NCBI GenBank assembly: GCA_028284945.1 | Contig: JANQQJ010000034.1 | Coordinates: 62,001-126,000 of the forward strand | Origin: Alphaproteobacteria bacterium | Lineage (GTDB): Bacteria > Pseudomonadota > Alphaproteobacteria > SMXS01 | Direction: 5' to 3' | Length of the DNA: 64,000 nt | Shown: piece by piece, positions 1 through 64,000 of the stretch | Layout of the letters: every line of letters begins with the position of its first letter | How positions within the stretch are numbered: the stretch's first letter is position 1 | Notes under the pieces: model-generated | Database searches by the model: none | What the model was told of the DNA's origin: nothing | Seen by the model: only the letters and a program-made list of their open reading frames with translations | Position numbers and translations under genes: made by a program

Positions 1-300
1 CGCGTGGTTCCGGTTAACCCAACGTCGGCTGGACAGGAAATTCTCGGTGAAACCGTCGTTGCGGACCTCTCGGAGATCAGTGAACCGGTTCAGATGGTGG
101 ATGTGTTTCGCCGGTCGGAATGGATCGCCCCTTTGGTCGACGAGGTGCTGGAACACGCACCCCGGCTGGGGATCACCTCTATCTGGATGCAACTCGGCGT
201 GCGTGACGACAGGGCAGCTGCTAAAGCAGAAGCCGAGGGCCTTGATGTTATTATGAATCGCTGCCCGGTGATCGAATATCCCAGGCTGGGGCTGCGATAG
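1..300 (+). CDS. CoA-binding domain protein (YccU-like), 5' end cut by window
   Basis: The reading frame is open from the first base to a TAG at 298-300, so the N-terminus lies outside the window. The 99 visible residues match the C-terminal half of the small CoA-binding (Rossmann-type) proteins of the YccU family. They contain the segment after the nucleotide-binding loop, then the 'SIWMQLGVRDDRAAAKAEAEGL' type helix and a terminal 'VIMNRCPVIEYPRL', which is characteristic of this family. These proteins bind CoA or a related nucleotide in the cytoplasm; their physiological role is poorly defined. The first in-frame GTG at position 4 is probably internal. Confidence 0.8.
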   Translation, partial: RVVPVNPTSAGQEILGETVVADLSEISEPVQMVDVFRRSEWIAPLVDEVLEHAPRLGITSIWMQLGVRDDRAAAKAEAEGLDVIMNRCPVIEYPRLGLR

Positions 301-354
301 TCGCCTCAGCGCGGGACTGCTCTATGTTGAACCGACAGCAAACCGGAGCATGCC

Positions 355-2298
355 ATGACTGAAACTTCCTGGATCAAAGTCGCCGAGGCCGATGAGCTGC
401 CCGAAGGCCGGGTGAAGACCGTGACCGCGGGAACGCGCACGCTGGCGCTGACCCATTTCGATGGCCAATACGGCGCGCTCGACAACAAATGCCCGCATCA
501 GGGCGGCCCGCTGGGCGAAGGGTCGATTGAGGATTGCTGGCTGCGCTGCCCCTGGCATGGCTGGGACTTCCATCCGCTGACCGGTGAGTCCCCCGGCGGC
601 CATGACGACGGGGTCGAGACCTTCCCGGTCGAAGCGCGCGAAGACGGTATCTACATCGCCATTCCGGCCGAGGAAGCCCATGTCCGCACCGTCACCGATG
701 TGATGGCGGAAACCATGGTGAACTGGGGCGTCACCCATGTGTTCGGCATGGTCGGCCACTCCAATCTAGGCCTCGCCGATGCCATCCGCGTGCAGGAAGA
801 TGAAGGCAACATGACCTTTATCGGCATCCGGCACGAAGGCGCCGCCGCCTTCGCCTGTTCCGGCTATGCCAAGCTGACGGGCAAGCCGGCGGCCTGCCTC
901 TCCATCGCCGGGCCGGGCGCTACCAACCTGCTGACCGGACTGTGGGACGCCAAGGTGGACCGCGCGCCGGTGCTGGCGCTGACCGGACAGGTGAACACGC
1001 AGGTGCTGGGCCCGGGCGCGTTCCAGGAGATCGACCTGGCCGACGCGTTCAACGCCGTCTCCAGCTTTAGCCAGACCGTGCTTTCCAACAGCGACCATGC
1101 GGAGCTGATGACGCTGGCGCTCAAGAACGCCATCGTGAACCGGGATGTCGCGCATCTGATCTTCCCGGACGAGATGCAGACGGTTCCGGCTGAAGATAAC
1201 GCCCCTGCGTCGGGCCCGTTCGGGCGCATGGGCGATATCGGCATGGCGCCGGCTCAGGCCTCCATCGATGAAGCGATGCTGCGGATCAACGTCCACCGCC
1301 GCCCGGTCATTATTGTCGGCTATGGCGCACGCGAGAGCATGGACGATATCATCGCGCTGGCTGAAAAGCTGGACGCGCCGGTGCTGACGACGTTCAAGGC
1401 CAAGGGGCAGATTTCCGACAGCCACGAGCTCGCCGCCGGCGTGCTGGGCCGCTCCGGCACACCCATCGCCAGCTGGTTCATGAATGAATCCGACCTGCTG
1501 CTGGTGTTCGGCGCGTCATTTTCCGACCACACGGGCATCGAAAAGAAAAAGCCGATCATCCAGGTCGATTTCGACCGCATGGCGCTGGGCAAGTTTCATT
1601 CGGTCGACGTGCCGGTCTGGGGCGAGATCGGCCAGACGGCGCGCGCGATCTGCGACGCGCTTACCAACAACCCAGACCGGGAGAGTCAGCGTGATGAGAT
1701 TGCCGAGCGCTGGGCGCTGTGGCGCGAGGAAAAGGCGAGCCGCCGCACCGACGACCGCGGCAACGGCGTCGCCTCGGCCAACGTGTTCCAGGTGCTCACA
1801 AACGTATGCCCGGATGACGCGGTGATCGCCGTCGATGTCGGCAACAACACCTATTCCTTCGGCCGCTATTTCGAATGCGCCGATCAGTCGGTCCTGATGT
1901 CGGGTTATCTGGGCTCGATCGGGTTCGCCTTTCCGGCGGCCATGGGCGCCTGGGCGGCGGCGGGCCATGAACGACCGATCGTATCCGTGTCCGGCGACGG
2001 CGGGTTCGGGCAATATATGGGCGAGTTCACGACGGCCGTGAAATACGGCATGAACATCACCCATATTCTTTTGAATAACAGCGAGTTAGGGAAAATCTCC
2101 AAGGAACAGCGCGCGGGCAACTGGCAGGTCTGGCAGACCAGCCTGCACAACCCAAACTTTGCTGAATACGCCACCCTGTGCGGCGGGCTTGGCATTCGTG
2201 TTGAAACCGCCGATCATCTGGAGGATGCCATGCGCCAGGCCCTCGCGCATGACGGCCCCGCGCTGGTGGAAATCATCACCGACGCGGAGCTGGTTTAG
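355..2298 (+). CDS. Rieske [2Fe-2S] domain fused to ThDP-dependent decarboxylase/oxidase
   Basis: This 647-residue protein joins two normally separate modules. Residues about 5-105 are a Rieske-type ferredoxin with C46-x-H48 and C65-x2-H68. From about 110 onwards it is a three-domain ThDP enzyme of the acetolactate synthase/pyruvate oxidase superfamily: the catalytic glutamate is E161 (RHEGAAAF), and the Mg-ThDP motif runs from GDG 547-549 to NN 574-575. The start ATG has GGAG 6 bases upstream. A Rieske cluster on a ThDP oxidase suggests that electrons from an enamine or flavin intermediate leave through the iron-sulfur centre, as in a 2-oxoacid oxidase; this is inference. The substrate cannot be told, and there is no signal peptide, so it is cytoplasmic. 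It could also be described as a 'thiamine pyrophosphate-requiring protein' with an accessory ferredoxin. The frame is continuous through the junction, so the fusion is not an obvious assembly error. Confidence 0.88.
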   Translation: MTETSWIKVAEADELPEGRVKTVTAGTRTLALTHFDGQYGALDNKCPHQGGPLGEGSIEDCWLRCPWHGWDFHPLTGESPGGHDDGVETFPVEAREDGIYIAIPAEEAHVRTVTDVMAETMVNWGVTHVFGMVGHSNLGLADAIRVQEDEGNMTFIGIRHEGAAAFACSGYAKLTGKPAACLSIAGPGATNLLTGLWDAKVDRAPVLALTGQVNTQVLGPGAFQEIDLADAFNAVSSFSQTVLSNSDHAELMTLALKNAIVNRDVAHLIFPDEMQTVPAEDNAPASGPFGRMGDIGMAPAQASIDEAMLRINVHRRPVIIVGYGARESMDDIIALAEKLDAPVLTTFKAKGQISDSHELAAGVLGRSGTPIASWFMNESDLLLVFGASFSDHTGIEKKKPIIQVDFDRMALGKFHSVDVPVWGEIGQTARAICDALTNNPDRESQRDEIAERWALWREEKASRRTDDRGNGVASANVFQVLTNVCPDDAVIAVDVGNNTYSFGRYFECADQSVLMSGYLGSIGFAFPAAMGAWAAAGHERPIVSVSGDGGFGQYMGEFTTAVKYGMNITHILLNNSELGKISKEQRAGNWQVWQTSLHNPNFAEYATLCGGLGIRVETADHLEDAMRQALAHDGPALVEIITDAELV

Positions 2299-2314
2299 CT
2301 CAGCCAATATTTCA

Positions 2315-2340
2315 GCGGGCGCGATTCCGTCGGCGCCCGT
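2315..2340 (+). terminator. possible hairpin terminator after the Rieske-ThDP gene
   Basis: Arms GCGGGCGC (2315-2322) and GCGCCCGT (2333-2340) can pair, with one G-T pair, across a 10-base loop just downstream of the stop codon. No good T-run follows, so this is only a weak terminator candidate. It lies between two convergent genes. Confidence 0.3.
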
Positions 2341-2357
2341 TGGCCATAGCTTTATCC

Positions 2358-2966
2358 TTAGTGGTGAAGCCTTTTCCTTATGTCATCCAAGGCCATAAAA
2401 AAGTACGCCGACATCAGGGCAAAGAGGGCGAGCGTCTCGCTTGATTGCTCAAAACTCATCCTTCTGCCCATGATCGTAATTATCCCTTCGCCCTCCGGTC
2501 CGGCATCACCGAGCACCGCTAATGCTGAGAGACCACCGAAGGCGGCTAAGGCCAGCAATGATTTTACCGAAAGCGTCTTGACGACGGGCAGGATCAGGCC
2601 GGCGAGCAACAGCGCTTCAAAGAAAAAGAATGCCGTTTCCGGCAAGCCGATCTGAGGCATTCGCTCATGGATGCCAAATGCGGCATCGTAGAAAATCAGC
2701 ATAAAAAGCGCGGCGGACAAAAACCAGAACCAGCGCCCGTAAGCTGAGGGCACGAGTTCAAACACAACAAGCGCCAGCCTGAAGAGGCATATGCCGCATC
2801 CAATTGCCAAAAATGCAGCGCCCAGGACGGCATTCATACCGGCCAGGTCGACGATCTGGTTTACGCCCAGGAGAACAGCAGCGCCCAACAAGAAAAAGGC
2901 CAGCCCGGGCAGTGCCAAGATCCATATGAGATTCGAGTATTTGATGATTGCTCCCCCCAGCCACAT
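2358..2966 (-). CDS. uncharacterised multispanning membrane protein
   Basis: This 202-residue hydrophobic protein has about six predicted membrane helices, for example around residues 10-34, 43-70, 80-97, 108-127, 134-150 and 178-192. I do not recognise a family. Charged residues cluster in two loops ('AFGIHERMPQIGL' and 'GRRMSFEQSSETL'). It is monocistronic and convergent with the Rieske-ThDP gene. The ATG at 2966 has no evident ribosome-binding site, whereas a strong GGGGGAG lies some 20 bases inside the frame, so the true N-terminus may be slightly shorter and use an unusual start. Confidence 0.6.
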   Translation of the reverse strand: MWLGGAIIKYSNLIWILALPGLAFFLLGAAVLLGVNQIVDLAGMNAVLGAAFLAIGCGICLFRLALVVFELVPSAYGRWFWFLSAALFMLIFYDAAFGIHERMPQIGLPETAFFFFEALLLAGLILPVVKTLSVKSLLALAAFGGLSALAVLGDAGPEGEGIITIMGRRMSFEQSSETLALFALMSAYFFMALDDIRKRLHH

Positions 2967-3133
2967 CTACGGAGCACTTTTTCCAACCCGAGTCAATTCA
3001 GGCCATGGAAACTCCAGACCATGAGGTGCGTGAACGATGCCCTGGGCGCCATGAAATGCAGAGACCGTTCCGGACACGGCGCTGTGTGGAATTCCTAACC
3101 GACATAGGACTCGCTTAGGCGATTCTGCAAGCT

Positions 3134-4393
3134 CTAACGCGGGAGCACTGGCCGCGTCGCTGCGGACGTGGTCACGGAGTCACTCGGCTCCCATTCCAGT
3201 TCCGGAATAGGAAGACCTTCCAATTCCCAAACAAGCCGAATTGTATTTCCACGTCTTCCCACAATCTGACCGTCGACGTAATCAGGCGCATACCTGAAAC
3301 GGTTGACTGCCTTTAGCGCCTCGTCGTTGAAAATTCCCTTGGGCTTCGCGGCGATGACCTTGGCGTTCACAACCATGCCTGCAGCATCCACATCAAATCC
3401 GAGTATCACAACACCTGCTATACCCCGCTCTTGTGCGATTCTCGGAAAGCGGGGGGTCACCCGGAATATAGGATAGGGCCCGGAAGCACCTTCATCCGCT
3501 CCCAGTAAGGCAATCGCTTTAGCATGCGGGGTCGCTCGATCTCTGTTCCCAAGTTCTTCGTGCGCCACGACGAGCAGTATATGGGCACCAACAACCATCT
3601 TGCTGGGCGCGTTTTCAGCTGCTTCTAGCAGTGCGAGGGCCTGTTCAAGATACGAAATGGCTCTTTTTTCGCGCTTGCGCATAACACTTACACGGCCAAG
3701 GCCAATTAGCGCGTCCCCATGAATTAGAATAGAGCTAGCATCTGCACTGTCGACAATGGAGATGGCCCTCTCAAATCGGCCCGCGGCGTCACTCCATTTT
3801 CTGATGTTTGCCTCTATATCTCCGAGACGAGTGAGAACTGACGCTACGCGAGCATCACTCGGCCCATAATTGTATTCAGAGAGCTTGAGCAGGCGCTTCA
3901 TTGTCTTACGCGCCTCCGCCATAGGCGAATATTTTTCGTCCCAGGGCGATTTGTCTGATTTTGCGACGTAACTCGACGCCAAAAAATCCAAGAGCTCTGC
4001 CAATTCTATACTGCGCTCACCGAAGACCGCCTCATAGCGTTTTAGAGCAGCTTCATAGGTTTCAATTGCATCGTCGATATGCCCTGCCAATTGATAGGTG
4101 TAGGCAAGGTTATAGGTCATCATCGCCAGCTGATCGGGTCGGTCTGCGAGCAGTGTTTCACCAAGTTCGAGCGCCCGCTTTGCATGCGGGATGGCCTCTT
4201 CAAACCGCCCTTCATCGTGTGCAGCGTTATAAGCGCGGTAGGCGGTGTTAAATTCGGTGGCGGGATCACTTTGAGCCGGTGAGGCGTGTAGCAGACCGAT
4301 GGCCGACAGCATCAAGACAAATGTATACTGTAAGATGGGTGTCCAGGACGCCCCGATGAAAGGTATGCACCTGTTGGCAAGCATGCCTAACAC
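3134..4393 (-). CDS. TPR protein with TonB C-terminal domain, paralogue 1
   Basis: This is a 419-residue exported protein. A hydrophobic N-terminal segment (about residues 18-40, ending in an A-x-A-like 'HASPAQS') is followed by TPR-type helical repeats (about 45-290, starting 'EFNTAYRAYNAAHDEGRFEEAIPHAKRALELGE'-like) and a TonB C-terminal domain (about 310-400; key residues RVTPRFPR, GVVILGFDVD, NRFRYAP). TonB-C domains contact outer-membrane receptors or act in proton-motive-force coupling. No proline-rich spacer is present, so it is not a canonical TonB. It is the last of four tandem paralogues and overlaps the next gene upstream by 7 bases, which implies cotranscription. The start is uncertain because the N-terminus differs from its sisters. 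Confidence 0.8.
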   Translation of the reverse strand: MLGMLANRCIPFIGASWTPILQYTFVLMLSAIGLLHASPAQSDPATEFNTAYRAYNAAHDEGRFEEAIPHAKRALELGETLLADRPDQLAMMTYNLAYTYQLAGHIDDAIETYEAALKRYEAVFGERSIELAELLDFLASSYVAKSDKSPWDEKYSPMAEARKTMKRLLKLSEYNYGPSDARVASVLTRLGDIEANIRKWSDAAGRFERAISIVDSADASSILIHGDALIGLGRVSVMRKREKRAISYLEQALALLEAAENAPSKMVVGAHILLVVAHEELGNRDRATPHAKAIALLGADEGASGPYPIFRVTPRFPRIAQERGIAGVVILGFDVDAAGMVVNAKVIAAKPKGIFNDEALKAVNRFRYAPDYVDGQIVGRRGNTIRLVWELEGLPIPELEWEPSDSVTTSAATRPVLPR

Positions 4394-5508
4394 CAGCCTT
4401 TGCGGCTCGACCCTTCAAAGCTCCAAGTCAATCGTACCTTTTGGCCCGGAGTTTCGACAAAAACACCATTCTGAATTCGCGGTCTGTACCGATAACGATT
4501 GACCGCCTTTAACCCAGCGCGGTCAAAGATCTTCTTGGGCTTGGATTCTATAATGTTTGCGTCCTTGACCTTCCCTTCCGCGTCAATCGTAAATTCGACG
4601 ACGATGTACCCTTCCCGGCATTTTTCAGCTGCAGAAAACGGATAGTCGTGAATGACGCGAAACAACGGAACAGGTTCACTTGTCTCCTGTCGCGGGTCAA
4701 TGCGGGCGAGGTTTTGAACATGCTCTGTTGCCTTGTCGCTTTGCCCGTCACGCTCGTATGCCTCGATCAATTGCGCTTCGACGGTCAACAGAAGCGGTAA
4801 CTCCTGCGAGTCTTGGGCCAACAGGATATTGCGCAGCTGAATAAAGCGCTTAATGGCCTTCTTGTTTGCACGACGCGACATGGCGACACGGCCATGTTCC
4901 AAGAGATTGAGATTGTGTTCCATTGCAAATTCAGGACCGGCACTCTCAGTAAGGTTTATGGCCTGACGCATGAAACCGTCAGCGCGGCGACCGTTGTTTT
5001 GCCGTAGTGAGTTGTATGCCAGCCGGCGCAAAGGTTCCGAAAGCCGTGGATCCTTTTTCCCGTAAGCTTCCTGATAGATCTCAAGTGTCTCTTCCAATAG
5101 CCGCTCGGCATGTTTGACATTCTTGGTTACAGCAAGGCGCTCATTTGCGTTGGCCAACACAAACATAGGCTGGGCCACGCGTACATCGCGGGCGCCAAAC
5201 GCTGCTTTATATCGCTCGATTGCGAGTTCCAAGACCGGCATACATGCTTCAGTCTTATGGGCAAAATACATAACCTCACCCAACAAAAAGGTCATGATTG
5301 CAACCTGCCCGGGATCGTCGGCGAGCAGCTTTTCCGCGTGTTCCAGTGCCGTTTCAGCGTGAAGAGCCGCCCGCGCAAACCGCCCCTTGTCATAAGCAGA
5401 AGTGTACGCGCGATAGGCCGCGTTGAACTCTTCAATTTGGTCGTTTTGCGCGGAAACGGGCAGCGGTGAAATCCAGATCGCCAGGGTCAAAATCAAGATA
5501 AAACGCAT
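4387..5508 (-). CDS. TPR protein with TonB C-terminal domain, paralogue 2
   Basis: This 373-residue protein has a short signal peptide (MRFILILTLAIWISPLPVSA, probable cleavage before QND), TPR-like repeats (about 25-260) and a TonB C-terminal domain (about 280-365: 'LFRVIHDYPFSA', 'GYIVVEFTIDAEGKV', 'NRYRYRPRI'). It is closest to the paralogue at 5672-6769, sharing the signal peptide style, the 'EEFNAAY' start of the mature protein and an almost identical upstream sequence. The cleavable signal suggests a periplasmic protein rather than an inner-membrane-anchored TonB. Its function is unknown; it could scaffold or substitute for TonB at one of the many receptors. The gene downstream overlaps it by 7 bases. 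Confidence 0.82.
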   Translation of the reverse strand: MRFILILTLAIWISPLPVSAQNDQIEEFNAAYRAYTSAYDKGRFARAALHAETALEHAEKLLADDPGQVAIMTFLLGEVMYFAHKTEACMPVLELAIERYKAAFGARDVRVAQPMFVLANANERLAVTKNVKHAERLLEETLEIYQEAYGKKDPRLSEPLRRLAYNSLRQNNGRRADGFMRQAINLTESAGPEFAMEHNLNLLEHGRVAMSRRANKKAIKRFIQLRNILLAQDSQELPLLLTVEAQLIEAYERDGQSDKATEHVQNLARIDPRQETSEPVPLFRVIHDYPFSAAEKCREGYIVVEFTIDAEGKVKDANIIESKPKKIFDRAGLKAVNRYRYRPRIQNGVFVETPGQKVRLTWSFEGSSRKGWC

Positions 5509-5590
5509 AATCGGCCTCGATACGCTCGGACAAAAGCTCAGCTTGTTATGCCGTCATCGTGCCAGCAAACATGCAAACGATCAAACGGCG
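5500..5590 (-). repeat. duplicated upstream module, copy A
   Basis: Bases 5500-5572 match 6761-6833 at 72 of 73 positions (C/T difference at 5525 or so). After six differing bases the match resumes with GATCAAACGGCG (5579-5590 and 6840-6851). The copy covers the first codons, leader and probable promoter of paralogue 2, and marks a recent tandem duplication or conversion that also kept the control region. Confidence 0.9.
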
Positions 5591-5671
5591 ACAAAGCCTG
5601 CAGCACGACCGTCAACAAAGAGTCAACTCTGGACAAAAATAGCCCCAACTGAAGTTGTTCCCGCGGAACCG

Positions 5672-6769
5672 TTATTCCAGTTCCCAAACAAGCCTGATCT
5701 TCTGATCGGGCGTTGCGACAAACTCACCATTTTCGATCCGCGGTTTGTAACGAAATCGATTTATCGCCTCTAATGCGGCCGAGTCGAAAATCCGGCCGGG
5801 CTGTGCCTCCAAGATTTTGGCATCCTGGACCCTGCCTTCCGTATCAATGGTGAAGCTGACAATCACCTTGCCTTCACGACCCATTTGCCGCGCGCTAAAT
5901 GGATAATCTGGAACAATCCGGAATAGCGGGATGGGCTCGCTGGTTTCTTTGTCAGGGTCTATGCGCGCCAGATACCGCACATGCTCCGTCGCTTCCTCGC
6001 TTTTGCCAGCCCGTTCATACGCCTCGATCAATTGTACTTCGATGCCAAGACGGAACGGGCTATCTGCCATCTCACTGGCCATTAACACACTGCGGGCTTT
6101 CAACAGCCTATCAATTGCCTTGCTCGGAAATCTTCGGGCAAGCGCGACACGTCCATGCTGATACAGGCTGGCTACATAATCATAAAGAAACTCTGGGCCA
6201 GCATCCTCGGTCAAACGAACAGCACGCCTCGACAACCCTTCCGCCGCCCGGCCATCTCGGGCGACCACGGCATTGTAGGCAAGTCGTCTCAAAGGTTCTG
6301 AAACCCTGGGGCTTTCCTCGCCAAAATGGTCCTCATACAGACGCAGGGCCTCTTCCAACAACCGTTCCGCGCGCCTAACATCATCTTTTCCGCCTAGTCG
6401 ATGCAGTGCATCTGCTGTGAGAAACAGCGGTTCTGCAACACGGATATTTTTTTGTCCGAATACGCCGCGATACCGCTCCAGCGCTAGTCCAGCTGTATCG
6501 ATACTCTGGCCAACTGCAAAACCTCTGAACTGAACTTCTGCCAGCAAATAAGTCATCATGGCAATTTGGGCTGGGTCATCAGTGAGCAAGTCTTCGGCAA
6601 GCGCCAGCGCCTTTTCCGCATGCGGTATCGCGTCCTTATGGCGGCCCTGATCAATCAGTTCCGAGTACGTTTTGTACGCCGCGTTGAACTCTTCAACCTG
6701 ATCGTTTTGGGCGAAAGCAGGCGGCGGTGAAATCAAGATCGCCAAAATCAAAATAAATACAAAACGCAT
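5672..6769 (-). CDS. TPR protein with TonB C-terminal domain, paralogue 3
   Basis: A 365-residue sister of the gene at 4387-5508. It has a signal peptide (MRFVFILILAILISPPPAFA, cleavage before QND), TPR-like repeats, and a C-terminal TonB domain from about residue 275 ('LFRIVPDYPFSA', 'GKVIVSFTIDTEGRV', 'NRFRYKPRI', ending 'IRLVWELE'). It is separated from paralogue 2 by 163 bases that hold copy A of the repeated upstream module, so each may have its own promoter. Its role is not recognisable from context. Sequence drift is mainly in the TPR part, so partner specificity may differ between copies. Confidence 0.82.
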   Translation of the reverse strand: MRFVFILILAILISPPPAFAQNDQVEEFNAAYKTYSELIDQGRHKDAIPHAEKALALAEDLLTDDPAQIAMMTYLLAEVQFRGFAVGQSIDTAGLALERYRGVFGQKNIRVAEPLFLTADALHRLGGKDDVRRAERLLEEALRLYEDHFGEESPRVSEPLRRLAYNAVVARDGRAAEGLSRRAVRLTEDAGPEFLYDYVASLYQHGRVALARRFPSKAIDRLLKARSVLMASEMADSPFRLGIEVQLIEAYERAGKSEEATEHVRYLARIDPDKETSEPIPLFRIVPDYPFSARQMGREGKVIVSFTIDTEGRVQDAKILEAQPGRIFDSAALEAINRFRYKPRIENGEFVATPDQKIRLVWELE

Positions 6770-6851
6770 AATCGGCCTCGATACGTTCGGACAAAAGCTC
6801 AGCTTGTTATGCCGTCATCGTGCCAGCAAACATACCGGTGATCAAACGGCG
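6761..6851 (-). repeat. duplicated upstream module, copy B
   Basis: Near-identical to 5500-5590. It contains the start codon region and leader of the third TPR/TonB-C paralogue (5672-6769). The spacing to the start codon is the same in both copies, which fits a shared promoter or leader element. Confidence 0.9.
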
Positions 6852-6865
6852 GCCTTCCGCTCTAC

Positions 6866-8068
6866 CTACCGCAGGACACGCACACCCACTTTTCTTGCGG
6901 TCGAGAGAATCTCTGCTGATGTTTCCCAGTCCAGCCGAGGATAACCCTTGCCATATATTTCCCAAATGAGCTTTACCGTCACACCCTTGGCTACTGCAAA
7001 CTGGCCCTCAATGACCTTTGGTGCATAGCGGTACTTCGACACCGCGTCGAGAGCTGATTCCTCAAAAAGTCCGCTGGGTTCGGCCGCCAGAACCTGGGGG
7101 TTTCTAACAAATCCACGCTCATCAACATCAAAACTCACCACCGCGACACCAGACGCCTCGCGCATCTGCGCCCACTTTGGAAAAATGTGTATGGGCCGAT
7201 AGATAGAACGCGGATCCGACCCGGTGCCTCGTGGATCAAGCAGTGCAATCGTTCGAACATGCGGGGTCGCTGCATCATGGTCGCCTTGAACATGAAGAAT
7301 CTTGGCCAGATGCTCATGCACGGAAATCAGCGCCTCGTGTGGCGGATCGTCCAGTGCTTCAAGAACCTCCATAGCCTGAAGCAGATAAGCGACGGCCTCG
7401 TCGTTATTTTTCCCGTCTTCAGCAATTGCCGCCAGCCGTGTCAAAGCCTGAAGATGTTGCGCTGCATACTTCGAACCCGCGTCTCTCGTCAGGTCAATAA
7501 CGGCCTCAAAGCGCTCAATCGACGCGCTTGTTTTTCCAAGAGCGTGTTCAATTTCGCCAAGGCGGACCGAAACCAGGGCAAGCTGGGGATCCTTAGGCTC
7601 AAAATTGGCACTATAAATCACGTAAACACGTTCAAAAGCTTCCATTGCCTCGCGCATGGGCGCCGTAGCCCCGCCTGGGGGCGCATTTCCAGCCCTTTGG
7701 ACGAGAGCCTCGCCCAGCGCGACCAACGGGTCGGCTACATCCAAACTGTTAACACCAAAGGCAGTTTGGTATCGGGTAACCGCTAGCTCGAGCGTTGAAA
7801 CGGCATCATCAATGCGTCCGACAAGCTGGTATGTGTCACCGAGATTAAACGTCAGAATTGCGAGCTGTTCGGGCCGGTCCGCCATTAATTGCTGGCCCAG
7901 TTCTAAAACCTCTTCCGCATAGGGAACAGCATCAGCATACCGCCCCTCACTATGGGCGGCGTTATACGCGCGATAGCCGGCGTTAAATTCGGTGACAAGA
8001 TCGGATCGAGCAGAGACCAACGAGTCCGGCAACCAAAACGAAATCATCAAAACCAAAACAAGACGCAT
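6866..8068 (-). CDS. TPR protein with TonB C-terminal domain, paralogue 4
   Basis: About 400 residues from the chosen start. The frame is open further upstream (TTG at 8107, ATG at 8104), but ATG 8068 has GAGAA at good spacing, and its N-terminus (MRLVLVLMISFWLPDSLVSA) lines up with the signal peptides of the sister genes. TPR-like repeats follow ('EFNAGYRAYNAAHSEGRYADAV'-like first repeat), then a TonB C-terminal domain from about 300 ('IYRPIHIFPKWAQ', 'GVAVVSFDVDERGFV', 'SKYRYAPK'). It most resembles paralogue 1 in length and in its 'AYNAAH' repeat, so the cluster looks like two pairs (1/4 and 2/3). Confidence 0.8.
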   Translation of the reverse strand: MRLVLVLMISFWLPDSLVSARSDLVTEFNAGYRAYNAAHSEGRYADAVPYAEEVLELGQQLMADRPEQLAILTFNLGDTYQLVGRIDDAVSTLELAVTRYQTAFGVNSLDVADPLVALGEALVQRAGNAPPGGATAPMREAMEAFERVYVIYSANFEPKDPQLALVSVRLGEIEHALGKTSASIERFEAVIDLTRDAGSKYAAQHLQALTRLAAIAEDGKNNDEAVAYLLQAMEVLEALDDPPHEALISVHEHLAKILHVQGDHDAATPHVRTIALLDPRGTGSDPRSIYRPIHIFPKWAQMREASGVAVVSFDVDERGFVRNPQVLAAEPSGLFEESALDAVSKYRYAPKVIEGQFAVAKGVTVKLIWEIYGKGYPRLDWETSAEILSTARKVGVRVLR

Positions 8069-8117
8069 AAAAGTTCTCAGTATCCCCACGCAAAACCAAC
8101 GCATCAAACGGGCGCGC

Positions 8118-8759
8118 CTAATAGAGCTTGGTCAGCCCCTCGCGCTCCGCCTCCTCAAACAACTCTTCCGGTGTTGTGTCGAGATGGGCTTGCTGGATCA
8201 TCGCCTCGCCAATATCAGGTAAATCAGCAGAGTCTCCCCAGCGTTCTGGGTCCCAGAGCCCCGACCGGATCATGCATTTCGGGCAGTGAAGAAAAGCCCG
8301 CTCCACAAAGACCACCAGCGCCAGTTCGGGCACCTTACCCTGAACCGCCATGGTTTCCAGCAGCGCTGGGTCACGCACCAGCCGCGCTTCGCCGGTGACC
8401 CTCAAGGTCTCGGTCTTACCGGGGATCAGGAAAATCAGCCCAAGTTGCGGGTTCTTCAGCAGGTTGTGAAACGTATCGACCCGCTTATTGCCGGGCCGGT
8501 CCGGGATCGCCAAATGATGGTCATCCAGGATTTTAACAAAACCCGCCGGGTCCCCCTTGGGCGACAGGTCGATATAGTTGCCAACGCCGGTCGAGGCCAT
8601 GACGACAAAAGGAGATTTGGCAATGAACGCCCTGCACACATCGTCCAGGTGATCCTGCACCTTATCGATCACCATCTGCTTGGGCGCACCGATCAGGGCT
8701 TCCAACTCGTCTACTGACGTAACAATCTCAGAGAAATTCGAGAAACGGTCATCAACCAT
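8118..8759 (-). CDS. FMN-dependent PPOX-type flavoprotein (MSMEG_1061/DR2398 type)
   Basis: This is a 213-residue protein of the split-barrel flavin-binding fold related to pyridoxamine phosphate oxidase. Family landmarks are visible: 'VIDKVQDHLDDVCRAFI', 'DLSPKGDPAGFVKILDD', 'AIPDRPGNKRVDTFHN', 'FLIPGKTETLRV' and 'HCPKCMIRSGLWDPE'. The ATG at 8759 is preferred over 8792 because GGAG stands 7 bases upstream of it. Relatives are cytosolic FMN proteins of unproven substrate, often called redox or general-stress flavoproteins. It is divergent from the gene at 8851 and stands alone. Confidence 0.88.
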   Translation of the reverse strand: MVDDRFSNFSEIVTSVDELEALIGAPKQMVIDKVQDHLDDVCRAFIAKSPFVVMASTGVGNYIDLSPKGDPAGFVKILDDHHLAIPDRPGNKRVDTFHNLLKNPQLGLIFLIPGKTETLRVTGEARLVRDPALLETMAVQGKVPELALVVFVERAFLHCPKCMIRSGLWDPERWGDSADLPDIGEAMIQQAHLDTTPEELFEEAEREGLTKLY

Positions 8760-8850
8760 AGCCTGACTCCGGATTCGCAATCTTTGTTTCACAATGAACC
8801 ACGATTAAACTGCCAGCAAACAGGACGCTGAGCAAACAGGGGGAACAACG

Positions 8851-9666
8851 ATGACAGACTGGAGCAGCTTGAGCACCGTCAGCTGGGAGGCGCTGAAGGA
8901 AGCGCGGCTGCAGGCGCATCATGCCATCCAGTGGCTGGCGAAAGCAGCACGGAACTTCGTGCCCAAACAGCCTGATGACAGCCACACCGCACTGACGTGG
9001 AACAAGGACTTGCAGGCCTTGATGATCGCGCCGATCACCGGAGGCGCCGGCACATTTGAAATGGGCATGCGGCTTGCTGACCTGGCACTGCTGATCAAAA
9101 CGGACCACGCTGTTGCCCCGGTTCCGCTGCTGGGCCATACCGACCGCCAGTTGGAGGCGTGGGTCAGCGCCTCATTGATGGAACAGTTTGTCGACCGCGA
9201 CCTGGCGATCAACTTCCCCAGGCTGCCCTATGAGGTGCCTGCGCATCCCGTAGCGGCGGACGCGAAGTATGGCGACCGCCTTGAAGAAGGCGCACTCTCA
9301 TCGCTCGCGGCCTGGTTCAACGAGGCCGCCGCCCTGTTGCAAGCCGTTCACGCTGAAGAGACGAGCGCCTCGCCGGTGCGCTGCTGGCCACATCACTTCG
9401 ACATCGCGACACTGATCAGTCTGGACGGGGAAAAATCCATCGGGGCCGGCTTGTCGCCAGGCGATGAAAACTACGCCGAACCCTATCTTTACGTAACGCC
9501 TTGGCCATACCCGGATGCCGGCGCACTGCCGCCGCTCAACATCGGAGCATGGCATACGCAGGACTACACGGCGGCAATCCTAACAGGGCCCGAGATCTCT
9601 TCTGGCGCAGGGCCGCACAGTTTTGTCGAAGAGGCCATCACCGCGTGCCGTGGCGCGCTTGGCTAG
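8851..9666 (+). CDS. conserved-looking hypothetical protein
   Basis: A 271-residue soluble protein with no signal peptide, and I cannot assign a family with confidence. Landmarks are an N-terminal helix 'ALKEARLQAHHAIQWLAKAARNF', a central 'APITGGAGTFEMGMRLADL' and a C-terminal 'RCWPHHFDIATLISLDG', followed by a tryptophan- and proline-rich 'YVTPWPYPDAGALPPLNIGAWHT'-type stretch. The HHFD motif might bind a metal, but that is a guess. GGGGGAACAACG provides a ribosome-binding site. The following gene starts inside its last codons, so the two are probably cotranslated. Confidence 0.7.
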   Translation: MTDWSSLSTVSWEALKEARLQAHHAIQWLAKAARNFVPKQPDDSHTALTWNKDLQALMIAPITGGAGTFEMGMRLADLALLIKTDHAVAPVPLLGHTDRQLEAWVSASLMEQFVDRDLAINFPRLPYEVPAHPVAADAKYGDRLEEGALSSLAAWFNEAAALLQAVHAEETSASPVRCWPHHFDIATLISLDGEKSIGAGLSPGDENYAEPYLYVTPWPYPDAGALPPLNIGAWHTQDYTAAILTGPEISSGAGPHSFVEEAITACRGALG

Positions 9667-10774
9667 AACGCCGGGAATACGTGTTGCGTTCTGGACGATT
9701 CTTGTCGTCGCTGGCCTTCTCCTAGCTGAGCTCGGCGCGTATTCACTTTCGCTCTTGTCGAGAGACCTCTACAGCCATGAAGACCGTTTTCTGGAGCGGA
9801 TCGATTTCGGGACCTATCAGCGTTATCTGGAATCCCGTTTTGACCCGGTTGTGGGCTGGATCAACCAGCCGGGGTCGACGCTGACCAAAGAGACCTGTAC
9901 GGGCAATCCCATTGATCACCGGGCAAATGACCTGGGCGCCCGTGAATATTCATCAGTCGATGCTGAAGTCGTTTTCGTTGGTGACTCGTTCACCTGGGGA
10001 TCAGAAGTAGAAGATCACGAGGCCTATCCAGCCGTTCTTGCCGGCCTTGCAGGAATTGATGTGGCCAATCACGGTGTTGCCGCCTTTGGACCGCTTCAGG
10101 CCACACTGCGCTTCGAGCAAGTCGTGGACAATCACCCAAGTGCCCGAATTGCCGTTCTTGGCATCATGTATGAAAATATCCGGCGCGTACCAACCGCCTA
10201 CTTCCCCGCGCTTTATCTGCGCACCCGTTTTCATTGGGGCTTCAAACCCTATATCGCGCGCGGTGAGCAACTCTACATTGAGCCAGTGCCGGATATCACA
10301 GGCGCTGACCCCAAGATCCTGGTTCGCAGCGCTTTCCGCGACGACTACTGGGCAAAGCCCAAGGCGCGTTTCCCCTATACGGTCAGATTGCTCAAGACAC
10401 TGCAAAGCAATTTCGTCCGACTGCGGATTCGCGGAAAACTTAACGAGTGGTCAGGAATACCCAAATTCGCTGCTGACTATGAAGACCCTGATCTTTCAGC
10501 CAGGTTACGATTTGTCATGGATCGCTTCATCGCGTCAGCACATGAGCGGGGCATTCATCCCGCGATCGTTTTTATCCCCCAATCCGGGAATGACCTGACC
10601 AGCCCCGCGTCGCTAATTGCAGAATACCAGGACAGTGACGCCACGGTATTCAATGTCGGTGATGCCGATATGGATTGGGAAAACTACCGGCACGGTCCCG
10701 GCTGCCATCCCACGCCGTCTGGCTACCGGGATATCGCCTACGCCGTCTATCAGGCGCTTCGTGACCGGCTTTGA
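9623..10774 (+). CDS. membrane-anchored SGNH/GDSL-like hydrolase
   Basis: This protein of about 383 residues has a single N-terminal membrane segment (VAFWTILVVAGLLLAELGAY) and a periplasmic SGNH-type domain. Block I is 'VVFVGDSFTWGSEV' with the nucleophilic serine. The C-terminal block 'GPGCHPTPSGYRDIA' supplies the Asp/His-like pair region, although the usual DxxH order is altered (DMDWENYRHGPGCHPT). Such proteins remove or add acyl groups on polysaccharides (AlgX/DltD-like) or act as esterases. The gene overlaps the previous one; TTG 9623 or GTG 9650 could be the start and neither has a perfect ribosome-binding site. Confidence 0.78.
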   Translation: MSKRPSPRAVARLARTPGIRVAFWTILVVAGLLLAELGAYSLSLLSRDLYSHEDRFLERIDFGTYQRYLESRFDPVVGWINQPGSTLTKETCTGNPIDHRANDLGAREYSSVDAEVVFVGDSFTWGSEVEDHEAYPAVLAGLAGIDVANHGVAAFGPLQATLRFEQVVDNHPSARIAVLGIMYENIRRVPTAYFPALYLRTRFHWGFKPYIARGEQLYIEPVPDITGADPKILVRSAFRDDYWAKPKARFPYTVRLLKTLQSNFVRLRIRGKLNEWSGIPKFAADYEDPDLSARLRFVMDRFIASAHERGIHPAIVFIPQSGNDLTSPASLIAEYQDSDATVFNVGDADMDWENYRHGPGCHPTPSGYRDIAYAVYQALRDRL

Positions 10775-10850
10775 CGTCGTCTGTTTACCTCAAGCCAGCG
10801 ACGGCAACTTGATAACGTCTCGGCAGCGCGCTCAAATTCCTCTTGTATTT

Positions 10851-10869
10851 GAGAATGATTATCATTTAC
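10851..10869 (+). promoter_or_regulatory. Fur-box-like operator
   Basis: GAGAATGATTATCATTTAC matches the classical 19-base Fur consensus (GATAATGATAATCATTATC) at 15 of 19 positions, including the central GATnATCATT core. It sits 30 bases before the ATG of the gene at 10899, which is the right place for iron-dependent repression. Confidence 0.65.
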
Positions 10870-10898
10870 GGTTAAAGCCTCAATCAAATGAGGACCCG

Positions 10899-11411
10899 AT
10901 GCAACACGTTCACGCCAGCCAGACACCGCCCGAAACACCGGATATCGAAACCGACCCGTCCCATATCGCCTTATGGATGATCCGGAAGTGGGTCGCTGCG
11001 CATAAGGGGTCGGACCGCGCCCGGGCAACCCTGGACTACGCCATGACGGAGGCCAAAGCCCCGCGCCTGCAGCCGGCGCTCGACGCGGTCATGGAAACAC
11101 TGACACATCACGCCCGGCGCCGGATTGCGGTGTTGGGGTCCTGCAGTTCCATCATAAGCAGGGATGAGCAAATGCTGCTGGATGCGCTCACGCTGGCCCA
11201 AGCCGACCCCAAGGTTGAAACCGGCCTTATTCTGCAGCCCATGCTTGACCGGGCAGGCGCGGCCGCAATTGGGCGGAAAATTTCCTTGCTGGCCAGCCAG
11301 CTCAACCAGGATGGTGTCCGTCTAGTTCAGCCTGTCAGAACGACCGGTGTCCCCATCCAATCTGGCGACCCTATGTCCCAGCCACCGGTTCTTCTTCAAG
11401 CGCAGCCTTAA
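10899..11411 (+). CDS. small orphan protein behind a Fur-box-like site
   Basis: The frame is open further upstream, but that part covers the end of the preceding gene and the Fur-like site, so ATG 10899 (AGGACCCG before it) is the reasonable start. It gives 170 residues. I do not recognise the family. The N-terminus is acidic and proline-rich, the middle is helical ('SHIALWMIRKWVAAHKGSDRARATLDYAM'), and a short hydrophobic patch 'RRIAVLGSCSSIISRDEQMLL' resembles neither a signal peptide nor a membrane helix. The position of the operator suggests expression under iron limitation. The gene downstream (11472) may be cotranscribed. Confidence 0.6.
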   Translation: MQHVHASQTPPETPDIETDPSHIALWMIRKWVAAHKGSDRARATLDYAMTEAKAPRLQPALDAVMETLTHHARRRIAVLGSCSSIISRDEQMLLDALTLAQADPKVETGLILQPMLDRAGAAAIGRKISLLASQLNQDGVRLVQPVRTTGVPIQSGDPMSQPPVLLQAQP

Positions 11412-11471
11412 AGCGAACGCCGATCTCTGCCAAAAGGCGCATCAACTGCTGACGCCGCGAACCTGCTTTCA

Positions 11472-12590
11472 TTGCGTATTCGGACGTGGTTGCATGGCAC
11501 CGGTCAATGTGAACGGGGACGAGCGCCAAAATTGGATCCGCAAACGAAGAAATATCTGAAGGCAAGGGGTCAACAAGTCCTGGATCTTCGCCAGCAGTGG
11601 CTCAGCAAGAAAAGCGCACGCCACGCCCTCGCCAGAATTGAGTCATTTTCCCGAAAGACCGATCCCCAAATCCTGCGCCGCGCCGACGAATATGCTGCCG
11701 GTGTGCTGGGGTCGAAGGACCACGCCCACTGGCTTTATGTTTATGGAGCACTTGCCGGTACGTTCAAGGAAGGGTGGATCCCCAAGTCCTATTACGAACT
11801 AACGGTGGTCCCGCGGCTGAAAGCGACGCATGGTAAGCTTTCCCTGCTAAACACCCTCAATTCAGTTGTCTTCTCCGATCCGTTATTTCCCGAAGCCGCC
11901 AAACTCGTCAACGGCTCATTCTTCACGCAGGACCATCGGTTCCTGCCAGATGCAGAGGCCCAAGACCGGATTTTTGCGAATACCGACAAGGTCGTCTTCA
12001 AGGCGGACGGCCACGGTCAGGGCGTCGGCGTGCATGTGTTGGAACGGGATGACTTCAACCTCACTGAAGTCAAAGCACAGGGTAACGGTATCTTTCAGGA
12101 ATTTATCGATCAGCACGACCTGTTGGCGCGCTTCATGCCGGCGTCCGTCGCGACAATCCGGGTAACGACCGTGATGAACCAGACAGGCGTCTGCTCTGTC
12201 CGTGGTGCCTATTTGCGCCTTGGCCGTACCGGACACAAACACGTGTCGAGTGCGGATCAAGTGCGGGTTCCAGTCAATATTGATACCGGCGCACTTGGAC
12301 CGCAGGGTTACCTGCCAAGCTGGCAAACCGTCGACCGGCATCCCGATACCGGCGTGGAATTCAATGGATTTCAAATTCCGGAATTCTCGACATGCTTGTC
12401 GACGGCAAAACGGCTCCACGAAAAGTTTCCGTTTGTCTGCTGCATCGGCTGGGACCTGGCCGTCGACAAGAATAATGATGTCAAAGTGATGGAATGGAAC
12501 GGCAACTGGAACGACATAAAGTTCTCGGAAGCCACGCAGGGGCCCTGTTTTGTCGGGCTCGGCTGGGAGGATCTGTGGCGTCAGGAGTGA
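11472..12590 (+). CDS. ATP-grasp protein, sugar-transfer-associated type (ATPgrasp_ST)
   Basis: About 350-372 residues. The family is recognised by its C-terminal signature 'CCIGWDLAVDKNNDVKVMEWNGNWNDIKFSE' (metal and ATP ligands E and N), the nucleotide-binding 'DKVVFKADGHGQGVGVHVL', and the central 'FQEFIDQHDLLARFMPASVATIRVTTV'. Members sit in polysaccharide or surface-glycan loci and are thought to ligate a carboxylate to an amine. The start is uncertain (TTG 11472 without a clear ribosome-binding site); the conserved part begins near 'KKYLKARGQQVLDLRQQW'. A second, unrelated ATP-grasp gene lies 500 bases away on the other strand. Confidence 0.85.
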   Translation: MRIRTWLHGTGQCERGRAPKLDPQTKKYLKARGQQVLDLRQQWLSKKSARHALARIESFSRKTDPQILRRADEYAAGVLGSKDHAHWLYVYGALAGTFKEGWIPKSYYELTVVPRLKATHGKLSLLNTLNSVVFSDPLFPEAAKLVNGSFFTQDHRFLPDAEAQDRIFANTDKVVFKADGHGQGVGVHVLERDDFNLTEVKAQGNGIFQEFIDQHDLLARFMPASVATIRVTTVMNQTGVCSVRGAYLRLGRTGHKHVSSADQVRVPVNIDTGALGPQGYLPSWQTVDRHPDTGVEFNGFQIPEFSTCLSTAKRLHEKFPFVCCIGWDLAVDKNNDVKVMEWNGNWNDIKFSEATQGPCFVGLGWEDLWRQE

Positions 12591-12597
12591 CCCTGCC

Positions 12598-13080
12598 TCA
12601 AAGCATCCGTTCGAAAAACAAGGCGTCGGGCTCTGGATTAAACCGATAGGGCGCGATCTCACGAAACCCCATGGTCCGATAGATGTGATTGGCGGCTTGC
12701 GCGCGCGCAACCGTATCAAGACGGACCGCGCGATAACCAAGCTGTCGGCCGGCATCCAGAAAGCGATCGCAGAGCAAGCGCCCGATGCCCCAACCCTGGA
12801 ACCTTTCGGTCACCCATAACCGTTTCATCTCGCAGAAGTCCTGGTCGAGCGGTCGCAACCCGACCACGCCAGCGGGCTCATCCTTGACCTTCGCCAGCAA
12901 CAGCACGCCTCCCGGAGGGGCATACTCTCCCGGGAAGGCATCCATCTCCGCGTCAAATCCCTGGTGGCTAAGGTCAACGCCTAACCAGTCGACATAGTCG
13001 TAAATCAGGTCCTTGGCCGCTCGAATGTCCGGATCGTCAACCGCCTCGACAACGCTCACCCTGTCAGCGGAGGCGGCCAT
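12598..13080 (-). CDS. GNAT-family N-acetyltransferase
   Basis: 160 residues with the usual GNAT layout: the acetyl-CoA pyrophosphate loop is 'RFQGWGIGRLLCDRFLDAGRQLG' (Q/R-x-x-G-x-G/A), preceded by the beta-4 strand 'CEMKRLWV' and followed by 'RLDTVARAQAANHIYRTMGF', a classic beta-5/alpha-4 signature of the YafP/PhnO-like single-domain enzymes. The acceptor is unknown. Its start codon shares base 13080 with the stop codon of the ATP-grasp gene upstream, so translation is coupled and the two products may act on the same molecule. Confidence 0.88.
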   Translation of the reverse strand: MAASADRVSVVEAVDDPDIRAAKDLIYDYVDWLGVDLSHQGFDAEMDAFPGEYAPPGGVLLLAKVKDEPAGVVGLRPLDQDFCEMKRLWVTERFQGWGIGRLLCDRFLDAGRQLGYRAVRLDTVARAQAANHIYRTMGFREIAPYRFNPEPDALFFERML

Positions 13081-14198
13081 CAGAGCCCTGCACCGGGCTT
13101 AACACCGGGTGATACCCGCATTCGCTGGCGAATATGCTCTATTCCACGCGCTGAAAACGCCCCAAGATCTGTTACATCCAGCAATAGCGCGGCGATTGCT
13201 GCCCTCGATGACAATTTCAACCGTCCCGGCGATGACAAAAGCCGGGGCAAACCTCGCAAGGTGGTCATCCGTCGCCCATGTGCTGGACGCGGAATAACGA
13301 AGTCCTCGCCGGCGGCGCGCCTGACCGCCAGCTCGACGAAGTTGGCGCCCAACGCAACTGCCAGGTTCAAGGTTGACCAGAACCGGGGATTGCACTCCAG
13401 AAAGTAGACCTCTCCGTCTTTGTTTTCGCGCAGATCAAAGTTCATCGGACCGTCAAGCCGGAAATGCTCAACAATCCGGCTGGCAAGCGCCTCAGCCCGG
13501 TCGTGCCGGATATATTCGACCGTATCCGCCTCGACCCAAACCTGGCTCGTCATGGCGACAACCTTTCCACCTTCCGCATAGACGCTGACGCCAAGATCGC
13601 GCCCCGGCACATGGTTTTGAACCACCAGGGGAAAGGGCATATTGCCCTTCTCCTCAATATAGCGCTCCAAAGCCCCCTCATCTTCAAGGTAGACCACCCC
13701 CAAACCGCCTGCTTTTGCGGGGGGTTTCACAACGACCGGACAATGACGCTTGGCAACCGACTCCCGCAACTCATCTGCGGTCTGAACAAGCGCCGTATCC
13801 GGCTCCGGGCAATCGACCTCAGCCAAAAGGTCTGCAAAAACGGCCTTGTTGTCCAACTGCCCCAGCAGCGGCGTCGGTATCGTTCGACCATATCGAAGGT
13901 CTGGAAGTTGGCCACGCATTGCGTTGACAAACTTCGTCGCGCGGACATCAGCCGCCACAATAATCGCGTCCTGCTCGCCGGCTAGGCGGCCCACGGCTTC
14001 AACCGAAGACGCAATCGGGTCCCCATCGAACCGGTCTCCCTCCAGCAACGGCAGGACATGGGCTTTCGATGCCCGCCATGTCCGATGAATGGACTGCCCC
14101 TTGAGCGGTGTAACGACCTCACGGTGAGCAAAATTGCGACAGGCATGTACAAGCTTGACGCCCAGATTTGCAGCATGGGCCACGACGAGAACCCGCAT
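13080..14198 (-). CDS. ATP-grasp ligase (carbamoyl-phosphate-synthase-like)
   Basis: About 372 residues. It has an N-terminal pre-ATP-grasp Rossmann-like domain (MRVLVVAHAANLGVKLVHACRNF) and an ATP-grasp fold with 'CPVVVKPPAKAGGLGVVYL' (lysine plus glycine-rich loop), 'PLVVQNHVPGRDLGVSVYAEGG' and the metal-binding 'DGPMNFDLRENKDGEVYFLECNPRFW' (E and N). Relatives join carboxyl and amino groups or carboxylate an amine. ATG 14198 or 14201 directly follows AGAAGGGGG. It is coupled to the GNAT gene. The C-terminal tail (last about 12 codons) is rich in glycine and proline and coincides with a small palindrome at the DNA level. Confidence 0.85.
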   Translation of the reverse strand: MRVLVVAHAANLGVKLVHACRNFAHREVVTPLKGQSIHRTWRASKAHVLPLLEGDRFDGDPIASSVEAVGRLAGEQDAIIVAADVRATKFVNAMRGQLPDLRYGRTIPTPLLGQLDNKAVFADLLAEVDCPEPDTALVQTADELRESVAKRHCPVVVKPPAKAGGLGVVYLEDEGALERYIEEKGNMPFPLVVQNHVPGRDLGVSVYAEGGKVVAMTSQVWVEADTVEYIRHDRAEALASRIVEHFRLDGPMNFDLRENKDGEVYFLECNPRFWSTLNLAVALGANFVELAVRRAAGEDFVIPRPAHGRRMTTLRGLPRLLSSPGRLKLSSRAAIAALLLDVTDLGAFSARGIEHIRQRMRVSPGVKPGAGL

Positions 14199-14242
14199 CA
14201 TCCCCCTTCTCGTCAAATCAAAAATTGGCCTTCTATAAGTCC

Positions 14243-15424
14243 TTAGTATACCGGCTCGACATCAAACGCGATACAAACCCGCCGCTCACTCGACCGGAAC
14301 GGCACCGTCCCGTGATAATAATAGGATGGGAACAGAAACATCTGGCCCAGTTCCGGTTTGTAGTGGCGTAGACCAAGCTCTCCCTTTACCGCCAGATCGC
14401 TGGTCGGCCGACCGAATTCCAGCCAGCCTTCCGGGTTGCGCGCTTCATCTTCGATCACTTTTGGCAGCTGCACGTAGAACACACCACTGAGCCACCCATT
14501 GGGGTGGATGTGGGCGCGTTCATGGCCCTTGTCGTGCATCACCACACCCCAGGCCGTCAGATTCCAGCGGTCCGGCGCCCAGCGCACCGCGGGATGATCC
14601 GGGTCATCGGGCAGCTGTTTCTTGTACCAATTGATAGCTTCGTTGATCCTGCCAACCATCCCCTCAAGCGGCCCCAACGGCGGTTTGATCAGTTCACCGG
14701 TATGCCGTCCGTTTTCGGTCGACATCACATCGCCGCGCAGGGTTGGATGGGTCTTGATATAGCGGGTCGCCGCCTTGTTGAATTCGCTCAATGTCGGGAA
14801 ATCGGACGGCACATCGAACTGGTAGGGTTTCACATAAGTATCGAAATCGAGCAGCCGCTGGGCCTCGTCAATGCGGTCCGAATCGACCAGCGCATGCGCT
14901 TTATAGGCCAGCGCATGAAACTCACGGCCCAGTGTGGCCATGCAGGCATCAAACACGGTGATCGCCTTGGCAGCCTCTCCGCGCTTCAGATGCACATTAC
15001 CCAGATTGTAATAGGCGTCCCGGTACCGAATATCCCGCGCGATGGCTTCGGTATAGGCAGCTTCTGCTGCATCCAGATCCGCCTGGGCCTCGCAGATCGC
15101 GCCCAGATTCATGAAATAGCCGGCTTCCCGTGCGCCGCCTTTGATCGCCGCTTCAACCGCTGTGCGTGCCTCATCAAACCTGCCCGCTTGATAGTCGATC
15201 ATGCCCTTGCCGCTCAGTGCGCCGACATGGGCCGGTTCGATAGCCAAGATCTGCTCATAGAGGGCAGACGCCTCTCGAAACTGGTTGTTCTGATGGAACT
15301 GGATTGCCGTCGACATCGACTGCGCCAGATTGTCTGCAGTCACTACGGGTAAAGCGGGCCCCTGCCCCTTACGCTGTTTACGTAGAGCCTTTTGCTGCAG
15401 GCGGCGTTGCTGGCGGTTCGACAT
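14243..15424 (-). CDS. TPR protein with C-terminal 2OG-Fe(II) oxygenase domain
   Basis: 393 residues from ATG 15424; the frame extends 12 codons further, but the basic N-terminus MSNRQQRRLQQKALRK is a natural start. TPR-like repeats occupy about 35-190 ('AIQFHQNNQFREASALYEQILAIEPAHVGAL'-type). A double-stranded beta-helix oxygenase domain of the putative 2OG-Fe(II) family (PF13759 type) covers about 270-393: 'HIHPNGWLSGVFYVQLP' carries the first iron histidine, and 'FPSYYYHGTVPFRSSERRVCIAFDV' carries the distal histidine and the 2OG-binding arginine. Such proteins probably hydroxylate peptides or small molecules. It is encoded just upstream of the ATP-grasp/GNAT pair on the same strand, so it may belong to one pathway with them. 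Confidence 0.85.
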   Translation of the reverse strand: MSNRQQRRLQQKALRKQRKGQGPALPVVTADNLAQSMSTAIQFHQNNQFREASALYEQILAIEPAHVGALSGKGMIDYQAGRFDEARTAVEAAIKGGAREAGYFMNLGAICEAQADLDAAEAAYTEAIARDIRYRDAYYNLGNVHLKRGEAAKAITVFDACMATLGREFHALAYKAHALVDSDRIDEAQRLLDFDTYVKPYQFDVPSDFPTLSEFNKAATRYIKTHPTLRGDVMSTENGRHTGELIKPPLGPLEGMVGRINEAINWYKKQLPDDPDHPAVRWAPDRWNLTAWGVVMHDKGHERAHIHPNGWLSGVFYVQLPKVIEDEARNPEGWLEFGRPTSDLAVKGELGLRHYKPELGQMFLFPSYYYHGTVPFRSSERRVCIAFDVEPVY

Positions 15425-15497
15425 GACTTGAGCGAATGTCCCGGCTATCGTCGCGACCATGATAGACCGCTACCCCACCAGATTGAAGGATTGAGGC

Positions 15498-17057
15498 ATG
15501 GCCGATCTGCTCGACGCCCCCGCCGTCTACTTGCCACATGTCTGGGCAAATCATGCGCGCCATTTTCCGGACCGAGAGGCAATTGTCTGCGGCGATGCCC
15601 GGCTGAGCTGGGGCGACTTCAATACCGATATGAACCGGATTGCCAACGGGTTGAATGCGTTGGGCGTTGGCCAGGGCGACAAGGTGGCGGTTGTAATGAG
15701 CAATTCGGTCGATATGCCGGCGGTGCTCTACGGCATCATCAAGGCTGGCGCTTGTGTGGTGCCTGTCTCTGCTATGCTCTCCCCTGAACAGATCCTGGGG
15801 ATGATTGACGATTCCGGCAGCCAGGTTCTTTTTGCCGATGCCAAGACACTGGACCTCGTTGAACCGATGCGCGACCGCATGTTTGGCATCCGCCGTAATG
15901 GCTTTTTCAGTCTTGGCATCGACGCGGAAGGTTGGCGTGACCTGAAGTCATGGATGGCCGAGCAGCAGACCGCCGAGCCCGCGATCCGCTATGCGCTGGA
16001 TGACGAGGTCAATATCATCTACACCTCCGGCACAACCGGACTGCCCAAGGGCATCGTGATGACCCACGCGGCACGGCTGCACTTCGCCTGGTCGAACGTG
16101 ATCGAACTGCAGTTCAGCCGCCAGTCGAGAGCGTTGGTCACGACCGCGCTCTACTCCAACGGCACGTGGCTGATGGCGCTGCCGGTTCTGTTTGTCGGCG
16201 GTACTCTGCATATTCTGGAAAGCTTCACGCCGGAGGCGTTTCTGGCAACCGTTGAACGCGAGCAGATCACCCACACCTTCATGGTACCGACCCAATATAT
16301 CGTTACCCTTGAACACGAAGGCCTGGACGCCACCGACCTATCAAGCCTTCAAATCATGCTGTCGGCAGGCTCACCGCTACGGGTCGATACCAAAAAGGAA
16401 GCCATGGCGCGGATGGGCGCCGGACTGATCGAGCTCTACGGCTTTTCAGAAGGCGCCGCCAGCATGATCAAGCCCGAAGATGCAGACCGAAAATGGGGCT
16501 CTGTCGGCACACCGGTGGTGGGCTTCGACATTCGTATTATTGACGATGATAGCAACGAACTGCCCTTCGGTGAAACAGGGGAAATTGTTTCCACCGGAGG
16601 TGGGATCATGCACGGCTATCACAAACGCCCTGACGCGACAGAAGAATTGATCTGGCTCGATGAAGCCGGACGGACATTCCTGAAGTCCGGCGATGTCGGC
16701 AAGTTCGACGAGGACGGGTTCCTCTACATTCTGGACCGCAAGAAGGACATGATTATCTCCGGCGGGTTCAATGTGTTCCCGGCGGATATCGAAGAGGTGG
16801 TCGGCCAGCATCCGGATGTTTCGGACGTAACCGTCATCGGCATTCCGCATGAAAAATGGGGCGAAACACCGTTGGCGCTGGTCATCCCCAAGCCCGGCGG
16901 CACCGCCGACCCGGATGCGATCTGCGACTGGACAAACGAGCAGGTGGCAAAACCACAGCGCCTCGCTGCCGTGGAATTAAGGGAAGACTTTCCCCGCAAC
17001 GCGCTTGGCAAAGTGCTGAAACGGCAACTGCGCGAACCCTATTGGGAAACAGACTAA
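15498..17057 (+). CDS. acyl-CoA synthetase (AMP-forming)
   Basis: A 519-residue member of the ANL superfamily of adenylating enzymes. Core motifs are present: P-loop-like 'IIYTSGTTGLPKGIVMTH', A5 'ELYGFSEGA', A7 'GDVGKFDEDGFLYILDRKKDMIISGGFNVFP', and the C-terminal lysine region 'ALGKVLKRQLREPYW'. It activates a carboxylic acid to its CoA thioester in the cytoplasm. The family spans medium- and long-chain fatty acids and aryl acids, and the substrate is not evident here. Its neighbours (cupin, LLM oxidoreductase, acyl-CoA dehydrogenase further on) suggest a catabolic use. Confidence 0.92.
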   Translation: MADLLDAPAVYLPHVWANHARHFPDREAIVCGDARLSWGDFNTDMNRIANGLNALGVGQGDKVAVVMSNSVDMPAVLYGIIKAGACVVPVSAMLSPEQILGMIDDSGSQVLFADAKTLDLVEPMRDRMFGIRRNGFFSLGIDAEGWRDLKSWMAEQQTAEPAIRYALDDEVNIIYTSGTTGLPKGIVMTHAARLHFAWSNVIELQFSRQSRALVTTALYSNGTWLMALPVLFVGGTLHILESFTPEAFLATVEREQITHTFMVPTQYIVTLEHEGLDATDLSSLQIMLSAGSPLRVDTKKEAMARMGAGLIELYGFSEGAASMIKPEDADRKWGSVGTPVVGFDIRIIDDDSNELPFGETGEIVSTGGGIMHGYHKRPDATEELIWLDEAGRTFLKSGDVGKFDEDGFLYILDRKKDMIISGGFNVFPADIEEVVGQHPDVSDVTVIGIPHEKWGETPLALVIPKPGGTADPDAICDWTNEQVAKPQRLAAVELREDFPRNALGKVLKRQLREPYWETD

Positions 17058-17124
17058 CCCTTCGTATTTGACTTGGATGGCTCCGCACCTGCACACTTGA
17101 CTGTAACGACAGGGGAGAAGTCTT

Positions 17125-17589
17125 ATGGATAAGAAGGTTGATCGCGGCATTCTCGATACGGTGCCGCGCACGAATTACGGCAGCATCATCAATGTGAATT
17201 CAGAGCTGGTCGACTGGACCGCCGTCGAAGGCCAGCCAGGCAACTACATCAAGGTGCTCGCGCTCGACGAAGAACGGCACCGGGTGGATTTTCTGTTCAA
17301 GCAGGATCCGCATGCCGAGTTCGCCAAGCATAACCACCGCTGCACGGCGATCGCTTTTACCCTGGGTGGACTATGGGGCTACCGGGAAGGCGAGGAACTG
17401 CATTTCCGCGGCACCTATTCCTATGAACCACCGGGAAGCATCCACACCCCCTATTCGACCGCCGACGGCATGTTCCTATTCGGCAGCTTTCAGGGCACCA
17501 GCGACCTGATGCTCGATATCCTGGACGAAGAAAACAACGTGATCGACGAGCTGCGCCTAGACTTCTTCGGTCAGTATTACGAGGGGTAG
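17125..17589 (+). CDS. cupin-domain protein (ChrR/dioxygenase-like)
   Basis: 154 residues forming a single cupin barrel. Metal ligands are suggested by 'FAKHNHRCTAIAFTLGG' (H-x-H), the following glutamate ('YREGEEL') and the second motif 'YSYEPPGSIHTPYS' with its histidine. Similar cupins are annotated as ChrR-like anti-sigma cupins or as acetylacetone/dihydroxyacetophenone dioxygenases, and this one lacks the zinc-finger half of ChrR. A catalytic dioxygenase or hydrolase is therefore plausible but unproven. AGGGGAG gives a strong ribosome-binding site. It probably shares a transcript with the acyl-CoA synthetase 67 bases upstream. Confidence 0.78.
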   Translation: MDKKVDRGILDTVPRTNYGSIINVNSELVDWTAVEGQPGNYIKVLALDEERHRVDFLFKQDPHAEFAKHNHRCTAIAFTLGGLWGYREGEELHFRGTYSYEPPGSIHTPYSTADGMFLFGSFQGTSDLMLDILDEENNVIDELRLDFFGQYYEG

Positions 17590-17680
17590 AGCCCTCACGC
17601 TCTCCGCCCTTGCTCGCCAACTGGGCAACGTGCGCTCAGGGCTTGGAACTCATGCGCGAGCGGCGTTGCGCCCCGGAACA

Positions 17681-18355
17681 TCAGCGCGGCGCCTCAATAC
17701 GGCGAAAAGTCTCGGTCCGGGGACAGTCAGAGTAATTACGCTGAAGTCCTTCCCCCTCTCCCTCGTCTCCAAACGTTATGTAGGCAACCGGGACGGCCAA
17801 GCTATAACCTACCGCGATATTAGGGTAATGGCTCAGTAGGCCCTCAAATCTGCTTAGAACAAACTCTTCAGGTCTCGAACTCGGTCCGCGACGCCATGTC
17901 TGAGGCGTCTCAGGAACTCTGTTCACCAGAAACACCTGCCCCTTCTTGAACTCGTAGACTGGCGATCGCGAGTTGTAGCAACGCCCTCCAAAATATTTGA
18001 CATACAGACCACCATCAACCCCGTCAAAACCAACCAGCGCGTACAGACCGGGGGGAAGCATTTCGAAAGCATAGAATACAACCATATTCCCCGCATTATC
18101 TTCAGGGGAGGTGAGCCAGTTATCCCGATAAGTCATACTCATATCAACATTCACTTCTTCACCGGTAAACCGACCTGTCTCGATGTCCACTGGACGGAAA
18201 ATAAACTGACTTTGACGAAAATACGGAATCTCGGAAATAACCACCATCGCATTTTGGTCTTCTGATCCGTAGTGAATGTCTTCCCTCGGCAGCTGGCAAG
18301 CGCTCACCAACGCACCTAAGAATAAAACATAATATAGATTGAGTATTTTTTTCAT
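17681..18355 (-). CDS. putative lipoprotein, unrecognised
   Basis: 224 residues from ATG 18355 (the frame extends six codons upstream). The N-terminus MKKILNLYYVLFLGALVSAC is a lipoprotein signal with lipobox V-S-A-C, so export and lipidation are likely. The mature part is beta-rich ('PVDIETGRFTGEEVNVDMSMTY', 'LPPGLYALVGFDGV') with an 'EFKKGQVFLVNRVPE' strand, and resembles the general carboxypeptidase-regulatory-like or DUF2846-type lipoproteins that carry a 'GY/FYALVG' motif, but I cannot assign it firmly. The gene and its flanks are noticeably richer in A and T than the neighbours, which suggests acquisition from elsewhere. Confidence 0.65.
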   Translation of the reverse strand: MKKILNLYYVLFLGALVSACQLPREDIHYGSEDQNAMVVISEIPYFRQSQFIFRPVDIETGRFTGEEVNVDMSMTYRDNWLTSPEDNAGNMVVFYAFEMLPPGLYALVGFDGVDGGLYVKYFGGRCYNSRSPVYEFKKGQVFLVNRVPETPQTWRRGPSSRPEEFVLSRFEGLLSHYPNIAVGYSLAVPVAYITFGDEGEGEGLQRNYSDCPRTETFRRIEAPR

Positions 18356-18450
18356 AGTTTTCCTAGATCTCAATTTAAATTTATCAAGTCATATCTTATG
18401 AATTATCCTGAAAAAATCCTTTCCGGATATTTATTCTCTTTTATCTGGGG

Positions 18451-19308
18451 CTAAAGCTTGGACAGCACCTGATCGTTAAGCATGTCCAGCCCGGCTTTGT
18501 GATCATTACCGAAGATCAGTAACGGCAGCAGCATGCGGGCAACACCGGCGTCCTGATACTCTTTAACCGTATCGAGACCGCCCTGCATGGCCCACATGGT
18601 CGTGATTTCGATCTCTGCCGGGTCCCGGCCGATCTTGCCACATTCCTCTGCAATGCTCGCCATCCCGGTCTGAACCTCTTCCAAGGACAGGCGCGGTGTG
18701 AACCAGCCATTGCCGTATTTGGCGGTTCGCTCGAAAATCTTGCCCTTATCGCCGCCCATATGGATCGGCAGCGGGTCCTGAACCGGTAGCGGGAAGCTCT
18801 TGAAATTGCTCCACGAAATAAAGTCGCTTTGGTGTTCGACCGGATCGCCCGACCAGACCTTGCGCATCGCCTGCACATAGTCGTCGAAACGGGCACCGCG
18901 GCGCTCATAAGGTACGCCCATGGCGTCGAACTCTTCCTTCAGCCAGCCGATGCCCAGGCCAAGATCAAGCCGTCCATTGGACACAAAATCCAGCCCGGCC
19001 ACCTGTTTGGCCAGGAGCAGAGGATTGGACTGGGGCAGGATGTTCACGCCCGTGCCGAGCCTGATGGTCGATGTCGCACCGGCAATGGCTGAAAGCGCAA
19101 TCAGCGGGTCGACAAGCGGGTTTTCAGGGTCGGCTGGCATTCTGCCGTCGTCGGAATAGGGATACTTGGACTCGTAATCGAGCGGAATGATGACGTGCTC
19201 GCCGGTCCAGACAGATTCGATGCCCGCCTGCTCGGCCAGTTGCGCCGTTTCGATCATGGCCTCACCCGACTTGGGGCCGACATTCACAAAGATAATTCCG
19301 ATTTTCAC
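18451..19308 (-). CDS. LLM-class F420-dependent-type oxidoreductase
   Basis: 285 residues with a luciferase-like TIM barrel. Characteristic segments are 'WTGEHVIIPLDYESKYPY', 'LIALSAIAGATSTIRLGTGVNILPQSNPLLLAKQVAGLDFVSNGRLDLGLGIGWLKEEF' and 'PIHMGGDKGKIFERTAKYGNGWFT', typical of the F420-dependent subgroup (TIGR03619 type). Family members reduce or oxidise ketones, alcohols or xenobiotics with F420 or FMN. Whether this organism makes F420 cannot be told from the window. It is followed 17 bases later by the DUF1330 gene's upstream end on the same strand, so these two and the GFA gene likely form one operon. Confidence 0.9.
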   Translation of the reverse strand: MKIGIIFVNVGPKSGEAMIETAQLAEQAGIESVWTGEHVIIPLDYESKYPYSDDGRMPADPENPLVDPLIALSAIAGATSTIRLGTGVNILPQSNPLLLAKQVAGLDFVSNGRLDLGLGIGWLKEEFDAMGVPYERRGARFDDYVQAMRKVWSGDPVEHQSDFISWSNFKSFPLPVQDPLPIHMGGDKGKIFERTAKYGNGWFTPRLSLEEVQTGMASIAEECGKIGRDPAEIEITTMWAMQGGLDTVKEYQDAGVARMLLPLLIFGNDHKAGLDMLNDQVLSKL

Positions 19309-19325
19309 AGTCTTGATCCCTTCGT

Positions 19326-19778
19326 TTAGTCTCGATTGATCCAGGCGCCTGGTATCGGCAGGCGCTCCATGTCTTTTTGTAACAATGCGGTTGTCTGCAC
19401 TTCTGCGAGGCCCGCCACGCGGTGTATGGCGATCCTATCGTATCCGGGCAATGTCGGCATGCGGTTCGCCTCGGCTATCGACGGATATTCGCCGATGATA
19501 ATTTCGTCCCAGCGCTTGTCACCGATCAGCGAGACGGCAACTGGACCGGCGATCAAAAAACGGCCGCCCACCTGCGGCATGAAATCCACCTCGACCCGCG
19601 ACAGATAGCGATGGTAAGCCGTCTTACCGTCAACATCAGGCGGCAAATCAGCATCGCCATAGTCAGCCTCATACTGGGCGCGATCGAAATAGCGGTGACA
19701 ATTGATAAAGATGACCGGCTGGGACTGATCCAGCGCCATCAGTTGTTCGCCCTGCTCGGCGGTCGGATCGATTGCCAT
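19326..19778 (-). CDS. DUF1330-like protein
   Basis: 150 residues from ATG 19778, which has GGAGAGGGCAGG just upstream; the longer frame is unlikely. The protein has the small alpha/beta barrel layout of the DUF1330 / dimeric ferredoxin-like family, with 'PVIFINCHRYFDRAQYEADYG', 'YHRYLSRVEVDFMPQVGGRFLIAG' and 'WDEIIIGEYPSIAEANRM'. Members are small cytoplasmic proteins of unproven enzymatic role, often found near oxidoreductases, as here with the LLM enzyme and the GFA protein. Confidence 0.7.
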   Translation of the reverse strand: MAIDPTAEQGEQLMALDQSQPVIFINCHRYFDRAQYEADYGDADLPPDVDGKTAYHRYLSRVEVDFMPQVGGRFLIAGPVAVSLIGDKRWDEIIIGEYPSIAEANRMPTLPGYDRIAIHRVAGLAEVQTTALLQKDMERLPIPGAWINRD

Positions 19779-19831
19779 GGTCCCTGCCCTCTCCGCCGCG
19801 AAAGTGGCCTGACATGCGCGCCCTTGCAAGC

Positions 19832-20239
19832 CTATTCCTGCTCGAGCAGTTCAGCATCGCCGGGAAGCGGAATCCAAGGTTGCGCACTCTTGGTCCAATA
19901 GTGCGTCGTCGGCTTCAGATCAGATACGTCATCCAGCGTGCCCGCTTTGATAAAGATGATATCGGCTTCCCGCGCCCCAGGCGTGTCGGTCAGCACCGGT
20001 GACCCGCATTCCGGACAGAATTGCCGATAGACTGTCTGGCCGCTGGTGCCCTGATCCTCGAAGACTTTCAGATCGCCGCTCAAGGTCAGTGCGGCCCTTG
20101 GAAACACCGCGATGATCGACAGCGCCGATCCCGCCTGCTTCTGACAATTGCGGCAATGACACACAGCCGTCGCGACCGGATCGCCATCGACTTCGTAGCG
20201 AATATTACCGCAGAGGCACCCGCCTGTTCTGTTACTCAT
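19832..20239 (-). CDS. GFA-family zinc protein (glutathione-dependent formaldehyde-activating-like)
   Basis: 135 residues from ATG 20239. The GFA zinc-binding pattern is clear: 'GGCLCGNIRYEV', 'VCHCRNCQKQAGSA' and 'RQFCPECGSPVLTD', which supply seven cysteines for two zinc sites. The founding enzyme adds formaldehyde to glutathione. Most homologues, and probably this one, bind glutathione or other thiols in unknown reactions. It is the first gene of a minus-strand group with the DUF1330 and LLM genes and diverges from the E1 alpha gene. Confidence 0.9.
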   Translation of the reverse strand: MSNRTGGCLCGNIRYEVDGDPVATAVCHCRNCQKQAGSALSIIAVFPRAALTLSGDLKVFEDQGTSGQTVYRQFCPECGSPVLTDTPGAREADIIFIKAGTLDDVSDLKPTTHYWTKSAQPWIPLPGDAELLEQE

Positions 20240-20346
20240 CTCTGTCTCCCTCGATTTCATCGCATCCTAACCGCTTGCCGCCCTTTGGGGCAGCCGATAG
20301 AGTGCGCGCCACTGAAACAACATCACCTGGTCAGGGGAGACTTACC

Positions 20347-21318
20347 TTGCAGCTAAGCCGTGAAGAATTGCTGAGCGCCTATCGCCGGATGCGGACCATC
20401 CGCGAATTTGAAGAGCGCCTGAACGTTGAATTCCAGTCCGGTACCGTGCCGGGCTTCCTGCACCTGTATTCAGGCCAGGAAGCGATTGCTGTTGGCATCT
20501 GCGAACAGCTCGATGACGACAGGGACTACATTGGCTCCACCCACCGCGGTCACGGTCACTGCATCGCCAAGGGCGTCGACGTCAAAGGCATGATGAACGA
20601 GATCTACTGCAAATCGACCGGGGTTTGCGGCGGCAAGGGCGGGTCGATGCACATCGCCGATCTGGACAAGGGCATGCTGGGCGCCAACGCGATTGTTGGC
20701 GGCGCCCCGCCCCTTGCCATCGGCGCCGCGCTGACAGCAAAGACATTGAAGACCGGTGGCGTTGCCGTGCCGTTCATCGGCGATGGCGCGACCAATCAAG
20801 GTACGGTCGCCGAGGCCATGAACATGGCTTGCGTTCTGAACCTGCCGGTTGTCTTCATGTTCGAAAACAATGGTTATGCCGAGTTTACCGCGGCCAGCTA
20901 TGCCACTGCTGGCAGCATCGAGGCACGCGCCGAAGCCTATGGCATGCCGGGCACGACGGTGGATGGCGCGGATTTCTTCGCCGTCCACGAAGCCGCCCGC
21001 GAAGCGATTGAACGCGCCCGCAACGGCGGCGGGCCGAGCTGCATCGAGGCCAAGGCCTATCGTTTCTGGGGCCACTTCCAGGGCGACCCACAGGTCTACC
21101 GCGAGAAGGACGAGGTCAAGAACCTGCGCGAGAACTTCGACTGCCTGAAGAATTTCCGCACCCGCGTGACCGAAGCCGCGCTGCTGGACGGCGACGACCT
21201 GGACGCGATTGACGCCGAGGTCCTGGCGCTGATCGACGAAGCGGTTACCGAAGCCAAGGCAGCGCCGGAGCCCTCGCCAGAGGCGCTCCACGAAGACGTT
21301 TACGTCAGCTACCAGTAA
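20347..21318 (+). CDS. 2-oxoacid/acetoin dehydrogenase E1 component, alpha subunit
   Basis: 323 residues from TTG 20347, chosen because AGGGGAG precedes it at the right distance and homology begins there (LQLSREELLSAYRRM); the frame upstream is non-conserved. Fold and motifs are those of the E1 alpha of pyruvate, branched-chain and acetoin dehydrogenases: 'HLYSGQEAIAVGI', 'STHRGHGHCIAKGVD', 'GKGGSMHIAD', and the ThDP motif 'GDGATNQGTVAEAMNMA' ending in 'ENN'. It forms a heterotetramer with the beta subunit encoded 14 bases downstream. No E2 or E3 gene is in the window, so this could be a stand-alone acetoin or 2-oxoacid dehydrogenase feeding a shared E2/E3. Confidence 0.92.
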   Translation: MQLSREELLSAYRRMRTIREFEERLNVEFQSGTVPGFLHLYSGQEAIAVGICEQLDDDRDYIGSTHRGHGHCIAKGVDVKGMMNEIYCKSTGVCGGKGGSMHIADLDKGMLGANAIVGGAPPLAIGAALTAKTLKTGGVAVPFIGDGATNQGTVAEAMNMACVLNLPVVFMFENNGYAEFTAASYATAGSIEARAEAYGMPGTTVDGADFFAVHEAAREAIERARNGGGPSCIEAKAYRFWGHFQGDPQVYREKDEVKNLRENFDCLKNFRTRVTEAALLDGDDLDAIDAEVLALIDEAVTEAKAAPEPSPEALHEDVYVSYQ

Positions 21319-21332
21319 ACCGGAGACCAGAC

Positions 21333-22349
21333 ATGCCAGTTATTACATTTCGCGAGGCGATCAATCAGGCGCTCCGTCAGGAAATGGAGCGCGACGAAAA
21401 AGTCGTCCTGATGGGTGAAGATGTTGCCGGCGGCGCCGGCGGCTCTGCTGGCGGCGATGAAGCCGCTGGCGGTGTTATGGGCGTTACCGCAGGCCTATGC
21501 ACCCAGTTCGGACGTGAGCGGGTGATTGACACGCCGATTACCGAATCCGCCATTATGGGCATGGGCGCCGGTGCCGCGTTGACCGGTCTGCGCCCCGTGG
21601 CCGAACTGATGTTTGCTGACTTCGTCGGCGTCTGCTTTGACCAGATTTACAACCAGGCTGCCAAGTTCCGCTACATGTTCGGCGGCAAAGCGCGCACGCC
21701 GCTGGTCATCAAAACGCTAGTGGGGGCTGGCATGGGGGCTGGCCCACAGCACAGCCAGGCGATCTATCCGCTGCTGACCATGGTGCCGGGCCTTAAAGTA
21801 CTGACCCCGTCCAATCCTTATGATGCCAAGGGTATGATGATCCAGGCCATTCGCGATGATGATCCGGTCATCTTCTGCGAACACAAAATGCTGCTGGGTA
21901 TGGAAGGCGAAGTGCCGGAGGAGGCCTATACGGTCGAATTCGGCAAGGCCAAACTGACCCGTGAGGGCAGCGACCTGACCTTGATCAGCATGTCGCATAT
22001 GGTCAACCACTGTAATACCGTGGCTGACCGGCTGGCCGAAGACGACTTCTCGGTCGAGGTGGTCGATGTCCGTACAACCTCGCCGCTGGACACCAATGCG
22101 ATTCTGGAAAGCGCCCGCAAGACCGGCCGGGTCGTTGTGGTCGATGAGGCCAACCCCATGTGTTCAATGGCCTCTGAAATCTCCAGCATCATCGCCGAAC
22201 ACGCGTTCGAAGATCTTGATGCGCCGATCCGCAAGGTCACCGCACCGCACACACCGGTACCAGCCAACCCGACTCTCGAGGCACTTTACCTGCCAAGCCC
22301 CGACAAGATCGAAATGGTTGCCCGCGAAGCGCTTGAATATGAGCTCTAG
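21333..22349 (+). CDS. 2-oxoacid/acetoin dehydrogenase E1 component, beta subunit
   Basis: 338 residues, the partner of the E1 alpha immediately upstream. Typical segments are 'FREAINQALRQEMERDEKVVLMGEDVAGG', 'DTPITESAIMGMGAGAALTGLRPVAELMFADF', 'HSQAIYPLLTMVPGLKVLTPSNPYDAKGMM' and 'DVRTTSPLDTNAILESARKTGRVVVVDEA'. An alanine/glycine-rich insertion ('GGAGGSAGGDEAAGG') follows the conserved GEDV, as seen in the acetoin-type AcoB branch. It acts in the cytosol on 2-oxoacids or acetoin with ThDP. Confidence 0.92.
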   Translation: MPVITFREAINQALRQEMERDEKVVLMGEDVAGGAGGSAGGDEAAGGVMGVTAGLCTQFGRERVIDTPITESAIMGMGAGAALTGLRPVAELMFADFVGVCFDQIYNQAAKFRYMFGGKARTPLVIKTLVGAGMGAGPQHSQAIYPLLTMVPGLKVLTPSNPYDAKGMMIQAIRDDDPVIFCEHKMLLGMEGEVPEEAYTVEFGKAKLTREGSDLTLISMSHMVNHCNTVADRLAEDDFSVEVVDVRTTSPLDTNAILESARKTGRVVVVDEANPMCSMASEISSIIAEHAFEDLDAPIRKVTAPHTPVPANPTLEALYLPSPDKIEMVAREALEYEL

Positions 22350-22450
22350 GTAACCGATCTACCAAGCCGTTTGTGTCAGGCGGCGCTGCGTTCAACGTCG
22401 CGCCACGCAGTTCGAGCAACCTAATCTTAAGGCGTTTTACTGCCTCAGAT

Positions 22451-22897
22451 TCACTGGATAGGCTGCAAGGTTAAAATCAAACCGTCTGGAGATTGTATCT
22501 CTCCATCAGTGACGGTCCATTGGCCCTGCATCGAATAGGTACCATTGTCCACCAGGACAGTGTCGTAACCGTTGGCTGCGTAGGAGACGTATGAATAATC
22601 ACTGATACTAAAACTGAGCGGATTGTTCGGCAGGGCGGTGTCGTAGACCATCACAGTGCAAGCAGTGTACATGTTGACAATAGGGGCCGTCGGGCACCGC
22701 ATTTGAACCGACTCTCCGACATTGGCTGTCAATGAAGCGAGCGGACCGGTACCCGTCGAGCTATCCGCGTAATAGAACTTCACCACAACAGTACGGCTGC
22801 CATTGTTCGTGATTGTAACGCCATCAAAAAACGCCCATGCGGACGGCGCACAAAGTGGGATAAGCAAGGTCGATAGAATAGCAATACGGCTCTTCAT
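22451..22897 (-). CDS. small secreted protein, unrecognised
   Basis: 148 residues with a clear signal peptide (MKSRIAILSTLLIPLCAPSAWA, cleavage before FFDG). The mature part is short beta strands with two cysteines ('QMRCPTAPIVNMYTACTVMVY') that could form a disulfide in the periplasm or outside, and many Tyr/Thr/Ser residues. I do not recognise the family. The region downstream towards 23186 is non-coding (about 290 bases) and holds nothing I can name except the leader of the next plus-strand gene. Confidence 0.65.
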   Translation of the reverse strand: MKSRIAILSTLLIPLCAPSAWAFFDGVTITNNGSRTVVVKFYYADSSTGTGPLASLTANVGESVQMRCPTAPIVNMYTACTVMVYDTALPNNPLSFSISDYSYVSYAANGYDTVLVDNGTYSMQGQWTVTDGEIQSPDGLILTLQPIQ

Positions 22898-23185
22898 GGT
22901 ATCTCTCCTAGCCAGTGCACTGCGAGGCGATCAAACTCAGTGACTTGTTGCCAATCAGGTTCTTTAGAGCTTGGCCATGCATCATATCTCTTGCCATAAA
23001 TCTAGAACAGATACTTAGGTTCACAACAAAGACCGACGGCGCTCTAGTAAACTCGCGGTGGCATTTTGTCCTTAGGTTCTTTTGGCGGACCTGTTCCTCA
23101 GAGACGCGTACCTTCGTTCTGGCTTCCAAAGCCGCACTGAGGGTAGAGTTCGCGGCGAACATGGACCGTTGGGGAGCCGTAACCC

Positions 23186-25078
23186 GTGTATCTAAAACAC
23201 ATTACTCTTCTAGTATCGCTTGTTCTGGCCTCTTGCGGAGAAGCGCCTGAGCCTCCCGCGCCGCCACCAGAGCCCGAAACTGTTGAGCCGGTTTCAGATC
23301 TCCTGGGAAGCGCTGACAGCAGCGACGCCCAGCTTTATCAGCAATATTGCGCGTCCTGTCATGAGGGTGGCGTCTTCAAGGCGCCCCATGTGGTCACGTT
23401 CAACATGATGCCGGCCCGGGCGATCCTGGATTCCATGGACGGCGTCATGAAGCAACAATCCGCTGATCTGACCGTCGAGCAAAAACGCTCCTTGGCGGAG
23501 TTCTTAAGCGGTCAGAAACTCGGGGACGCGGATACGGCAACTCCGGTGCTGATGTGCGAAGAAACCGAAAATTGGTTCGATGCCGACGCGCCCCGCGCAT
23601 TCAACGGCTGGGGGCTTGCGCCTGGCAGCACGCGCTTCATCGATGGCGACACGGCGGCACTCGCTGCCGAGGATGTCCCGCAACTGACTCTCAAATGGGC
23701 TTTTGCTTATCCCAACGCCACCCGTGCCCGGTCGCAACCTGCCGTGGCCGGGGGTGCGGTCTTTGTCGGCAGCCAGGACGGCACGGTCTACGCACTTGAT
23801 GAGGAAACCGGATGCGCCCGTTGGAGCTTTGCCGCTGACGCCGAAGTTCGCTCCGCGATCACCGTCAGCGATTGGGTGGAAGGCGAGACCCCATCGCTCT
23901 ATTTCGGGGACTTCAAAGGCAACGTCTACAAACTGGATGCCGCGACAGGGACCCGGGACTGGATGGTCAACCTTGAAGACCATCCTAACGTCACCATTAC
24001 TGGCTCGCCCAAGCTGCATGACGACAAACTCTACGTCCCCATGTCATCGACCGAATGGGCCTCAGCCGCCGACCCCGGCTATGAATGCTGTACCTTCCGT
24101 GGCGGCGTCACCGCCTTTGACGCCGCAACCGGCAAAATGCTGTGGAAAACCCATTCGATTCCCGAACAGCCGCAGCTGACCGGCGGCACGAACAGCGAAG
24201 GCACCCCGCAATTCCACCCGGCAGGTGCCCCCGTCTGGAACAGCCCGACCATTGATGCCAAGCGCGGGCGGCTCTATGTCGGCACGGGTGAGGCTTATAC
24301 CTCCCCCGCGGCGGATACCAGCGATGCCATTCTGGCGATCGATCTGGAAACAGGTGACCTGCTGTGGCACTGGCAGGCAACGGCAGGCGATGCGTGGAAC
24401 ATGGCCTGTACGCTGGAAGACGACGCCAACTGCCCGGTTGAAGACGGTCCTGATTTTGACTTCGGCGCGCCGCCCATCCTGCTGCCGCTGGACGACGAAC
24501 GTGACATCATTCTGGCGGGGCAGAAATCCGGCTTCACCCACGCCATCGATCCGGAAACCGGCGAACATCTTTGGAGCACCCGCACGGGCCTTGGCGGGTT
24601 TGCCGGCGGTGTCCACTGGGGCATGGCCGCGCATGACGGTGTGCTTTGGGTGCCCAACGCGGATACCGATTTCTATGGCAAGTGGGAGGGTGAGCGGAAA
24701 CCCGGACTGAACGCGCTTGATGCTGCATCGGGCGAGATTATCTGGTTTACGCCTGCGCCCAATAAATGCCCCGAAGACCGCAAACCCGCCTGTGACCCCG
24801 GCCTGTCTGCAGCGGTCACCGCCATCCCAGGCGTCGTCTTCGCCGGGGGATTTGATGGAATCCTGCGCGCCTATAACGCGCAAGATGGCGCGGTGATCTG
24901 GGAATTCGATACGGTGCAGAAATACGTCACCGTCAATGGTGAAACGGCGCAAGGCGGCACCATCGAATCCGACGGCCCCGTGGTGGCCAACGGCAACCTG
25001 ATCATTAATTCAGGTTACCTCTATGGCGGACGCGAAGCTGGAAACGTGCTGCTGGTGTTTTCTGTAGAGGGCAAGTAG
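23186..25078 (+). CDS. quinohaemoprotein-type lipoprotein dehydrogenase (cytochrome c + PQQ propeller)
   Basis: 630 residues from GTG 23186 (TTGGGGAG upstream). The N-terminus is a lipoprotein signal ending L-A-S-C17. A proline-rich linker precedes a cytochrome c domain with the haem motif C55-A-S-C58-H59 (about 47-110). The remainder is an eight-bladed PQQ-type beta-propeller with repeated 'DGTVYALDEETG', 'GNVYKLDAATG', 'FDAATGKMLW' and 'AIDLETGDLLW' blades. The order haem-first resembles polyvinyl-alcohol dehydrogenase rather than the usual alcohol dehydrogenases, which carry the haem at the C-terminus. It would oxidise an alcohol in the periplasm, anchored to a membrane by its lipid, and pass electrons to the haem. 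Confidence 0.88.
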   Translation: MYLKHITLLVSLVLASCGEAPEPPAPPPEPETVEPVSDLLGSADSSDAQLYQQYCASCHEGGVFKAPHVVTFNMMPARAILDSMDGVMKQQSADLTVEQKRSLAEFLSGQKLGDADTATPVLMCEETENWFDADAPRAFNGWGLAPGSTRFIDGDTAALAAEDVPQLTLKWAFAYPNATRARSQPAVAGGAVFVGSQDGTVYALDEETGCARWSFAADAEVRSAITVSDWVEGETPSLYFGDFKGNVYKLDAATGTRDWMVNLEDHPNVTITGSPKLHDDKLYVPMSSTEWASAADPGYECCTFRGGVTAFDAATGKMLWKTHSIPEQPQLTGGTNSEGTPQFHPAGAPVWNSPTIDAKRGRLYVGTGEAYTSPAADTSDAILAIDLETGDLLWHWQATAGDAWNMACTLEDDANCPVEDGPDFDFGAPPILLPLDDERDIILAGQKSGFTHAIDPETGEHLWSTRTGLGGFAGGVHWGMAAHDGVLWVPNADTDFYGKWEGERKPGLNALDAASGEIIWFTPAPNKCPEDRKPACDPGLSAAVTAIPGVVFAGGFDGILRAYNAQDGAVIWEFDTVQKYVTVNGETAQGGTIESDGPVVANGNLIINSGYLYGGREAGNVLLVFSVEGK

Positions 25079-25097
25079 CCCGGCTAAACGACGGCGG

Positions 25098-25493
25098 TCA
25101 GCAGTTGATCATGACCTTGACGTTATGGCTGGTCGTAACATCCCAGTTCGTGCACGAGCACGAGAGGTAATCGCTGCTCGCTGTTGCGGACGCTTTGTCC
25201 CATGTTCCTGTGCAGGAGTTCGCGCTGTTGTTCTTGTTACAATCCTGATTCCGGGGTTTGTCCGTACTGGTTTTGCCGTTCTTGTCGGTATATTCGCAGT
25301 GACCACGAAACTCTTTCGTTTGAAGCGGTTTCAGCTTGAACTTGAATTTGCATTTCTGTTTCTTCACGTCGTCATAGTCCTCTTCCGAGCAGACAACGCG
25401 CTTATAGGTGTCCCCACCAGCCAGTGTTGCGGCGGGCGCGAGCACGATGGCCATGAAGGAGATAACGAGCAGCAATAGCGGAAAACGGTTCAA
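25098..25493 (-). CDS. small secreted cysteine-rich protein, unrecognised
   Basis: 131 residues with a signal peptide (MNRFPLLLLVISFMAIVLAPAATLA) and a mature part that carries about eight cysteines and is very rich in Lys, Asn, Asp and Ser ('VKKQKCKFKFKLKPLQTKEF', 'DCNKNNSANSCTGTWD', 'YLSCSCTNWD'). The even number of cysteines suggests a disulfide-stabilised periplasmic or extracellular domain. I know of no close family. It is convergent with the quinohaemoprotein gene, 20 bases apart. Confidence 0.65.
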   Translation of the reverse strand: MNRFPLLLLVISFMAIVLAPAATLAGGDTYKRVVCSEEDYDDVKKQKCKFKFKLKPLQTKEFRGHCEYTDKNGKTSTDKPRNQDCNKNNSANSCTGTWDKASATASSDYLSCSCTNWDVTTSHNVKVMINC

Positions 25494-25685
25494 TTTAACC
25501 TCCCTGAATCAGCGCTGAAATACTACCCAGACGGGAGATTACACACCCATTACTAGAAATGAATAATCCGGGTGGCCGGGCCGAACAGTCGGCCTGCGCC
25601 GTTCATCTCTCCACTGGCCTGAAGGCGCGTATTGTGTTGCTGTGATCGACAGGGAAGACACTGTGACAAATGGGAAAAGCCTGTG

Positions 25686-26930
25686 ATGAGCTATGAACTA
25701 ACCCCTCGCACCGAAGCCGGCGTAAAGTTTGTTGCGGCCGCTGAAAGTGTGGTCGAACCGCTTCGCGCACGCGCCGACGAAGCCGACCGCGCTGGCACCA
25801 TGAACCGGCAGAACTTCACCGACATGCTGGCGGTCGGGGTTACCACAGCCTTTCTGCCGGAAGCTTTGGGTGGCTTTGGCCTAACCTCCATTCATGACTG
25901 GATGGCCGGGATGACACGGCTGGGCCGGGGCGACGGGTCCGCTGCCATCACCATGAACATGCATCTGGCGGTCAGCCGCGGCCTCGTGATCGGCTATCAA
26001 AGAGCGCTCGCCTCAGGCAACAAACCTGTTGCGTCGGGTATTGAGGCGCAGCTTCGGCAGATTGCCTCGGGCGAGATGTATATCTGCGCAACCGCGACGG
26101 AGCCCGGAACAGACAATCTGCACCCTTTTACCGAGGCTACCCGCACCGATGATGGGTGGGAAATCAACGGCCTGAAAATCTTCGTCACCGGGTCGCCGAT
26201 CGCGACCCATCTGGCGATGAACCTACGCATGCCGGGTGCCGCAGACGACGGCGGCGACCTGATCGGCTCGGTCATGCTGCCGCTCGATACACCGGGCATC
26301 GAACCGCAGGACGATTGGGACGCGATGGGCATGCGCGCGTCAGGCAGCCAGGCGGTGAAATTCAACAATGTCAAAGTGCCCGCCCCTATGGTCCGCCCGA
26401 TGGGGCCCTGGGGCGTGTGGAGTACGGCGGTATTGATGAACCGGAACGTTGCCAACATGCCCCTGCTGGGCGTGTTCCTTGGCATTGCTGAACATGCCCA
26501 CGAGCTGGCACTAACCGCCGCTTCGAAACAGGCAAAGAAGGGCAAGCCGCGCAATGCCGACCGGCCCGGCATTCAGCACACCATGGGCGAAATGGAAATC
26601 GCCCTCGCCACCGCGCAAGCCATGCTGGCACAGACGGGCCGCTATGCAGACGAGTTCATGGCCACCCATCAGGGCGACGCGCTGACGCTTGAAGCGGGGC
26701 ATGAGCTGCTGAAAAACCACCAGAGCATGAAATGGGTGGTGAACCGCAACGCCATCGCCATTGTCGATCAGGCGATGAGCGTGGCGGGCGGCGGCGCCTT
26801 CATGGCCGGGCATCCGCTGTCCCGGCTCTACCGCGATGTCCGCGCGGGGCCCTTCATGCAGCCCTATTCCCCGACGGAAGCGAGGGAATATATCGGCAAA
26901 ATCGCCCTGGGGATTTACCCGGAGGATTGA
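25686..26930 (+). CDS. acyl-CoA dehydrogenase
   Basis: 414 residues from ATG 25686; the upstream extension of the frame is not homologous. Three-domain ACAD fold: N-terminal helices ('NFTDMLAVGVTTAFLPEALGGFGLT'), middle beta domain ('ICATATEPGTDNLHPFTEATRTDDGWEINGLKIFVTGSP', 'DDWDAMGMRASGSQAVKFNNVKVP') and C-terminal helices with 'KWVVNRNAIAIVDQAMSVAGGGAFMAGHPLSRLYRDVRAGPFMQP'. It introduces an alpha-beta double bond into an acyl-CoA with FAD; the GPFMQPYS ending is typical of the broader 'acyl-CoA dehydrogenase/HpaB-like' group, so a monooxygenase role cannot be excluded. Confidence 0.88.
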   Translation: MSYELTPRTEAGVKFVAAAESVVEPLRARADEADRAGTMNRQNFTDMLAVGVTTAFLPEALGGFGLTSIHDWMAGMTRLGRGDGSAAITMNMHLAVSRGLVIGYQRALASGNKPVASGIEAQLRQIASGEMYICATATEPGTDNLHPFTEATRTDDGWEINGLKIFVTGSPIATHLAMNLRMPGAADDGGDLIGSVMLPLDTPGIEPQDDWDAMGMRASGSQAVKFNNVKVPAPMVRPMGPWGVWSTAVLMNRNVANMPLLGVFLGIAEHAHELALTAASKQAKKGKPRNADRPGIQHTMGEMEIALATAQAMLAQTGRYADEFMATHQGDALTLEAGHELLKNHQSMKWVVNRNAIAIVDQAMSVAGGGAFMAGHPLSRLYRDVRAGPFMQPYSPTEAREYIGKIALGIYPED

Positions 26931-26960
26931 TACGGCGCGCGATCAACGTGAGCGGGGCTC

Positions 26961-27051
26961 CCCAACCCCGTTCGCCCTGAGCCTGTCGAAAGGTTGTTCG
27001 AACGGGGTTGGGCCGTCCGCACTTCGGCAAGCTCAGCACGAACGGAAAAAA
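26961..27051. repeat. REP-like paired palindrome, locus 1
   Basis: The outer palindrome CCCAACCCCGTTCG (26961-26974) is exactly repeated in inverse at 26999-27012. A second REP half in opposite orientation ends with CAGCACGAACGG (to 27045). Both halves contain the core CCGTTCG-(G/C)-CTGAGC followed by a TCGAA/CCGAA element. The same core is found at 51895-52029. It is intergenic between convergent genes. Confidence 0.85.
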
Positions 27052-27059
27052 GTAATCTG

Positions 27060-27434
27060 CTAGTCCAACGTCACCCGTATCCCGATCTGCGGCTTGCCGC
27101 GCTGTTTGCCGAAAAACCGGAATAGCCGGGCCATCAGACCATATTTGGCGAGGATTGCCGCATCGACCTGCTGGAACGCCGGGTCAGAATTGGAAATAAG
27201 CTCTGCGGTTCCCAGCTGCGAAACCGCGCCCTCCTCCACCTTGCCTGACATGTTGCACGGCACCACCTCAACCCTTGGCGTATTGCGTATGCGCCGGACC
27301 TTCCACGACCCATCGTCAGTCACGATCAGCAGCTTACCGTCCACCGGCGCAAACCAGACCGGCGTCGGTTTCGCGCGCCCATCCTTCGTGAAGGTGGTGA
27401 GCGAGATGTATTTTTCAGAATCGAGAGTGGTCAT
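27060..27434 (-). CDS. PPOX-class F420-dependent-type oxidoreductase
   Basis: 124 residues with the split-barrel flavin/F420-binding fold of Rv1155-like proteins: 'EKYISLTTFTKDGRAKPTPVWFAPVDGKLLIVTDDGSWKVRRIRNTPRVEVVPCNMSG' contains the strand pattern and the conserved W-K-V/A-R-R-I-R motif. Family members reduce small organic molecules with F420H2, or are uncharacterised. It stands alone, ends next to the REP-like repeat at 26961-27051 and is the second potential F420 enzyme in the window. Confidence 0.85.
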   Translation of the reverse strand: MTTLDSEKYISLTTFTKDGRAKPTPVWFAPVDGKLLIVTDDGSWKVRRIRNTPRVEVVPCNMSGKVEEGAVSQLGTAELISNSDPAFQQVDAAILAKYGLMARLFRFFGKQRGKPQIGIRVTLD

Positions 27435-27557
27435 TAAAATTCGTCCCGAGCCGTCATCATTATCAATAACTCTATCACTTATTCACCCATCCCGTTCTGC
27501 GCTATAGTTTAGCCTGCCTTGGGGGCTCGCTCGATTGAAGTGCGTGAGGGGACGCAG

Positions 27558-28034
27558 ATGGGTGAGGACTCAAAAAAGCAGAGTGTGTGGTCACAAATAT
27601 TGATGGCGGTGGCCATTGCCCTGTTGGCGGGCGGCACGTCACCCTGGTGGTGGAACGAGATTGTCGGGTCCAGAGGACAGGACGCGCCCGCCCCACAGGT
27701 TATTGAGGCTACCCCTGCCGCACCATCAGCACCGCAGGTCCCCCAGGCGCCACAAAACCAGGATCAGACCCATCTGCAGCAGGCGCTGGATGACACGACC
27801 GCCATTCAGGCAATTTATGAACGCGCCTCGCGCGACCGCTCCATGGGCTGCCCTGATGTGCGCCGGAGCGTGGAGACCATCCGGGTCTATACCGCCAGCG
27901 GCCTGCCCGTGCCGGAAAGCTACCGCTATACGGTGCGCTATCCACGTGAGGTCGCCGACCCCACTGTCGCCGACTACGCCACCGACCGGATCGAACGGAT
28001 CAAGCGAAGTCGCGCGGGGTGTTTTCCGTCTTAG
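27558..28034 (+). CDS. hypothetical single-span membrane protein
   Basis: 158 residues from ATG 27558 (AGGGG upstream; the frame continues 13 codons further without support). An N-terminal membrane helix ('ILMAVAIALLAGGTSPWWW') precedes a proline/glutamine-rich linker (APAPQVIEATPAAPSAPQVPQAPQ) and a small soluble domain with two cysteines ('GCPDVRRSVETIRVY', 'KRSRAGCFPS'). No family recognised; the proline-rich linker suggests a periplasmic or envelope protein. Its stop codon is followed one base later by the hicA start, so it may drive hicA translation. Confidence 0.6.
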   Translation: MGEDSKKQSVWSQILMAVAIALLAGGTSPWWWNEIVGSRGQDAPAPQVIEATPAAPSAPQVPQAPQNQDQTHLQQALDDTTAIQAIYERASRDRSMGCPDVRRSVETIRVYTASGLPVPESYRYTVRYPREVADPTVADYATDRIERIKRSRAGCFPS

Positions 28035-28035
28035 T

Positions 28036-28215
28036 GTGATTGCTAAGTTGCCGCCTGAAGCAGATGGGTTTGAGCACAAGAGAACCCGAGGCTCCCATGC
28101 GAAGTTCACCAAGGGCGCACTTACTGTTGTCGTTCCGCATCCTAAGAAAGACTTGCCCGCCGGTACTGTGCGCGCGATCTACCGGGCGGCGGGCTGGCTG
28201 GATAACGGAGACTGA
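28036..28215 (+). CDS. hicA: HicA-type toxin
   Basis: 59 residues from GTG 28036, too short for most gene callers. The signature 'KRTRGSHAKFTKGALTVVVPHPKKDLPAGTVRAIYRAAGW' is that of HicA, a double-stranded-RNA-binding-fold mRNA interferase whose catalytic histidine is in GSH (residue 21). The N-terminus (VIAKLPPEADGF) is slightly unlike the usual 'EVIKxLExDGF', with a proline pair where the first helix should be, so the toxin may be weak or decayed. It follows the previous stop codon by one base and precedes hicB by two bases. No convincing own ribosome-binding site is seen. Confidence 0.75.
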   Translation: MIAKLPPEADGFEHKRTRGSHAKFTKGALTVVVPHPKKDLPAGTVRAIYRAAGWLDNGD

Positions 28216-28217
28216 CC

Positions 28218-28634
28218 ATGCGCTACTATTTTGGTATTCTACATAAAGATGCGGACAGCGCCTATGGCGTGCACTTTCCGGATCTGCCCGGCTGCTTCTC
28301 AGCCGCTGATAGTCTGGAAGACGTTCTTGCCAACGCTACCGAGTCCGTTGCGCTCTATCTGGAGGGGGAAGAAAACGTTCCACCGCGGGATCTGAACGAC
28401 ATTCAATCTGACAGGGACGTGCAGCGCGAACTGGCCGAGGGCGGCTCATTAATCGCTGTACCCTTCATTCAACTGACAGGCCGAAGCGCCAAAGCGAATA
28501 TCACCATGGACGCCGGGCTGCTGGCCGCCATCGACAAGGTCGCTAAGGAACGGCACATTACCCGCTCAGCCTTTCTGGCGGACCTGGCATCGCGGGAGAT
28601 TACGGGATCTGGAAGGGACACGAAGGCGTCGTAG
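28218..28634 (+). CDS. hicB: HicB-type antitoxin
   Basis: 138 residues. The N-terminal HicB fold is clear ('AYGVHFPDLPGCFSAADSLEDVLANATESVALYLEGEE'), followed by a C-terminal ribbon-helix-helix DNA-binding domain ('KANITMDAGLLAAIDKVAKERHITRSAFLADLASREI'). HicB binds and neutralises HicA and represses the operon. It begins two bases after the hicA stop. The pair is probably a stability or stress module. Confidence 0.9.
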   Translation: MRYYFGILHKDADSAYGVHFPDLPGCFSAADSLEDVLANATESVALYLEGEENVPPRDLNDIQSDRDVQRELAEGGSLIAVPFIQLTGRSAKANITMDAGLLAAIDKVAKERHITRSAFLADLASREITGSGRDTKAS

Positions 28635-28663
28635 ACCTACGGCAACTCCATCAATATGGACAA

Positions 28664-29809
28664 TCAATTGGTCTCAGAGCACGCTGGCCAGGCTTGGCTG
28701 AGAATATTGGTCAGGAGCGTAGGGTAGCTCCATCCGATCTCCCGTGCCGCTAATAGAGTAAGGCTGTCCTGATCGTCCCGGCCTGGTCGTCCGGGGCCCG
28801 TCATGTTCGGCTTCATATTGAGGTCAAAAAGCCGGTACTCCCCATCCTCAGTACAACGACAATCAATCCGGATAGGGGCGCGGGCCCCGACCAGTTCTGC
28901 CGCTCTCTCAGTATGGCTCACCAGTCTCGCCATTGACGGCTCCTCGGATTCTGCGCCGCCTAAGGCTCTACTGTTTCGAGTTACCGCAACAACGCCGCTA
29001 TAGGGCGCAACGCCGGAGTCGTGATTAAAGCGTGCGATGACCGGCAAGGCCCAGTGCCGGCTCTTCTGGGCTGCCTTACCATCGATCACATACTCACCCG
29101 GGGGCATCAGCGTAATGGTGACCTCCTGGCCCGGCAGGTATTCCTCGAGAATGAGCCGGTCGCCATATCGTGGATATGTTTCACCTTTGACCTCTACCTC
29201 GGCAGCGAACAATCCGGAAGCCGCAGTCTTAAGGCTGGTTAAGTCTTCGATACGAACGACGCCTTCGCTACCGCGCCCCCGTAGGGGTTTCAACACAAGC
29301 GGAAACGATAATCCGCACGCCCGGATCTGGTTATCGGTCAGTTCACTGGCCTGCAAACCTGGTCCACCTTCCATCGAACAGACAATGATGGATGCCGGTA
29401 CCGGACACCCGTGGTCCGCAAGCAGAGCATTCGTCACTGCTTTGTCATCGAAGATGTGAACCCGTGCAGGCTCCTGACCAACGATGTTAAGGCGCTTATC
29501 GCCCAAGCGCTCGATTGGATGGCCCCGAAAGAGCACGGTGTTCGCCCACAGGGTCCTGGCGCCGTCCGCTATGGCCGATACGATGCCCGCTTCCGTGTCA
29601 GGATAGACCCAATCTATCGCCTTCTCGGGATCCGGATCCCTGGCAGGCGTTACAACCGGAACACCTGCTTCTTTCAGGGCAAAAGCAATATCCGCCCCGC
29701 TGTCGGAGTAACCGGCAGGCTTTTTGGGCTTCCGGATACCGTCTATCATCGGCGGCAGAAGAGCTTGATACAACACGGCAACCGGCTCTGTCGGCGTTGC
29801 TACTAGCAT
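28664..29809 (-). CDS. ATP-grasp enzyme (D-Ala-D-Ala-ligase-like)
   Basis: About 381 residues from ATG 29809; the frame extends upstream through the end of the PQQ gene and is probably not translated there. The nucleotide-binding part is visible: 'FPLVLKPLRGRGSEGVVRIEDL' (lysine and glycine-rich loop), 'LILEEYLPGQEVTITLMPPGEY', and the metal site 'RIDCRCTEDGEYRLFDLNMKPNMTGPG' (D and N). The N-terminal domain ('VAVLYQALLPPMIDGIRKPKKPAGYSDSGADIAFALKEAGVPVV') resembles the D-alanine-D-alanine ligase substrate domain. It would ligate a carboxylate to an amine with ATP; the substrate is unknown. It may be cotranscribed with the PQQ dehydrogenase 40 bases upstream. Confidence 0.82.
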   Translation of the reverse strand: MLVATPTEPVAVLYQALLPPMIDGIRKPKKPAGYSDSGADIAFALKEAGVPVVTPARDPDPEKAIDWVYPDTEAGIVSAIADGARTLWANTVLFRGHPIERLGDKRLNIVGQEPARVHIFDDKAVTNALLADHGCPVPASIIVCSMEGGPGLQASELTDNQIRACGLSFPLVLKPLRGRGSEGVVRIEDLTSLKTAASGLFAAEVEVKGETYPRYGDRLILEEYLPGQEVTITLMPPGEYVIDGKAAQKSRHWALPVIARFNHDSGVAPYSGVVAVTRNSRALGGAESEEPSMARLVSHTERAAELVGARAPIRIDCRCTEDGEYRLFDLNMKPNMTGPGRPGRDDQDSLTLLAAREIGWSYPTLLTNILSQAWPACSETN

Positions 29810-29849
29810 CAACTCATCCAGACCAAAATGCGGAATCTCCCGAGACTGT

Positions 29850-31799
29850 CTAATCCTCGCTCTTACGCAACCCGAACGCCACGATGGCGTCGCCCAGGGG
29901 CGCGTCGAAGAACAGGTGGCGGCCGGTGACCTGCACCACGAACTGGCGGCCGTCGGCTTCATAGGTCATGGGCGTGGCGGCAATGCCTGCATCCATCTGA
30001 TGGCGCCAGAGTTCCTTGCCCGTCGCCAACTCGTAAGCGCGGAAAATCATGTCGCGGCTGGCGCCGATAAACACCACCCCGCCCGCCGTGACCACCGGGC
30101 CGCCGACATTGGGCTGGCCCAGATTCCACGGCACCGGCAGCGGAATGGGCGCTTCATTTTCGATCGAGCCCAAAGGCGAGCGCCAGACGACTTCACCTGC
30201 CGCCAGATCCACCGCGACTAGCTCACCCCAGGGCGGCGGACTGCACGGCACGCCGAAGGGTGACAACAGCCACTCCGCCTCGACCGCATAAGGGGTTTCG
30301 GCCTGTTCGGATCGCACTGCGCCGGTCTCCGTGCGCATCAGGCGGAAGCCGCTGCCCGCCTCTTCCCGCGGGACAAGCCGGATGATCTGCGCCACCGTAT
30401 TGAGGTTCACCACCATCCATTGCCGCGCCGGGTCATAGGCCGGGCCGCCCCAATTCACGCCGCCCGCATGGCCGGGGACGAGCATCGTCCCCTCCCCCAC
30501 ATCGGGCGCGGTATACATGCCGTCATAGCGGACCTCTTCGATCTTCTCGCGGCACTTTTTGCGGTCCCAGAAGGTGAGGCCCCAGGCGTGTTCCGGTGTC
30601 AGGTCATTGCTAACCAGGCGCAGTGAGTCCTGCGGGAATGGCTGGGTGGGGGACAACCACTCGCCTTCCACCTTGAACTGCGGCACCGGGCGCTCTTCGA
30701 TGGGGAACAACGGCTCGCCCGTCTCGCGATTGAACACGAAGACAAAGCCCTGCTTGGTGTTCTGCACTACAGCGGGAATGACCTGCCCGTCCTTTTCCAG
30801 ATCGACCAACATGGGCGGTGACGACACGTCATAGTCCCAGATGTCGTGATGGACGGCCTGAAAATGCCAGACCATTTCGCCTGTTGAGGCTTTGAGCGCG
30901 ACCAGCGAACTGGAATAGCGGTTGTCACCCTTACGCTCGCCGCCCCAATGGTCGGGCGCGGCGCTGGAAGTGGGCAGGAACACCAGGTCCCGCCCCACAT
31001 CCGCCACCATAGTCGACCAGACATTGGCCGCCCCGGTGCGGTGGGCGCTGCCGTCCAGCCACGTCTCATAGGCGGGGTCAGACGGGTCCTGCGGGATGGG
31101 GTTGAACGTCCAGGTCAGATCGCCGGTGCGCAGATCAAAGGCAAAGACGGTGCCGCGCGGTGCATTGGCGCGCAGATTATCCAGCACGATCACCCCGGTG
31201 ATCACCTGCCCGCCCGCCACGATGGGCGCCGACGTGACCCTCCATTCACCGGTGGCGATCGAGGCCACCGCCTCAGGGATTTTCACTTCGCCATTGCTGC
31301 CAAAGCCCGCGCAGCGCTGGCCGGTCAGCGCGTCAATCGCCATCATCCGCGCATCATTGGTGCCGAACAGAATGCGGTGCGCACAAGGCGCCCCCTCCGC
31401 GGCATCCGGGTCTACCCATTGGGTCACACCGCGAGAATTGTACTGCGGCAGTTCCAGAGTCAGATCGATTTCCGCATCGAACACCCAACGCTCCTCCCCC
31501 GTCGCCGGGTTGAGCGCGATGATCCTGTTAAAGGGTGTCGAGATGATCAGGCTGCCCGCGACCAGGATCGGCGTATATTGGCTGGAGCTGATATTGACCA
31601 GGTCCGCACCCCGGCGGTCAATTTCACCGGTGTGGTAGGTCCAGGCGACTTCTAACTCATCCACATTGTCCGGCGTGATTTGATCCGCATCGGAATACCG
31701 CGTGCCCGCCTGCGTCGCGCCATAATACGGCCAATCGCCGCCGGATGCCGGCGCGGCTGTCGCCACCAGCACGATCAACGAAAGAAACGCCCCCCGCAT
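29850..31799 (-). CDS. PQQ-dependent dehydrogenase (glucose/alcohol-type propeller)
   Basis: 649 residues with a signal peptide (MRGAFLSLIVLVATAAPASG) and a complete eight-bladed PQQ propeller beginning 'DWPYYGATQAGTRYSDADQITPDNVDELEVAWTYHTGE', the hallmark of this enzyme group. No cytochrome domain and no membrane part, so it is a soluble periplasmic quinoprotein. The active-site signature 'HHDIWDYDVSSPPMLVDL' is present. The substrate could be a sugar, alcohol or cyclic polyol. It starts a minus-strand run with the oxidoreductase and amidohydrolase genes upstream. Confidence 0.92.
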   Translation of the reverse strand: MRGAFLSLIVLVATAAPASGGDWPYYGATQAGTRYSDADQITPDNVDELEVAWTYHTGEIDRRGADLVNISSSQYTPILVAGSLIISTPFNRIIALNPATGEERWVFDAEIDLTLELPQYNSRGVTQWVDPDAAEGAPCAHRILFGTNDARMMAIDALTGQRCAGFGSNGEVKIPEAVASIATGEWRVTSAPIVAGGQVITGVIVLDNLRANAPRGTVFAFDLRTGDLTWTFNPIPQDPSDPAYETWLDGSAHRTGAANVWSTMVADVGRDLVFLPTSSAAPDHWGGERKGDNRYSSSLVALKASTGEMVWHFQAVHHDIWDYDVSSPPMLVDLEKDGQVIPAVVQNTKQGFVFVFNRETGEPLFPIEERPVPQFKVEGEWLSPTQPFPQDSLRLVSNDLTPEHAWGLTFWDRKKCREKIEEVRYDGMYTAPDVGEGTMLVPGHAGGVNWGGPAYDPARQWMVVNLNTVAQIIRLVPREEAGSGFRLMRTETGAVRSEQAETPYAVEAEWLLSPFGVPCSPPPWGELVAVDLAAGEVVWRSPLGSIENEAPIPLPVPWNLGQPNVGGPVVTAGGVVFIGASRDMIFRAYELATGKELWRHQMDAGIAATPMTYEADGRQFVVQVTGRHLFFDAPLGDAIVAFGLRKSED

Positions 31800-31821
31800 C
31801 CGTGGCGCCTAACGCGGCTGA

Positions 31822-32829
31822 TCAAGCAGCATAATCGATCACGATCTTGCCGAAGTGTCCCTGCGCCTGCATCAGGCGGTAAGCGTCGGGCGCGTTTTCG
31901 AAACTGACACTGTCGGAGATGACCGGCTGCATCTGGGTAGCGGCCATGGCGCGGACCATGTCTTCCTGCATCTGGCGGCTGCCGACATAGATGCCCTGAA
32001 CCCGCACGCCCTTGCCTAGGATCGACATGACCGAGAGGTTGGATTCGAGGCCGGAGAGGATGCCGATCACCCCGACAAAGCCGCTGACCGCGACCGCCTC
32101 CAGCGACTGGGCGATGGTGTCGGCGCCACCAACCTCGACGACGATGTCGGCCCCCGCACCGCCGGTAATCTCGAGCACGTTTTTGCTCCAGTCCGGATTG
32201 TCCTTGTAATTGATGGTGTGGTCGGCGCCCATCTGCCGAGCGCGGGCCAGCTTCTCATCCGATGACGAGGTAATGATCACCTCCGCACCGGCCATTTTGG
32301 CGAATTGCAGCGCATAGATGGAAACACCGCCGGTGCCCTGCAGGGTAACGATATCGCCCGGCTTGATCCCGGCTGCATTGACCAGCGTGTGCCATGCGGT
32401 CAGCCCGGCACAGGGCAAGGTGGCTGCTTCCACGTCAGACATATAGTCAGGGATTTTGACCACACCTTCGGCGCTGATCACCATCTGCTCGCGCAGCACG
32501 CCATCCTGCCCGCCGCCCAGCGCCGCCGCGCCATGTTCACCGGTAAACCGCCCACCTTCCCAGGTCGGGAAGAATAGCGGCGTGACCCGGTCACCGACCG
32601 CGACACGCGTGACGCCTTCACCCACCGCGTCGATCACGCCAGCACCGTCGGAAAGAGGGACCAGCGGGAGTTCGCCGCCATTTCCCGTTGCGGCAATCAC
32701 AGTATCTCGGAAGTTCACGCAAGCCGCCGTCATGCGCAGGCGGACCTGCCCCGGACCGGGTTCGGGCGTATCGGTTTCCTTAAGCGCCAGGTTTTCGATG
32801 CCTGGCGCCTCCAACATCCATGTCCGCAT
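31822..32829 (-). CDS. zinc-independent MDR-family oxidoreductase (quinone reductase-like)
   Basis: 335 residues, a medium-chain dehydrogenase/reductase. The NAD(P)-binding region 'GDIVTLQGTGGVSIYALQFAKMAGAEVIITSSSDEKLARARQMGADHTINYKD' is complete, and the N-terminal GroES-like domain is 'VNFRDTVIAATGNGGELPLVPLSDGAGVIDAVGEGV'. The classical catalytic-zinc Cys-His residues are replaced, as in quinone or enoyl reductases, so it is called zinc-independent. It lies between the PQQ dehydrogenase and the amidohydrolase, with gaps of 22 and 3 bases, so the three are likely one transcript. Confidence 0.88.
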   Translation of the reverse strand: MRTWMLEAPGIENLALKETDTPEPGPGQVRLRMTAACVNFRDTVIAATGNGGELPLVPLSDGAGVIDAVGEGVTRVAVGDRVTPLFFPTWEGGRFTGEHGAAALGGGQDGVLREQMVISAEGVVKIPDYMSDVEAATLPCAGLTAWHTLVNAAGIKPGDIVTLQGTGGVSIYALQFAKMAGAEVIITSSSDEKLARARQMGADHTINYKDNPDWSKNVLEITGGAGADIVVEVGGADTIAQSLEAVAVSGFVGVIGILSGLESNLSVMSILGKGVRVQGIYVGSRQMQEDMVRAMAATQMQPVISDSVSFENAPDAYRLMQAQGHFGKIVIDYAA

Positions 32830-32832
32830 GAG

Positions 32833-34530
32833 TTACTCCGCCGCGAGTTGAGAAACGGGTGAGGCCGCGCCGTGCCGCAACAAGCGGCCCGGCAGGTCGC
32901 CTTCAGGATCTACCTGATCAACGCCGCCTTCGCGCAGCAGCGTGCCGTTGACGATGACGGCTTCAATGCCGGTGGCTTCAGATTTCAGGCGATCCGCATC
33001 ACCCGGCAGATCAAAGACGCGCTTCAAGGGACCGGCGCCGACAGTATCCGGGTCGAAGACAACCACGTCGGCGGGCATGCCAACCTCCAGCCGACCGCGA
33101 TCCTTGATGCCAAAGACTTCAGCCGGCCGTGACGTCAGCGTGCGCACCGCCTGCTCCAGCGACAGCACACCCTTCTCGCGGCTCCAATGGCCTAGCAGGT
33201 GGGTGGAGAAACACGCATCACAAAGCTGACTGGCATGGGCCCCGGCATCGGAAAGCCCGAGCACCGTATTGGGATCGTTCAGCAGATCACTGATCTCGTC
33301 CTCGTCGATATTGAGGACAGACAGCCGCAGGCGCGTCGCCATATCGGTTTCAATCGCCATATCCAATGCCAGATCGACAGGATCGATGCCGCGCTCTGCG
33401 GCGACATCGGCAAGGCGGCGTTCTTCGACGCTGCGGTCAGGCGCATAATCGGCGATGACCGTGCGGTCCCACCAGCCCTGGAATACCGGCAACAAGCTGT
33501 CGGTGAATTCCTTGCGCCATGCCGGGTCGGCATAGGCAGCAAGACGCTCCTCGCGGGTACCCGCGCCCAGATTCGCAACACAGTCCATCGGCTCGAACGG
33601 GAATGGGGTTTCCCATTGAAATTCAAAGTTGAGCGGGCGACAGGCCACCTGCGGAATGACATTGATGCCGTCTTCGATCATCTCTGCCGTACGGTCCAAT
33701 TGTTTGCGGTGACCGCCGGGCCCGAACAACCCGGCCAGCAAGGCCGTCCAGCTGACGGTCGTATTGTTGTCCTTGGCGATCTTGCCCAGTTCCTTGAGGT
33801 AGAACTCAGGCCCGATATTGGCCTGCATCATGCCGCCGACTTCACCCAGCGGGGCAGCCAGTTCATAAATCTCTTCGATATCCGCCAACCGGCTGGGCAC
33901 CGGCTTGCCGTCATAGCCCAGATGCGTCAGCGCCTTCGACGTTGCAAAACCAACTGCCCCGGCCTTGAGCGCGTCGCGGACGATGTCTTTCATCTGCGCG
34001 ACTTCTTCTTCCGTTGCAGGACGTTCGACCGAATCCTCGCCCATCACATACATGCGCAATGGCGTATGACCGATCAGCACGCCCATATTGATCGCCATGC
34101 CGCGCTGTTCGACCGCATCCAGATATTCCGGAAAGGTCTCGAACGGCCACTCGTCGCCCAACCCGGCTTCAAGCGCGTCGAGCGACATGCCTTCAACATT
34201 TTCCAGCGTCCGCAGGATCAGCCTGCGATGTTCCGGACGGGTCGGCGCGACACCAAAACCGCAATTACCGATCACCGTCGTCGTAACGCCATGCCAGGGG
34301 GAGATGGTCATCATCCGGTCCCACATGATCTGCGCGTCATAGTGCGTGTGGATATCAACAAAGCCGGGGCAGACCACTTGGCCGCTGGCGTCAATGACCT
34401 TGTCGGCACTGTCCGGCGCGTCGCCCAACGCGACCACCTGGCCGCCTTTGATTCCTACATCGCCCTGATAGCCTGGGGCGCCTGTGCCGTCGACAATGGT
34501 GCCGCCGACAATCTTGATGTCGTAGCTCAT
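32833..34530 (-). CDS. N-acyl-D-amino-acid deacylase-like amidohydrolase
   Basis: 565 residues from ATG 34530 (GGGAGAGGCTCG before it; an upstream extension to 34605 is open but unsupported). Metal ligands of the D-aminoacylase branch are visible: 'FVDIHTHYDAQIMWDRM' (H-x-H), 'GVTTTVIGNCGFGVAP' (cysteine/metal loop), and 'VLGLSDAGAHASQLCDACFSTHLL' (the aspartate/histidine near the C-terminus). It hydrolyses N-acyl-D-amino acids or related cyclic amides such as dihydropyrimidinases. It is the first gene of the minus-strand run with the two oxidoreductases, which hints at one degradation pathway, though the substrate is not evident. Confidence 0.88.
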   Translation of the reverse strand: MSYDIKIVGGTIVDGTGAPGYQGDVGIKGGQVVALGDAPDSADKVIDASGQVVCPGFVDIHTHYDAQIMWDRMMTISPWHGVTTTVIGNCGFGVAPTRPEHRRLILRTLENVEGMSLDALEAGLGDEWPFETFPEYLDAVEQRGMAINMGVLIGHTPLRMYVMGEDSVERPATEEEVAQMKDIVRDALKAGAVGFATSKALTHLGYDGKPVPSRLADIEEIYELAAPLGEVGGMMQANIGPEFYLKELGKIAKDNNTTVSWTALLAGLFGPGGHRKQLDRTAEMIEDGINVIPQVACRPLNFEFQWETPFPFEPMDCVANLGAGTREERLAAYADPAWRKEFTDSLLPVFQGWWDRTVIADYAPDRSVEERRLADVAAERGIDPVDLALDMAIETDMATRLRLSVLNIDEDEISDLLNDPNTVLGLSDAGAHASQLCDACFSTHLLGHWSREKGVLSLEQAVRTLTSRPAEVFGIKDRGRLEVGMPADVVVFDPDTVGAGPLKRVFDLPGDADRLKSEATGIEAVIVNGTLLREGGVDQVDPEGDLPGRLLRHGAASPVSQLAAE

Positions 34531-34605
34531 CGAGCCTCTCCCAATCGGAAATTCCGTAGTGTCAATTAAAGCAGGCGTGACTGTTAATGTCGAGCAACGC
34601 ACCAT

Positions 34606-34881
34606 TTGCCCGGTTCAGTGTTCACGCTAAGCTGGCGCCTCAGGAGTCGGACCATTCTCAAGGACGAAAACAGCAGACGGTTTTTCAAGAGACTGGCAAT
34701 TGCCAATGTCGTCGCCGTGGTTTTGATTGTGGTGCTCTACGTCGTCGGCGTCGCCCCCAATCCGCCCGAAATCCGCCAGGACCAAACCCCACAGTTTCTA
34801 AGCGCCGTTTCCTTCACCCTGGCGTCCGCCAACTTCATGGTGATCTCGCTCTACTACGCAATCCGCTTCTGGCGTCGTTAG
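34606..34881 (+). CDS. small two-helix membrane protein
   Basis: 87-91 residues (TTG 34606 or GTG 34618). Two membrane helices, 'LAIANVVAVVLIVVLYVVGV' and 'SAVSFTLASANFMVISLYYAI', enclose a short polar loop (NPPEIRQDQTP). The basic N-terminus (RLRSRTILKDENSRRFFKR) puts it in the cytoplasm. No family recognised. It lies divergent from the amidohydrolase gene and 53 bases before the next secreted protein, but the open frame in another phase that also covers this stretch makes the call only moderate. Confidence 0.5.
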   Translation: MPGSVFTLSWRLRSRTILKDENSRRFFKRLAIANVVAVVLIVVLYVVGVAPNPPEIRQDQTPQFLSAVSFTLASANFMVISLYYAIRFWRR

Positions 34882-34934
34882 GCACACCGACATATGCTGC
34901 GGGTCCAGTAGCGTATCAGACGGGAGGGAAATTG

Positions 34935-35888
34935 ATGCGGCACTTCGGTTGGGCGGTCGTCGTCACCGCCTTGGTTTTGGGCAAAGCACCAACGGTACAG
35001 GCCAATGATCCGGTCATCGATGTGGGCCGGCTTATGTCGACAGGGGGCAACACCAGCCTGCGCTTCTATGATCAGAACGCGCGGCTCATGATTTCCGACC
35101 TGACCGTGATCTTCAGGCCGGGTGACGACCACAATACGACAATTGATGTGGTCAAGATTGGCTCGAATGATCCGGTAGCAACCGTAACGACCTTTCCGGG
35201 CTACCAGGGTTCCAACACGGTCTTTGGTGATGTCAGGCCGCGCGGGCCCGGCGTCGTAGACCTGCCCGGCGCGGGGATTTACGCCCTCAATTTCAAAGTT
35301 GGCGGCAAGATCGCAACGATTTTCCCTTTTACGGTGGTCGCCGAAACCAGCGACGACCCCTTCAATCCGGACACCAAGTACCATTATCGCGGCCAGTGGG
35401 AACAATTCATCTTCCTAAACAGGTCAGAGCGCTTCACCGACAAACCCATCCAGGTCAATCTTTGGGCCAGCGGTCTTGACGTGGAAGATGGCGGGAAAGG
35501 GCAGCTCTACGCCAAGCTGTTGAAGGACGGCGAGGTCATCGCGCGCAACAAACGGCATCAAAGCGTCAATAAAAGGTCCAATATCTGGGGCCGTTATGCG
35601 CTGACGCTCCATGACCCGGTCGACAATCCCAACGCGCCCGGCTTCAGTTTCGAACGGCTTTTGGCCGATGATGACGACTACGAAATCATTGTCGAAATCG
35701 ATGGGAAGGTGGTGCGCCGGTTCCCGCTTATCGTCGATGACGGTAAAATCAATACAAGCCCGCGCGCCAATCTCGACTTTGAACCCCGTTCGCAGCTGCT
35801 GTCGCCGCGGACGGTCAATCTGGAACAACGGGGACAGGCAATTCTGCAGGTTTATGAAATCTTCTGGCTCGAGGCTGCTGCTGAATAG
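34935..35888 (+). CDS. secreted beta-rich protein, unrecognised
   Basis: 317 residues from ATG 34935 (GGGAGGG upstream), although the frame is open for 116 codons before it. A signal peptide (MRHFGWAVVVTALVLGKAPTVQA) precedes a mature protein with an immunoglobulin-like look: 'YHYRGQWEQFIFLNRSERFTDKPIQVNLWASGLDVEDGGKGQLYAKLLKDGEVI'. No cysteines, coiled coils or repeats are obvious. The GC-rich hairpin downstream (35893-35918) marks the end of its transcript. Its role is unknown. Confidence 0.65.
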   Translation: MRHFGWAVVVTALVLGKAPTVQANDPVIDVGRLMSTGGNTSLRFYDQNARLMISDLTVIFRPGDDHNTTIDVVKIGSNDPVATVTTFPGYQGSNTVFGDVRPRGPGVVDLPGAGIYALNFKVGGKIATIFPFTVVAETSDDPFNPDTKYHYRGQWEQFIFLNRSERFTDKPIQVNLWASGLDVEDGGKGQLYAKLLKDGEVIARNKRHQSVNKRSNIWGRYALTLHDPVDNPNAPGFSFERLLADDDDYEIIVEIDGKVVRRFPLIVDDGKINTSPRANLDFEPRSQLLSPRTVNLEQRGQAILQVYEIFWLEAAAE

Positions 35889-35892
35889 AAAA

Positions 35893-35918
35893 GGCCCCGC
35901 TGCCGGCGCAGCGGGGCC
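35893..35918 (-). terminator. bidirectional-type hairpin terminator between convergent genes
   Basis: GGCCCCGCTG (35893-35902) and CAGCGGGGCC (35909-35918) pair perfectly across CCGGCG. Read on the minus strand, the hairpin is followed by TTTTCT, a good terminator for the gene at 35944-36348. On the plus strand the tail is AATTTCC, so it works better for the minus gene. Confidence 0.75.
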
Positions 35919-35943
35919 AATTTCCGGCCTGAAATCAGGCTCG

Positions 35944-36348
35944 TTACTTCATATTGCCGCGGTCTGAGTCCCCTTTCGGGTCACCGCCACGGTCGCGGTC
36001 AAAGTTACCTTTGTCGAAGTTACCCTTGCCGGTGTTTCCTTCGGGCGGCCGCGGTTCATGCGGCGGCGGTACGTCTTCTTCCGGAATGGACGCACTACAC
36101 ACATCGTCCTTACCGACCGCTGCGACAACGAGCTTCCACTCATCGCCCTTTTTCTTGTGACACTTACACTCGTCAATGATGGCTTGTGTTTCTTCCTTAC
36201 AGACACCGCCGGCTTCAAGGCAGGCCGCCTCGGCACCAATCAGTTCCTCACATTTCATCATGTAACTGGCTTTGGCTGGCGCCAAACCGACTGCAAAAAG
36301 CGCAGCCGCCCCCGCGATTAAGGCCAAAGATCGACCAAAGATAGTCAT
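35944..36348 (-). CDS. small secreted cysteine-containing protein with repetitive charged tail
   Basis: 134 residues from ATG 36348 (GGGAG at good spacing; the frame extends 36 codons upstream without support). A signal peptide (MTIFGRSLALIAGAAALFAVGLAPAKA) precedes six cysteines in a compact region ('MMKCEELIGAEAACLEAGGVCKEETQ', 'DECKCHKKKGDEW', 'DDVCSAS'), then a proline/glycine tail of GNFDKGNFDRDRGGD-like short repeats that is rich in D, G, K and R and probably disordered. No family recognised. It may be an envelope or matrix protein. Confidence 0.65.
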   Translation of the reverse strand: MTIFGRSLALIAGAAALFAVGLAPAKASYMMKCEELIGAEAACLEAGGVCKEETQAIIDECKCHKKKGDEWKLVVAAVGKDDVCSASIPEEDVPPPHEPRPPEGNTGKGNFDKGNFDRDRGGDPKGDSDRGNMK

Positions 36349-36475
36349 ACATATTCTCCCGTTGGTCCCCCTCCAGTCCCCGCGCCGAAAGCCCACCTTT
36401 CGACTGTCACGGCACCGGAATGAGTAAAGTGTGGGAGCACAGGTCAAGATTCGCAACCCCCGGGAGAAAATTTAT

Positions 36476-37141
36476 TCAGACAGGCCAGGATTCCTGGGCA
36501 TAGGCGCTGTCCCAGAACATCCACTCAAATCGGGTGCATTGCATGAATGCGTTCGCCATCGCCTCCCGGCGTGATGGCGACGCATCCGCCGCCAATCGAT
36601 CAGTAATGCTGATCTGGCGTTTGACACTATCGGCAAATTCATCACCGGCATAGGTATCGATCCAGGCGCGGTAAGGATTGTCCGCGGCCGCCCGCTCGTG
36701 GATGTATTGGCCGACTTCCCAATAGACCCAAAAGCACGGCAGGATCGCCGCCACGGTTTCTTCGTGACTGGCGTTATGGCCTGTCGTCATCAAAAAATTC
36801 ACGTAGTTCAGGCAAGTCGGCGACGGTTCGACCGCGTGGATCACCGACTGCTCCACACCGAACTGGTCGAAGAACCCTTCATGCAGCGACCGTTCCACCA
36901 CCAGCGCGATTTGCGCGGCCTGTGAAAACTCCAGCATCATGTCTGTATCGGGCGCCTTGGCTGACGCCAGCGACAAGACACGCGAATACCCCTCCAGATA
37001 AAGACTGTCCTGCAGCATGTAGAACTGGAATTTTTCCTGCGGCAATGTACCGGCCAGCAGTTCCTGATTAAACGGCAGGTCGATAATGGCCTGGCGCAGC
37101 GCCGCTGCCTGTTCCCAGACTTGATCGGTGAATGTCGCCAT
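36476..37141 (-). CDS. tenA: TenA-family thiaminase II / aminopyrimidine aminohydrolase
   Basis: 221 residues from ATG 37141. TenA residues are present: the Asp near 'YMLQDSLYLEGYSRVLSLASAKA', the catalytic Cys in 'AAILPCFWVYWEVG' and the Glu in 'CTRFEWMFWDSAY'. TenA hydrolyses aminomethyl-pyrimidine (or formylaminopyrimidine-derived amine) to HMP for thiamine salvage, or cleaves thiamine. The gene follows the TonB-dependent receptor with two bases between, and both lie behind a TPP riboswitch, so this is a thiamine-salvage transcript and the function is well supported. Confidence 0.93.
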   Translation of the reverse strand: MATFTDQVWEQAAALRQAIIDLPFNQELLAGTLPQEKFQFYMLQDSLYLEGYSRVLSLASAKAPDTDMMLEFSQAAQIALVVERSLHEGFFDQFGVEQSVIHAVEPSPTCLNYVNFLMTTGHNASHEETVAAILPCFWVYWEVGQYIHERAAADNPYRAWIDTYAGDEFADSVKRQISITDRLAADASPSRREAMANAFMQCTRFEWMFWDSAYAQESWPV

Positions 37142-37143
37142 CG

Positions 37144-39318
37144 TTAAAACCGAGCCGTGATCGTGCCGCCCCACTGGCGGCCCCTGTTGATCGTGAAACT
37201 GTCGAACGGCCCATCTGGCCCCAGGAACGCCAGCAATGCAATCTGTCCCTGCCCAAAGGCCGAAATCGCCCAGCGCTCATTGGTCAGGTTTTTGGCCCAG
37301 AGCGCCAGTTCAACATTGCCGACTGTGAGCGCGATCCGGGCATTGACCCAGCCATGCGACGGCGAATGCAGCACATTGTCGAACTCGTAATTCACCCGAC
37401 CAACATGGATGTAATCGACCCGCATGAACAGCTCGGCAGTGTTGCCGATTTGCGTTTCGTACTGAGCCGCCAAATTGACCGTATACTTCGGTGAATGCGG
37501 CGTGGTGTTGCCTGAATAATCGATGAAGGCCCCGGACCCCAGCGGGTCCGGCGCCGTATAGGTCTTGATCTGGGAGTCGGTATAGGCAAATGCGGCCTCA
37601 ACGCTGAACCCCTCAGTCAGGCGCCCGAGCAGCGACAGTTCGATGCCTTTGACCTCAACATTATCAACACTGAAAACCGTGTTGTTGCCATTGACGAATA
37701 TGGTGTTCTGAAAGTTCTCATAGTCGGTATAAAACAGCGCCAGATTGGCTATCACCCGGTCATCAAGCCACTGGGTTTTGGCACCGACTTCAACAGCCAA
37801 GGTGGTTTCCGAAGGGAAGATTGCTTCATGCGTGTCGAGCGCCCCGGGCGGCACGTTGAAGCCACCAGCTTTGAACCCTTGCGCAAAAGTGGCGTAGAGC
37901 AATGCATCGTCTGTGGCCTGCCAGGCCAGCGAGACCTTCGGTTGGACTTTGTCGAATGAGGCGCTGCGGTCGCCAAAGACGGCACCAGTCGTGACGCCGG
38001 TTGTCACTTCGCTGCGTTTATCCCGGTCGTAGCGCAGCGCCAGTGTAATCTCGAGCGCATCCGTAATGTCATAGCTCGCCTGCGCAAACACCGCGAAGAC
38101 CTTAGAATCCGTCGCGATCAGGGGCGCTTCCGCCCCGAACAATAAAGGCCCGAAATCATCCGTCCGGTCGCGGCTGACGTCCTGATAGAACAGACCGAAA
38201 ATCCAGCGCAGCCGTTGGTCCGATGATGACGTATAGCGCAGCTCTTGCGTGAAGACTTCAAGCCCGATCGGCTGAGCAATCGGTTGAATGCCATTCGGAA
38301 AGGACGGCACGCCGAAGAAGGTGATCGGCGTATCGTTGCGGAAGTCGAGCTCTTCGATGAAGAACTTGTCATAATCATCGTAGGCCGTGATCGACGTCAG
38401 CACGCCACCGTCGCCCAGCGTCCAGTCGATCTTGACAGACGCGTTGATCCAGTCGCGGTCGGCCATGCCCTCAAAGTCCCCGAACGGATCGGTCAACACG
38501 TCACCCGAGAGCCGCCCGCCTGCAAACCCGGTCACGTTATTGGACGAGACAAATGCCGCACCGCCCTCCTCATCCATATAGTTGAAGCGGAAGTCGATCG
38601 AGAGATTGTCGCTGGGCAGGGCAATGATCCGGGCGCGCAGATTGTTGCTTTCGTAGCCATCGACCTTCTTGCCAAGAAAGGTGTTGAAGATAAAGCCGTT
38701 GGTGTCAGACGCCAGCGCAGAGACACGGAACAACAGCTTGTTCTCAATAATCGGCCCACCGATTGCGGCCTCGGCTTCCCAACTATCACCATTGCCATAG
38801 CCAATTCTGGCATAGCCTTCAAAATCGTCGGTTGGGGCGCGGGTGGTCACTTTGAACACACCGCCGATGGCACTTCGGCCATAGAGCGCGCCTTGAGGCC
38901 CTTTGAGAACTTCAACCCGTTCGACATCGAACAGCCGGCCGGTAAAAAACTCCGTGTCCCCGAGCAATACGCCGTCGATTGCATAGGCGATGGAAGCAAC
39001 CTGTTGCCGGTTCGTCGAAACACCGCGGATGGTGATCAGGTTTGTGCCCGGGTCTTGATCGTTGACCATGAAGACGCCCGGTGTCAGCGCCACGATATCG
39101 TCGATCAGCCGCACCTGGCGCTGGTCGATTTGAAGCCCGGAAAACGAGTTGACCGTGTCCGGCACAGACTGCGCCTGCTCTTCGCGGCCACGCGCCGTGA
39201 CGACGACATCGCCCCAGGCCCTTGCTTCGGTCTCAGGCTCCTCGGCACCGGCCACCTGGGCGATACCGAATGGCGCCGACAGCGCTGCTACAACAAGAAT
39301 GGGTTTCAGAGTCTTCAT
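37144..39318 (-). CDS. TonB-dependent outer-membrane receptor, probable thiamine or precursor importer
   Basis: 724 residues. A signal peptide (MKTLKPILVVAALSAPFGIAQVAGA), a plug domain ('QSVPDTVNSFSGLQIDQRQVRLIDDIVALTPGVFMVND', 'VERVEVLKGPQGALYGRSAIGGVFKVTTRAP') and a beta-barrel that ends with 'GGTITARF', the normal aromatic C-terminal residue for outer-membrane insertion. The TPP riboswitch just upstream and tenA downstream identify a thiamine or pyrimidine-moiety importer, a function known for other riboswitch-controlled TonB-dependent receptors. The inference rests on the regulation, not on the barrel sequence itself. The leader has GGGAG before the ATG, which the riboswitch can mask. 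Confidence 0.92.
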   Translation of the reverse strand: MKTLKPILVVAALSAPFGIAQVAGAEEPETEARAWGDVVVTARGREEQAQSVPDTVNSFSGLQIDQRQVRLIDDIVALTPGVFMVNDQDPGTNLITIRGVSTNRQQVASIAYAIDGVLLGDTEFFTGRLFDVERVEVLKGPQGALYGRSAIGGVFKVTTRAPTDDFEGYARIGYGNGDSWEAEAAIGGPIIENKLLFRVSALASDTNGFIFNTFLGKKVDGYESNNLRARIIALPSDNLSIDFRFNYMDEEGGAAFVSSNNVTGFAGGRLSGDVLTDPFGDFEGMADRDWINASVKIDWTLGDGGVLTSITAYDDYDKFFIEELDFRNDTPITFFGVPSFPNGIQPIAQPIGLEVFTQELRYTSSSDQRLRWIFGLFYQDVSRDRTDDFGPLLFGAEAPLIATDSKVFAVFAQASYDITDALEITLALRYDRDKRSEVTTGVTTGAVFGDRSASFDKVQPKVSLAWQATDDALLYATFAQGFKAGGFNVPPGALDTHEAIFPSETTLAVEVGAKTQWLDDRVIANLALFYTDYENFQNTIFVNGNNTVFSVDNVEVKGIELSLLGRLTEGFSVEAAFAYTDSQIKTYTAPDPLGSGAFIDYSGNTTPHSPKYTVNLAAQYETQIGNTAELFMRVDYIHVGRVNYEFDNVLHSPSHGWVNARIALTVGNVELALWAKNLTNERWAISAFGQGQIALLAFLGPDGPFDSFTINRGRQWGGTITARF

Positions 39319-39325
39319 CAGACAC

Positions 39326-39408
39326 TCTCCCTACGCCGGCATTATCCGGATCAGGTTCTTGGGTGTGATCTCAGCCCCGGTATGGAGCACCCCAGATACG
39401 CGCCGCAG
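39326..39408 (-). promoter_or_regulatory. TPP (THI-box) riboswitch
   Basis: On the minus strand the conserved elements appear in order: GGGGTGCTCC near the 5' end, then the THI core GGGCTGAGATCACACCC, then GAACCTGATCCGGATAATGC, followed by CGGCGTAGGGAG. The structure lies 8 bases before the receptor gene, and its last arm covers the ribosome-binding GGGAG, so control is probably at translation initiation. TPP binding would shut off receptor and TenA synthesis when thiamine is plentiful. Confidence 0.96.
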
Positions 39409-39447
39409 TTAAGCGATCGTCACAAACTTGTCAACTTCGCCCGGTGT

Positions 39448-39741
39448 CTATGCCTCAAGATCGTCGAGGAACTCACTGACCGGGTCGCCTTCCAGCATGG
39501 CCAGCCCCTTTGGTGATGCGGCCAGGTGGTAATCGGAGTTGGCATAACGGTCATAGGCAGCATCGTCGGCAAAGACCTGGAAGATGATGTAAGACCGATC
39601 GTCTTCCCGCACCCGGCGGACTTCAAAGGTCTTCGGGTCGGGTTCCTGGATCATGACATTATCCTCGAACGCCTTCATGTGGGCTTCGAATTCAGCCTCT
39701 AATCCCGGCTTAACCTTGACCCTGACCAGTCTGCTCGTCAT
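39448..39741 (-). CDS. antibiotic-biosynthesis-monooxygenase-like (ABM) protein
   Basis: 97 residues of the small dimeric alpha-beta barrel (ABM) fold: 'RLVRVKVKPGLEAEFEAHMKAFEDNVMIQEPDPKTFEVRRVREDDRSYIIFQVFADDAAYDRYANSDYH', where the conserved H and the F/Y-x-x-D-x-A-x-x-x-H signature are visible. Such proteins are quinol monooxygenases, haem-degrading or stress-linked proteins of uncertain chemistry. It is monocistronic, between the TPP riboswitch and the divergent SDR gene. Confidence 0.85.
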   Translation of the reverse strand: MTSRLVRVKVKPGLEAEFEAHMKAFEDNVMIQEPDPKTFEVRRVREDDRSYIIFQVFADDAAYDRYANSDYHLAASPKGLAMLEGDPVSEFLDDLEA

Positions 39742-39834
39742 GGTCGCTAACCTTTGACCTTGTCCCTGCTGCGGCGAGTTTCAGCAGACCGCGGCGCAAG
39801 GTCAAGGCAATAGAGATTTCAGGAGAGACGGACT

Positions 39835-40605
39835 ATGGGACGGCTGGACGGCAAAATAGCAGTGATCACCGGCGGAGCTTCAGGTTTGGGGGCCGGTACG
39901 GCGCAACGCTTCGTCGAAGAAGGGGCGACGGTAACCATTACCGATATTCAGCATGAACTCGCCACGGAAACCGCAGAGACACTGGGCTGCAGCTACATTC
40001 ATCAAAACGTCGTCAGCGAGACAGAATGGGAGGCCGTGATCGCCAAGATCGTCGGGCAGTACGGCCGGCTGGACGTTCTGGTCAATAATGCGGGTGTGTT
40101 TGCCACGGCCCCGGTCGACGAAATGACCATCGACGTATGGCAGCGGGTGATGGACATCAATGTCACAGGCGTCTTCCTGGGCTGCAAGCATGGCATTCGG
40201 GCAATGAAGAACAACCCGGACGGCGCCAGCGGATCGATCATCAACCTGTCGTCGGTCTCTGGCCTTCGGTCCCAGCCCGGCGGCACCGCCTATAATGCCA
40301 GCAAGGGTGCTGTGCGTCTGCTCACCAAAACGGTCGCGTTGGAAAATGCCAGCATCGGGATACGCTGCAACTCGATCCATCCTGGGATCATTGAAACTCC
40401 TATTCTTGATCCTGTTTACGCGGCCTCCGGTGATCCCGCCGCCGCACGGGCAGGCATCGCCAGCACGATTCCAATGAAGGATCTGGGTGAACCAGCCCGC
40501 GACATTGGCAATATGGCCGTCTATCTAGGCTCCGACGAAAGTGTCTATGTAACCGGTGCGGAAATGGTGGTCGACGGCGGTTTGACGATCGGCTTGCCGA
40601 GCTGA
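39835..40605 (+). CDS. short-chain dehydrogenase/reductase
   Basis: 256 residues, a classical SDR. The cofactor motif 'TGGASGLGAGTAQRF' is followed by 'LVNNAGVF', catalytic serine in 'IINLSSVSG' and the Y-x-x-x-K of 'YNASKGAVRLLTKTVALE'; the end 'GSDESVYVTGAEMVVDGGLTIG' is typical. It oxidises or reduces a hydroxyl/keto group of a small substrate with NAD(P). The strong AGGAGAG precedes ATG 39835. It stands alone; the following 276 bases to 40882 are non-coding and presumably hold the TonB-dependent receptor promoter. Confidence 0.92.
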   Translation: MGRLDGKIAVITGGASGLGAGTAQRFVEEGATVTITDIQHELATETAETLGCSYIHQNVVSETEWEAVIAKIVGQYGRLDVLVNNAGVFATAPVDEMTIDVWQRVMDINVTGVFLGCKHGIRAMKNNPDGASGSIINLSSVSGLRSQPGGTAYNASKGAVRLLTKTVALENASIGIRCNSIHPGIIETPILDPVYAASGDPAAARAGIASTIPMKDLGEPARDIGNMAVYLGSDESVYVTGAEMVVDGGLTIGLPS

Positions 40606-40881
40606 TCACCGGCAAACCCGGCAGACTGTAGTATTTCTGCAACAAGTTTCATAAAACCATGCCTGACGCCTGCCTTTACCTCGTAAACTAGCGGATTCTA
40701 CAGGTGTTGCATCTTTACGACCGACCCGTCGATTCCTATAGTCCGCGCACCCTGAGTTGAATATTGGGTAACCTCAGAAATGCTGGCATTAGAACACGGC
40801 GTATGGGGCGAAACGGGCGAAAATTAGAACCCCCGAAAGCCTTTCCGCGTTCGCCGGCCTGAAAAGTCCAAAGGGAGAGCT

Positions 40882-43410
40882 ATGGACACCTCAACTTCAC
40901 TTCTCAAGGCGTTGAAGAAACCTGCGGCGGCGCTCGCGGTTTCCGGCATCGCCCTGTCGGCAGGCGCAGCATTTGCGCAGGGCGACGTTCCCACCCCGGT
41001 GACGGCTGTTGATGCGGAAGAAATTCGCCGCACACCTGTTACTGGCATCGAGACCATTACGACGCAGGCGCAGAAGACCGAAGGTGACGTGCAGACCACA
41101 CCGATTTCACAAACGGTGGTCAGTGGCGAAGCGCTTCAGCAGCGTTTTGCGCAGGATCTGCGTGACCTGACGTCTGCGGCTCCAAATGTTATTCTGCAGC
41201 CGGTCGGTTCGTTCCAGAACGCCACCGCCTTCTTCATCCGTGGCGCCGGTTCTTCCGACATTGAATCCGCGGCCGATCCGGGCATCGCTGTGCTGGTCGA
41301 CGGCGTCTATATGGCGCGGACATCGACCGGCCTGACAGATTTCCTTGACGTCGAAGCGGTTGAAATTCTGCGTGGTCCGCAGGGCACTTTGTTCGGACGG
41401 AACGCGATTGGTGGTGCTGTGCTGCTGCGCCACGTCGCACCGGATGTGAACGACTTCAACATCAAAGGCGCGGTGACCGCTGGTAACTTCGGCCGGTTGG
41501 ACGTTAAAGGCGTGGTCAATGTGCCCATCGTCGAAGGCTCTGCTGCGTTTCGTGTCGCATTCAAGTCGACCAATCTGGACGGCTATTACATCAACGAATT
41601 CGACGGCAAGAAGACCGGCGGGCACGACCGTCTGACGATCCTGCCGAGTTTCCGTTACCAGAACGATAATCTGGATGTTGTGATCCGAGGTGAGTTTGCC
41701 CGGATCCGCGACGACTCTTACCCGACGACGGCGCACAATGCGTGCCGTACCGATCCAGCCGATGGCATCACCCCGAGTGGTAACGACGTTGTCATCAATC
41801 TGGCGAATTTGCTGGGTGGTAGCGATGCTGCCCGTGCGCTTTGCGCGTTCGGTGTCGGCACGGAACGGAACGAAGAGTTTGGCCGCAAGCGCGACTATGT
41901 CGTGAACCACGACTATGTGAACGGGTTTGGCTCGAACTTCGACATCTACGGCATCACCGGTGAGATCAACTACGACATCGTCGACGTCGGTACGATCACT
42001 TATATCGGTAACTATCGCGATGTTTATGAAGACGTGCACAACGACTTCGACACGACGCCGTTCGATCTGTTCTCGACCCGCCGTCAGCAATGGCACTGGC
42101 AGACCAGTCATGAGCTGCGCTTTGCCTCTGACTTCTCTGACTTTGTCGACTTCGTCGCCGGCTTCTACTACTTCGAACAGCACTATGTTCTGGAGCAGGA
42201 TACCCAGGGGGCGATCGTCGGCTTCGGTGGTGGCACAGGCGGCGGCATCTTTGGCCGCAGTGAGCAGTCACATGATCAATGGTCGGTCTTCGGTCAGGCA
42301 AACTGGCACATTTTTGACCGCGTAACGCTGGTTACCGGTGTCCGCTACACCGAAGAAGGAAAAGACTTCCTGCACTGCGGTGTCGGCTTTGGCGATGGCG
42401 TCAATCGGACCTGTTTCGATAACCCAGCGCTGACCTTCAATAGTGACACGGATATCGGTGATGGCCCCGGTCAGAACCCCGGCACCAACAACTGGTCGAA
42501 TGTCAGCCCGAAAGTCGGGTTGAACTTCGAAGTTACCGACAACCTGTTTGCCTATGCCAGCTGGGCCCGTGGCTTCCGCTCTGGCGGCTTCAACGGCCGA
42601 GGCAACTTCCCGGCGACGGCTGGTCCGTTCGACGAAGAAAAAGCCGACAGCTATGAAATCGGCGTCAAATGGGACGGGTTGGACAATCGCCTTCGGTTGA
42701 ACCTGACCCTGTTCTGGACCACGTTTGATAACCTGCAGCGGACGATTATTCGCCCGGCATCAGGTGGCGGCGGTGGCCAGGAAACGGTCACGGAAAACGC
42801 GGCTAAGGCCCGCTCACGCGGCGTCGAACTCGAAATGACCGCCATTCCGGCTGAGGGCCTCACGGTCCGCGGCTCGATCGGTTATCTGGATGCCGACACG
42901 CTCGAATGGTGTGCCGACCTGAACGGTCCGGGTGTTCCGGCCCTTCCCGGCCGCGACATTTGCGGCGACGTTGTTGAGGTGACACCGGGCAACTTCCTGG
43001 AGCCGTTCAGCAATGCCGGCCTGCCGATTCTGCAGGCCCCGGAATGGACCACCAACCTAAACATCTCCTACGAATTCCCGATTGGTAATGCAGGCTATCT
43101 GACGCTGTCAGCGGACTGGCTGTACCGCAGCTCGCTGTCGCTGATCTCTGCCGGCTTCCCGCCGGGCACGCTGGATGGTGTTGTAAACTATGACGGTGTT
43201 CTGGTGGCCCCGGCTCGTGCCAGCGCACACGTCGTGAACCTGCAGACCACATGGCAGGACATCGACGGCCGTTATGCCATCTCGTTCTTCTGGAAGAACA
43301 TCACCGGAGAGACCTACATCAATACCGGTACTTATGTTGCCGGTCTGTTCAACTTCGCCCAGCGGAATAATCCGCGGCATTGGGGCGTGGAGATTTCGTT
43401 CGACCTCTAG
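40882..43410 (+). CDS. TonB-dependent outer-membrane receptor, paralogue A
   Basis: 842 residues. A long signal peptide (about 33 residues, ending 'SAGAAFA') precedes a plug domain ('AQKTEGDVQTTPISQTVVSGEALQQRFAQDLRDLTSAAPNVILQPVG', 'DVEAVEILRGPQGTLFGRNAIGGAVLLRHVAP') and a large beta-barrel ('YASWARGFRSGGFNGRGNFP'). The last residues are 'WGVEISFDL', so leucine replaces the usual terminal phenylalanine. It is a sister of the next gene, with a shared N-terminus and C-terminus. The ligand is unknown; the enlarged barrel suggests a complex carbon or siderophore substrate. The start has AAGGGAGAG. Confidence 0.93.
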   Translation: MDTSTSLLKALKKPAAALAVSGIALSAGAAFAQGDVPTPVTAVDAEEIRRTPVTGIETITTQAQKTEGDVQTTPISQTVVSGEALQQRFAQDLRDLTSAAPNVILQPVGSFQNATAFFIRGAGSSDIESAADPGIAVLVDGVYMARTSTGLTDFLDVEAVEILRGPQGTLFGRNAIGGAVLLRHVAPDVNDFNIKGAVTAGNFGRLDVKGVVNVPIVEGSAAFRVAFKSTNLDGYYINEFDGKKTGGHDRLTILPSFRYQNDNLDVVIRGEFARIRDDSYPTTAHNACRTDPADGITPSGNDVVINLANLLGGSDAARALCAFGVGTERNEEFGRKRDYVVNHDYVNGFGSNFDIYGITGEINYDIVDVGTITYIGNYRDVYEDVHNDFDTTPFDLFSTRRQQWHWQTSHELRFASDFSDFVDFVAGFYYFEQHYVLEQDTQGAIVGFGGGTGGGIFGRSEQSHDQWSVFGQANWHIFDRVTLVTGVRYTEEGKDFLHCGVGFGDGVNRTCFDNPALTFNSDTDIGDGPGQNPGTNNWSNVSPKVGLNFEVTDNLFAYASWARGFRSGGFNGRGNFPATAGPFDEEKADSYEIGVKWDGLDNRLRLNLTLFWTTFDNLQRTIIRPASGGGGGQETVTENAAKARSRGVELEMTAIPAEGLTVRGSIGYLDADTLEWCADLNGPGVPALPGRDICGDVVEVTPGNFLEPFSNAGLPILQAPEWTTNLNISYEFPIGNAGYLTLSADWLYRSSLSLISAGFPPGTLDGVVNYDGVLVAPARASAHVVNLQTTWQDIDGRYAISFFWKNITGETYINTGTYVAGLFNFAQRNNPRHWGVEISFDL

Positions 43411-43437
43411 TATCAGGTCATAACGAAGACCAATCTT

Positions 43438-43462
43438 GGGGGGCCTTTGGCCCCCCTTTTTT
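43438..43462 (+). terminator. strong intrinsic terminator after receptor A
   Basis: GGGGGGCC (43438-43445) pairs with GGCCCCCC (43449-43456) across TTT, and six T residues follow directly (43457-43462). This is a textbook rho-independent terminator, so receptor A is a single-gene transcript. Confidence 0.93.
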
Positions 43463-43644
43463 GTGCGCCGCATCAAATTAGTCAGCATGCCTGACTAAAA
43501 ATTAGGCATTTTCAAACGCTACTTTTATCGCTTATCGTTAATTCTCGCTTACGCAGTAAACAGGGAAAAATCCCGGATTGCGAAGCGCTTGGGGACGACC
43601 GGCTTAGCGTACGGGCTGAGCTGGAACATATTGGGGAGACTATA

Positions 43645-46416
43645 ATGGACGACCACAGGACCATTGCGTCGCGGCTGAAGTTGTCAGCGGCGGCGTTGGC
43701 TGTTTCAGGCGTTGCATTGACTGGTAACGCCCTAGCTCAGGGTGATGAACCCGCAGCGGCCGATCAGATAACAGCCGCAGATGTTCAGGGAACACAGCTC
43801 GATACAATCGTTGTGCAGACCAAGGGCGGCGCCAAGGACCTGCAGACCGCACCGTTTGCAGCGACAGCCGTCAGCGGTGAATCACTGAAGCGGACATACG
43901 CGCAGGATTTGCGCGACATTTCGTCATTGGCACCGAATGTGTCACTTGAGCCCGTCGGCATCTTTCAGAATTCCGCCGCTTTCTATATTCGTGGCCTCGG
44001 CACGCAGGATATTGAATCCGCAGCCGACCCGGTTGTGGCGGTTCTGGTAGACGGGATATACCAAGCGCGCGTTTCCACCGCGCTGTCGGACTTCCTCGAC
44101 ATCTCGAACGTTCAGATCCTTCGCGGCCCACAGGGCACGGAGTTCGGTCATAACAGCACCGCCGGTGTCGCCATGATCGAACATAATCCACCCGACCTTG
44201 ATGAATTCGGCATCAGCGGGTCTGTTCTTGCAGGTGATTTTGGCCGGCTTGATATCAAGGGTGTTGTCAACGTGCCGATTGCCGAAGGCAAGGTAGCCGG
44301 ACGGTTGGCGTTCAAATCGACCAATTTCGACGGCTATTGGCGCAATACGCTGAACGGCGAGAAAAGAGGCGGGCACGACCGGATCACCCTCCTGCCCTCT
44401 ATCAGGTTCCAGCCGAACGATAATTTGGACATCGTCATTCGCGGTGAATATGTCCGCATCCGCGACGATTCCTATCCGGGCCAATCACACAACTACTGCC
44501 GTGCGCCGGTGCTGGCTGCACTGGCCACGCCGCCACCTGCGGGCGGCTTCGGCCCGGGCGCGGCAAACGACCTTGTGATCTTGACCGAGTTCCTGTGGCT
44601 AAGTGCGCAGGGTCTGGACCCGCTATCTGCAGCGGCGGGAGCCGAAGACCTGTGCGGCGAACCGATAAGGGACTTCTCCGCCGCAGAGGCCTACACGTTC
44701 CAAAACACGGAAGAACGTGGTGACTTTGCCAATAACGACATATGGGGCATTACCGCACGGGTCGATTACGATCTGCCCGATATCGGTACCATCACCTATG
44801 TCGGTAACTACCGTGAAGTATCCGAAAGCATCCGGTTCCAGATCGAAACCGCGACCCACGACATGTTCGCCGGGCAGCGCGATCAGGAACACTATCAGAC
44901 AACCCATGAAATTCGTTTCGCGTCTGACTTCTCGGAAACCATCGATTTCGTTACCGGCTTCTACTACTTCGAATCCGACTACGTGATGCTGCAGCAGTCA
45001 TACGGTGTTCTGTTTGAACCGAACATCCTGCTTGGCCCGGAGTCCGGACTACCTTTCTACAATCCGGAGACCAGCAGCCAGGCAGGCTGGAGTAACCAGA
45101 ACGACAGGGCCTGGGCGATCTTCCTGAACGGTAACTGGCACATCAACGAAAAGCTGACCTTTACGGCTGGCATTCGGTACACCGACCAGCGCAAGGACTT
45201 CGAACATTGCGGTGTCGGCGCCGGTGATCCAACCGCGCCGTTCGAGAGAAGCGCAGCAGGCTGTAACGACGTACCTTTCATGGTGCCAGCAGCAGGTGCG
45301 CCGTTTAACCCACCGGGTACGATCGTACCGCGCCTGCCGGTTATGCAGGCCTATGGCTTTGACGCCAGCGGTGGGGTCGAGGGTGGATGTATTCCGGTCG
45401 TAACCGGCGATCCGGCAGACGGTCTGCTGTACTGCCACAACCGGCTGTCGCCGGAACCCGCCAGCTGGAGCAATATCAGCCCGACGGTGAAACTGTCCTA
45501 TCAGTTCAGCGACGACATCTTCGCCTATATCCTGTGGAGCCGCGGCTTCCGGTCCGGTGGATTCAATGGCCGTGCGACCACACCGACCTCTGTTGGCCCC
45601 TATGATCCGGAGCGTGCCGATAACTATGAAGTCGGCATTAAGACCGAGTGGTTTGACCGCCGCTTGAGCTTCAACCTGACCGGTTTCTGGACCATTGTTG
45701 ATGGGCTGCAACAGGGCTTCATCCGCCCGTCACCCGGCGCCGGTGGTCAGGAAACCATCATCGCCAATATCGGTGAGGTGACCAACAAGGGCATCGAAAT
45801 CGATTTTCGGGCTATCCCGGTCGAAGGCCTGACCATCTTTGGTTCTCTCGGCTACATCGACTCGAAACAGAAGAACTTCTGTACGGATGGCGACGGCTTT
45901 AGCGGCACGGACCCGACCACACCGCCACCGCCCGCCTTTGATTTCCAGGAAGTCTGTGACGAACCGGAAATCGTGACTGATGCCACTGGCAACTTCATTG
46001 GTTGGCTGGTTCCGACCGACAACTCCAACCTGGTCCCGGGCCCCCGGACACCGGAATGGACCCTCAATGCCGGCTTCTACTACGAGTTCCCGGTTGGCAA
46101 TGCGGGTAGCCTCACCTTCGGCGCGGACTGGTCCTACAACTCCAAAGTGCTGATTTCGATCTCGAATGTGAGCGAGCTGGACGGCGTCACCCAGTTTGAT
46201 GGCGACTTCCTCGACCACTTCCGGAAATCATCGCATGTCTTCAACGCCAATATCACCTGGCGGGATATTGAGGACCGGTACCGGATCGACTTCTTCGTGA
46301 AGAATCTGACGAATGAGATCCACAAGCAGGCGGTGACCAATGTCGCCGGTCTGTTTGAATTCCGGGTCCCCAATGTGCGCCGCCACTGGGGCGTCGAGAT
46401 CAGCTTCGACCTTTAG
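43645..46416 (+). CDS. TonB-dependent outer-membrane receptor, paralogue B
   Basis: 923 residues. Same build as paralogue A: signal peptide (ending 'TGNALAQG'), plug ('KDLQTAPFAATAVSGESLKRTYAQDLRDISSLAPNVSLEPVG', 'ISNVQILRGPQGTEFGHNSTAGVAMIEHNPP'), a barrel with 'YILWSRGFRSGGFNGR' and the same ending 'WGVEISFDL'. Two features differ: the plug has FGHNSTAGVAM instead of FGRNAIGGAVL, and the loops are longer (about 80 extra residues). The divergence of loops with a conserved frame suggests the two bind different members of a ligand family. TTGGGGAGACT is the ribosome-binding region. Confidence 0.93.
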   Translation: MDDHRTIASRLKLSAAALAVSGVALTGNALAQGDEPAAADQITAADVQGTQLDTIVVQTKGGAKDLQTAPFAATAVSGESLKRTYAQDLRDISSLAPNVSLEPVGIFQNSAAFYIRGLGTQDIESAADPVVAVLVDGIYQARVSTALSDFLDISNVQILRGPQGTEFGHNSTAGVAMIEHNPPDLDEFGISGSVLAGDFGRLDIKGVVNVPIAEGKVAGRLAFKSTNFDGYWRNTLNGEKRGGHDRITLLPSIRFQPNDNLDIVIRGEYVRIRDDSYPGQSHNYCRAPVLAALATPPPAGGFGPGAANDLVILTEFLWLSAQGLDPLSAAAGAEDLCGEPIRDFSAAEAYTFQNTEERGDFANNDIWGITARVDYDLPDIGTITYVGNYREVSESIRFQIETATHDMFAGQRDQEHYQTTHEIRFASDFSETIDFVTGFYYFESDYVMLQQSYGVLFEPNILLGPESGLPFYNPETSSQAGWSNQNDRAWAIFLNGNWHINEKLTFTAGIRYTDQRKDFEHCGVGAGDPTAPFERSAAGCNDVPFMVPAAGAPFNPPGTIVPRLPVMQAYGFDASGGVEGGCIPVVTGDPADGLLYCHNRLSPEPASWSNISPTVKLSYQFSDDIFAYILWSRGFRSGGFNGRATTPTSVGPYDPERADNYEVGIKTEWFDRRLSFNLTGFWTIVDGLQQGFIRPSPGAGGQETIIANIGEVTNKGIEIDFRAIPVEGLTIFGSLGYIDSKQKNFCTDGDGFSGTDPTTPPPPAFDFQEVCDEPEIVTDATGNFIGWLVPTDNSNLVPGPRTPEWTLNAGFYYEFPVGNAGSLTFGADWSYNSKVLISISNVSELDGVTQFDGDFLDHFRKSSHVFNANITWRDIEDRYRIDFFVKNLTNEIHKQAVTNVAGLFEFRVPNVRRHWGVEISFDL

Positions 46417-46439
46417 AATCCAGTCGGGGAGACGAGATT

Positions 46440-46466
46440 GGGGGGCTTCGGCCCCCCTTTCTTTTT
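46440..46466 (+). terminator. strong intrinsic terminator with UUCG loop after receptor B
   Basis: GGGGGGC (46440-46446) and GCCCCCC (46451-46457) close a stable UUCG tetraloop, followed by TTTCTTTTT. It is of the same type as the terminator at 43438 and limits the transcript to receptor B. Confidence 0.92.
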
Positions 46467-46568
46467 GTGCCCAATGGGTGCTTTAGACTATAAACCAGCA
46501 CATGTGCTGAATTTGGCGGACGGTCGCCAAGAGGAATTAGCGGGCAATTTGCGCCCGGACGGAAACTA

Positions 46569-47639
46569 ATGCGCAAAGCGGTAACATATGGCCTGACGGT
46601 GGCCGCGATGGCTGTAGCAGCCTGGGCGGTTTATTGGCTGGTTGCGCGTGACTCAGGTGATGGATCGGCGGTCAGCGCGCCGCCTCCCCGCGCCATTGTC
46701 ATTGAGGCCGCCCGTGTTCGTGTTGATGCCCTGCAGCCCACCATCAACGCGGTCGGCAGCCTGCGCTCAGACGAATCCATCGTATTACGCCCCGAACTGG
46801 CCGGCCGCGTCACCAGACTGGGTTTCCAGGAGGGTCAGGCGGTCGACAAAGGCCAATTGCTCGTGGCGCTTGACGGGTCGATCTATCAGGCCGAACTCGC
46901 CCAAGCCGAAGCCAGCCTGAGTCTCAGCCAGGCGAACTTCGAGCGCGCCAAAGAGCTTGTAGGACGTGGGGCTGTTTCTGAACGCGCCCGCGACGAAGCG
47001 TTCGCCAAACTCAAAATGGATGAAGCCAGCGTCGCCCTTGCCCGCGCGCGGCTTGCCAAAACCAGAATTCTGGCGCCGCATGACGGAGTGATGGGCCTGC
47101 GTGACGTCGGGGTCGGCGACTACGTCCAGCCCGGCGACCGGCTGGTTGCCCTCGATGTGGTGGATCCCATAAAACTGGAGTTTCGCATCCCTGAGGTTTA
47201 CCTCGCCGATGTGAGCATCGGACAAAAAGTCAGTTTCGACCTGGATGCCCTGCCCGGCCGCACTTTCGATGCCGCAATCTACGCCATCGATCCACAGGTC
47301 GACGTCAACGGGCGCAGCCTTTCCATTTTGGCCCACGCCGAAAACCCCGAAGGACAATTGCGCCCCGGCCTTTTTGCCCGCACATCGCTGATCCTGCCGC
47401 CCAAGACAGGCGCGCTGCTGGTCCCTGAACAGGCGGTGATCCCCAGCGGCGCGGATCATTTTCTGTTCCGCATTGTCGATGGCAAAGCTGTGCAGACACC
47501 GATCGAGATCGGCATGCGCCTTACCGGCGAAGTCGAGATTATTGAAGGGGTTGGCAGTCAGGATCTCGTTGTCACATCCGGCCATATCAAATTACGGGAT
47601 GGATTTGCCGTGACCATCCGCAACGATCTGGACGGGTAA
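46569..47639 (+). CDS. RND efflux periplasmic adaptor (membrane fusion protein)
   Basis: 356 residues. The N-terminal membrane helix (TYGLTVAAMAVAAWAVYWLVA) has no lipobox, so the anchor is uncleaved. The HlyD/AcrA-type pattern follows: barrel-sandwich half 'VLRPELAGRVTRLGFQEGQAVDKGQLLVALD', an alpha-helical hairpin ('AELAQAEASLSLSQANFERAKELVGRGAVSERARDEAFAKLKMDEASVALARARLAKTRI'), second half 'APHDGVMGLRDVGVGDYVQPGDRLVALD' and the beta-barrel domains. It bridges the pump and an outer-membrane channel not present here. It is separated from the pump gene by 3 bases. Confidence 0.94.
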   Translation: MRKAVTYGLTVAAMAVAAWAVYWLVARDSGDGSAVSAPPPRAIVIEAARVRVDALQPTINAVGSLRSDESIVLRPELAGRVTRLGFQEGQAVDKGQLLVALDGSIYQAELAQAEASLSLSQANFERAKELVGRGAVSERARDEAFAKLKMDEASVALARARLAKTRILAPHDGVMGLRDVGVGDYVQPGDRLVALDVVDPIKLEFRIPEVYLADVSIGQKVSFDLDALPGRTFDAAIYAIDPQVDVNGRSLSILAHAENPEGQLRPGLFARTSLILPPKTGALLVPEQAVIPSGADHFLFRIVDGKAVQTPIEIGMRLTGEVEIIEGVGSQDLVVTSGHIKLRDGFAVTIRNDLDG

Positions 47640-47642
47640 ACC

Positions 47643-50600
47643 ATGGTTCTGTCCAGCTTCAGCATCAAAAAACCAGTCTTCGCGACAGTGATGAACCTTG
47701 TCGTGCTGTTGCTGGGCGTTATCGCCTATGACCAGTTAGAGGTGCGCGAGTACCCCGATATCGATGTGCCCGTCGTCAGCGTCGAAACGCGGTACCCGGG
47801 CGCGAGCGCAAAGGTCATCGAGTCTCAGGTGACGATCCCGCTGGAGGAAGAACTCGCCGGCATTGAAGGGATCGACTACATCAGCTCGATCAGCCGTGCC
47901 GAAACCAGCTGGATCACGGTGCGCTTCAACCTTGAGCGCGATGAGGACGGTGCGGCGGCAGATGTCCGCGACCGGGTCGCGCGGACCCGCGATCTGCTGC
48001 CGGATGATGTCGACGAACCGGTTGTCGCCAAGGCAGAAGCCGATGCCCACGCGATGATCTGGGTGGTTTTCTACAGCGACAAATATTCCCAGACAGAGGT
48101 CACGGAAATCGTCGACCGGCTGGTCAAGGACCGGGTACAGACCCTGCCCGGGGTCGCCAAGGCGTGGTTCTGGGCGCCGCGCAAATATGCCATGCGCCTT
48201 TGGCTCGACCGCGAGCGCCTAGCCGCCTTTGGCGTTACACCAGCCGATGTCGAAGACGCGTTGCGGCAACAGAATGTCGAAATCCCGGCCGGGCGGGTCG
48301 AAAGCGACGCCCGTGAGTTCACAGTGCTCAGCGAAACCGACCTGAAAACGCCGGAGGAATTTGAGAACATCGTACTGCGTAATGCGGACGGCTATCTAGT
48401 CCGCATCAAGGACGTCGCCCGTGTTGAGCTGGGCGCGGAGGAAAACCGTGAGATCGCTCGCTTTGCCGGCCGGCCCGCGACCGCCCTAGGCATCATCAAA
48501 CAGTCAAAGGCAAACCCGCTTGAGGTCGCCAACGCATTCCACGAAATTTTCCCTGAGCTGCTGGCCAGCCTGCCGGAAGGCATTGAAGGAGAAATCGACG
48601 TCGATGACTCGGTCTATATCGAGGCGTCGGTCAACGCAGTCTTTGTTACCGTCGCGGAAGCCTTCCTACTGGTTCTGCTGGTCATTTTCCTTTTCCTGGG
48701 GTCATGGCGTGCCACGCTCATTCCCCTGGTCACCATCCCCATTTCACTGATTGGTGCATTCTTCCTGATTTTCATATTCGGGTTCAGCATCAACGCGCTC
48801 ACCCTCCTCGCCATGGTCGTCGCCGTGGGGCTGGTGGTCGACGACGCCATTGTCATGCTGGAAAACGTCTACCGGCACATCGAGATGAATAAGCCGCGCA
48901 TGCAGGCCGCCCTCGACGGCAGCAAGGAAATCGGCTTTGCCGTGATTGCTATGACGTTGACCCTGGTCGCCGTCTTTGCGCCCGTCGCCTTCTCCCCGGG
49001 CCGTACCGGGAAGCTGTTTACCGAGTTCGCCCTTACCTTGGCCGGGGCGGTGCTGATTTCCGGGTTCATCGCCCTGTCGCTCACGCCGATGATGTGTTCG
49101 AAGATGCTGAGTCGAAAGGACCGCAGCGAGGGGTCGCTGGCCAGCCGAATCAACCGGCAGCTGACACGATTGACCGAAGGCTACCGTGCGATGCTTCAGC
49201 GGGCACTGGCCTGGCGGTTTGCGATCATGGGCCTTGCCTTTGTCATCCTGGGCGCTGCGGTTTATCTGTTTAGTGGATTGCCGACAGAACTATCGCCGAA
49301 GGAAGACCGCGGCTATCTGGTGGGCTATGCGGTTGGGCCGGAAGGAGCGACGCCTGAATACATGGAACGCAATGTCGCAGAGGTTGAAGAAATCCTGCGC
49401 GAGACCGAAGGCATTAAGGACAAATTCTACTCAGCCGTCGGACGCCCAACCATCAATCAATCCTTCACCTGGATCACCCTGCTGCCTTGGGAGGAACGCG
49501 ACCGTAGTTCCTTTGACATTCAGGCCGAACTGGCCCCGAAGATGATGGATGTGCCCGGCATTTTGGCCTTCCCGATCAATCCGGGTTCTTTTGGCCAGTC
49601 ACCGATGCAGTCCAGCATCGAAATGGCGATCCAGACCAACGGTTCCTATGAAGAGCTGAATGCCATGGTCTCAGAGGTGATGGGCAAGCTGACCGGCAAC
49701 CCGATGTTCGCGTCGCTCAACACAGATTTGCGGCTTAACAAGCCCGAGTTGAAGGTCTCGATCAATCGCAACAAGGCTGCGGCCCTGGGCGTGCGCGTCG
49801 ACGAGGTGGGGCGGACGCTGGAGACCATGTTGGGCAGCCGCCAGGTCACACGCTTCAAAAGGGGCAGCAAGCAATATGATGTGGTGCTGAAGATCGAGGA
49901 CTTCGACCGCCGCAATCCGGATCACCTTCGGTCGATCTACGTGCGCAGCGACACTGGCGAGATGATCCAGCTATCCAATCTGGTTGATGTGTCAGAGACT
50001 GTGACACCCCGAGAACTAAATCACTTCAACAAGCTCCGGGCGGCGACAATTTCGGCCAATATGAATACCGCCTATAGCGTTGGCGAGGGCATGGCTACGC
50101 TGGAAGCGCTGGTGCGCGAGGTCGCCGGCGAAGAAGTGCAAATCGACTATAAAGGCAACGCCCGCGAGCTGTTGAAGTCGACAGAGACCATGATCCTGAC
50201 CTTCCTGCTGGCGCTTGGCTTTATCTATTTGTTCCTCGCCGCCCAGTTCGAAAGCTTTGTTGACCCGCTGATCATCATGCTGAGCGTACCCCTAGCCATG
50301 GCCGGTGCCTTGGGGACCATGCAACTGACGGGCGGCTCGCTCAACGTCTATAGCCAGATCGGACTGGTCGCCCTCATAGGCCTGATATCGAAACACGGTA
50401 TCCTGATCGTCGAGTTCGCCAACCGGCGCCAGGAAGAAGGGCTGGACCGGCTAACGGCGGTGATTGACTCAGCGGCGCTTCGGCTGCGGCCAATCTTGAT
50501 GACAACGGGCGCAATGGTCCTGGGTGCGGTTCCACTGGCACTGGCCACCGGCGCGGGATCGGAAAGCCGGCAAGCAATCGGCTGGGTGATTGTCGGCGGC

Positions 50601-50723
50601 ATGATCTTTGGCACGATCTTCACCCTATTTGTCGTGCCGGCCTTCTATACGCTGCTCGGGCGTGATTACGGCGCCGCGGCGGATGCTTCTTCAGAGTCGG
50701 GGGCGCCCTCACCTGCTGAATAG
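47643..50723 (+). CDS. RND-family efflux permease (AcrB/MexF-like)
   Basis: 1026 residues, full length for HAE1-type pumps. Twelve membrane helices in two repeats. The proton relay is intact: 'VGLVVDDAIVMLENVYRHIE' carries the two Asp of TM4 and 'VALIGLISKHGILIVEFANR' the Lys of TM10. Porter and docking motifs ('GASAKVIESQVTIPLEEELAGIEGIDYISSISRAETSWITVRF', 'NYKGNARELLKS') also fit. It expels hydrophobic compounds with the adaptor encoded directly upstream. The last 58 bases overlap the convergent serine hydrolase gene. No local regulator is encoded. Confidence 0.95.
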   Translation: MVLSSFSIKKPVFATVMNLVVLLLGVIAYDQLEVREYPDIDVPVVSVETRYPGASAKVIESQVTIPLEEELAGIEGIDYISSISRAETSWITVRFNLERDEDGAAADVRDRVARTRDLLPDDVDEPVVAKAEADAHAMIWVVFYSDKYSQTEVTEIVDRLVKDRVQTLPGVAKAWFWAPRKYAMRLWLDRERLAAFGVTPADVEDALRQQNVEIPAGRVESDAREFTVLSETDLKTPEEFENIVLRNADGYLVRIKDVARVELGAEENREIARFAGRPATALGIIKQSKANPLEVANAFHEIFPELLASLPEGIEGEIDVDDSVYIEASVNAVFVTVAEAFLLVLLVIFLFLGSWRATLIPLVTIPISLIGAFFLIFIFGFSINALTLLAMVVAVGLVVDDAIVMLENVYRHIEMNKPRMQAALDGSKEIGFAVIAMTLTLVAVFAPVAFSPGRTGKLFTEFALTLAGAVLISGFIALSLTPMMCSKMLSRKDRSEGSLASRINRQLTRLTEGYRAMLQRALAWRFAIMGLAFVILGAAVYLFSGLPTELSPKEDRGYLVGYAVGPEGATPEYMERNVAEVEEILRETEGIKDKFYSAVGRPTINQSFTWITLLPWEERDRSSFDIQAELAPKMMDVPGILAFPINPGSFGQSPMQSSIEMAIQTNGSYEELNAMVSEVMGKLTGNPMFASLNTDLRLNKPELKVSINRNKAAALGVRVDEVGRTLETMLGSRQVTRFKRGSKQYDVVLKIEDFDRRNPDHLRSIYVRSDTGEMIQLSNLVDVSETVTPRELNHFNKLRAATISANMNTAYSVGEGMATLEALVREVAGEEVQIDYKGNARELLKSTETMILTFLLALGFIYLFLAAQFESFVDPLIIMLSVPLAMAGALGTMQLTGGSLNVYSQIGLVALIGLISKHGILIVEFANRRQEEGLDRLTAVIDSAALRLRPILMTTGAMVLGAVPLALATGAGSESRQAIGWVIVGGMIFGTIFTLFVVPAFYTLLGRDYGAAADASSESGAPSPAE

Positions 50724-51889
50724 ATGTCAGGGAACAACGCAACGATTTCGCCCAGCCAGGCATAGACAGCGGCGTAATGCATGTACCCTGTGCGCCCCAA
50801 TCGAACGATCACCAGATCCTTGGACGGCACCATGATGATGTACTGACCGCGGTGTCCCGAGGCGATGAATGTATCCGCAGGCAGACCTTCAAGCCGGATT
50901 GGAACTTGTTCCTCCAGCCGGCCGGTATTGAGCCAGGTCATCGCGCCATAGACACCTTTGGGATCATGCGCCAGAGGCGTCCGCATATAATCGATCCAGC
51001 CTTCAGGAACGATTTGCTGACCGTCCCAGGCGCCCCCGCGTAGCATCAGCAGGCCGAACCGCGCCCAGTCCCGGGCCGTGGCATGCAGCCAGGACGACCC
51101 GACCCATGTGCCCGAACCATCGAATTCAGGTTCCGCCGACGTCATACCGATCGGATTAAAAAGCCGTTCACGCATAAAGATCTCATAGTCGACCTGCCTG
51201 CCGCCAACAGCGTCCCGAACCAGGCTGGACAGGAGGTTCGCCGTCCCACTGGAATAGGTAAAGTGGGTGCCCGGCTCGTGTTTCAGATCGCGTGATGCGA
51301 CATAGGCCGCCATATCTTCGCGATGTTCTCCGAACAACATCGGTAAGACGTCGGACCGAAATGGATTGAAGTAATCCTCGGTAAAGTCCAACCCGTCGCT
51401 CATCTGCATCAGATTGTTGACGGTGATGGCAGCGCGCGGATCCTCCCCCTGCCAGGGTGCCACGCCAGCCTTCTCATCAATATCCATCAAGCCGTCTTTT
51501 ACGGCGACACCGACCACGACACCCAATACGGTCTTCGCCACCGACTGTGAGAGGAAAAGACGGTCCGCAGAAAACCCGTCTGCATAGCGTTCCGCAACGA
51601 TTCGCCCTCGATGCACCACAAGGGTTGCGCGGGTTCCCGGCAGATCTTCTGGAGCGGGCTCTGCAAAGGCCCGGTCCATCAGCGCCTCAAGCTTTTCTCC
51701 ATCAACGCCCTCGCCTGGCCAGCCAACGGCCCAAGCCTGCGTCGGCCACGGCACGTAAGGCGATTGTTCGGGCAGGGGTACCAGATCGCGTGCGAACGTA
51801 GAGGGCCCGCCCAAACAGATCGTAAGAAATAGTGCAGCCACCAGGTGGCCGCACCTAGGCCGCTCAAGGGCTCGTTTCCCGAGCCGCAA
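50666..51889 (-). CDS. serine hydrolase (class C beta-lactamase / DD-peptidase fold)
   Basis: 407 residues from TTG 51889; the frame stays open to 52060 but that stretch runs through a REP-like repeat and is unlikely to be translated. A signal-like N-terminus (ERPRCGHLVAALFLTICLGGPSTFA) suggests export. Active-site motifs: S-x-x-K in 'LFLSQSVAKTVLGVVVGVA', the Y-x-N equivalent 'HFTYSSGTANLLSSLV' (YSS), and 'HRGQYIIMV' for the KTG-like third box. Substrates in this family range from D-peptides to esters and lactams. The 3' end overlaps the RND pump gene by 58 bases on the other strand. Confidence 0.85.
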   Translation of the reverse strand: MRLGKRALERPRCGHLVAALFLTICLGGPSTFARDLVPLPEQSPYVPWPTQAWAVGWPGEGVDGEKLEALMDRAFAEPAPEDLPGTRATLVVHRGRIVAERYADGFSADRLFLSQSVAKTVLGVVVGVAVKDGLMDIDEKAGVAPWQGEDPRAAITVNNLMQMSDGLDFTEDYFNPFRSDVLPMLFGEHREDMAAYVASRDLKHEPGTHFTYSSGTANLLSSLVRDAVGGRQVDYEIFMRERLFNPIGMTSAEPEFDGSGTWVGSSWLHATARDWARFGLLMLRGGAWDGQQIVPEGWIDYMRTPLAHDPKGVYGAMTWLNTGRLEEQVPIRLEGLPADTFIASGHRGQYIIMVPSKDLVIVRLGRTGYMHYAAVYAWLGEIVALFPDIYSAGEGAPDSEEASAAAP

Positions 51890-51894
51890 CGCGA

Positions 51895-52029
51895 CCGTTC
51901 GCCCTGAGGAGCCTGCGCATGCAGGCGTCTCGAAGGGTCCTTGGGAACGGGCGCGTGTTCCGGTCAAGCCGTTCGCAAGAAGCCTTCGAGACGAGTCTCG
52001 CATTGCTCGCCTCTCCTCAGGCCGAACGG
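51895..52029. repeat. REP-like paired palindrome, locus 2
   Basis: The left arm CCGTTCGCCCTGAGGAG (51895-51911) returns inverted as CTCCTCAGGCCGAACGG (52013-52029) with one mismatch, and GTCTCGAAGG (51927-51936) returns as CCTTCGAGAC (51983-51992). The core is the same as at 26961-27051, so this is a dispersed family. It fills the gap between the serine hydrolase and the next small gene. Confidence 0.85.
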
Positions 52030-52049
52030 CTCTCAACTGCCGAACAGTG

Positions 52050-52352
52050 TTACTCCACAAAGCAGCCTCCCCGCCGATAGCGGCCGGTTGCGTCGACCCG
52101 GCCCAGCAGGCTCGTTGTCACAGAACGGTCAATGTCATCGAACGAAAATTCGACACCACCAAACGGCAGTGGGTCCTCCGACACACAGAATTGCGGCTCT
52201 CCGTCATTGATATAGCGGCACTGGCAGGCCCATTTGGCACTGATATCAACCGCGAGCTGACCCAATTCAGGCGCCTTGAAACTCAAATAAAGGAAGGCGA
52301 TCAACACCGCCAACACCGCGCCCCGCCAGATAAACGACCAAATGCGTCTCAA
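52050..52352 (-). CDS. small membrane-anchored protein with cysteines
   Basis: 100 residues. An N-terminal helix (WRGAVLAVLIAFLYLSFK) looks like a signal anchor, followed by a small domain with four cysteines ('KWACQCRYINDGEPQFCVSEDPLPFGGVEFSFDDID', 'YRRGGCFVE') that could hold two disulfides in the periplasm. No family recognised. It lies upstream of the serine hydrolase on the same strand, across the REP-like repeat, and may share its promoter. Confidence 0.65.
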   Translation of the reverse strand: MRRIWSFIWRGAVLAVLIAFLYLSFKAPELGQLAVDISAKWACQCRYINDGEPQFCVSEDPLPFGGVEFSFDDIDRSVTTSLLGRVDATGRYRRGGCFVE

Positions 52353-52441
52353 ACTGTTGTGCCTCGGTTAGCATCTTCTGATGCATCAAACATTGCTCAT
52401 CGGATTATAGTTCAACCGACGAAGCAGAACAGGGCAAGCCC

Positions 52442-53536
52442 ATGAGTCGAAAGAAAATTCTCGTCGCCGGTGCCAGCGGCTTGATCGGACGTGCGACGAT
52501 CGAACATTTTTCCGCATTGGATGACTGGGACGTCGTCGGTGTTTCAAGACGAGTGCCAGATGACCTGACGGGTGATGCAGACCTGCTGTCGGTCGATTTG
52601 ATGGATCGATCGTCCTGCGACGAACTGTTCGGCGGCATGAGCGATGTCACCCACCTTGCCTATGCTGCCCTGTTCGAAAAGCCGGGGCTGTTAGCCGGCT
52701 GGCGCGAACGGGATCAGATGGACACCAATTTGACCATGCTGCGCAACCTGTTCGAACCGCTCGAGAACGCGGCCAGTGGCCTGCAACATGTTTCCCTTCT
52801 TCAGGGAACCAAGGCCTATGGCGCCCATATCCACCCGGTCGAGGTTCCAGCCCGAGAACGGTGGCCACGTGACCAGCACGAGAATTTCTATTGGCTGCAG
52901 GAGGATTTTCTACGCGATTGTCAACCCGGCAAAGACTGGACCTGGACCATCGTGCGCCCTCAGATCGTCTTCGGCCATGCGGTCGGCAGCCCGATGAACC
53001 CGATTGCCGCGCTGGGCGTCTACGCCGCGATCTGCCGGGAACGAGGCGAGCCATTCTCCTATCCCGGCGGGCCACCAGCGGTAATGGAGGCCGTCGATGC
53101 CCGGATCATTGCACGCATGTTGGAATGGGCGGCGACAACACCGATCTGCGACAATGAGATTTTCAACGTCACCAACGGCGACGTGTTCGTCTGGCCCTAT
53201 GTGTGGGCAGCCATCGCCAACGCGCTGGGCGTTGATCCGGGCAAGCCTAAATCCCAGTTTCTGGATCAGGAGATGAACGATTTCGAGGCAACCTGGGACA
53301 GTGTCGTGGCAAAACATGGGTTGCGGCCCTATGGCATGCGCGAACTGGTCGGTGACTCATTTGTCTATCTGGACGCGACCATGGGCACCGGCCGGGACCG
53401 CGCCCCACCTCCGGCGATCGTCAGCACGGTCAAGGCCAGGCAATTTGGTTTTCATGACTGCATCGACACGGAAGATATGTTCACCTATTGGTTTGATCGC
53501 TTGCGCGCCATGAAGATTCTGCCGCCCCTGTCATGA
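52442..53536 (+). CDS. SDR-family reductase, PRISE (progesterone 5-beta-reductase/iridoid synthase)-like
   Basis: 364 residues. The Rossmann motif 'KKILVAGASGLIGRATIEHF' is N-terminal; the PRISE hallmarks 'LQHVSLLQGTKAYGAH' (with the lysine that replaces the usual catalytic residue) and 'RDQHENFYWLQEDFLRD' (the F-Y-x-x-E-D motif) are visible. PRISE enzymes reduce enones using NADPH. Bacterial homologues have broad, uncharacterised enone substrates. Its stop codon overlaps the start of the next gene by four bases (ATGA), so they are cotranslated. Confidence 0.9.
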   Translation: MSRKKILVAGASGLIGRATIEHFSALDDWDVVGVSRRVPDDLTGDADLLSVDLMDRSSCDELFGGMSDVTHLAYAALFEKPGLLAGWRERDQMDTNLTMLRNLFEPLENAASGLQHVSLLQGTKAYGAHIHPVEVPARERWPRDQHENFYWLQEDFLRDCQPGKDWTWTIVRPQIVFGHAVGSPMNPIAALGVYAAICRERGEPFSYPGGPPAVMEAVDARIIARMLEWAATTPICDNEIFNVTNGDVFVWPYVWAAIANALGVDPGKPKSQFLDQEMNDFEATWDSVVAKHGLRPYGMRELVGDSFVYLDATMGTGRDRAPPPAIVSTVKARQFGFHDCIDTEDMFTYWFDRLRAMKILPPLS

Positions 53537-54234
53537 AGCGCCTTCTCGTCATTCTAGGTATTGGATTTTTGGGGTTCTCCAGCGGGGTTCAGGCCCAAAA
53601 GATCTATGTTCCGGGAGACCCCTATGATCCGGATGCGATCTACGAAGACGAAGAAAACCTGATCACGAATGACCCGGCCGCTGAGAAGCGGGAATTAGCG
53701 CCGCCGCCCATTGGCCGCGCGGCGTTTTATTATGCTGTCCTCGACCCGGAGACCAAGGCAAACCAACCAGACCTGACAATCGAGCAAGCGATTGCAGACT
53801 CATTAAATGACTTTCTGGTAATCAATTATTTCAACGACAAGGCGCAATATTCCAACTATCAGCGTGCCATCCTGCGCCGTGCCGTTGCCCATCTGTCCAG
53901 CCGGTTGAGCGGCCGCGACGCCAAGCTTCTCGACGTAATGGCCTTTACCGCCGACGACCAACCGGTCTATGCAAAAGAAGCACAGGAAGCCTGGAACCAG
54001 AACACGCTGGGCGGCTTTGCCGCGCCCGTAGACTCAAAACCGGTGTTGCCCTATGGCCAGGTCTTTATTCACGGGCAACTGGTCTATGACTTTGCCGTCA
54101 CTTTGAACGCCAAAGACGGCAAGATGGTTGCGAACAACGCGCGGGCGATCCAGTCATCGCTGCAGCGTATCGTGCGCGACCTGAGAGACTTGCCCCCGTT
54201 ATTTGACGATGAAACAGAGGTCAGCGGGGATTAG
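53533..54234 (+). CDS. secreted protein, unrecognised
   Basis: 233 residues with a signal peptide (MKRLLVILGIGFLGFSSGVQA, cleavage before QKIY). The mature part has a Pro/Asp/Tyr-rich start ('VPGDPYDPDAIYEDEEN') and a helical region ('ADSLNDFLVINYFNDKAQYSNYQRAILRRAVAHLSSRLSG'). No family recognised. It overlaps the PRISE-like gene by four bases, which suggests cotranslation, but the two products would be in different compartments. The last 14 bases overlap the convergent toxin gene. Confidence 0.65.
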   Translation: MKRLLVILGIGFLGFSSGVQAQKIYVPGDPYDPDAIYEDEENLITNDPAAEKRELAPPPIGRAAFYYAVLDPETKANQPDLTIEQAIADSLNDFLVINYFNDKAQYSNYQRAILRRAVAHLSSRLSGRDAKLLDVMAFTADDQPVYAKEAQEAWNQNTLGGFAAPVDSKPVLPYGQVFIHGQLVYDFAVTLNAKDGKMVANNARAIQSSLQRIVRDLRDLPPLFDDETEVSGD

Positions 54235-54676
54235 TGATTGGCGAAGGGTGATCAATCGGATGTTGCCAGGTGAGCCCCGGAAACCTTGCGAAATCACGGT
54301 CAGCCGTCACCCAGGTGCAGCCCTGTTCGATGGCAAGCGCAGCAAACCAAGCATCTGTCGTTAGATTGCCAAGCGCATTGGATTCACGGCAGATCCGAGC
54401 AAACAGCTCCCAATGGTTTGAGGTCGGCTCAACGGTTCTGCACAAGTCACTTGCGAGAAGCTGGTCCACAAAGCCAAGCGCTTCGTCAATTGTATTGGGT
54501 TCAGCGAAAATTCGGCGGTGAGTCACAACTCTAACGAAGCCCGACAGCACGCGTTCTGAAACGGCGAATGCGACATCACCGTTGACGACGTCGTCGAGCC
54601 AGGATCGGTAGTCCTCGAACTGCGAACTATCGGAACGGTATGCGTATACGAGAACATTGACGTCCGGCAGGATCAC
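54221..54676 (-). CDS. vapC: PIN-domain ribonuclease toxin, VapC type
   Basis: 151 residues. The PIN fold starts 'MILPDVNVLVYAYRSDS' with the first acidic ligand D5. Further acidic residues are in 'VSERVLSGFVRVVTHRRIF' (E) and 'NLTTDAWFAALAIEQGCTWVTADRDFARFPGLTW' (two D). It would cleave specific RNAs when free of its antitoxin. The gene overlaps the antitoxin gene by four bases and is the downstream partner, the usual VapBC order. Confidence 0.9.
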   Translation of the reverse strand: MILPDVNVLVYAYRSDSSQFEDYRSWLDDVVNGDVAFAVSERVLSGFVRVVTHRRIFAEPNTIDEALGFVDQLLASDLCRTVEPTSNHWELFARICRESNALGNLTTDAWFAALAIEQGCTWVTADRDFARFPGLTWQHPIDHPSPITNPR

Positions 54677-54945
54677 CCGGTTCCGTCCATAATATCTTCA
54701 AGCGTTGCATTATTGGAAATGTCGACACCAGGTAGCGTCCCGCCTTTGCGGGTTGAAACAGGCAAGTCGATGCGCTGCTTTCCGCTGTGATTCGGTTTTT
54801 GGCGATAGGCTTCAATCACCGCATCACTGATTGCGTCACCCAGCGATATACCGCGCTCCTGCGCCCGTTCTTTGCTGAGCGCAAGCGCTTCAGGCCTAAG
54901 GTTTATTGTCGTTCTCATGCCTTTGATATGAATAGGACGCATCAT
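54673..54945 (-). CDS. vapB: antitoxin of the VapBC-type pair (ribbon-helix-helix)
   Basis: 81-90 residues (start ATG 54945 or 54918, the latter fitting homologues: MRTTINLRPEAL). A ribbon-helix-helix-like N-terminus ('TTINLRPEALALSKERAQERGISLGDAISDAVIEAY') is DNA binding; the C-terminal tail (VDISNNATLEDIMDGTG) would dock on the toxin. It represses its own promoter together with VapC. Confidence 0.88.
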   Translation of the reverse strand: MMRPIHIKGMRTTINLRPEALALSKERAQERGISLGDAISDAVIEAYRQKPNHSGKQRIDLPVSTRKGGTLPGVDISNNATLEDIMDGTG

Positions 54946-54976
54946 GATGTCAAGAGATGATGTGTTGATGCGATAC

Positions 54977-56236
54977 TTAGCCCGCCTTCACCCGGCCAGA
55001 CCGGTTTTCGGTAAAGGCCTGTTTCGTCCGCGAGGCCGCGACAACGGGTACTTCATCTTCCGCCAGCGGTGCCATCCAGTCCTTACGCGCCATCGCCGCC
55101 TCGATATAGGGTGCCAGTTCTTCGGCCTTTGCCGCATCCTTTGCCGTTTGCTCCGCCTTGAATTCAGGCAACACTTCATCCGCAAAAAGGTTCAGCGCCT
55201 CACAGATTTCGCCGTGCTTGTTACGCCCGGCCTGCTGAAGAAAAATCACCTGATCGACTCCGGCATTTTCAAATTCGTGCAGGTGCCGTCTGATGTCGTC
55301 AGGCGTGCCGATACCGGAAGAATATTCAGGATCGAGCGCCGCGGTCCGGACAATCTCCTCAGTCTTGTTACCGCGAATGTCATGAAAATCTTTCCACAAG
55401 GTGGTGTGGCCGGGCTTGGTGTCTTTGGTCACAAGTGCAGCCAGCGAATAGCCAAAGAATTCAAACCCATCCTGGCCGCGCCGGATGGCCTCGGACCGGT
55501 CGTGATGGACTGAAAAGCTCGATACCATGGCGATATTGGCGTTCACGGCATGGCCGATCGGCTTGCATTCATCGCTCTTGATGATGCCGTAATAAATGTC
55601 GGCCCAGTGTTTGGCCTCTTCCGGATTAACGAAGGCGAAGGCCAACGCGCCGACGCCCAGACTGGCGGCAACCTTGATCGTGTCCCTGTTAGAACATGCC
55701 ATCCAAAGCGGCGGATGGGGTTTCTGCAGCGGTTTGGGCACCACATTGCGGCAGGGGAAAGAAAAGAACTCACCTTCAAACCCGGGATAAGGTGTCATCG
55801 CCATCATATTGGCGACTTGCTCGACCGCCTCAATCGACGCGTTCCGCTTGGTCTTGGCCTTGATGTTAAACCCGTGCAGTTCAGACCGGGTCGCGCCCTC
55901 GCCAAAACCAAGCTGGGCCCGGCCATTGGAGACCAGATCCAGCATCGCCGTGACCTCAGCCGTGCGTGCCGGGTGATTATAAGAAGGGATCACCTGCCTA
56001 ATGCCGTGTCCGACCTTGATGTTCCTGGTCCGCGCAGCGGCCGCCGCAAGAAAAGTTTCTGGCGCAGAACAGTGCGAATATTCTTCCAGGAAGTGGTGTT
56101 CAACAGCCCACGCATAGTCGATCCCCAGCTCATCGGCGAGCACGATCTGGTCCAGCGCCTCCTGAACGAGGCGATGTTCATCGTCCTCTGTCCATGGCTT
56201 GGGCAATTGAAGCTCATAGAAAACCCCGAAACGCAT
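54977..56236 (-). CDS. LLM-class flavin-dependent monooxygenase
   Basis: 419 residues of the bacterial-luciferase-like family. 'WAVEHHFLEEYSHCSAPETFLAAAAARTRNIKVGHGIRQVIPSYNHPARTAEVTAMLDLVSNGRAQLGFGEG' and 'PPLWMACSNRDTIKVAASLGVGALAFAF' are family landmarks. Size and the EHHF motif fit the FMNH2-dependent class rather than the F420 class seen at 18451. Likely substrates are terpenes, alkanes or xenobiotics. GGGGAG precedes ATG 56236. It is monocistronic. Confidence 0.92.
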   Translation of the reverse strand: MRFGVFYELQLPKPWTEDDEHRLVQEALDQIVLADELGIDYAWAVEHHFLEEYSHCSAPETFLAAAAARTRNIKVGHGIRQVIPSYNHPARTAEVTAMLDLVSNGRAQLGFGEGATRSELHGFNIKAKTKRNASIEAVEQVANMMAMTPYPGFEGEFFSFPCRNVVPKPLQKPHPPLWMACSNRDTIKVAASLGVGALAFAFVNPEEAKHWADIYYGIIKSDECKPIGHAVNANIAMVSSFSVHHDRSEAIRRGQDGFEFFGYSLAALVTKDTKPGHTTLWKDFHDIRGNKTEEIVRTAALDPEYSSGIGTPDDIRRHLHEFENAGVDQVIFLQQAGRNKHGEICEALNLFADEVLPEFKAEQTAKDAAKAEELAPYIEAAMARKDWMAPLAEDEVPVVAASRTKQAFTENRSGRVKAG

Positions 56237-56377
56237 GATATCTCCCCGAAAATCGCGTTGAGGGTGAGAGCCTATCCAACAATCAGGCGTGCCGGAACCC
56301 TATTCATCCAACTAACGCAGCCTGTCAGAACCGGCTATAAGAACAGCTCAGAGTGACTAAGTCGAAACAGGGCCTTT

Positions 56378-58171
56378 ATGCAGCGCTTGTCCGTGCGTCC
56401 CGTCCATTTTGCACTTCTGCTATGGGGCCTTGTCATTGCCTTGATGCTATCTGGCCGTGTCGAGCTGGTCGACCGACTGGTGCTAACGGGCCCTGATGAC
56501 TACATCCGGCTGCTTCGGGTCGAGAGCATCCTGGCCGGCGGCGATTGGGTCAACACACGGATTGAACGGGCTGGACCAGCCCCCGGCATTCCCCTTCACT
56601 GGTCGCCAATTGCCGACGCGCCCTATGTTCTTGTCGCCCAAATCAGCGGCTTGTTTGTGGATCAGACAGCCGCCCTGAAAATTGCGGTAACTGCCGTCCC
56701 CTTGATCGGCCTGCTTGCTATGTTCCTGATCGCGACCTGGGCGGGTGGCTGGTTATTTGGCGGGGCAGGCGCCTGGCTGGCGCCGGTAGCGGTTTTCTAT
56801 GCCGATGCGCTGGTCGGTCAATTCGTTCCAGGACGGATCGATCATCATGGCTTGCAGCTGCTGCTGACCACGGGGCTGGTTCTCAGCTGTATCGGCATCA
56901 TCCGCTCAAACAAGGTCGGTTGGGCCGCCTTTAGCGGGCTGGTGACCGCCGTATCACTCGCAATCGGCCTGGAGACTCTTCCATACATTGCTGCGTTTCA
57001 CGCCAGCTTGGGGCTGGCTTGGCTCGGACAGTACGGTGTACAGGCGCGCTCAGGCATTGTCAGCGCCGGGACGGCCGTTGTCGCCGCAGCCGTCTTACTT
57101 TGGCTTTTTCCCCCAGAGCCTCAGTATCTTTGGGGCGCTTGCGATGCCCTTTCAGGTGTCTATCTGACGGCATTGGCAACCATCGCCGTCGGCTGGATCG
57201 TTCTGGCCGCGTTCAGCAACACTTTTCAGTCAGTATTCGCCAGGACTTGCCTTGGCGGCGCTGTCGGGCTGGGCGTTACCGGCGTTGTCGCGATTGTTTT
57301 TCCAGAGTGTCTGTCGGGCCCCTATGGCAGTGTTCCCCAACATATCCGGGACTTCTGGCTCGACGATGTTGATGAAACCCAGTCCGCCTTGCAATTGGCA
57401 GTGGATAACCCAAGACGTTTCATATCGTTGTTCTGGATTGCGATCCTGGCCCTCGCCGCAACCATCCCCTTCGTTGCAAAGGGCCGCTGGCGTGATGACC
57501 CGTCACGGATCGCCCTGATACTGTTTCTCGGCCTATCGGTCATTATTTCCCTATGGCAGATACGGGGTGCGTCTTTTGTCGCACTGTTTGCGATGCTGGC
57601 CGCGTTACCCCTTTTTGTCGCCCTGAAGACATGGTCGGAAAAGCAATTCAGAGGTTGGCGCGGCGGCGCAATCCTGGCCCTGATCCTGTTCATCCTCAGT
57701 CCGCCGATCCTGAACTCTGCTATGGTGAGCGCGGGGGTCAAGACTGTTCAAAACAGAACCACCCCGGGATGCGGACTGCCTGAGAACCTTGCCCAACTCG
57801 CGGGACAGCCCCAGGGGCTGGTCGCGTCCTCCATGCCGCTCGGGCCGATGATTCTATACTTTACCGGCCATCGTGTTCTGGCCGCGCCCTATCACAGGGG
57901 AACCGACGCCATGGACCAAGCCATATCGCTTTGGTCTGCCGAGACGGAAAACGACGCATGGCGAGCCGCCAAAGAGCTGGGTGTCAACTATATCCTGGTT
58001 TGCGATTCCCAGGTTGCCTACGGAATGCGGGGCCGCGCGGGCTTGGGCTCCTTTGTTGATTCACTGATGACAACCAATGCCCCGGCATGGCTGCTACGCC
58101 TTAACCCTGATGACAAAGGTGGGCTGCGCTTGTTCCGCGTTACATCCTCATCTGACGGCAGCAGCCCATGA
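56378..58171 (+). CDS. STT3/AglB-like multispanning GT-C protein, copy 1
   Basis: 597 residues and about 12-13 membrane helices. The first extracellular loop has D40-D41 in 'GPDDYIRLLRVESILAGGDW' followed by 'PGIPLHWSPIADAPYVLVAQISG', the pattern of archaeal AglB and bacterial PglB ('DxxxHxR...YPxG...hW'). The second acidic motif '[13 protein letters not shown]' (D155-H156-H157) matches the TDHH motif of AglB. The C-terminal soluble part ('PLGPMILYFTGHRVLAAPYHRG', 'DAWRAAKELGVNYILVC') resembles that of other GT-C enzymes but lacks the WWDxG motif. It would use a polyprenyl-phosphate sugar donor. It overlaps its sister by four bases. Confidence 0.75.
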   Translation: MQRLSVRPVHFALLLWGLVIALMLSGRVELVDRLVLTGPDDYIRLLRVESILAGGDWVNTRIERAGPAPGIPLHWSPIADAPYVLVAQISGLFVDQTAALKIAVTAVPLIGLLAMFLIATWAGGWLFGGAGAWLAPVAVFYADALVGQFVPGRIDHHGLQLLLTTGLVLSCIGIIRSNKVGWAAFSGLVTAVSLAIGLETLPYIAAFHASLGLAWLGQYGVQARSGIVSAGTAVVAAAVLLWLFPPEPQYLWGACDALSGVYLTALATIAVGWIVLAAFSNTFQSVFARTCLGGAVGLGVTGVVAIVFPECLSGPYGSVPQHIRDFWLDDVDETQSALQLAVDNPRRFISLFWIAILALAATIPFVAKGRWRDDPSRIALILFLGLSVIISLWQIRGASFVALFAMLAALPLFVALKTWSEKQFRGWRGGAILALILFILSPPILNSAMVSAGVKTVQNRTTPGCGLPENLAQLAGQPQGLVASSMPLGPMILYFTGHRVLAAPYHRGTDAMDQAISLWSAETENDAWRAAKELGVNYILVCDSQVAYGMRGRAGLGSFVDSLMTTNAPAWLLRLNPDDKGGLRLFRVTSSSDGSSP

Positions 58172-59964
58172 GCACATCGAACAATGATGGCGCCACGACG
58201 CCGTTCTGGCTTTCGGCGTTGGGCATATGGCTGGTTCTGGCCACCGCGATGCTGATCGCCGGATTCGACCGGGTAACCGCACTCGATCTGAATGACAGCG
58301 ACGACTATATGCGGCTTGTTCAAGTCGAGCGTTGGCTCGAAAGCGCAGCGTGGAACGACCTTACGGAGCCACGCATGATGCCGCCCCAAGGCGTGACGCT
58401 TCATTGGTCGCGTCTGCCAGACCTGCCCATCGCGGCCGTCATTTCTGTCGCCGGCCTCTGGACCGACCGCGATGATGCCGCAGCGGCCGCGCTGCTGGTG
58501 GTTCCGACGATCTACCTGTTGGTCTTTCTGCTGCTGATCAGCTGGATCGCCGCACGAACCTTCGGCCCAAGGACAGCCCCGCTGGCGGCACTATTGGCCG
58601 CGTTTGCCATTCCGGCCACCGGACAATTCATGCCGGGCCGGATCGATCACCACGGCCTTCAGGTCTTACTGGCCCTCGTTATGCTGGCGGGTGTTCTCAG
58701 AATCTATGCCGGCTCGCGTCGGCAATGGCCGGTCATTATCGGAATCGCAGCAGCAGTCTCCCTTGCTATCGGGGTGGAATCCCTGCCGCAGGTCGCCGCC
58801 GCCTATGCGGCGCTCGCCCTAGGATGGGTTTTGGGGCGCGACGGCATGCTTCGGCACACCGTCATCATGGCAGTCACCACTGCCGCAGCGACCGCGCTGA
58901 TCCTATTGTTCGCCGTTCCGCGCAACGCGTACTACGCAGCAGCCTGCGACTCTCTCTCCCTCGCCTACGGTACGGCCGTTGCCTTGGTTGCAGCGGGCAT
59001 CCTAGCGCTTTGGATAATGGATCGGTGGCTGGGCGGCACGCTTATGCGCCTCGTTGCGTCCGGACTGGTGCTCATCATCGTCGCCGCCGTAACACTCGTC
59101 GCCTATCCAGGATGCCTTGAGGGCCCCTATACGGCGCTGCCGGACGACGTTAAATCGCAGTGGCTTGAGACCATTGCCGAGGCCCGCGGCGCATTTTCGG
59201 TTCTGGCCGACGACCCGTTGGGCTTCATCTTGTATTTTGCGCTGCCGTTGATCGGCCTCGCTGTTGCTGTTCGGGGATTTATCACCCGCCGTGAGGAGGC
59301 TCACTGGCTGCCCTTGGCGGTGTTCCTTATCACGAGTTTGGCTGTCGCCCTCTTGCAGATCCGTGGGGGCAATGTTGCCAATGCCATCGCGATCATAGCC
59401 GCCTTACCCTTCTACTACGCCATTCAGCAGTGGGTGTCCGCCCGCGCCAGAATATTGCCGCTCCTCACATCGGTCCTGGCCATGCTTCTGGTCAGTCCGA
59501 CGGTCATCTATGCCTTGGGACAGCTTGCAAAGGGACAAGCTGCAGATGAGCCTGCACCAATGGCATGCGCAGTTCCGGAAAGCCTTGAGAAACTCAAGTC
59601 GCTCGAACAGGGCATTGTGATGGCACCACCCAATCTGGGGCCGGTGCTGCTTAGACACACTGACCATGCGGTGATCGGGGCCAATTATCACCGGAACCCG
59701 GATGGAATTCGGCACGCTATTCGGTTTTTCACTGCTGAATCAGACGAAGACGCGCGCCAAATTCTTGCAGAAACCCGCGCGGACTATATCGCCTTCTGCT
59801 CAACCCCGCAGCCCTACGGGCCCCACGGCGTCAAGACCGAAGGCACCCTGTCATACAGATTGAACAATGGTGATGTACCGGCTTGGCTAACCCGCGACAG
59901 CGAAGCGATGACGGCACCGGGTACCGTACTGGTTTTCCGGTCCCTGACCACCATAGGTAACTAG
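58168..59964 (+). CDS. STT3/AglB-like multispanning GT-C protein, copy 2
   Basis: 598 residues, a clear paralogue of the preceding gene with the same motifs at the same places: D45-D46 in '[15 protein letters not shown]', '[25 protein letters not shown]', '[14 protein letters not shown]' (D160-H161-H162), and the C-terminal '[23 protein letters not shown]'. The pairing may indicate a heterodimer or two specificities. No carrier-protein target, flippase or glycosyltransferase is encoded near them in the window. The last four bases overlap the stop codon of mtnA on the other strand. Confidence 0.75.
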
Positions 59965-61055
59965 CTGGTTCGGTCCGGAAACAACGCGGCCAGCCCCTGC
60001 CGCGACGCCTCGGCAATGCCCCGCTCAGTAATCAGCCCGCTGACCAATCGCGCCGGCGTGACGTCGAACGCATCGTTGCGGATCGGGGCACCAGGCGCGC
60101 TGACCTCAACCCGCACGACCTCTCCCGCCTCCGTCCGCCCGGTCAGATGGGACAGTTCCTCGCCGGAGCGCTGCTCGATGGGAATGTCAAACCCATCGGT
60201 CAGCGTCCAATCAATGGTTGTGGACGGCAAGGCAACATAGAAGGGCACATCATTGTCGCGTGCAGCCAGCGCCTTCAAATAGGTACCGATCTTGTTTGCT
60301 ACATCGCCTGACGCGGTCGTCCGGTCGGTGCCGACAATACACAGGTCGACCAGCCCGCGTTGCATCAAGTGGCCGCCGGCATTGTCGGCGATCAGCGTAT
60401 GCGGCACGCCGTGCTTGCCGAGTTCCCAGGCGGTGAGCGCGGCTCCCTGGTTGCGCGGGCGTGTCTCATCGACCCAGACATGAACCGGGATACCTTTCTC
60501 ATGCGCCAGATAAACCGGTGCGGTGGCGGTGCCCCAGTCCACCGTTGCCAGCCAGCCAGCGTTGCAGTGGGTGAGCACATTGACCGGATCGCCATCGGCT
60601 TTGTCTGCGGCGACAGCCTCAATCAGGGCCAAACCATGGGATCCGATGGCCTTGCTGATCTCGACATCATCGTCACAGATCTCTGCCGCGCGGGCATAGG
60701 CCAATGCCTCCCTATCCTCCGGGGCCCGGTTGTGCAGAAGGGTGCGCATCTCGTCGAGCGCCCAGCGCAGATTAACAGCCGTCGGACGGGTCTTGATGAG
60801 CCGGTCCAACGCCCGTTGCAGCGATCCGTCACCGGCATCCTCATGCATCGCCAAGCACACGCCATAGGCCGCCGTCGCGCCAATCAATGGTGCGCCCCGG
60901 ACCAGCATGTCCTCAATGGCCCGCGCGGCATCTTCCACCGTGCGCAACGTTACCGTCTCGAAGCGATGCGGCAGGATGGTCTGATCGATGATCTCGACCG
61001 ACCATCCATCGTCATTGAGCCAGATGGTCCGATGCGGCTTGCCATCAACATTCAT
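59961..61055 (-). CDS. mtnA: S-methyl-5-thioribose-1-phosphate isomerase
   Basis: 364 residues. MtnA motifs are complete: '[23 protein letters not shown]', the catalytic Cys in '[29 protein letters not shown]', '[22 protein letters not shown]' and the Asp in '[25 protein letters not shown]'. It isomerises 5-methylthioribose-1-phosphate to the ribulose-1-phosphate in the salvage of methylthioadenosine or 5-deoxyribose. It is directly downstream of the aldolase gene, overlapping by four bases, which points to the shunt that ends in an aldolase rather than the full methionine salvage pathway. Confidence 0.95.
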
Positions 61056-61702
61056 GATTGCTGCTTCCTGTAGTCTTTGAATTTCGTGATCGCTTCTGCC
61101 ATCTGAATCTCGTTCAATAAAACCGGCTCACCCATCCGCCGCGCCACCGTGTACTGATGGGCCAGAGCCTCAACCTCCACCGCCAGCGCCAATGCCGACG
61201 CCACGGTATCGTCAAAGCAGATCAGCCCGTGATTGGCCAGCAGACAGGCCTTCCGGCCCTCTAGAGCCCGCGACATCTCATCAGACAGGTCTGCGGTTCC
61301 AAAGGTCGCATAATCTGCACACCTAATGTCGTCACCGCCTGCAATGGCCACCATGTAGTGGAACGCCGGGATTGAGACCCGCAGGCTCGACAGTGCCGTA
61401 CAATAGGGCGGGTGGGCATGGACCACTGCCTTTGCATCGCGGTGTTCCGCATAGATATCCCGATGCATGCGCCATTCGCTGGATGGCTTCATCCCAGTCT
61501 CGACCGCCCCGTCCAACGTCATGAAGACAATGCCGTCGGGCGTTAGCAGGTCATAGGGTGTGCCTGACGGCGTGATCAGGAAGCCATTTTCGAAGCGCGC
61601 GGAAATGTTTCCCGATGTGCCCTGATTCAGGTTCTCCCGATTCATGCGCAAACAGGCGTCGATGATTGACTGCGCCAGCGCTGTGCGGTCGGCCGAGATC
61701 AT
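61052..61702 (-). CDS. class II aldolase of the MtnA-linked shunt
   Basis: 216 residues of the class II aldolase/adducin family: '[30 protein letters not shown]', '[31 protein letters not shown]' with the zinc histidines H-x-H, and '[33 protein letters not shown]' with the third histidine. Next to mtnA, such an aldolase cleaves 5-methylthioribulose-1-phosphate to DHAP and a methylthio-acetaldehyde (the DHAP shunt, Ald2 type), and may also take 5-deoxyribulose-1-phosphate. The alternative, an MtnB dehydratase, is less likely because no mtnC, mtnD or mtnW follows. Confidence 0.88.
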
Positions 61703-61789
61703 TGAGGTGGCATGTCCATGCGGCGGAGAACCCGGGAAATTGGTTTCAGCTAAGGATACCCCGCCGTTCGCATGACTGTAACCGCCTGT

Positions 61790-62284
61790 TCAGACCTGCA
61801 TTTGGGCCAGCAGATCATCCAGAATGGCAAAGCCTGCACCCCAGCCACTGCCAAAGCCTTCCATGGCGCCGGCGAAACACGCAATCTCGGCTTCCGTCGC
61901 TTCATGCGGCACCCAACTCAGCCGGACCGCCGTGCCTTCCCCGTCATCTTCGAATGTGACTGTCGTCAAGATCACCCGGGGCCATTCCGGCATCATGGAG
62001 TTGGACGTAACGTTCCAATCTGCGTCCGTCGACGAATGATGCCAGGCCAGCCGCTCCTCTTGAACAACCTCCGTAAAGGTCATTTTGCTAAGGTCCGACC
62101 GCTCGCCCATACGCATCTCGTTGAGCCACAAGCCGCCAGGCTTGAGATCAAATTTGTGGATGATGGTTTCCACGCGGGGGCCGTACCATTGCGCCAGAAT
62201 TTCAGGATCGGTCCAGGCGCGCCAGACCAGGGCCCGCGGTGCGGCGAAAACCCGATCGACAACAAATTCCGGTAAGTCACTCAT
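61790..62284 (-). CDS. SRPBCC/AHSA1-family protein
   Basis: 164 residues from ATG 62284; the frame is open a further 20 codons, through the end of the ArsR gene. The START/SRPBCC fold of the AHSA1 group is indicated by 'FVVDRVFAAPRALVWRAWTDPEILAQWYGP' and the ending 'ACFAGAMEGFGSGWGAGFAILDDLLAQ'. Such proteins bind hydrophobic ligands and are often paired with an ArsR regulator, exactly as here (8-base overlap). Its ligand is unknown. Confidence 0.9.
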   Translation of the reverse strand: MSDLPEFVVDRVFAAPRALVWRAWTDPEILAQWYGPRVETIIHKFDLKPGGLWLNEMRMGERSDLSKMTFTEVVQEERLAWHHSSTDADWNVTSNSMMPEWPRVILTTVTFEDDGEGTAVRLSWVPHEATEAEIACFAGAMEGFGSGWGAGFAILDDLLAQMQV

Positions 62285-62648
62285 GGTCTGATCCCTTTGC
62301 TTCCATTTGTTGCATCTTTTCAAGAACGCCATCGAGCTGATCAAAACTGGTGTGCCAGAACGCCTTGAACTCGTTCAGCCAGGCAACCGCAGCCGCCAAT
62401 TGTTGAGCGCTAAGCCGTGCCGGGCGGCGTTGTTGATCGATATCGCGTTCAATCAGCCCGGCCTTTTCTAACACCCGCAGATGCTTCGATATGGCGGGTT
62501 GGCTCATCTCGAACGGTTCGGCAATCTCGTTAACCGACGCTTCACCGTCGGCGAGCCGCGACAGGATTGCCCGCCGCGCTGGATGGGCCAGCGCTGAAAA
62601 CACGGCATCCAAGTCCGGCGCGGATTCCATATAACTGATTCGTTCCAT
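62277..62648 (-). CDS. ArsR-family winged-helix regulator
   Basis: 123 residues. The winged-helix core is 'FSALAHPARRAILSRLADGEASVNEIAEPFEMSQPAISKHLRVLEKAGLIERD'. The metal-binding CxCx motif of arsenic regulators is absent, so it probably senses a non-metal signal. It is the first gene of a two-gene operon with the AHSA1-like protein. A palindrome over the start codon (62647-62662) is a likely autoregulatory site. Confidence 0.93.
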   Translation of the reverse strand: MERISYMESAPDLDAVFSALAHPARRAILSRLADGEASVNEIAEPFEMSQPAISKHLRVLEKAGLIERDIDQQRRPARLSAQQLAAAVAWLNEFKAFWHTSFDQLDGVLEKMQQMEAKGSDHE

Positions 62649-62662
62649 AACTTATTAGTTAT
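62647..62662 (-). promoter_or_regulatory. candidate ArsR operator palindrome
   Basis: ATAACT-TATT-AGTTAT: perfect 6-base arms around a 4-base centre. It overlaps the start codon of the ArsR-family gene and stands out in an otherwise GC-rich region, as AT-rich ArsR operators do. Confidence 0.5.
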
Positions 62663-62696
62663 ATAAAAGAGCGTAAGGCGTCAACATGACGAAAAG

Positions 62697-63143
62697 TCAG
62701 CGGTCGTTTGAATCCATCCAGATAGTAAAGGGGCCGTCATTGATCAGGTGAACCTGCATCATCGCCCCAAACCGGCCGGTCTCTACCGGAACGCCGTCGC
62801 CACGCAGCGCGTCACAGAAAACGTCGTAAAGCCGTTCAGCGCTGGCAGGGTCAGCCGCTTTGGAAAATCCCGGCCGGTTGCCCTTGTGCCACGCTGCGGC
62901 CAGCGTGAATTGACTAACGACCAACGCAGCGCCTCCAACATCCAAAAGCGATAAATTGGTCTTGCCCTCTGCGTCCGGAAAAACCCTCATCTTACTGATC
63001 TTACTGGAGAAATATATGCAATCGTCTTCTGTGTCGCCGTGCTCTGCACAGACCAGAATAAGTAAGCCAGGCCCGATTGAGCTGACAGTTTTCTCGTCAA
63101 CGGAAACCGACGCTTCTTTGACCCTTTGTAGTAAGACACGCAC
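62697..63143 (-). CDS. dtd: D-aminoacyl-tRNA deacylase
   Basis: 148 residues from GTG 63143. The DTD signature motifs are present: 'VSQFTLAA' (SQTL-type active site) and 'HLINDGPFTIWMDS' in place of the usual 'NxGPVT', with the cross-subunit Gly-Pro preserved. It removes D-amino acids and glycine mischarged to tRNA, a housekeeping proofreading function in the cytoplasm. The phenylalanine after GP is a small deviation. The 5' end borders a repeat at 63157-63225. Confidence 0.93.
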   Translation of the reverse strand: MRVLLQRVKEASVSVDEKTVSSIGPGLLILVCAEHGDTEDDCIYFSSKISKMRVFPDAEGKTNLSLLDVGGAALVVSQFTLAAAWHKGNRPGFSKAADPASAERLYDVFCDALRGDGVPVETGRFGAMMQVHLINDGPFTIWMDSNDR

Positions 63144-63156
63144 TCTAATGTCGCCC

Positions 63157-63225
63157 CGTCATTCCGGGGAAGGCCGGAATCCAGACCGATCCGAATACTG
63201 GACCGCGGCCTCCGCCGGGGTGACA
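63157..63225. repeat. REP-like palindrome of the GTCATTCCGG family
   Basis: Left half GTCATTCCGGGGAAGGCCGG (from about 63159) followed by AATCCAG; the right half CTGGACCGCGGCC ends CGGGGTGAC at 63224. It resembles the dispersed alphaproteobacterial repeat with CCAG/CTGG central boxes. It is intergenic, between dtd and the MBL hydrolase, and is a different family from the CCGTTCG repeats. Confidence 0.8.
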
Positions 63226-63306
63226 CGTTCTCTTCGTCATCCGCTAGCCTTCCCTCGCCTAACGCGCTATCTGTTCCTCACCACTCGCGCGGCCAAGGAC
63301 AATCAA

Positions 63307-63972
63307 ATGCAGGTCAGGATTATACCCGTTACCCCGTTCGCCCAGAACAGCACGGTTCTGTGGTGCGAGGAAACCATGAAAGGCGCCGTCACGGACCCTG
63401 GCGGCGATCTGGACAAAATTCTGGCCGTCGTCGAGGAAAATGGCATCGAGCTGGAAAAAATCCTGATCACGCACGCCCATTTGGACCATGCCTCGGCGAC
63501 AGCTGAACTGTCCGAAAGGTTCAATCTGCCGATTGAGGGACCTCACCCGGATGATCAGTTCCTGATCGATTCGCTGCCCAAACAGGCCGAGCGCTATCGG
63601 CTTGGGCCGACCAAGCCGTTTGTTCCAACCCGCTGGCTGGGTGATGGCGACCAGGTAACCGTCGGCAATGCCACCTTCGATGTCTATCACTGCCCCGGCC
63701 ACACGCCCGGGCACGTTGTCTTTGTTGAGCAGAATGCGCAAATCGCCATTGTCGGCGATGTGCTGTTCCAGGGCTCCATCGGCCGCACCGACTTGCCCAA
63801 GGGTAACCATCAGGACCTGCTGGATTCGATCACCAAGAAACTTTGGCCCCTGGGCGACGAGATTACATTCGTGCCCGGCCACGGCCCGACCTCGACCTTC
63901 GGTCAGGAGCGCAAGATCAATCCATTTGTCTCTGACTTTGCCATGAGTATGAACTCCAGCTCTGGCGTTTGA
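63307..63972 (+). CDS. MBL-fold metallohydrolase (glyoxalase II-like)
   Basis: 221 residues from ATG 63307; the upstream part of the open frame runs through the REP-like repeat and antisense to dtd, and is not translated. The metallo-beta-lactamase motif 'LITHAHLDHASATAELSERF' (H-x-H-x-D-H) and later ligands ('HCPGHTPGHVVFVEQN', 'AIVGDVLFQGSIGRTD', 'FVPGHGPTSTFGQER') fit the YcbL-type glyoxalase II subgroup. It hydrolyses thioesters such as S-lactoylglutathione. It is the last gene in the window. Confidence 0.93.
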   Translation: MQVRIIPVTPFAQNSTVLWCEETMKGAVTDPGGDLDKILAVVEENGIELEKILITHAHLDHASATAELSERFNLPIEGPHPDDQFLIDSLPKQAERYRLGPTKPFVPTRWLGDGDQVTVGNATFDVYHCPGHTPGHVVFVEQNAQIAIVGDVLFQGSIGRTDLPKGNHQDLLDSITKKLWPLGDEITFVPGHGPTSTFGQERKINPFVSDFAMSMNSSSGV

Positions 63973-64000
63973 GCCGTTTGCCGGCCCCTGTCCCGGTGAT

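Follow-up and report, generated by a model that had tools for sequence, protein, structure and literature searches.

The window analysed here is a 64-kb stretch of DNA (contig C39, positions 62001-126000) from a genome of 3.56 Mb in 44 contigs. Positions 3134-8068 of the window carry four consecutive genes, which are arranged on the minus strand in the order W4, W3, W2, W1 (Table 1). The start of W1 was called at an ATG; the alternative start is a GTG at 4393. An Rfam search of positions 2900-9000 returned zero matches. Genes for ExbB and ExbD are absent from the entire 64-kb window, as a previous interpretation made from the letters alone (the sequence-only reading) had noted for the surroundings of the quartet, and the genome's copies are found on contigs C24 and C26. 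The quartet is linked neither to exbBD nor to receptor genes. This separation is a point against a role of the encoded proteins as Ton-system adaptors.

Table 1. Coordinates (in the window) of the four W genes, their TonB_C domains and the W2/W3 leaders.
Feature	Coordinates	Strand	Description
W1	3134..4384	-	416 aa: signal peptide (about 39 aa), TPR, TonB_C, C-terminal tail
W2	4387..5508	-	373 aa: signal peptide (20 aa, VSA/QND), TPR, TonB_C
W3	5672..6769	-	365 aa: signal peptide (20 aa, AFA/QND), TPR (12 helices), TonB_C
W4	6866..8068	-	400 aa: signal peptide (20 aa, VSA/RSD), TPR, TonB_C, C-terminal tail
TonB_C of W1	3227..3454	-	PF03544, 56.5 bits in genome search; 52.7 bits for the protein
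TonB_C of W2	4432..4647	-	PF03544, 61.5 bits
TonB_C of W3	5711..5911	-	PF03544, 71.6 bits; 2k9k TonB2 at 8.2e-17
TonB_C of W4	6968..7183	-	PF03544, 45.9 bits; 2k9k TonB2 at 6.4e-9
Leader of W2	5500..5570	-	near-identical to W3 leader; extends about 9 nt into coding sequence
Leader of W3	6761..6831	-	second copy of W2 leader

TonB_C is recognized in all four W proteins with 42.5-68.9 bits (Pfam cut-off 24.6) and TPR_12 with 37-89 bits (Pfam cut-off 30.1). Because both domains exceed their cut-offs in every member, the matches are not attributable to chance; PF03544 and TIGR01352 are likewise both above cut-off in all four. The open reading frames and Pfam matches thus bear out the tandem quartet of signal peptide, TPR and TonB_C proteins described in the sequence-only reading. 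Its grouping into the pairs 1/4 and 2/3 also holds, as protein sequence identity is 54% for W2/W3 and 40% for W1/W4 compared to 28-36% for the remaining pairs. The same pairs are found in a TonB_C tree, in which the TonB_C domains from contig C24 form a separate clade and the fused proteins labeled "same phylum" group with G663 (0.91); this tree is weakly resolved, especially in its deep branches, and supports nothing beyond these groupings. For the three W pairs with computable dS, dN is 0.62-0.72 and dS is 2.5-5.8, which indicates that the coding sequences are under purifying selection. The three other pairs, W2/W3 among them, have saturated dS. The low dN where it can be compared and the saturation elsewhere indicate that the W genes are old and have been maintained.

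The cleavability of the export signals was read by rule. All four N-termini have a small-x-small site after a short h-region, which is located 20 residues in for W2-W4 and 39 residues in for W1 (AQS/DPA). The signal of W1 is the weakest of the four because of its long n-region and its uncertain start. The uncharged runs of the W proteins comprise 12-18 residues, compared to 19 in the anchored TonB1/2 encoded on C24, and by the same rules none of the four has an uncleaved N-terminal transmembrane anchor, unlike these two TonBs. The sequence-only reading had considered three of the signals cleavable and had named an uncleaved anchor in all four as the result that would speak against it. Cleavable-looking signals are indeed present, the rule-based count being four rather than three. 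The stated absence of a proline-rich spacer was confirmed, as no 40-residue stretch in the central parts of the W proteins has more than 3-5 Pro, compared to 8-12 in the spacer-bearing TonBs of this genome. The SHLS motor-contact motif is absent from all four W proteins. As the C24 TonB1/2 lack it too, this is not discriminating here, whereas the absence of the spacer is. The suggestion that the proteins are free in the periplasm agrees with the export signals and with the lack of anchor and spacer, the localisation being a predicted one.

AlphaFold2 models of W3 and W4 reached a mean pLDDT of 86.8 and 84.5, respectively; the underlying alignment was shallow, with five sequences (the four W proteins plus locus L050, the homologue from G007). 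Both consist of a disordered signal, a 12-helix TPR solenoid and the strand-helix-strand fold of the TonB C-terminus. The solenoid starts almost directly after the predicted cleavage site so that there is little room for a spacer. As fold searches with whole models were filled by TPR matches, TonB_C was compared by sequence. The domain of W3 matches Vibrio TonB2 (2k9k) and the TonB chains in BtuB and FhuA complexes (2gsk, 2grx); that of W4 also aligns with TonB2, more weakly (Table 1). A C-terminal domain that does not fit a TonB box had been named beforehand as the other result that would contradict the sequence-only reading, and these alignments point the opposite way. By fold, the TPR solenoid matches the kinesin light chains KLC1/2 (VIA-align Z about 18-21), some of them solved with cargo peptides bound, at a sequence identity of only 18-22%.

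The genome has 12 TonB_C matches, compared to 1-6 in the nine others that the relatives search listed (six from the same family, three from the same class). A gene run on C24 codes, in this order, for a DUF3450/TtpB-like protein, an ExbB/TtpC-like protein, ExbB, two ExbD and TonB, where the names DUF3450 and, here and below, TtpB/C/D were given by resemblance of order and make-up and not by a family model. Next come a TtpD-like TPR protein and another TonB, followed by three TonB_C proteins: one of 169 aa, one of 350 aa that has a signal peptide and two copies of the domain, and one of 463 aa that is anchored and also contains TPR. That the genome is rich in receptors, as previously stated, is reflected by 29 receptor plug domains. 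TonB-box-like sequences (ETI/EIVVT) precede many of the plugs in a scan in which the reading frame was chosen automatically, which failed for several receptors. The Tol-Pal-type genes are located on C26.

Profile searches identified full-length fusions in G007, G001, G209, G663, G697, G714, G580, G688, G699, G012 and G245; the copy in G001 is interrupted by an in-frame TAA TAG. A partial profile match in G639 proved to be full-length on inspection. According to profile matches, the W proteins share their full-length architecture of signal peptide, TPR and TonB_C with the family of WP_152441902.1 from Pseudoalteromonas sp. THAF3, which is annotated only as "TonB family protein". Fusions occur within the class of the window and outside of it, in one or more further classes of the phylum; THAF3 is a gammaproteobacterium. 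The fusion family is uncommon, since full-length matches were found in only 4 of the 385 genomes of the class sample (G000, G209, G012, G245). Nearly all full-length relatives have a signal peptide at the N-terminus. A contig search with W4 found zero relatives, and one with the G007 protein matched solely G007 itself, a Sphingomonadales MAG from the same family (JALHLV01). A profile restricted to TPR was dropped as proof of common descent because generic, unrelated TPR_12 proteins score equally well with it; common descent therefore rests on the whole architecture. Our literature search on TPR-TonB fusions retrieved no functional description.

Synteny of the quartet had been suggested as a check in the sequence-only reading. 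A search of family relatives, many of the compared genomes being drafts, showed that it is not maintained there, but analogous tandem arrays are found in three or more lineages. G663 has three fusion genes in tandem, the third of which (G663c) has a degenerate TonB_C. G012 has three fusion genes, one with a degenerate TonB_C (G012b), together with a 130-aa signal-peptide TonB_C protein, the genes overlapping or almost touching. Three fusion genes are found at the same locus in G245, which belongs to the same genus. Between G012 and G245, array members share 25-36% sequence identity while most flanking genes share 72-87%; three other neighbours are also divergent (48%, 60% and 31%). When G000 and G001 are compared at the C40 locus, identity is 65-71% for flanking genes, while BLAST at 1e-5 returns no match for the TPR-TonB genes. 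The two domains, TPR and TonB_C, have comparable rates of divergence. The fast divergence of the arrays is the most surprising result and suggests selection by changing partners. The neighbours of the relatives' fusion genes are inconsistent. The PPOX neighbour of the quartet has a 43% match in G001 and none above threshold in G002-G006, so that a syntenic empty site could not be read in these genomes.

Several known systems resemble the W proteins in part. TonB2-type TonB proteins (C-terminal domains of Vibrio anguillarum TonB2, 2k9k, and E. coli TonB, 2gsk/2grx) have the C-terminal sequence and fold in common with them, but the W proteins lack anchor and proline-rich spacer and have a TPR solenoid and a cleavable-looking signal peptide instead. 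TtpD2 of Vibrio is likewise an exported TPR protein tied to a TonB2 system. This separate periplasmic protein is essential for TonB2-dependent iron uptake in Vibrio vulnificus (PMC6957404), and TPR and TonB2 are thus a known functional pairing; on this precedent, the W proteins fuse two modules which cooperate as separate proteins, minus the anchor. They differ from TtpD-type proteins in carrying their own TonB_C, of which the TtpD-like protein on C24 has no match, and in being encoded on C39, outside of the ttpB-ttpC-exbB-exbD-tonB operon, which is on C24 and has its own TPR gene. In the Tol-Pal system, TolA with its TonB-related force-transducer C-terminal domain and the periplasmic TPR partner CpoB are separate proteins (PMC12204202) encoded in the tol-pal operon, whereas the W proteins fuse TPR and TonB_C. 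WP_152441902.1 and its homologues have the same full-length architecture, the gene being single-copy in THAF3 compared to four W genes. KLC1 and KLC2 have the TPR fold in common with the W proteins and some of their structures hold short cargo peptides, but the shared fold does not show a shared ligand.

We tentatively favour the view that the W proteins are soluble periplasmic adaptors of the Ton system, tandem-amplified and fast-diverging, with TonB_C acting on TonB-box-like strands and TPR on a second partner. If the signal peptide is cleaved in vivo, the mature protein would be soluble in the periplasm. Its TonB2-type C-terminal domain might add an edge beta-strand to the TonB-box-like peptides of outer-membrane receptors, and the kinesin-light-chain-like TPR groove might hold a second, paralogue-specific partner, with a component of the C24 TonB2/TtpBCD motor or another envelope protein as candidates. 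By recruiting or holding receptors, or by competing for them, the W proteins could thus influence which of these the anchored TonBs engage. In Ton transport, an anchored force transducer pulls the receptor plug; having no anchor, no SHLS motif and no spacer, the W proteins would be unable to transmit motor force themselves. The "matchmaker" between receptors and envelope proteins proposed in the sequence-only reading is plausible, sequence data being unable to separate a helper from a competitor or decoy. Exported periplasmic TonB fragments reportedly inhibit transport in E. coli. Competition would therefore fit at least as well as help, and a free TonB tip would have to be kept scarce or be regulated, or else act positively via its TPR. 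Since TonB_C is degenerate in G663c and G012b, the shared function may be something other than box binding.

These degenerate domains are also compatible with a scaffold role outside of the Ton system, a serious rival which we nevertheless consider unlikely. TonB_C would then be a generic strand-capturing module with partners such as Tol-Pal, BAM substrates or peptidoglycan enzymes, and the proteins would be envelope assembly or scaffold factors like CpoB. The lack of linkage between W genes and Ton genes also fits, as does the parallel divergence of TPR and TonB_C, by which the TonB-box face is not specially conserved. On the other hand, intact domains are best matched by TonB2 and TonB sequences, and the run on C24 connects additional TonB_C proteins, including one that has a signal peptide, with a Ton motor. 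It is improbable that the proteins are soluble competitors or decoys which occupy the TonB boxes of receptors, or of TonB-hijacking bacteriocins or phage proteins, and in this way limit transport or shield the cell. Such a function would account for a predicted free, anchorless TonB_C, for the lineage-specific presence of the genes and for tandem amplification with fast divergence, but a pure decoy leaves the conserved TPR solenoid unexplained, dN is below dS where measurable, and no defence-system neighbourhood was seen.

We regard it as very improbable that the signals stay uncleaved and serve as short anchors, making the W proteins unusual TonBs in which a TPR rod replaces the proline spacer. 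This design exists in the genome, as illustrated by the 463-aa protein from C24 with its transmembrane segment, TPR and TonB_C, and the genome's own TonB1/2 also lack SHLS. However, small-x-small sites with short uncharged runs are found in nearly all relatives across two classes, and the compact solenoid begins too close to the site for more than a little spacer.

Returning to the adaptor model, natural and conserved anchorless TonB tips raise the question of how a cell tolerates or uses free TonB domains. Many genes of this kind probably carry the simple labels "TonB family protein" or "energy transducer TonB" and are taken for additional TonBs. The arrays offer a concrete system for experimental tests, and the speed of their divergence suggests that selection has been partner-specific. 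A more far-reaching version, which we consider rather improbable, is that soluble, rapidly evolving "free TonB tips" in tandem arrays are a widespread and hitherto undescribed class, each paralogue combining one kind of TonB-box-like strand with one TPR ligand. Placed in the periplasm between the Ton motor and the receptors (or bacteriocins and phages that hijack TonB), they would act as a layer of selection or immunity.

A minor observation concerns the leaders of W2 and W3. Their predicted folding is no better than that of shuffled sequences. They are 99% identical over 71 nt and occur in just these two copies genome-wide; past the signal peptide, the coding regions of W2 and W3 are mostly 51-62% identical.

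The leaders of W2 and W3, two genes of the quartet encoding proteins with a signal peptide, TPR and TonB C-terminal domain (TonB_C), show 99% identity over 71 nt, and the whole genome contains only these two copies. In contrast, the W2 and W3 coding regions are mostly 51-62% identical, with saturated dS. Each leader carries an 8-codon ORF (MFAGTMTA). The likeness of the leaders may result from gene conversion or may reflect a regulatory role.

GC3 in the quartet (window 3134-8068) is 0.53-0.57, below the 0.63-0.81 of the neighbouring genes sampled. A PPOX-type flavoprotein gene, also on the minus strand, precedes W4 with a gap of 50 nt and is possibly co-transcribed with it.

Coordinates of features in the window and at related loci
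Feature	Location	Coordinates	Strand	Remarks
W2 leader	window	5500-5570	(-)	near-identical to W3 leader
W3 leader	window	6761-6831	(-)	near-identical to W2 leader
FMN-dependent PPOX-type flavoprotein gene	window	8118-8792	(-)	TIGR04025
TPR-TonB_C gene	L021 (G000:C40)	6797-7960		beside acyl-CoA dehydrogenase and HpcH-like aldolase genes
TPR-TonB_C gene	L046 (G001)	1623-2747		beside acyl-CoA dehydrogenase and HpcH-like aldolase genes
Sixth TPR-TonB_C protein	L022 (G000:C23)	5687-6847		signal peptide, divergent TonB_C
Exported TPR-TonB_C gene array	L153 (G012)	6467-10510		flanked by amidase genes
Exported TPR-TonB_C gene array	L178 (G245)	6986-10584		flanked by amidase genes
C24 run TonB_C domains	L020 (G000:C24)	5833-11756		common Cys pair

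The position of a TPR-TonB_C gene is conserved between contig C40 of the source genome and G001, a relative of the same family. The two copies show scarcely any likeness, and that of G001 has two in-frame stops (TAA TAG). The sixth TPR-TonB_C protein stands alone on C23. The arrays of G012 and G245, which belong to one genus, are syntenic, and their genes have diverged far faster than most neighbours.

The Cys pair of the TonB_C domains in the C24 run (a TonB2/Ttp-type operon continuing into further TonB_C genes) has one member in SGC of the first strand and the other in a tail reading ...H.AC, which suggests a disulphide staple; TonB1 of G001 lacks this pair.

Four TonB-dependent receptors (L101, L106, L108, L112) share a similar extra stretch, approximately 'FVRT..L..G..L.Y...V.GQ..SG.A..G..G.L', preceding the TonB-box region and plug.
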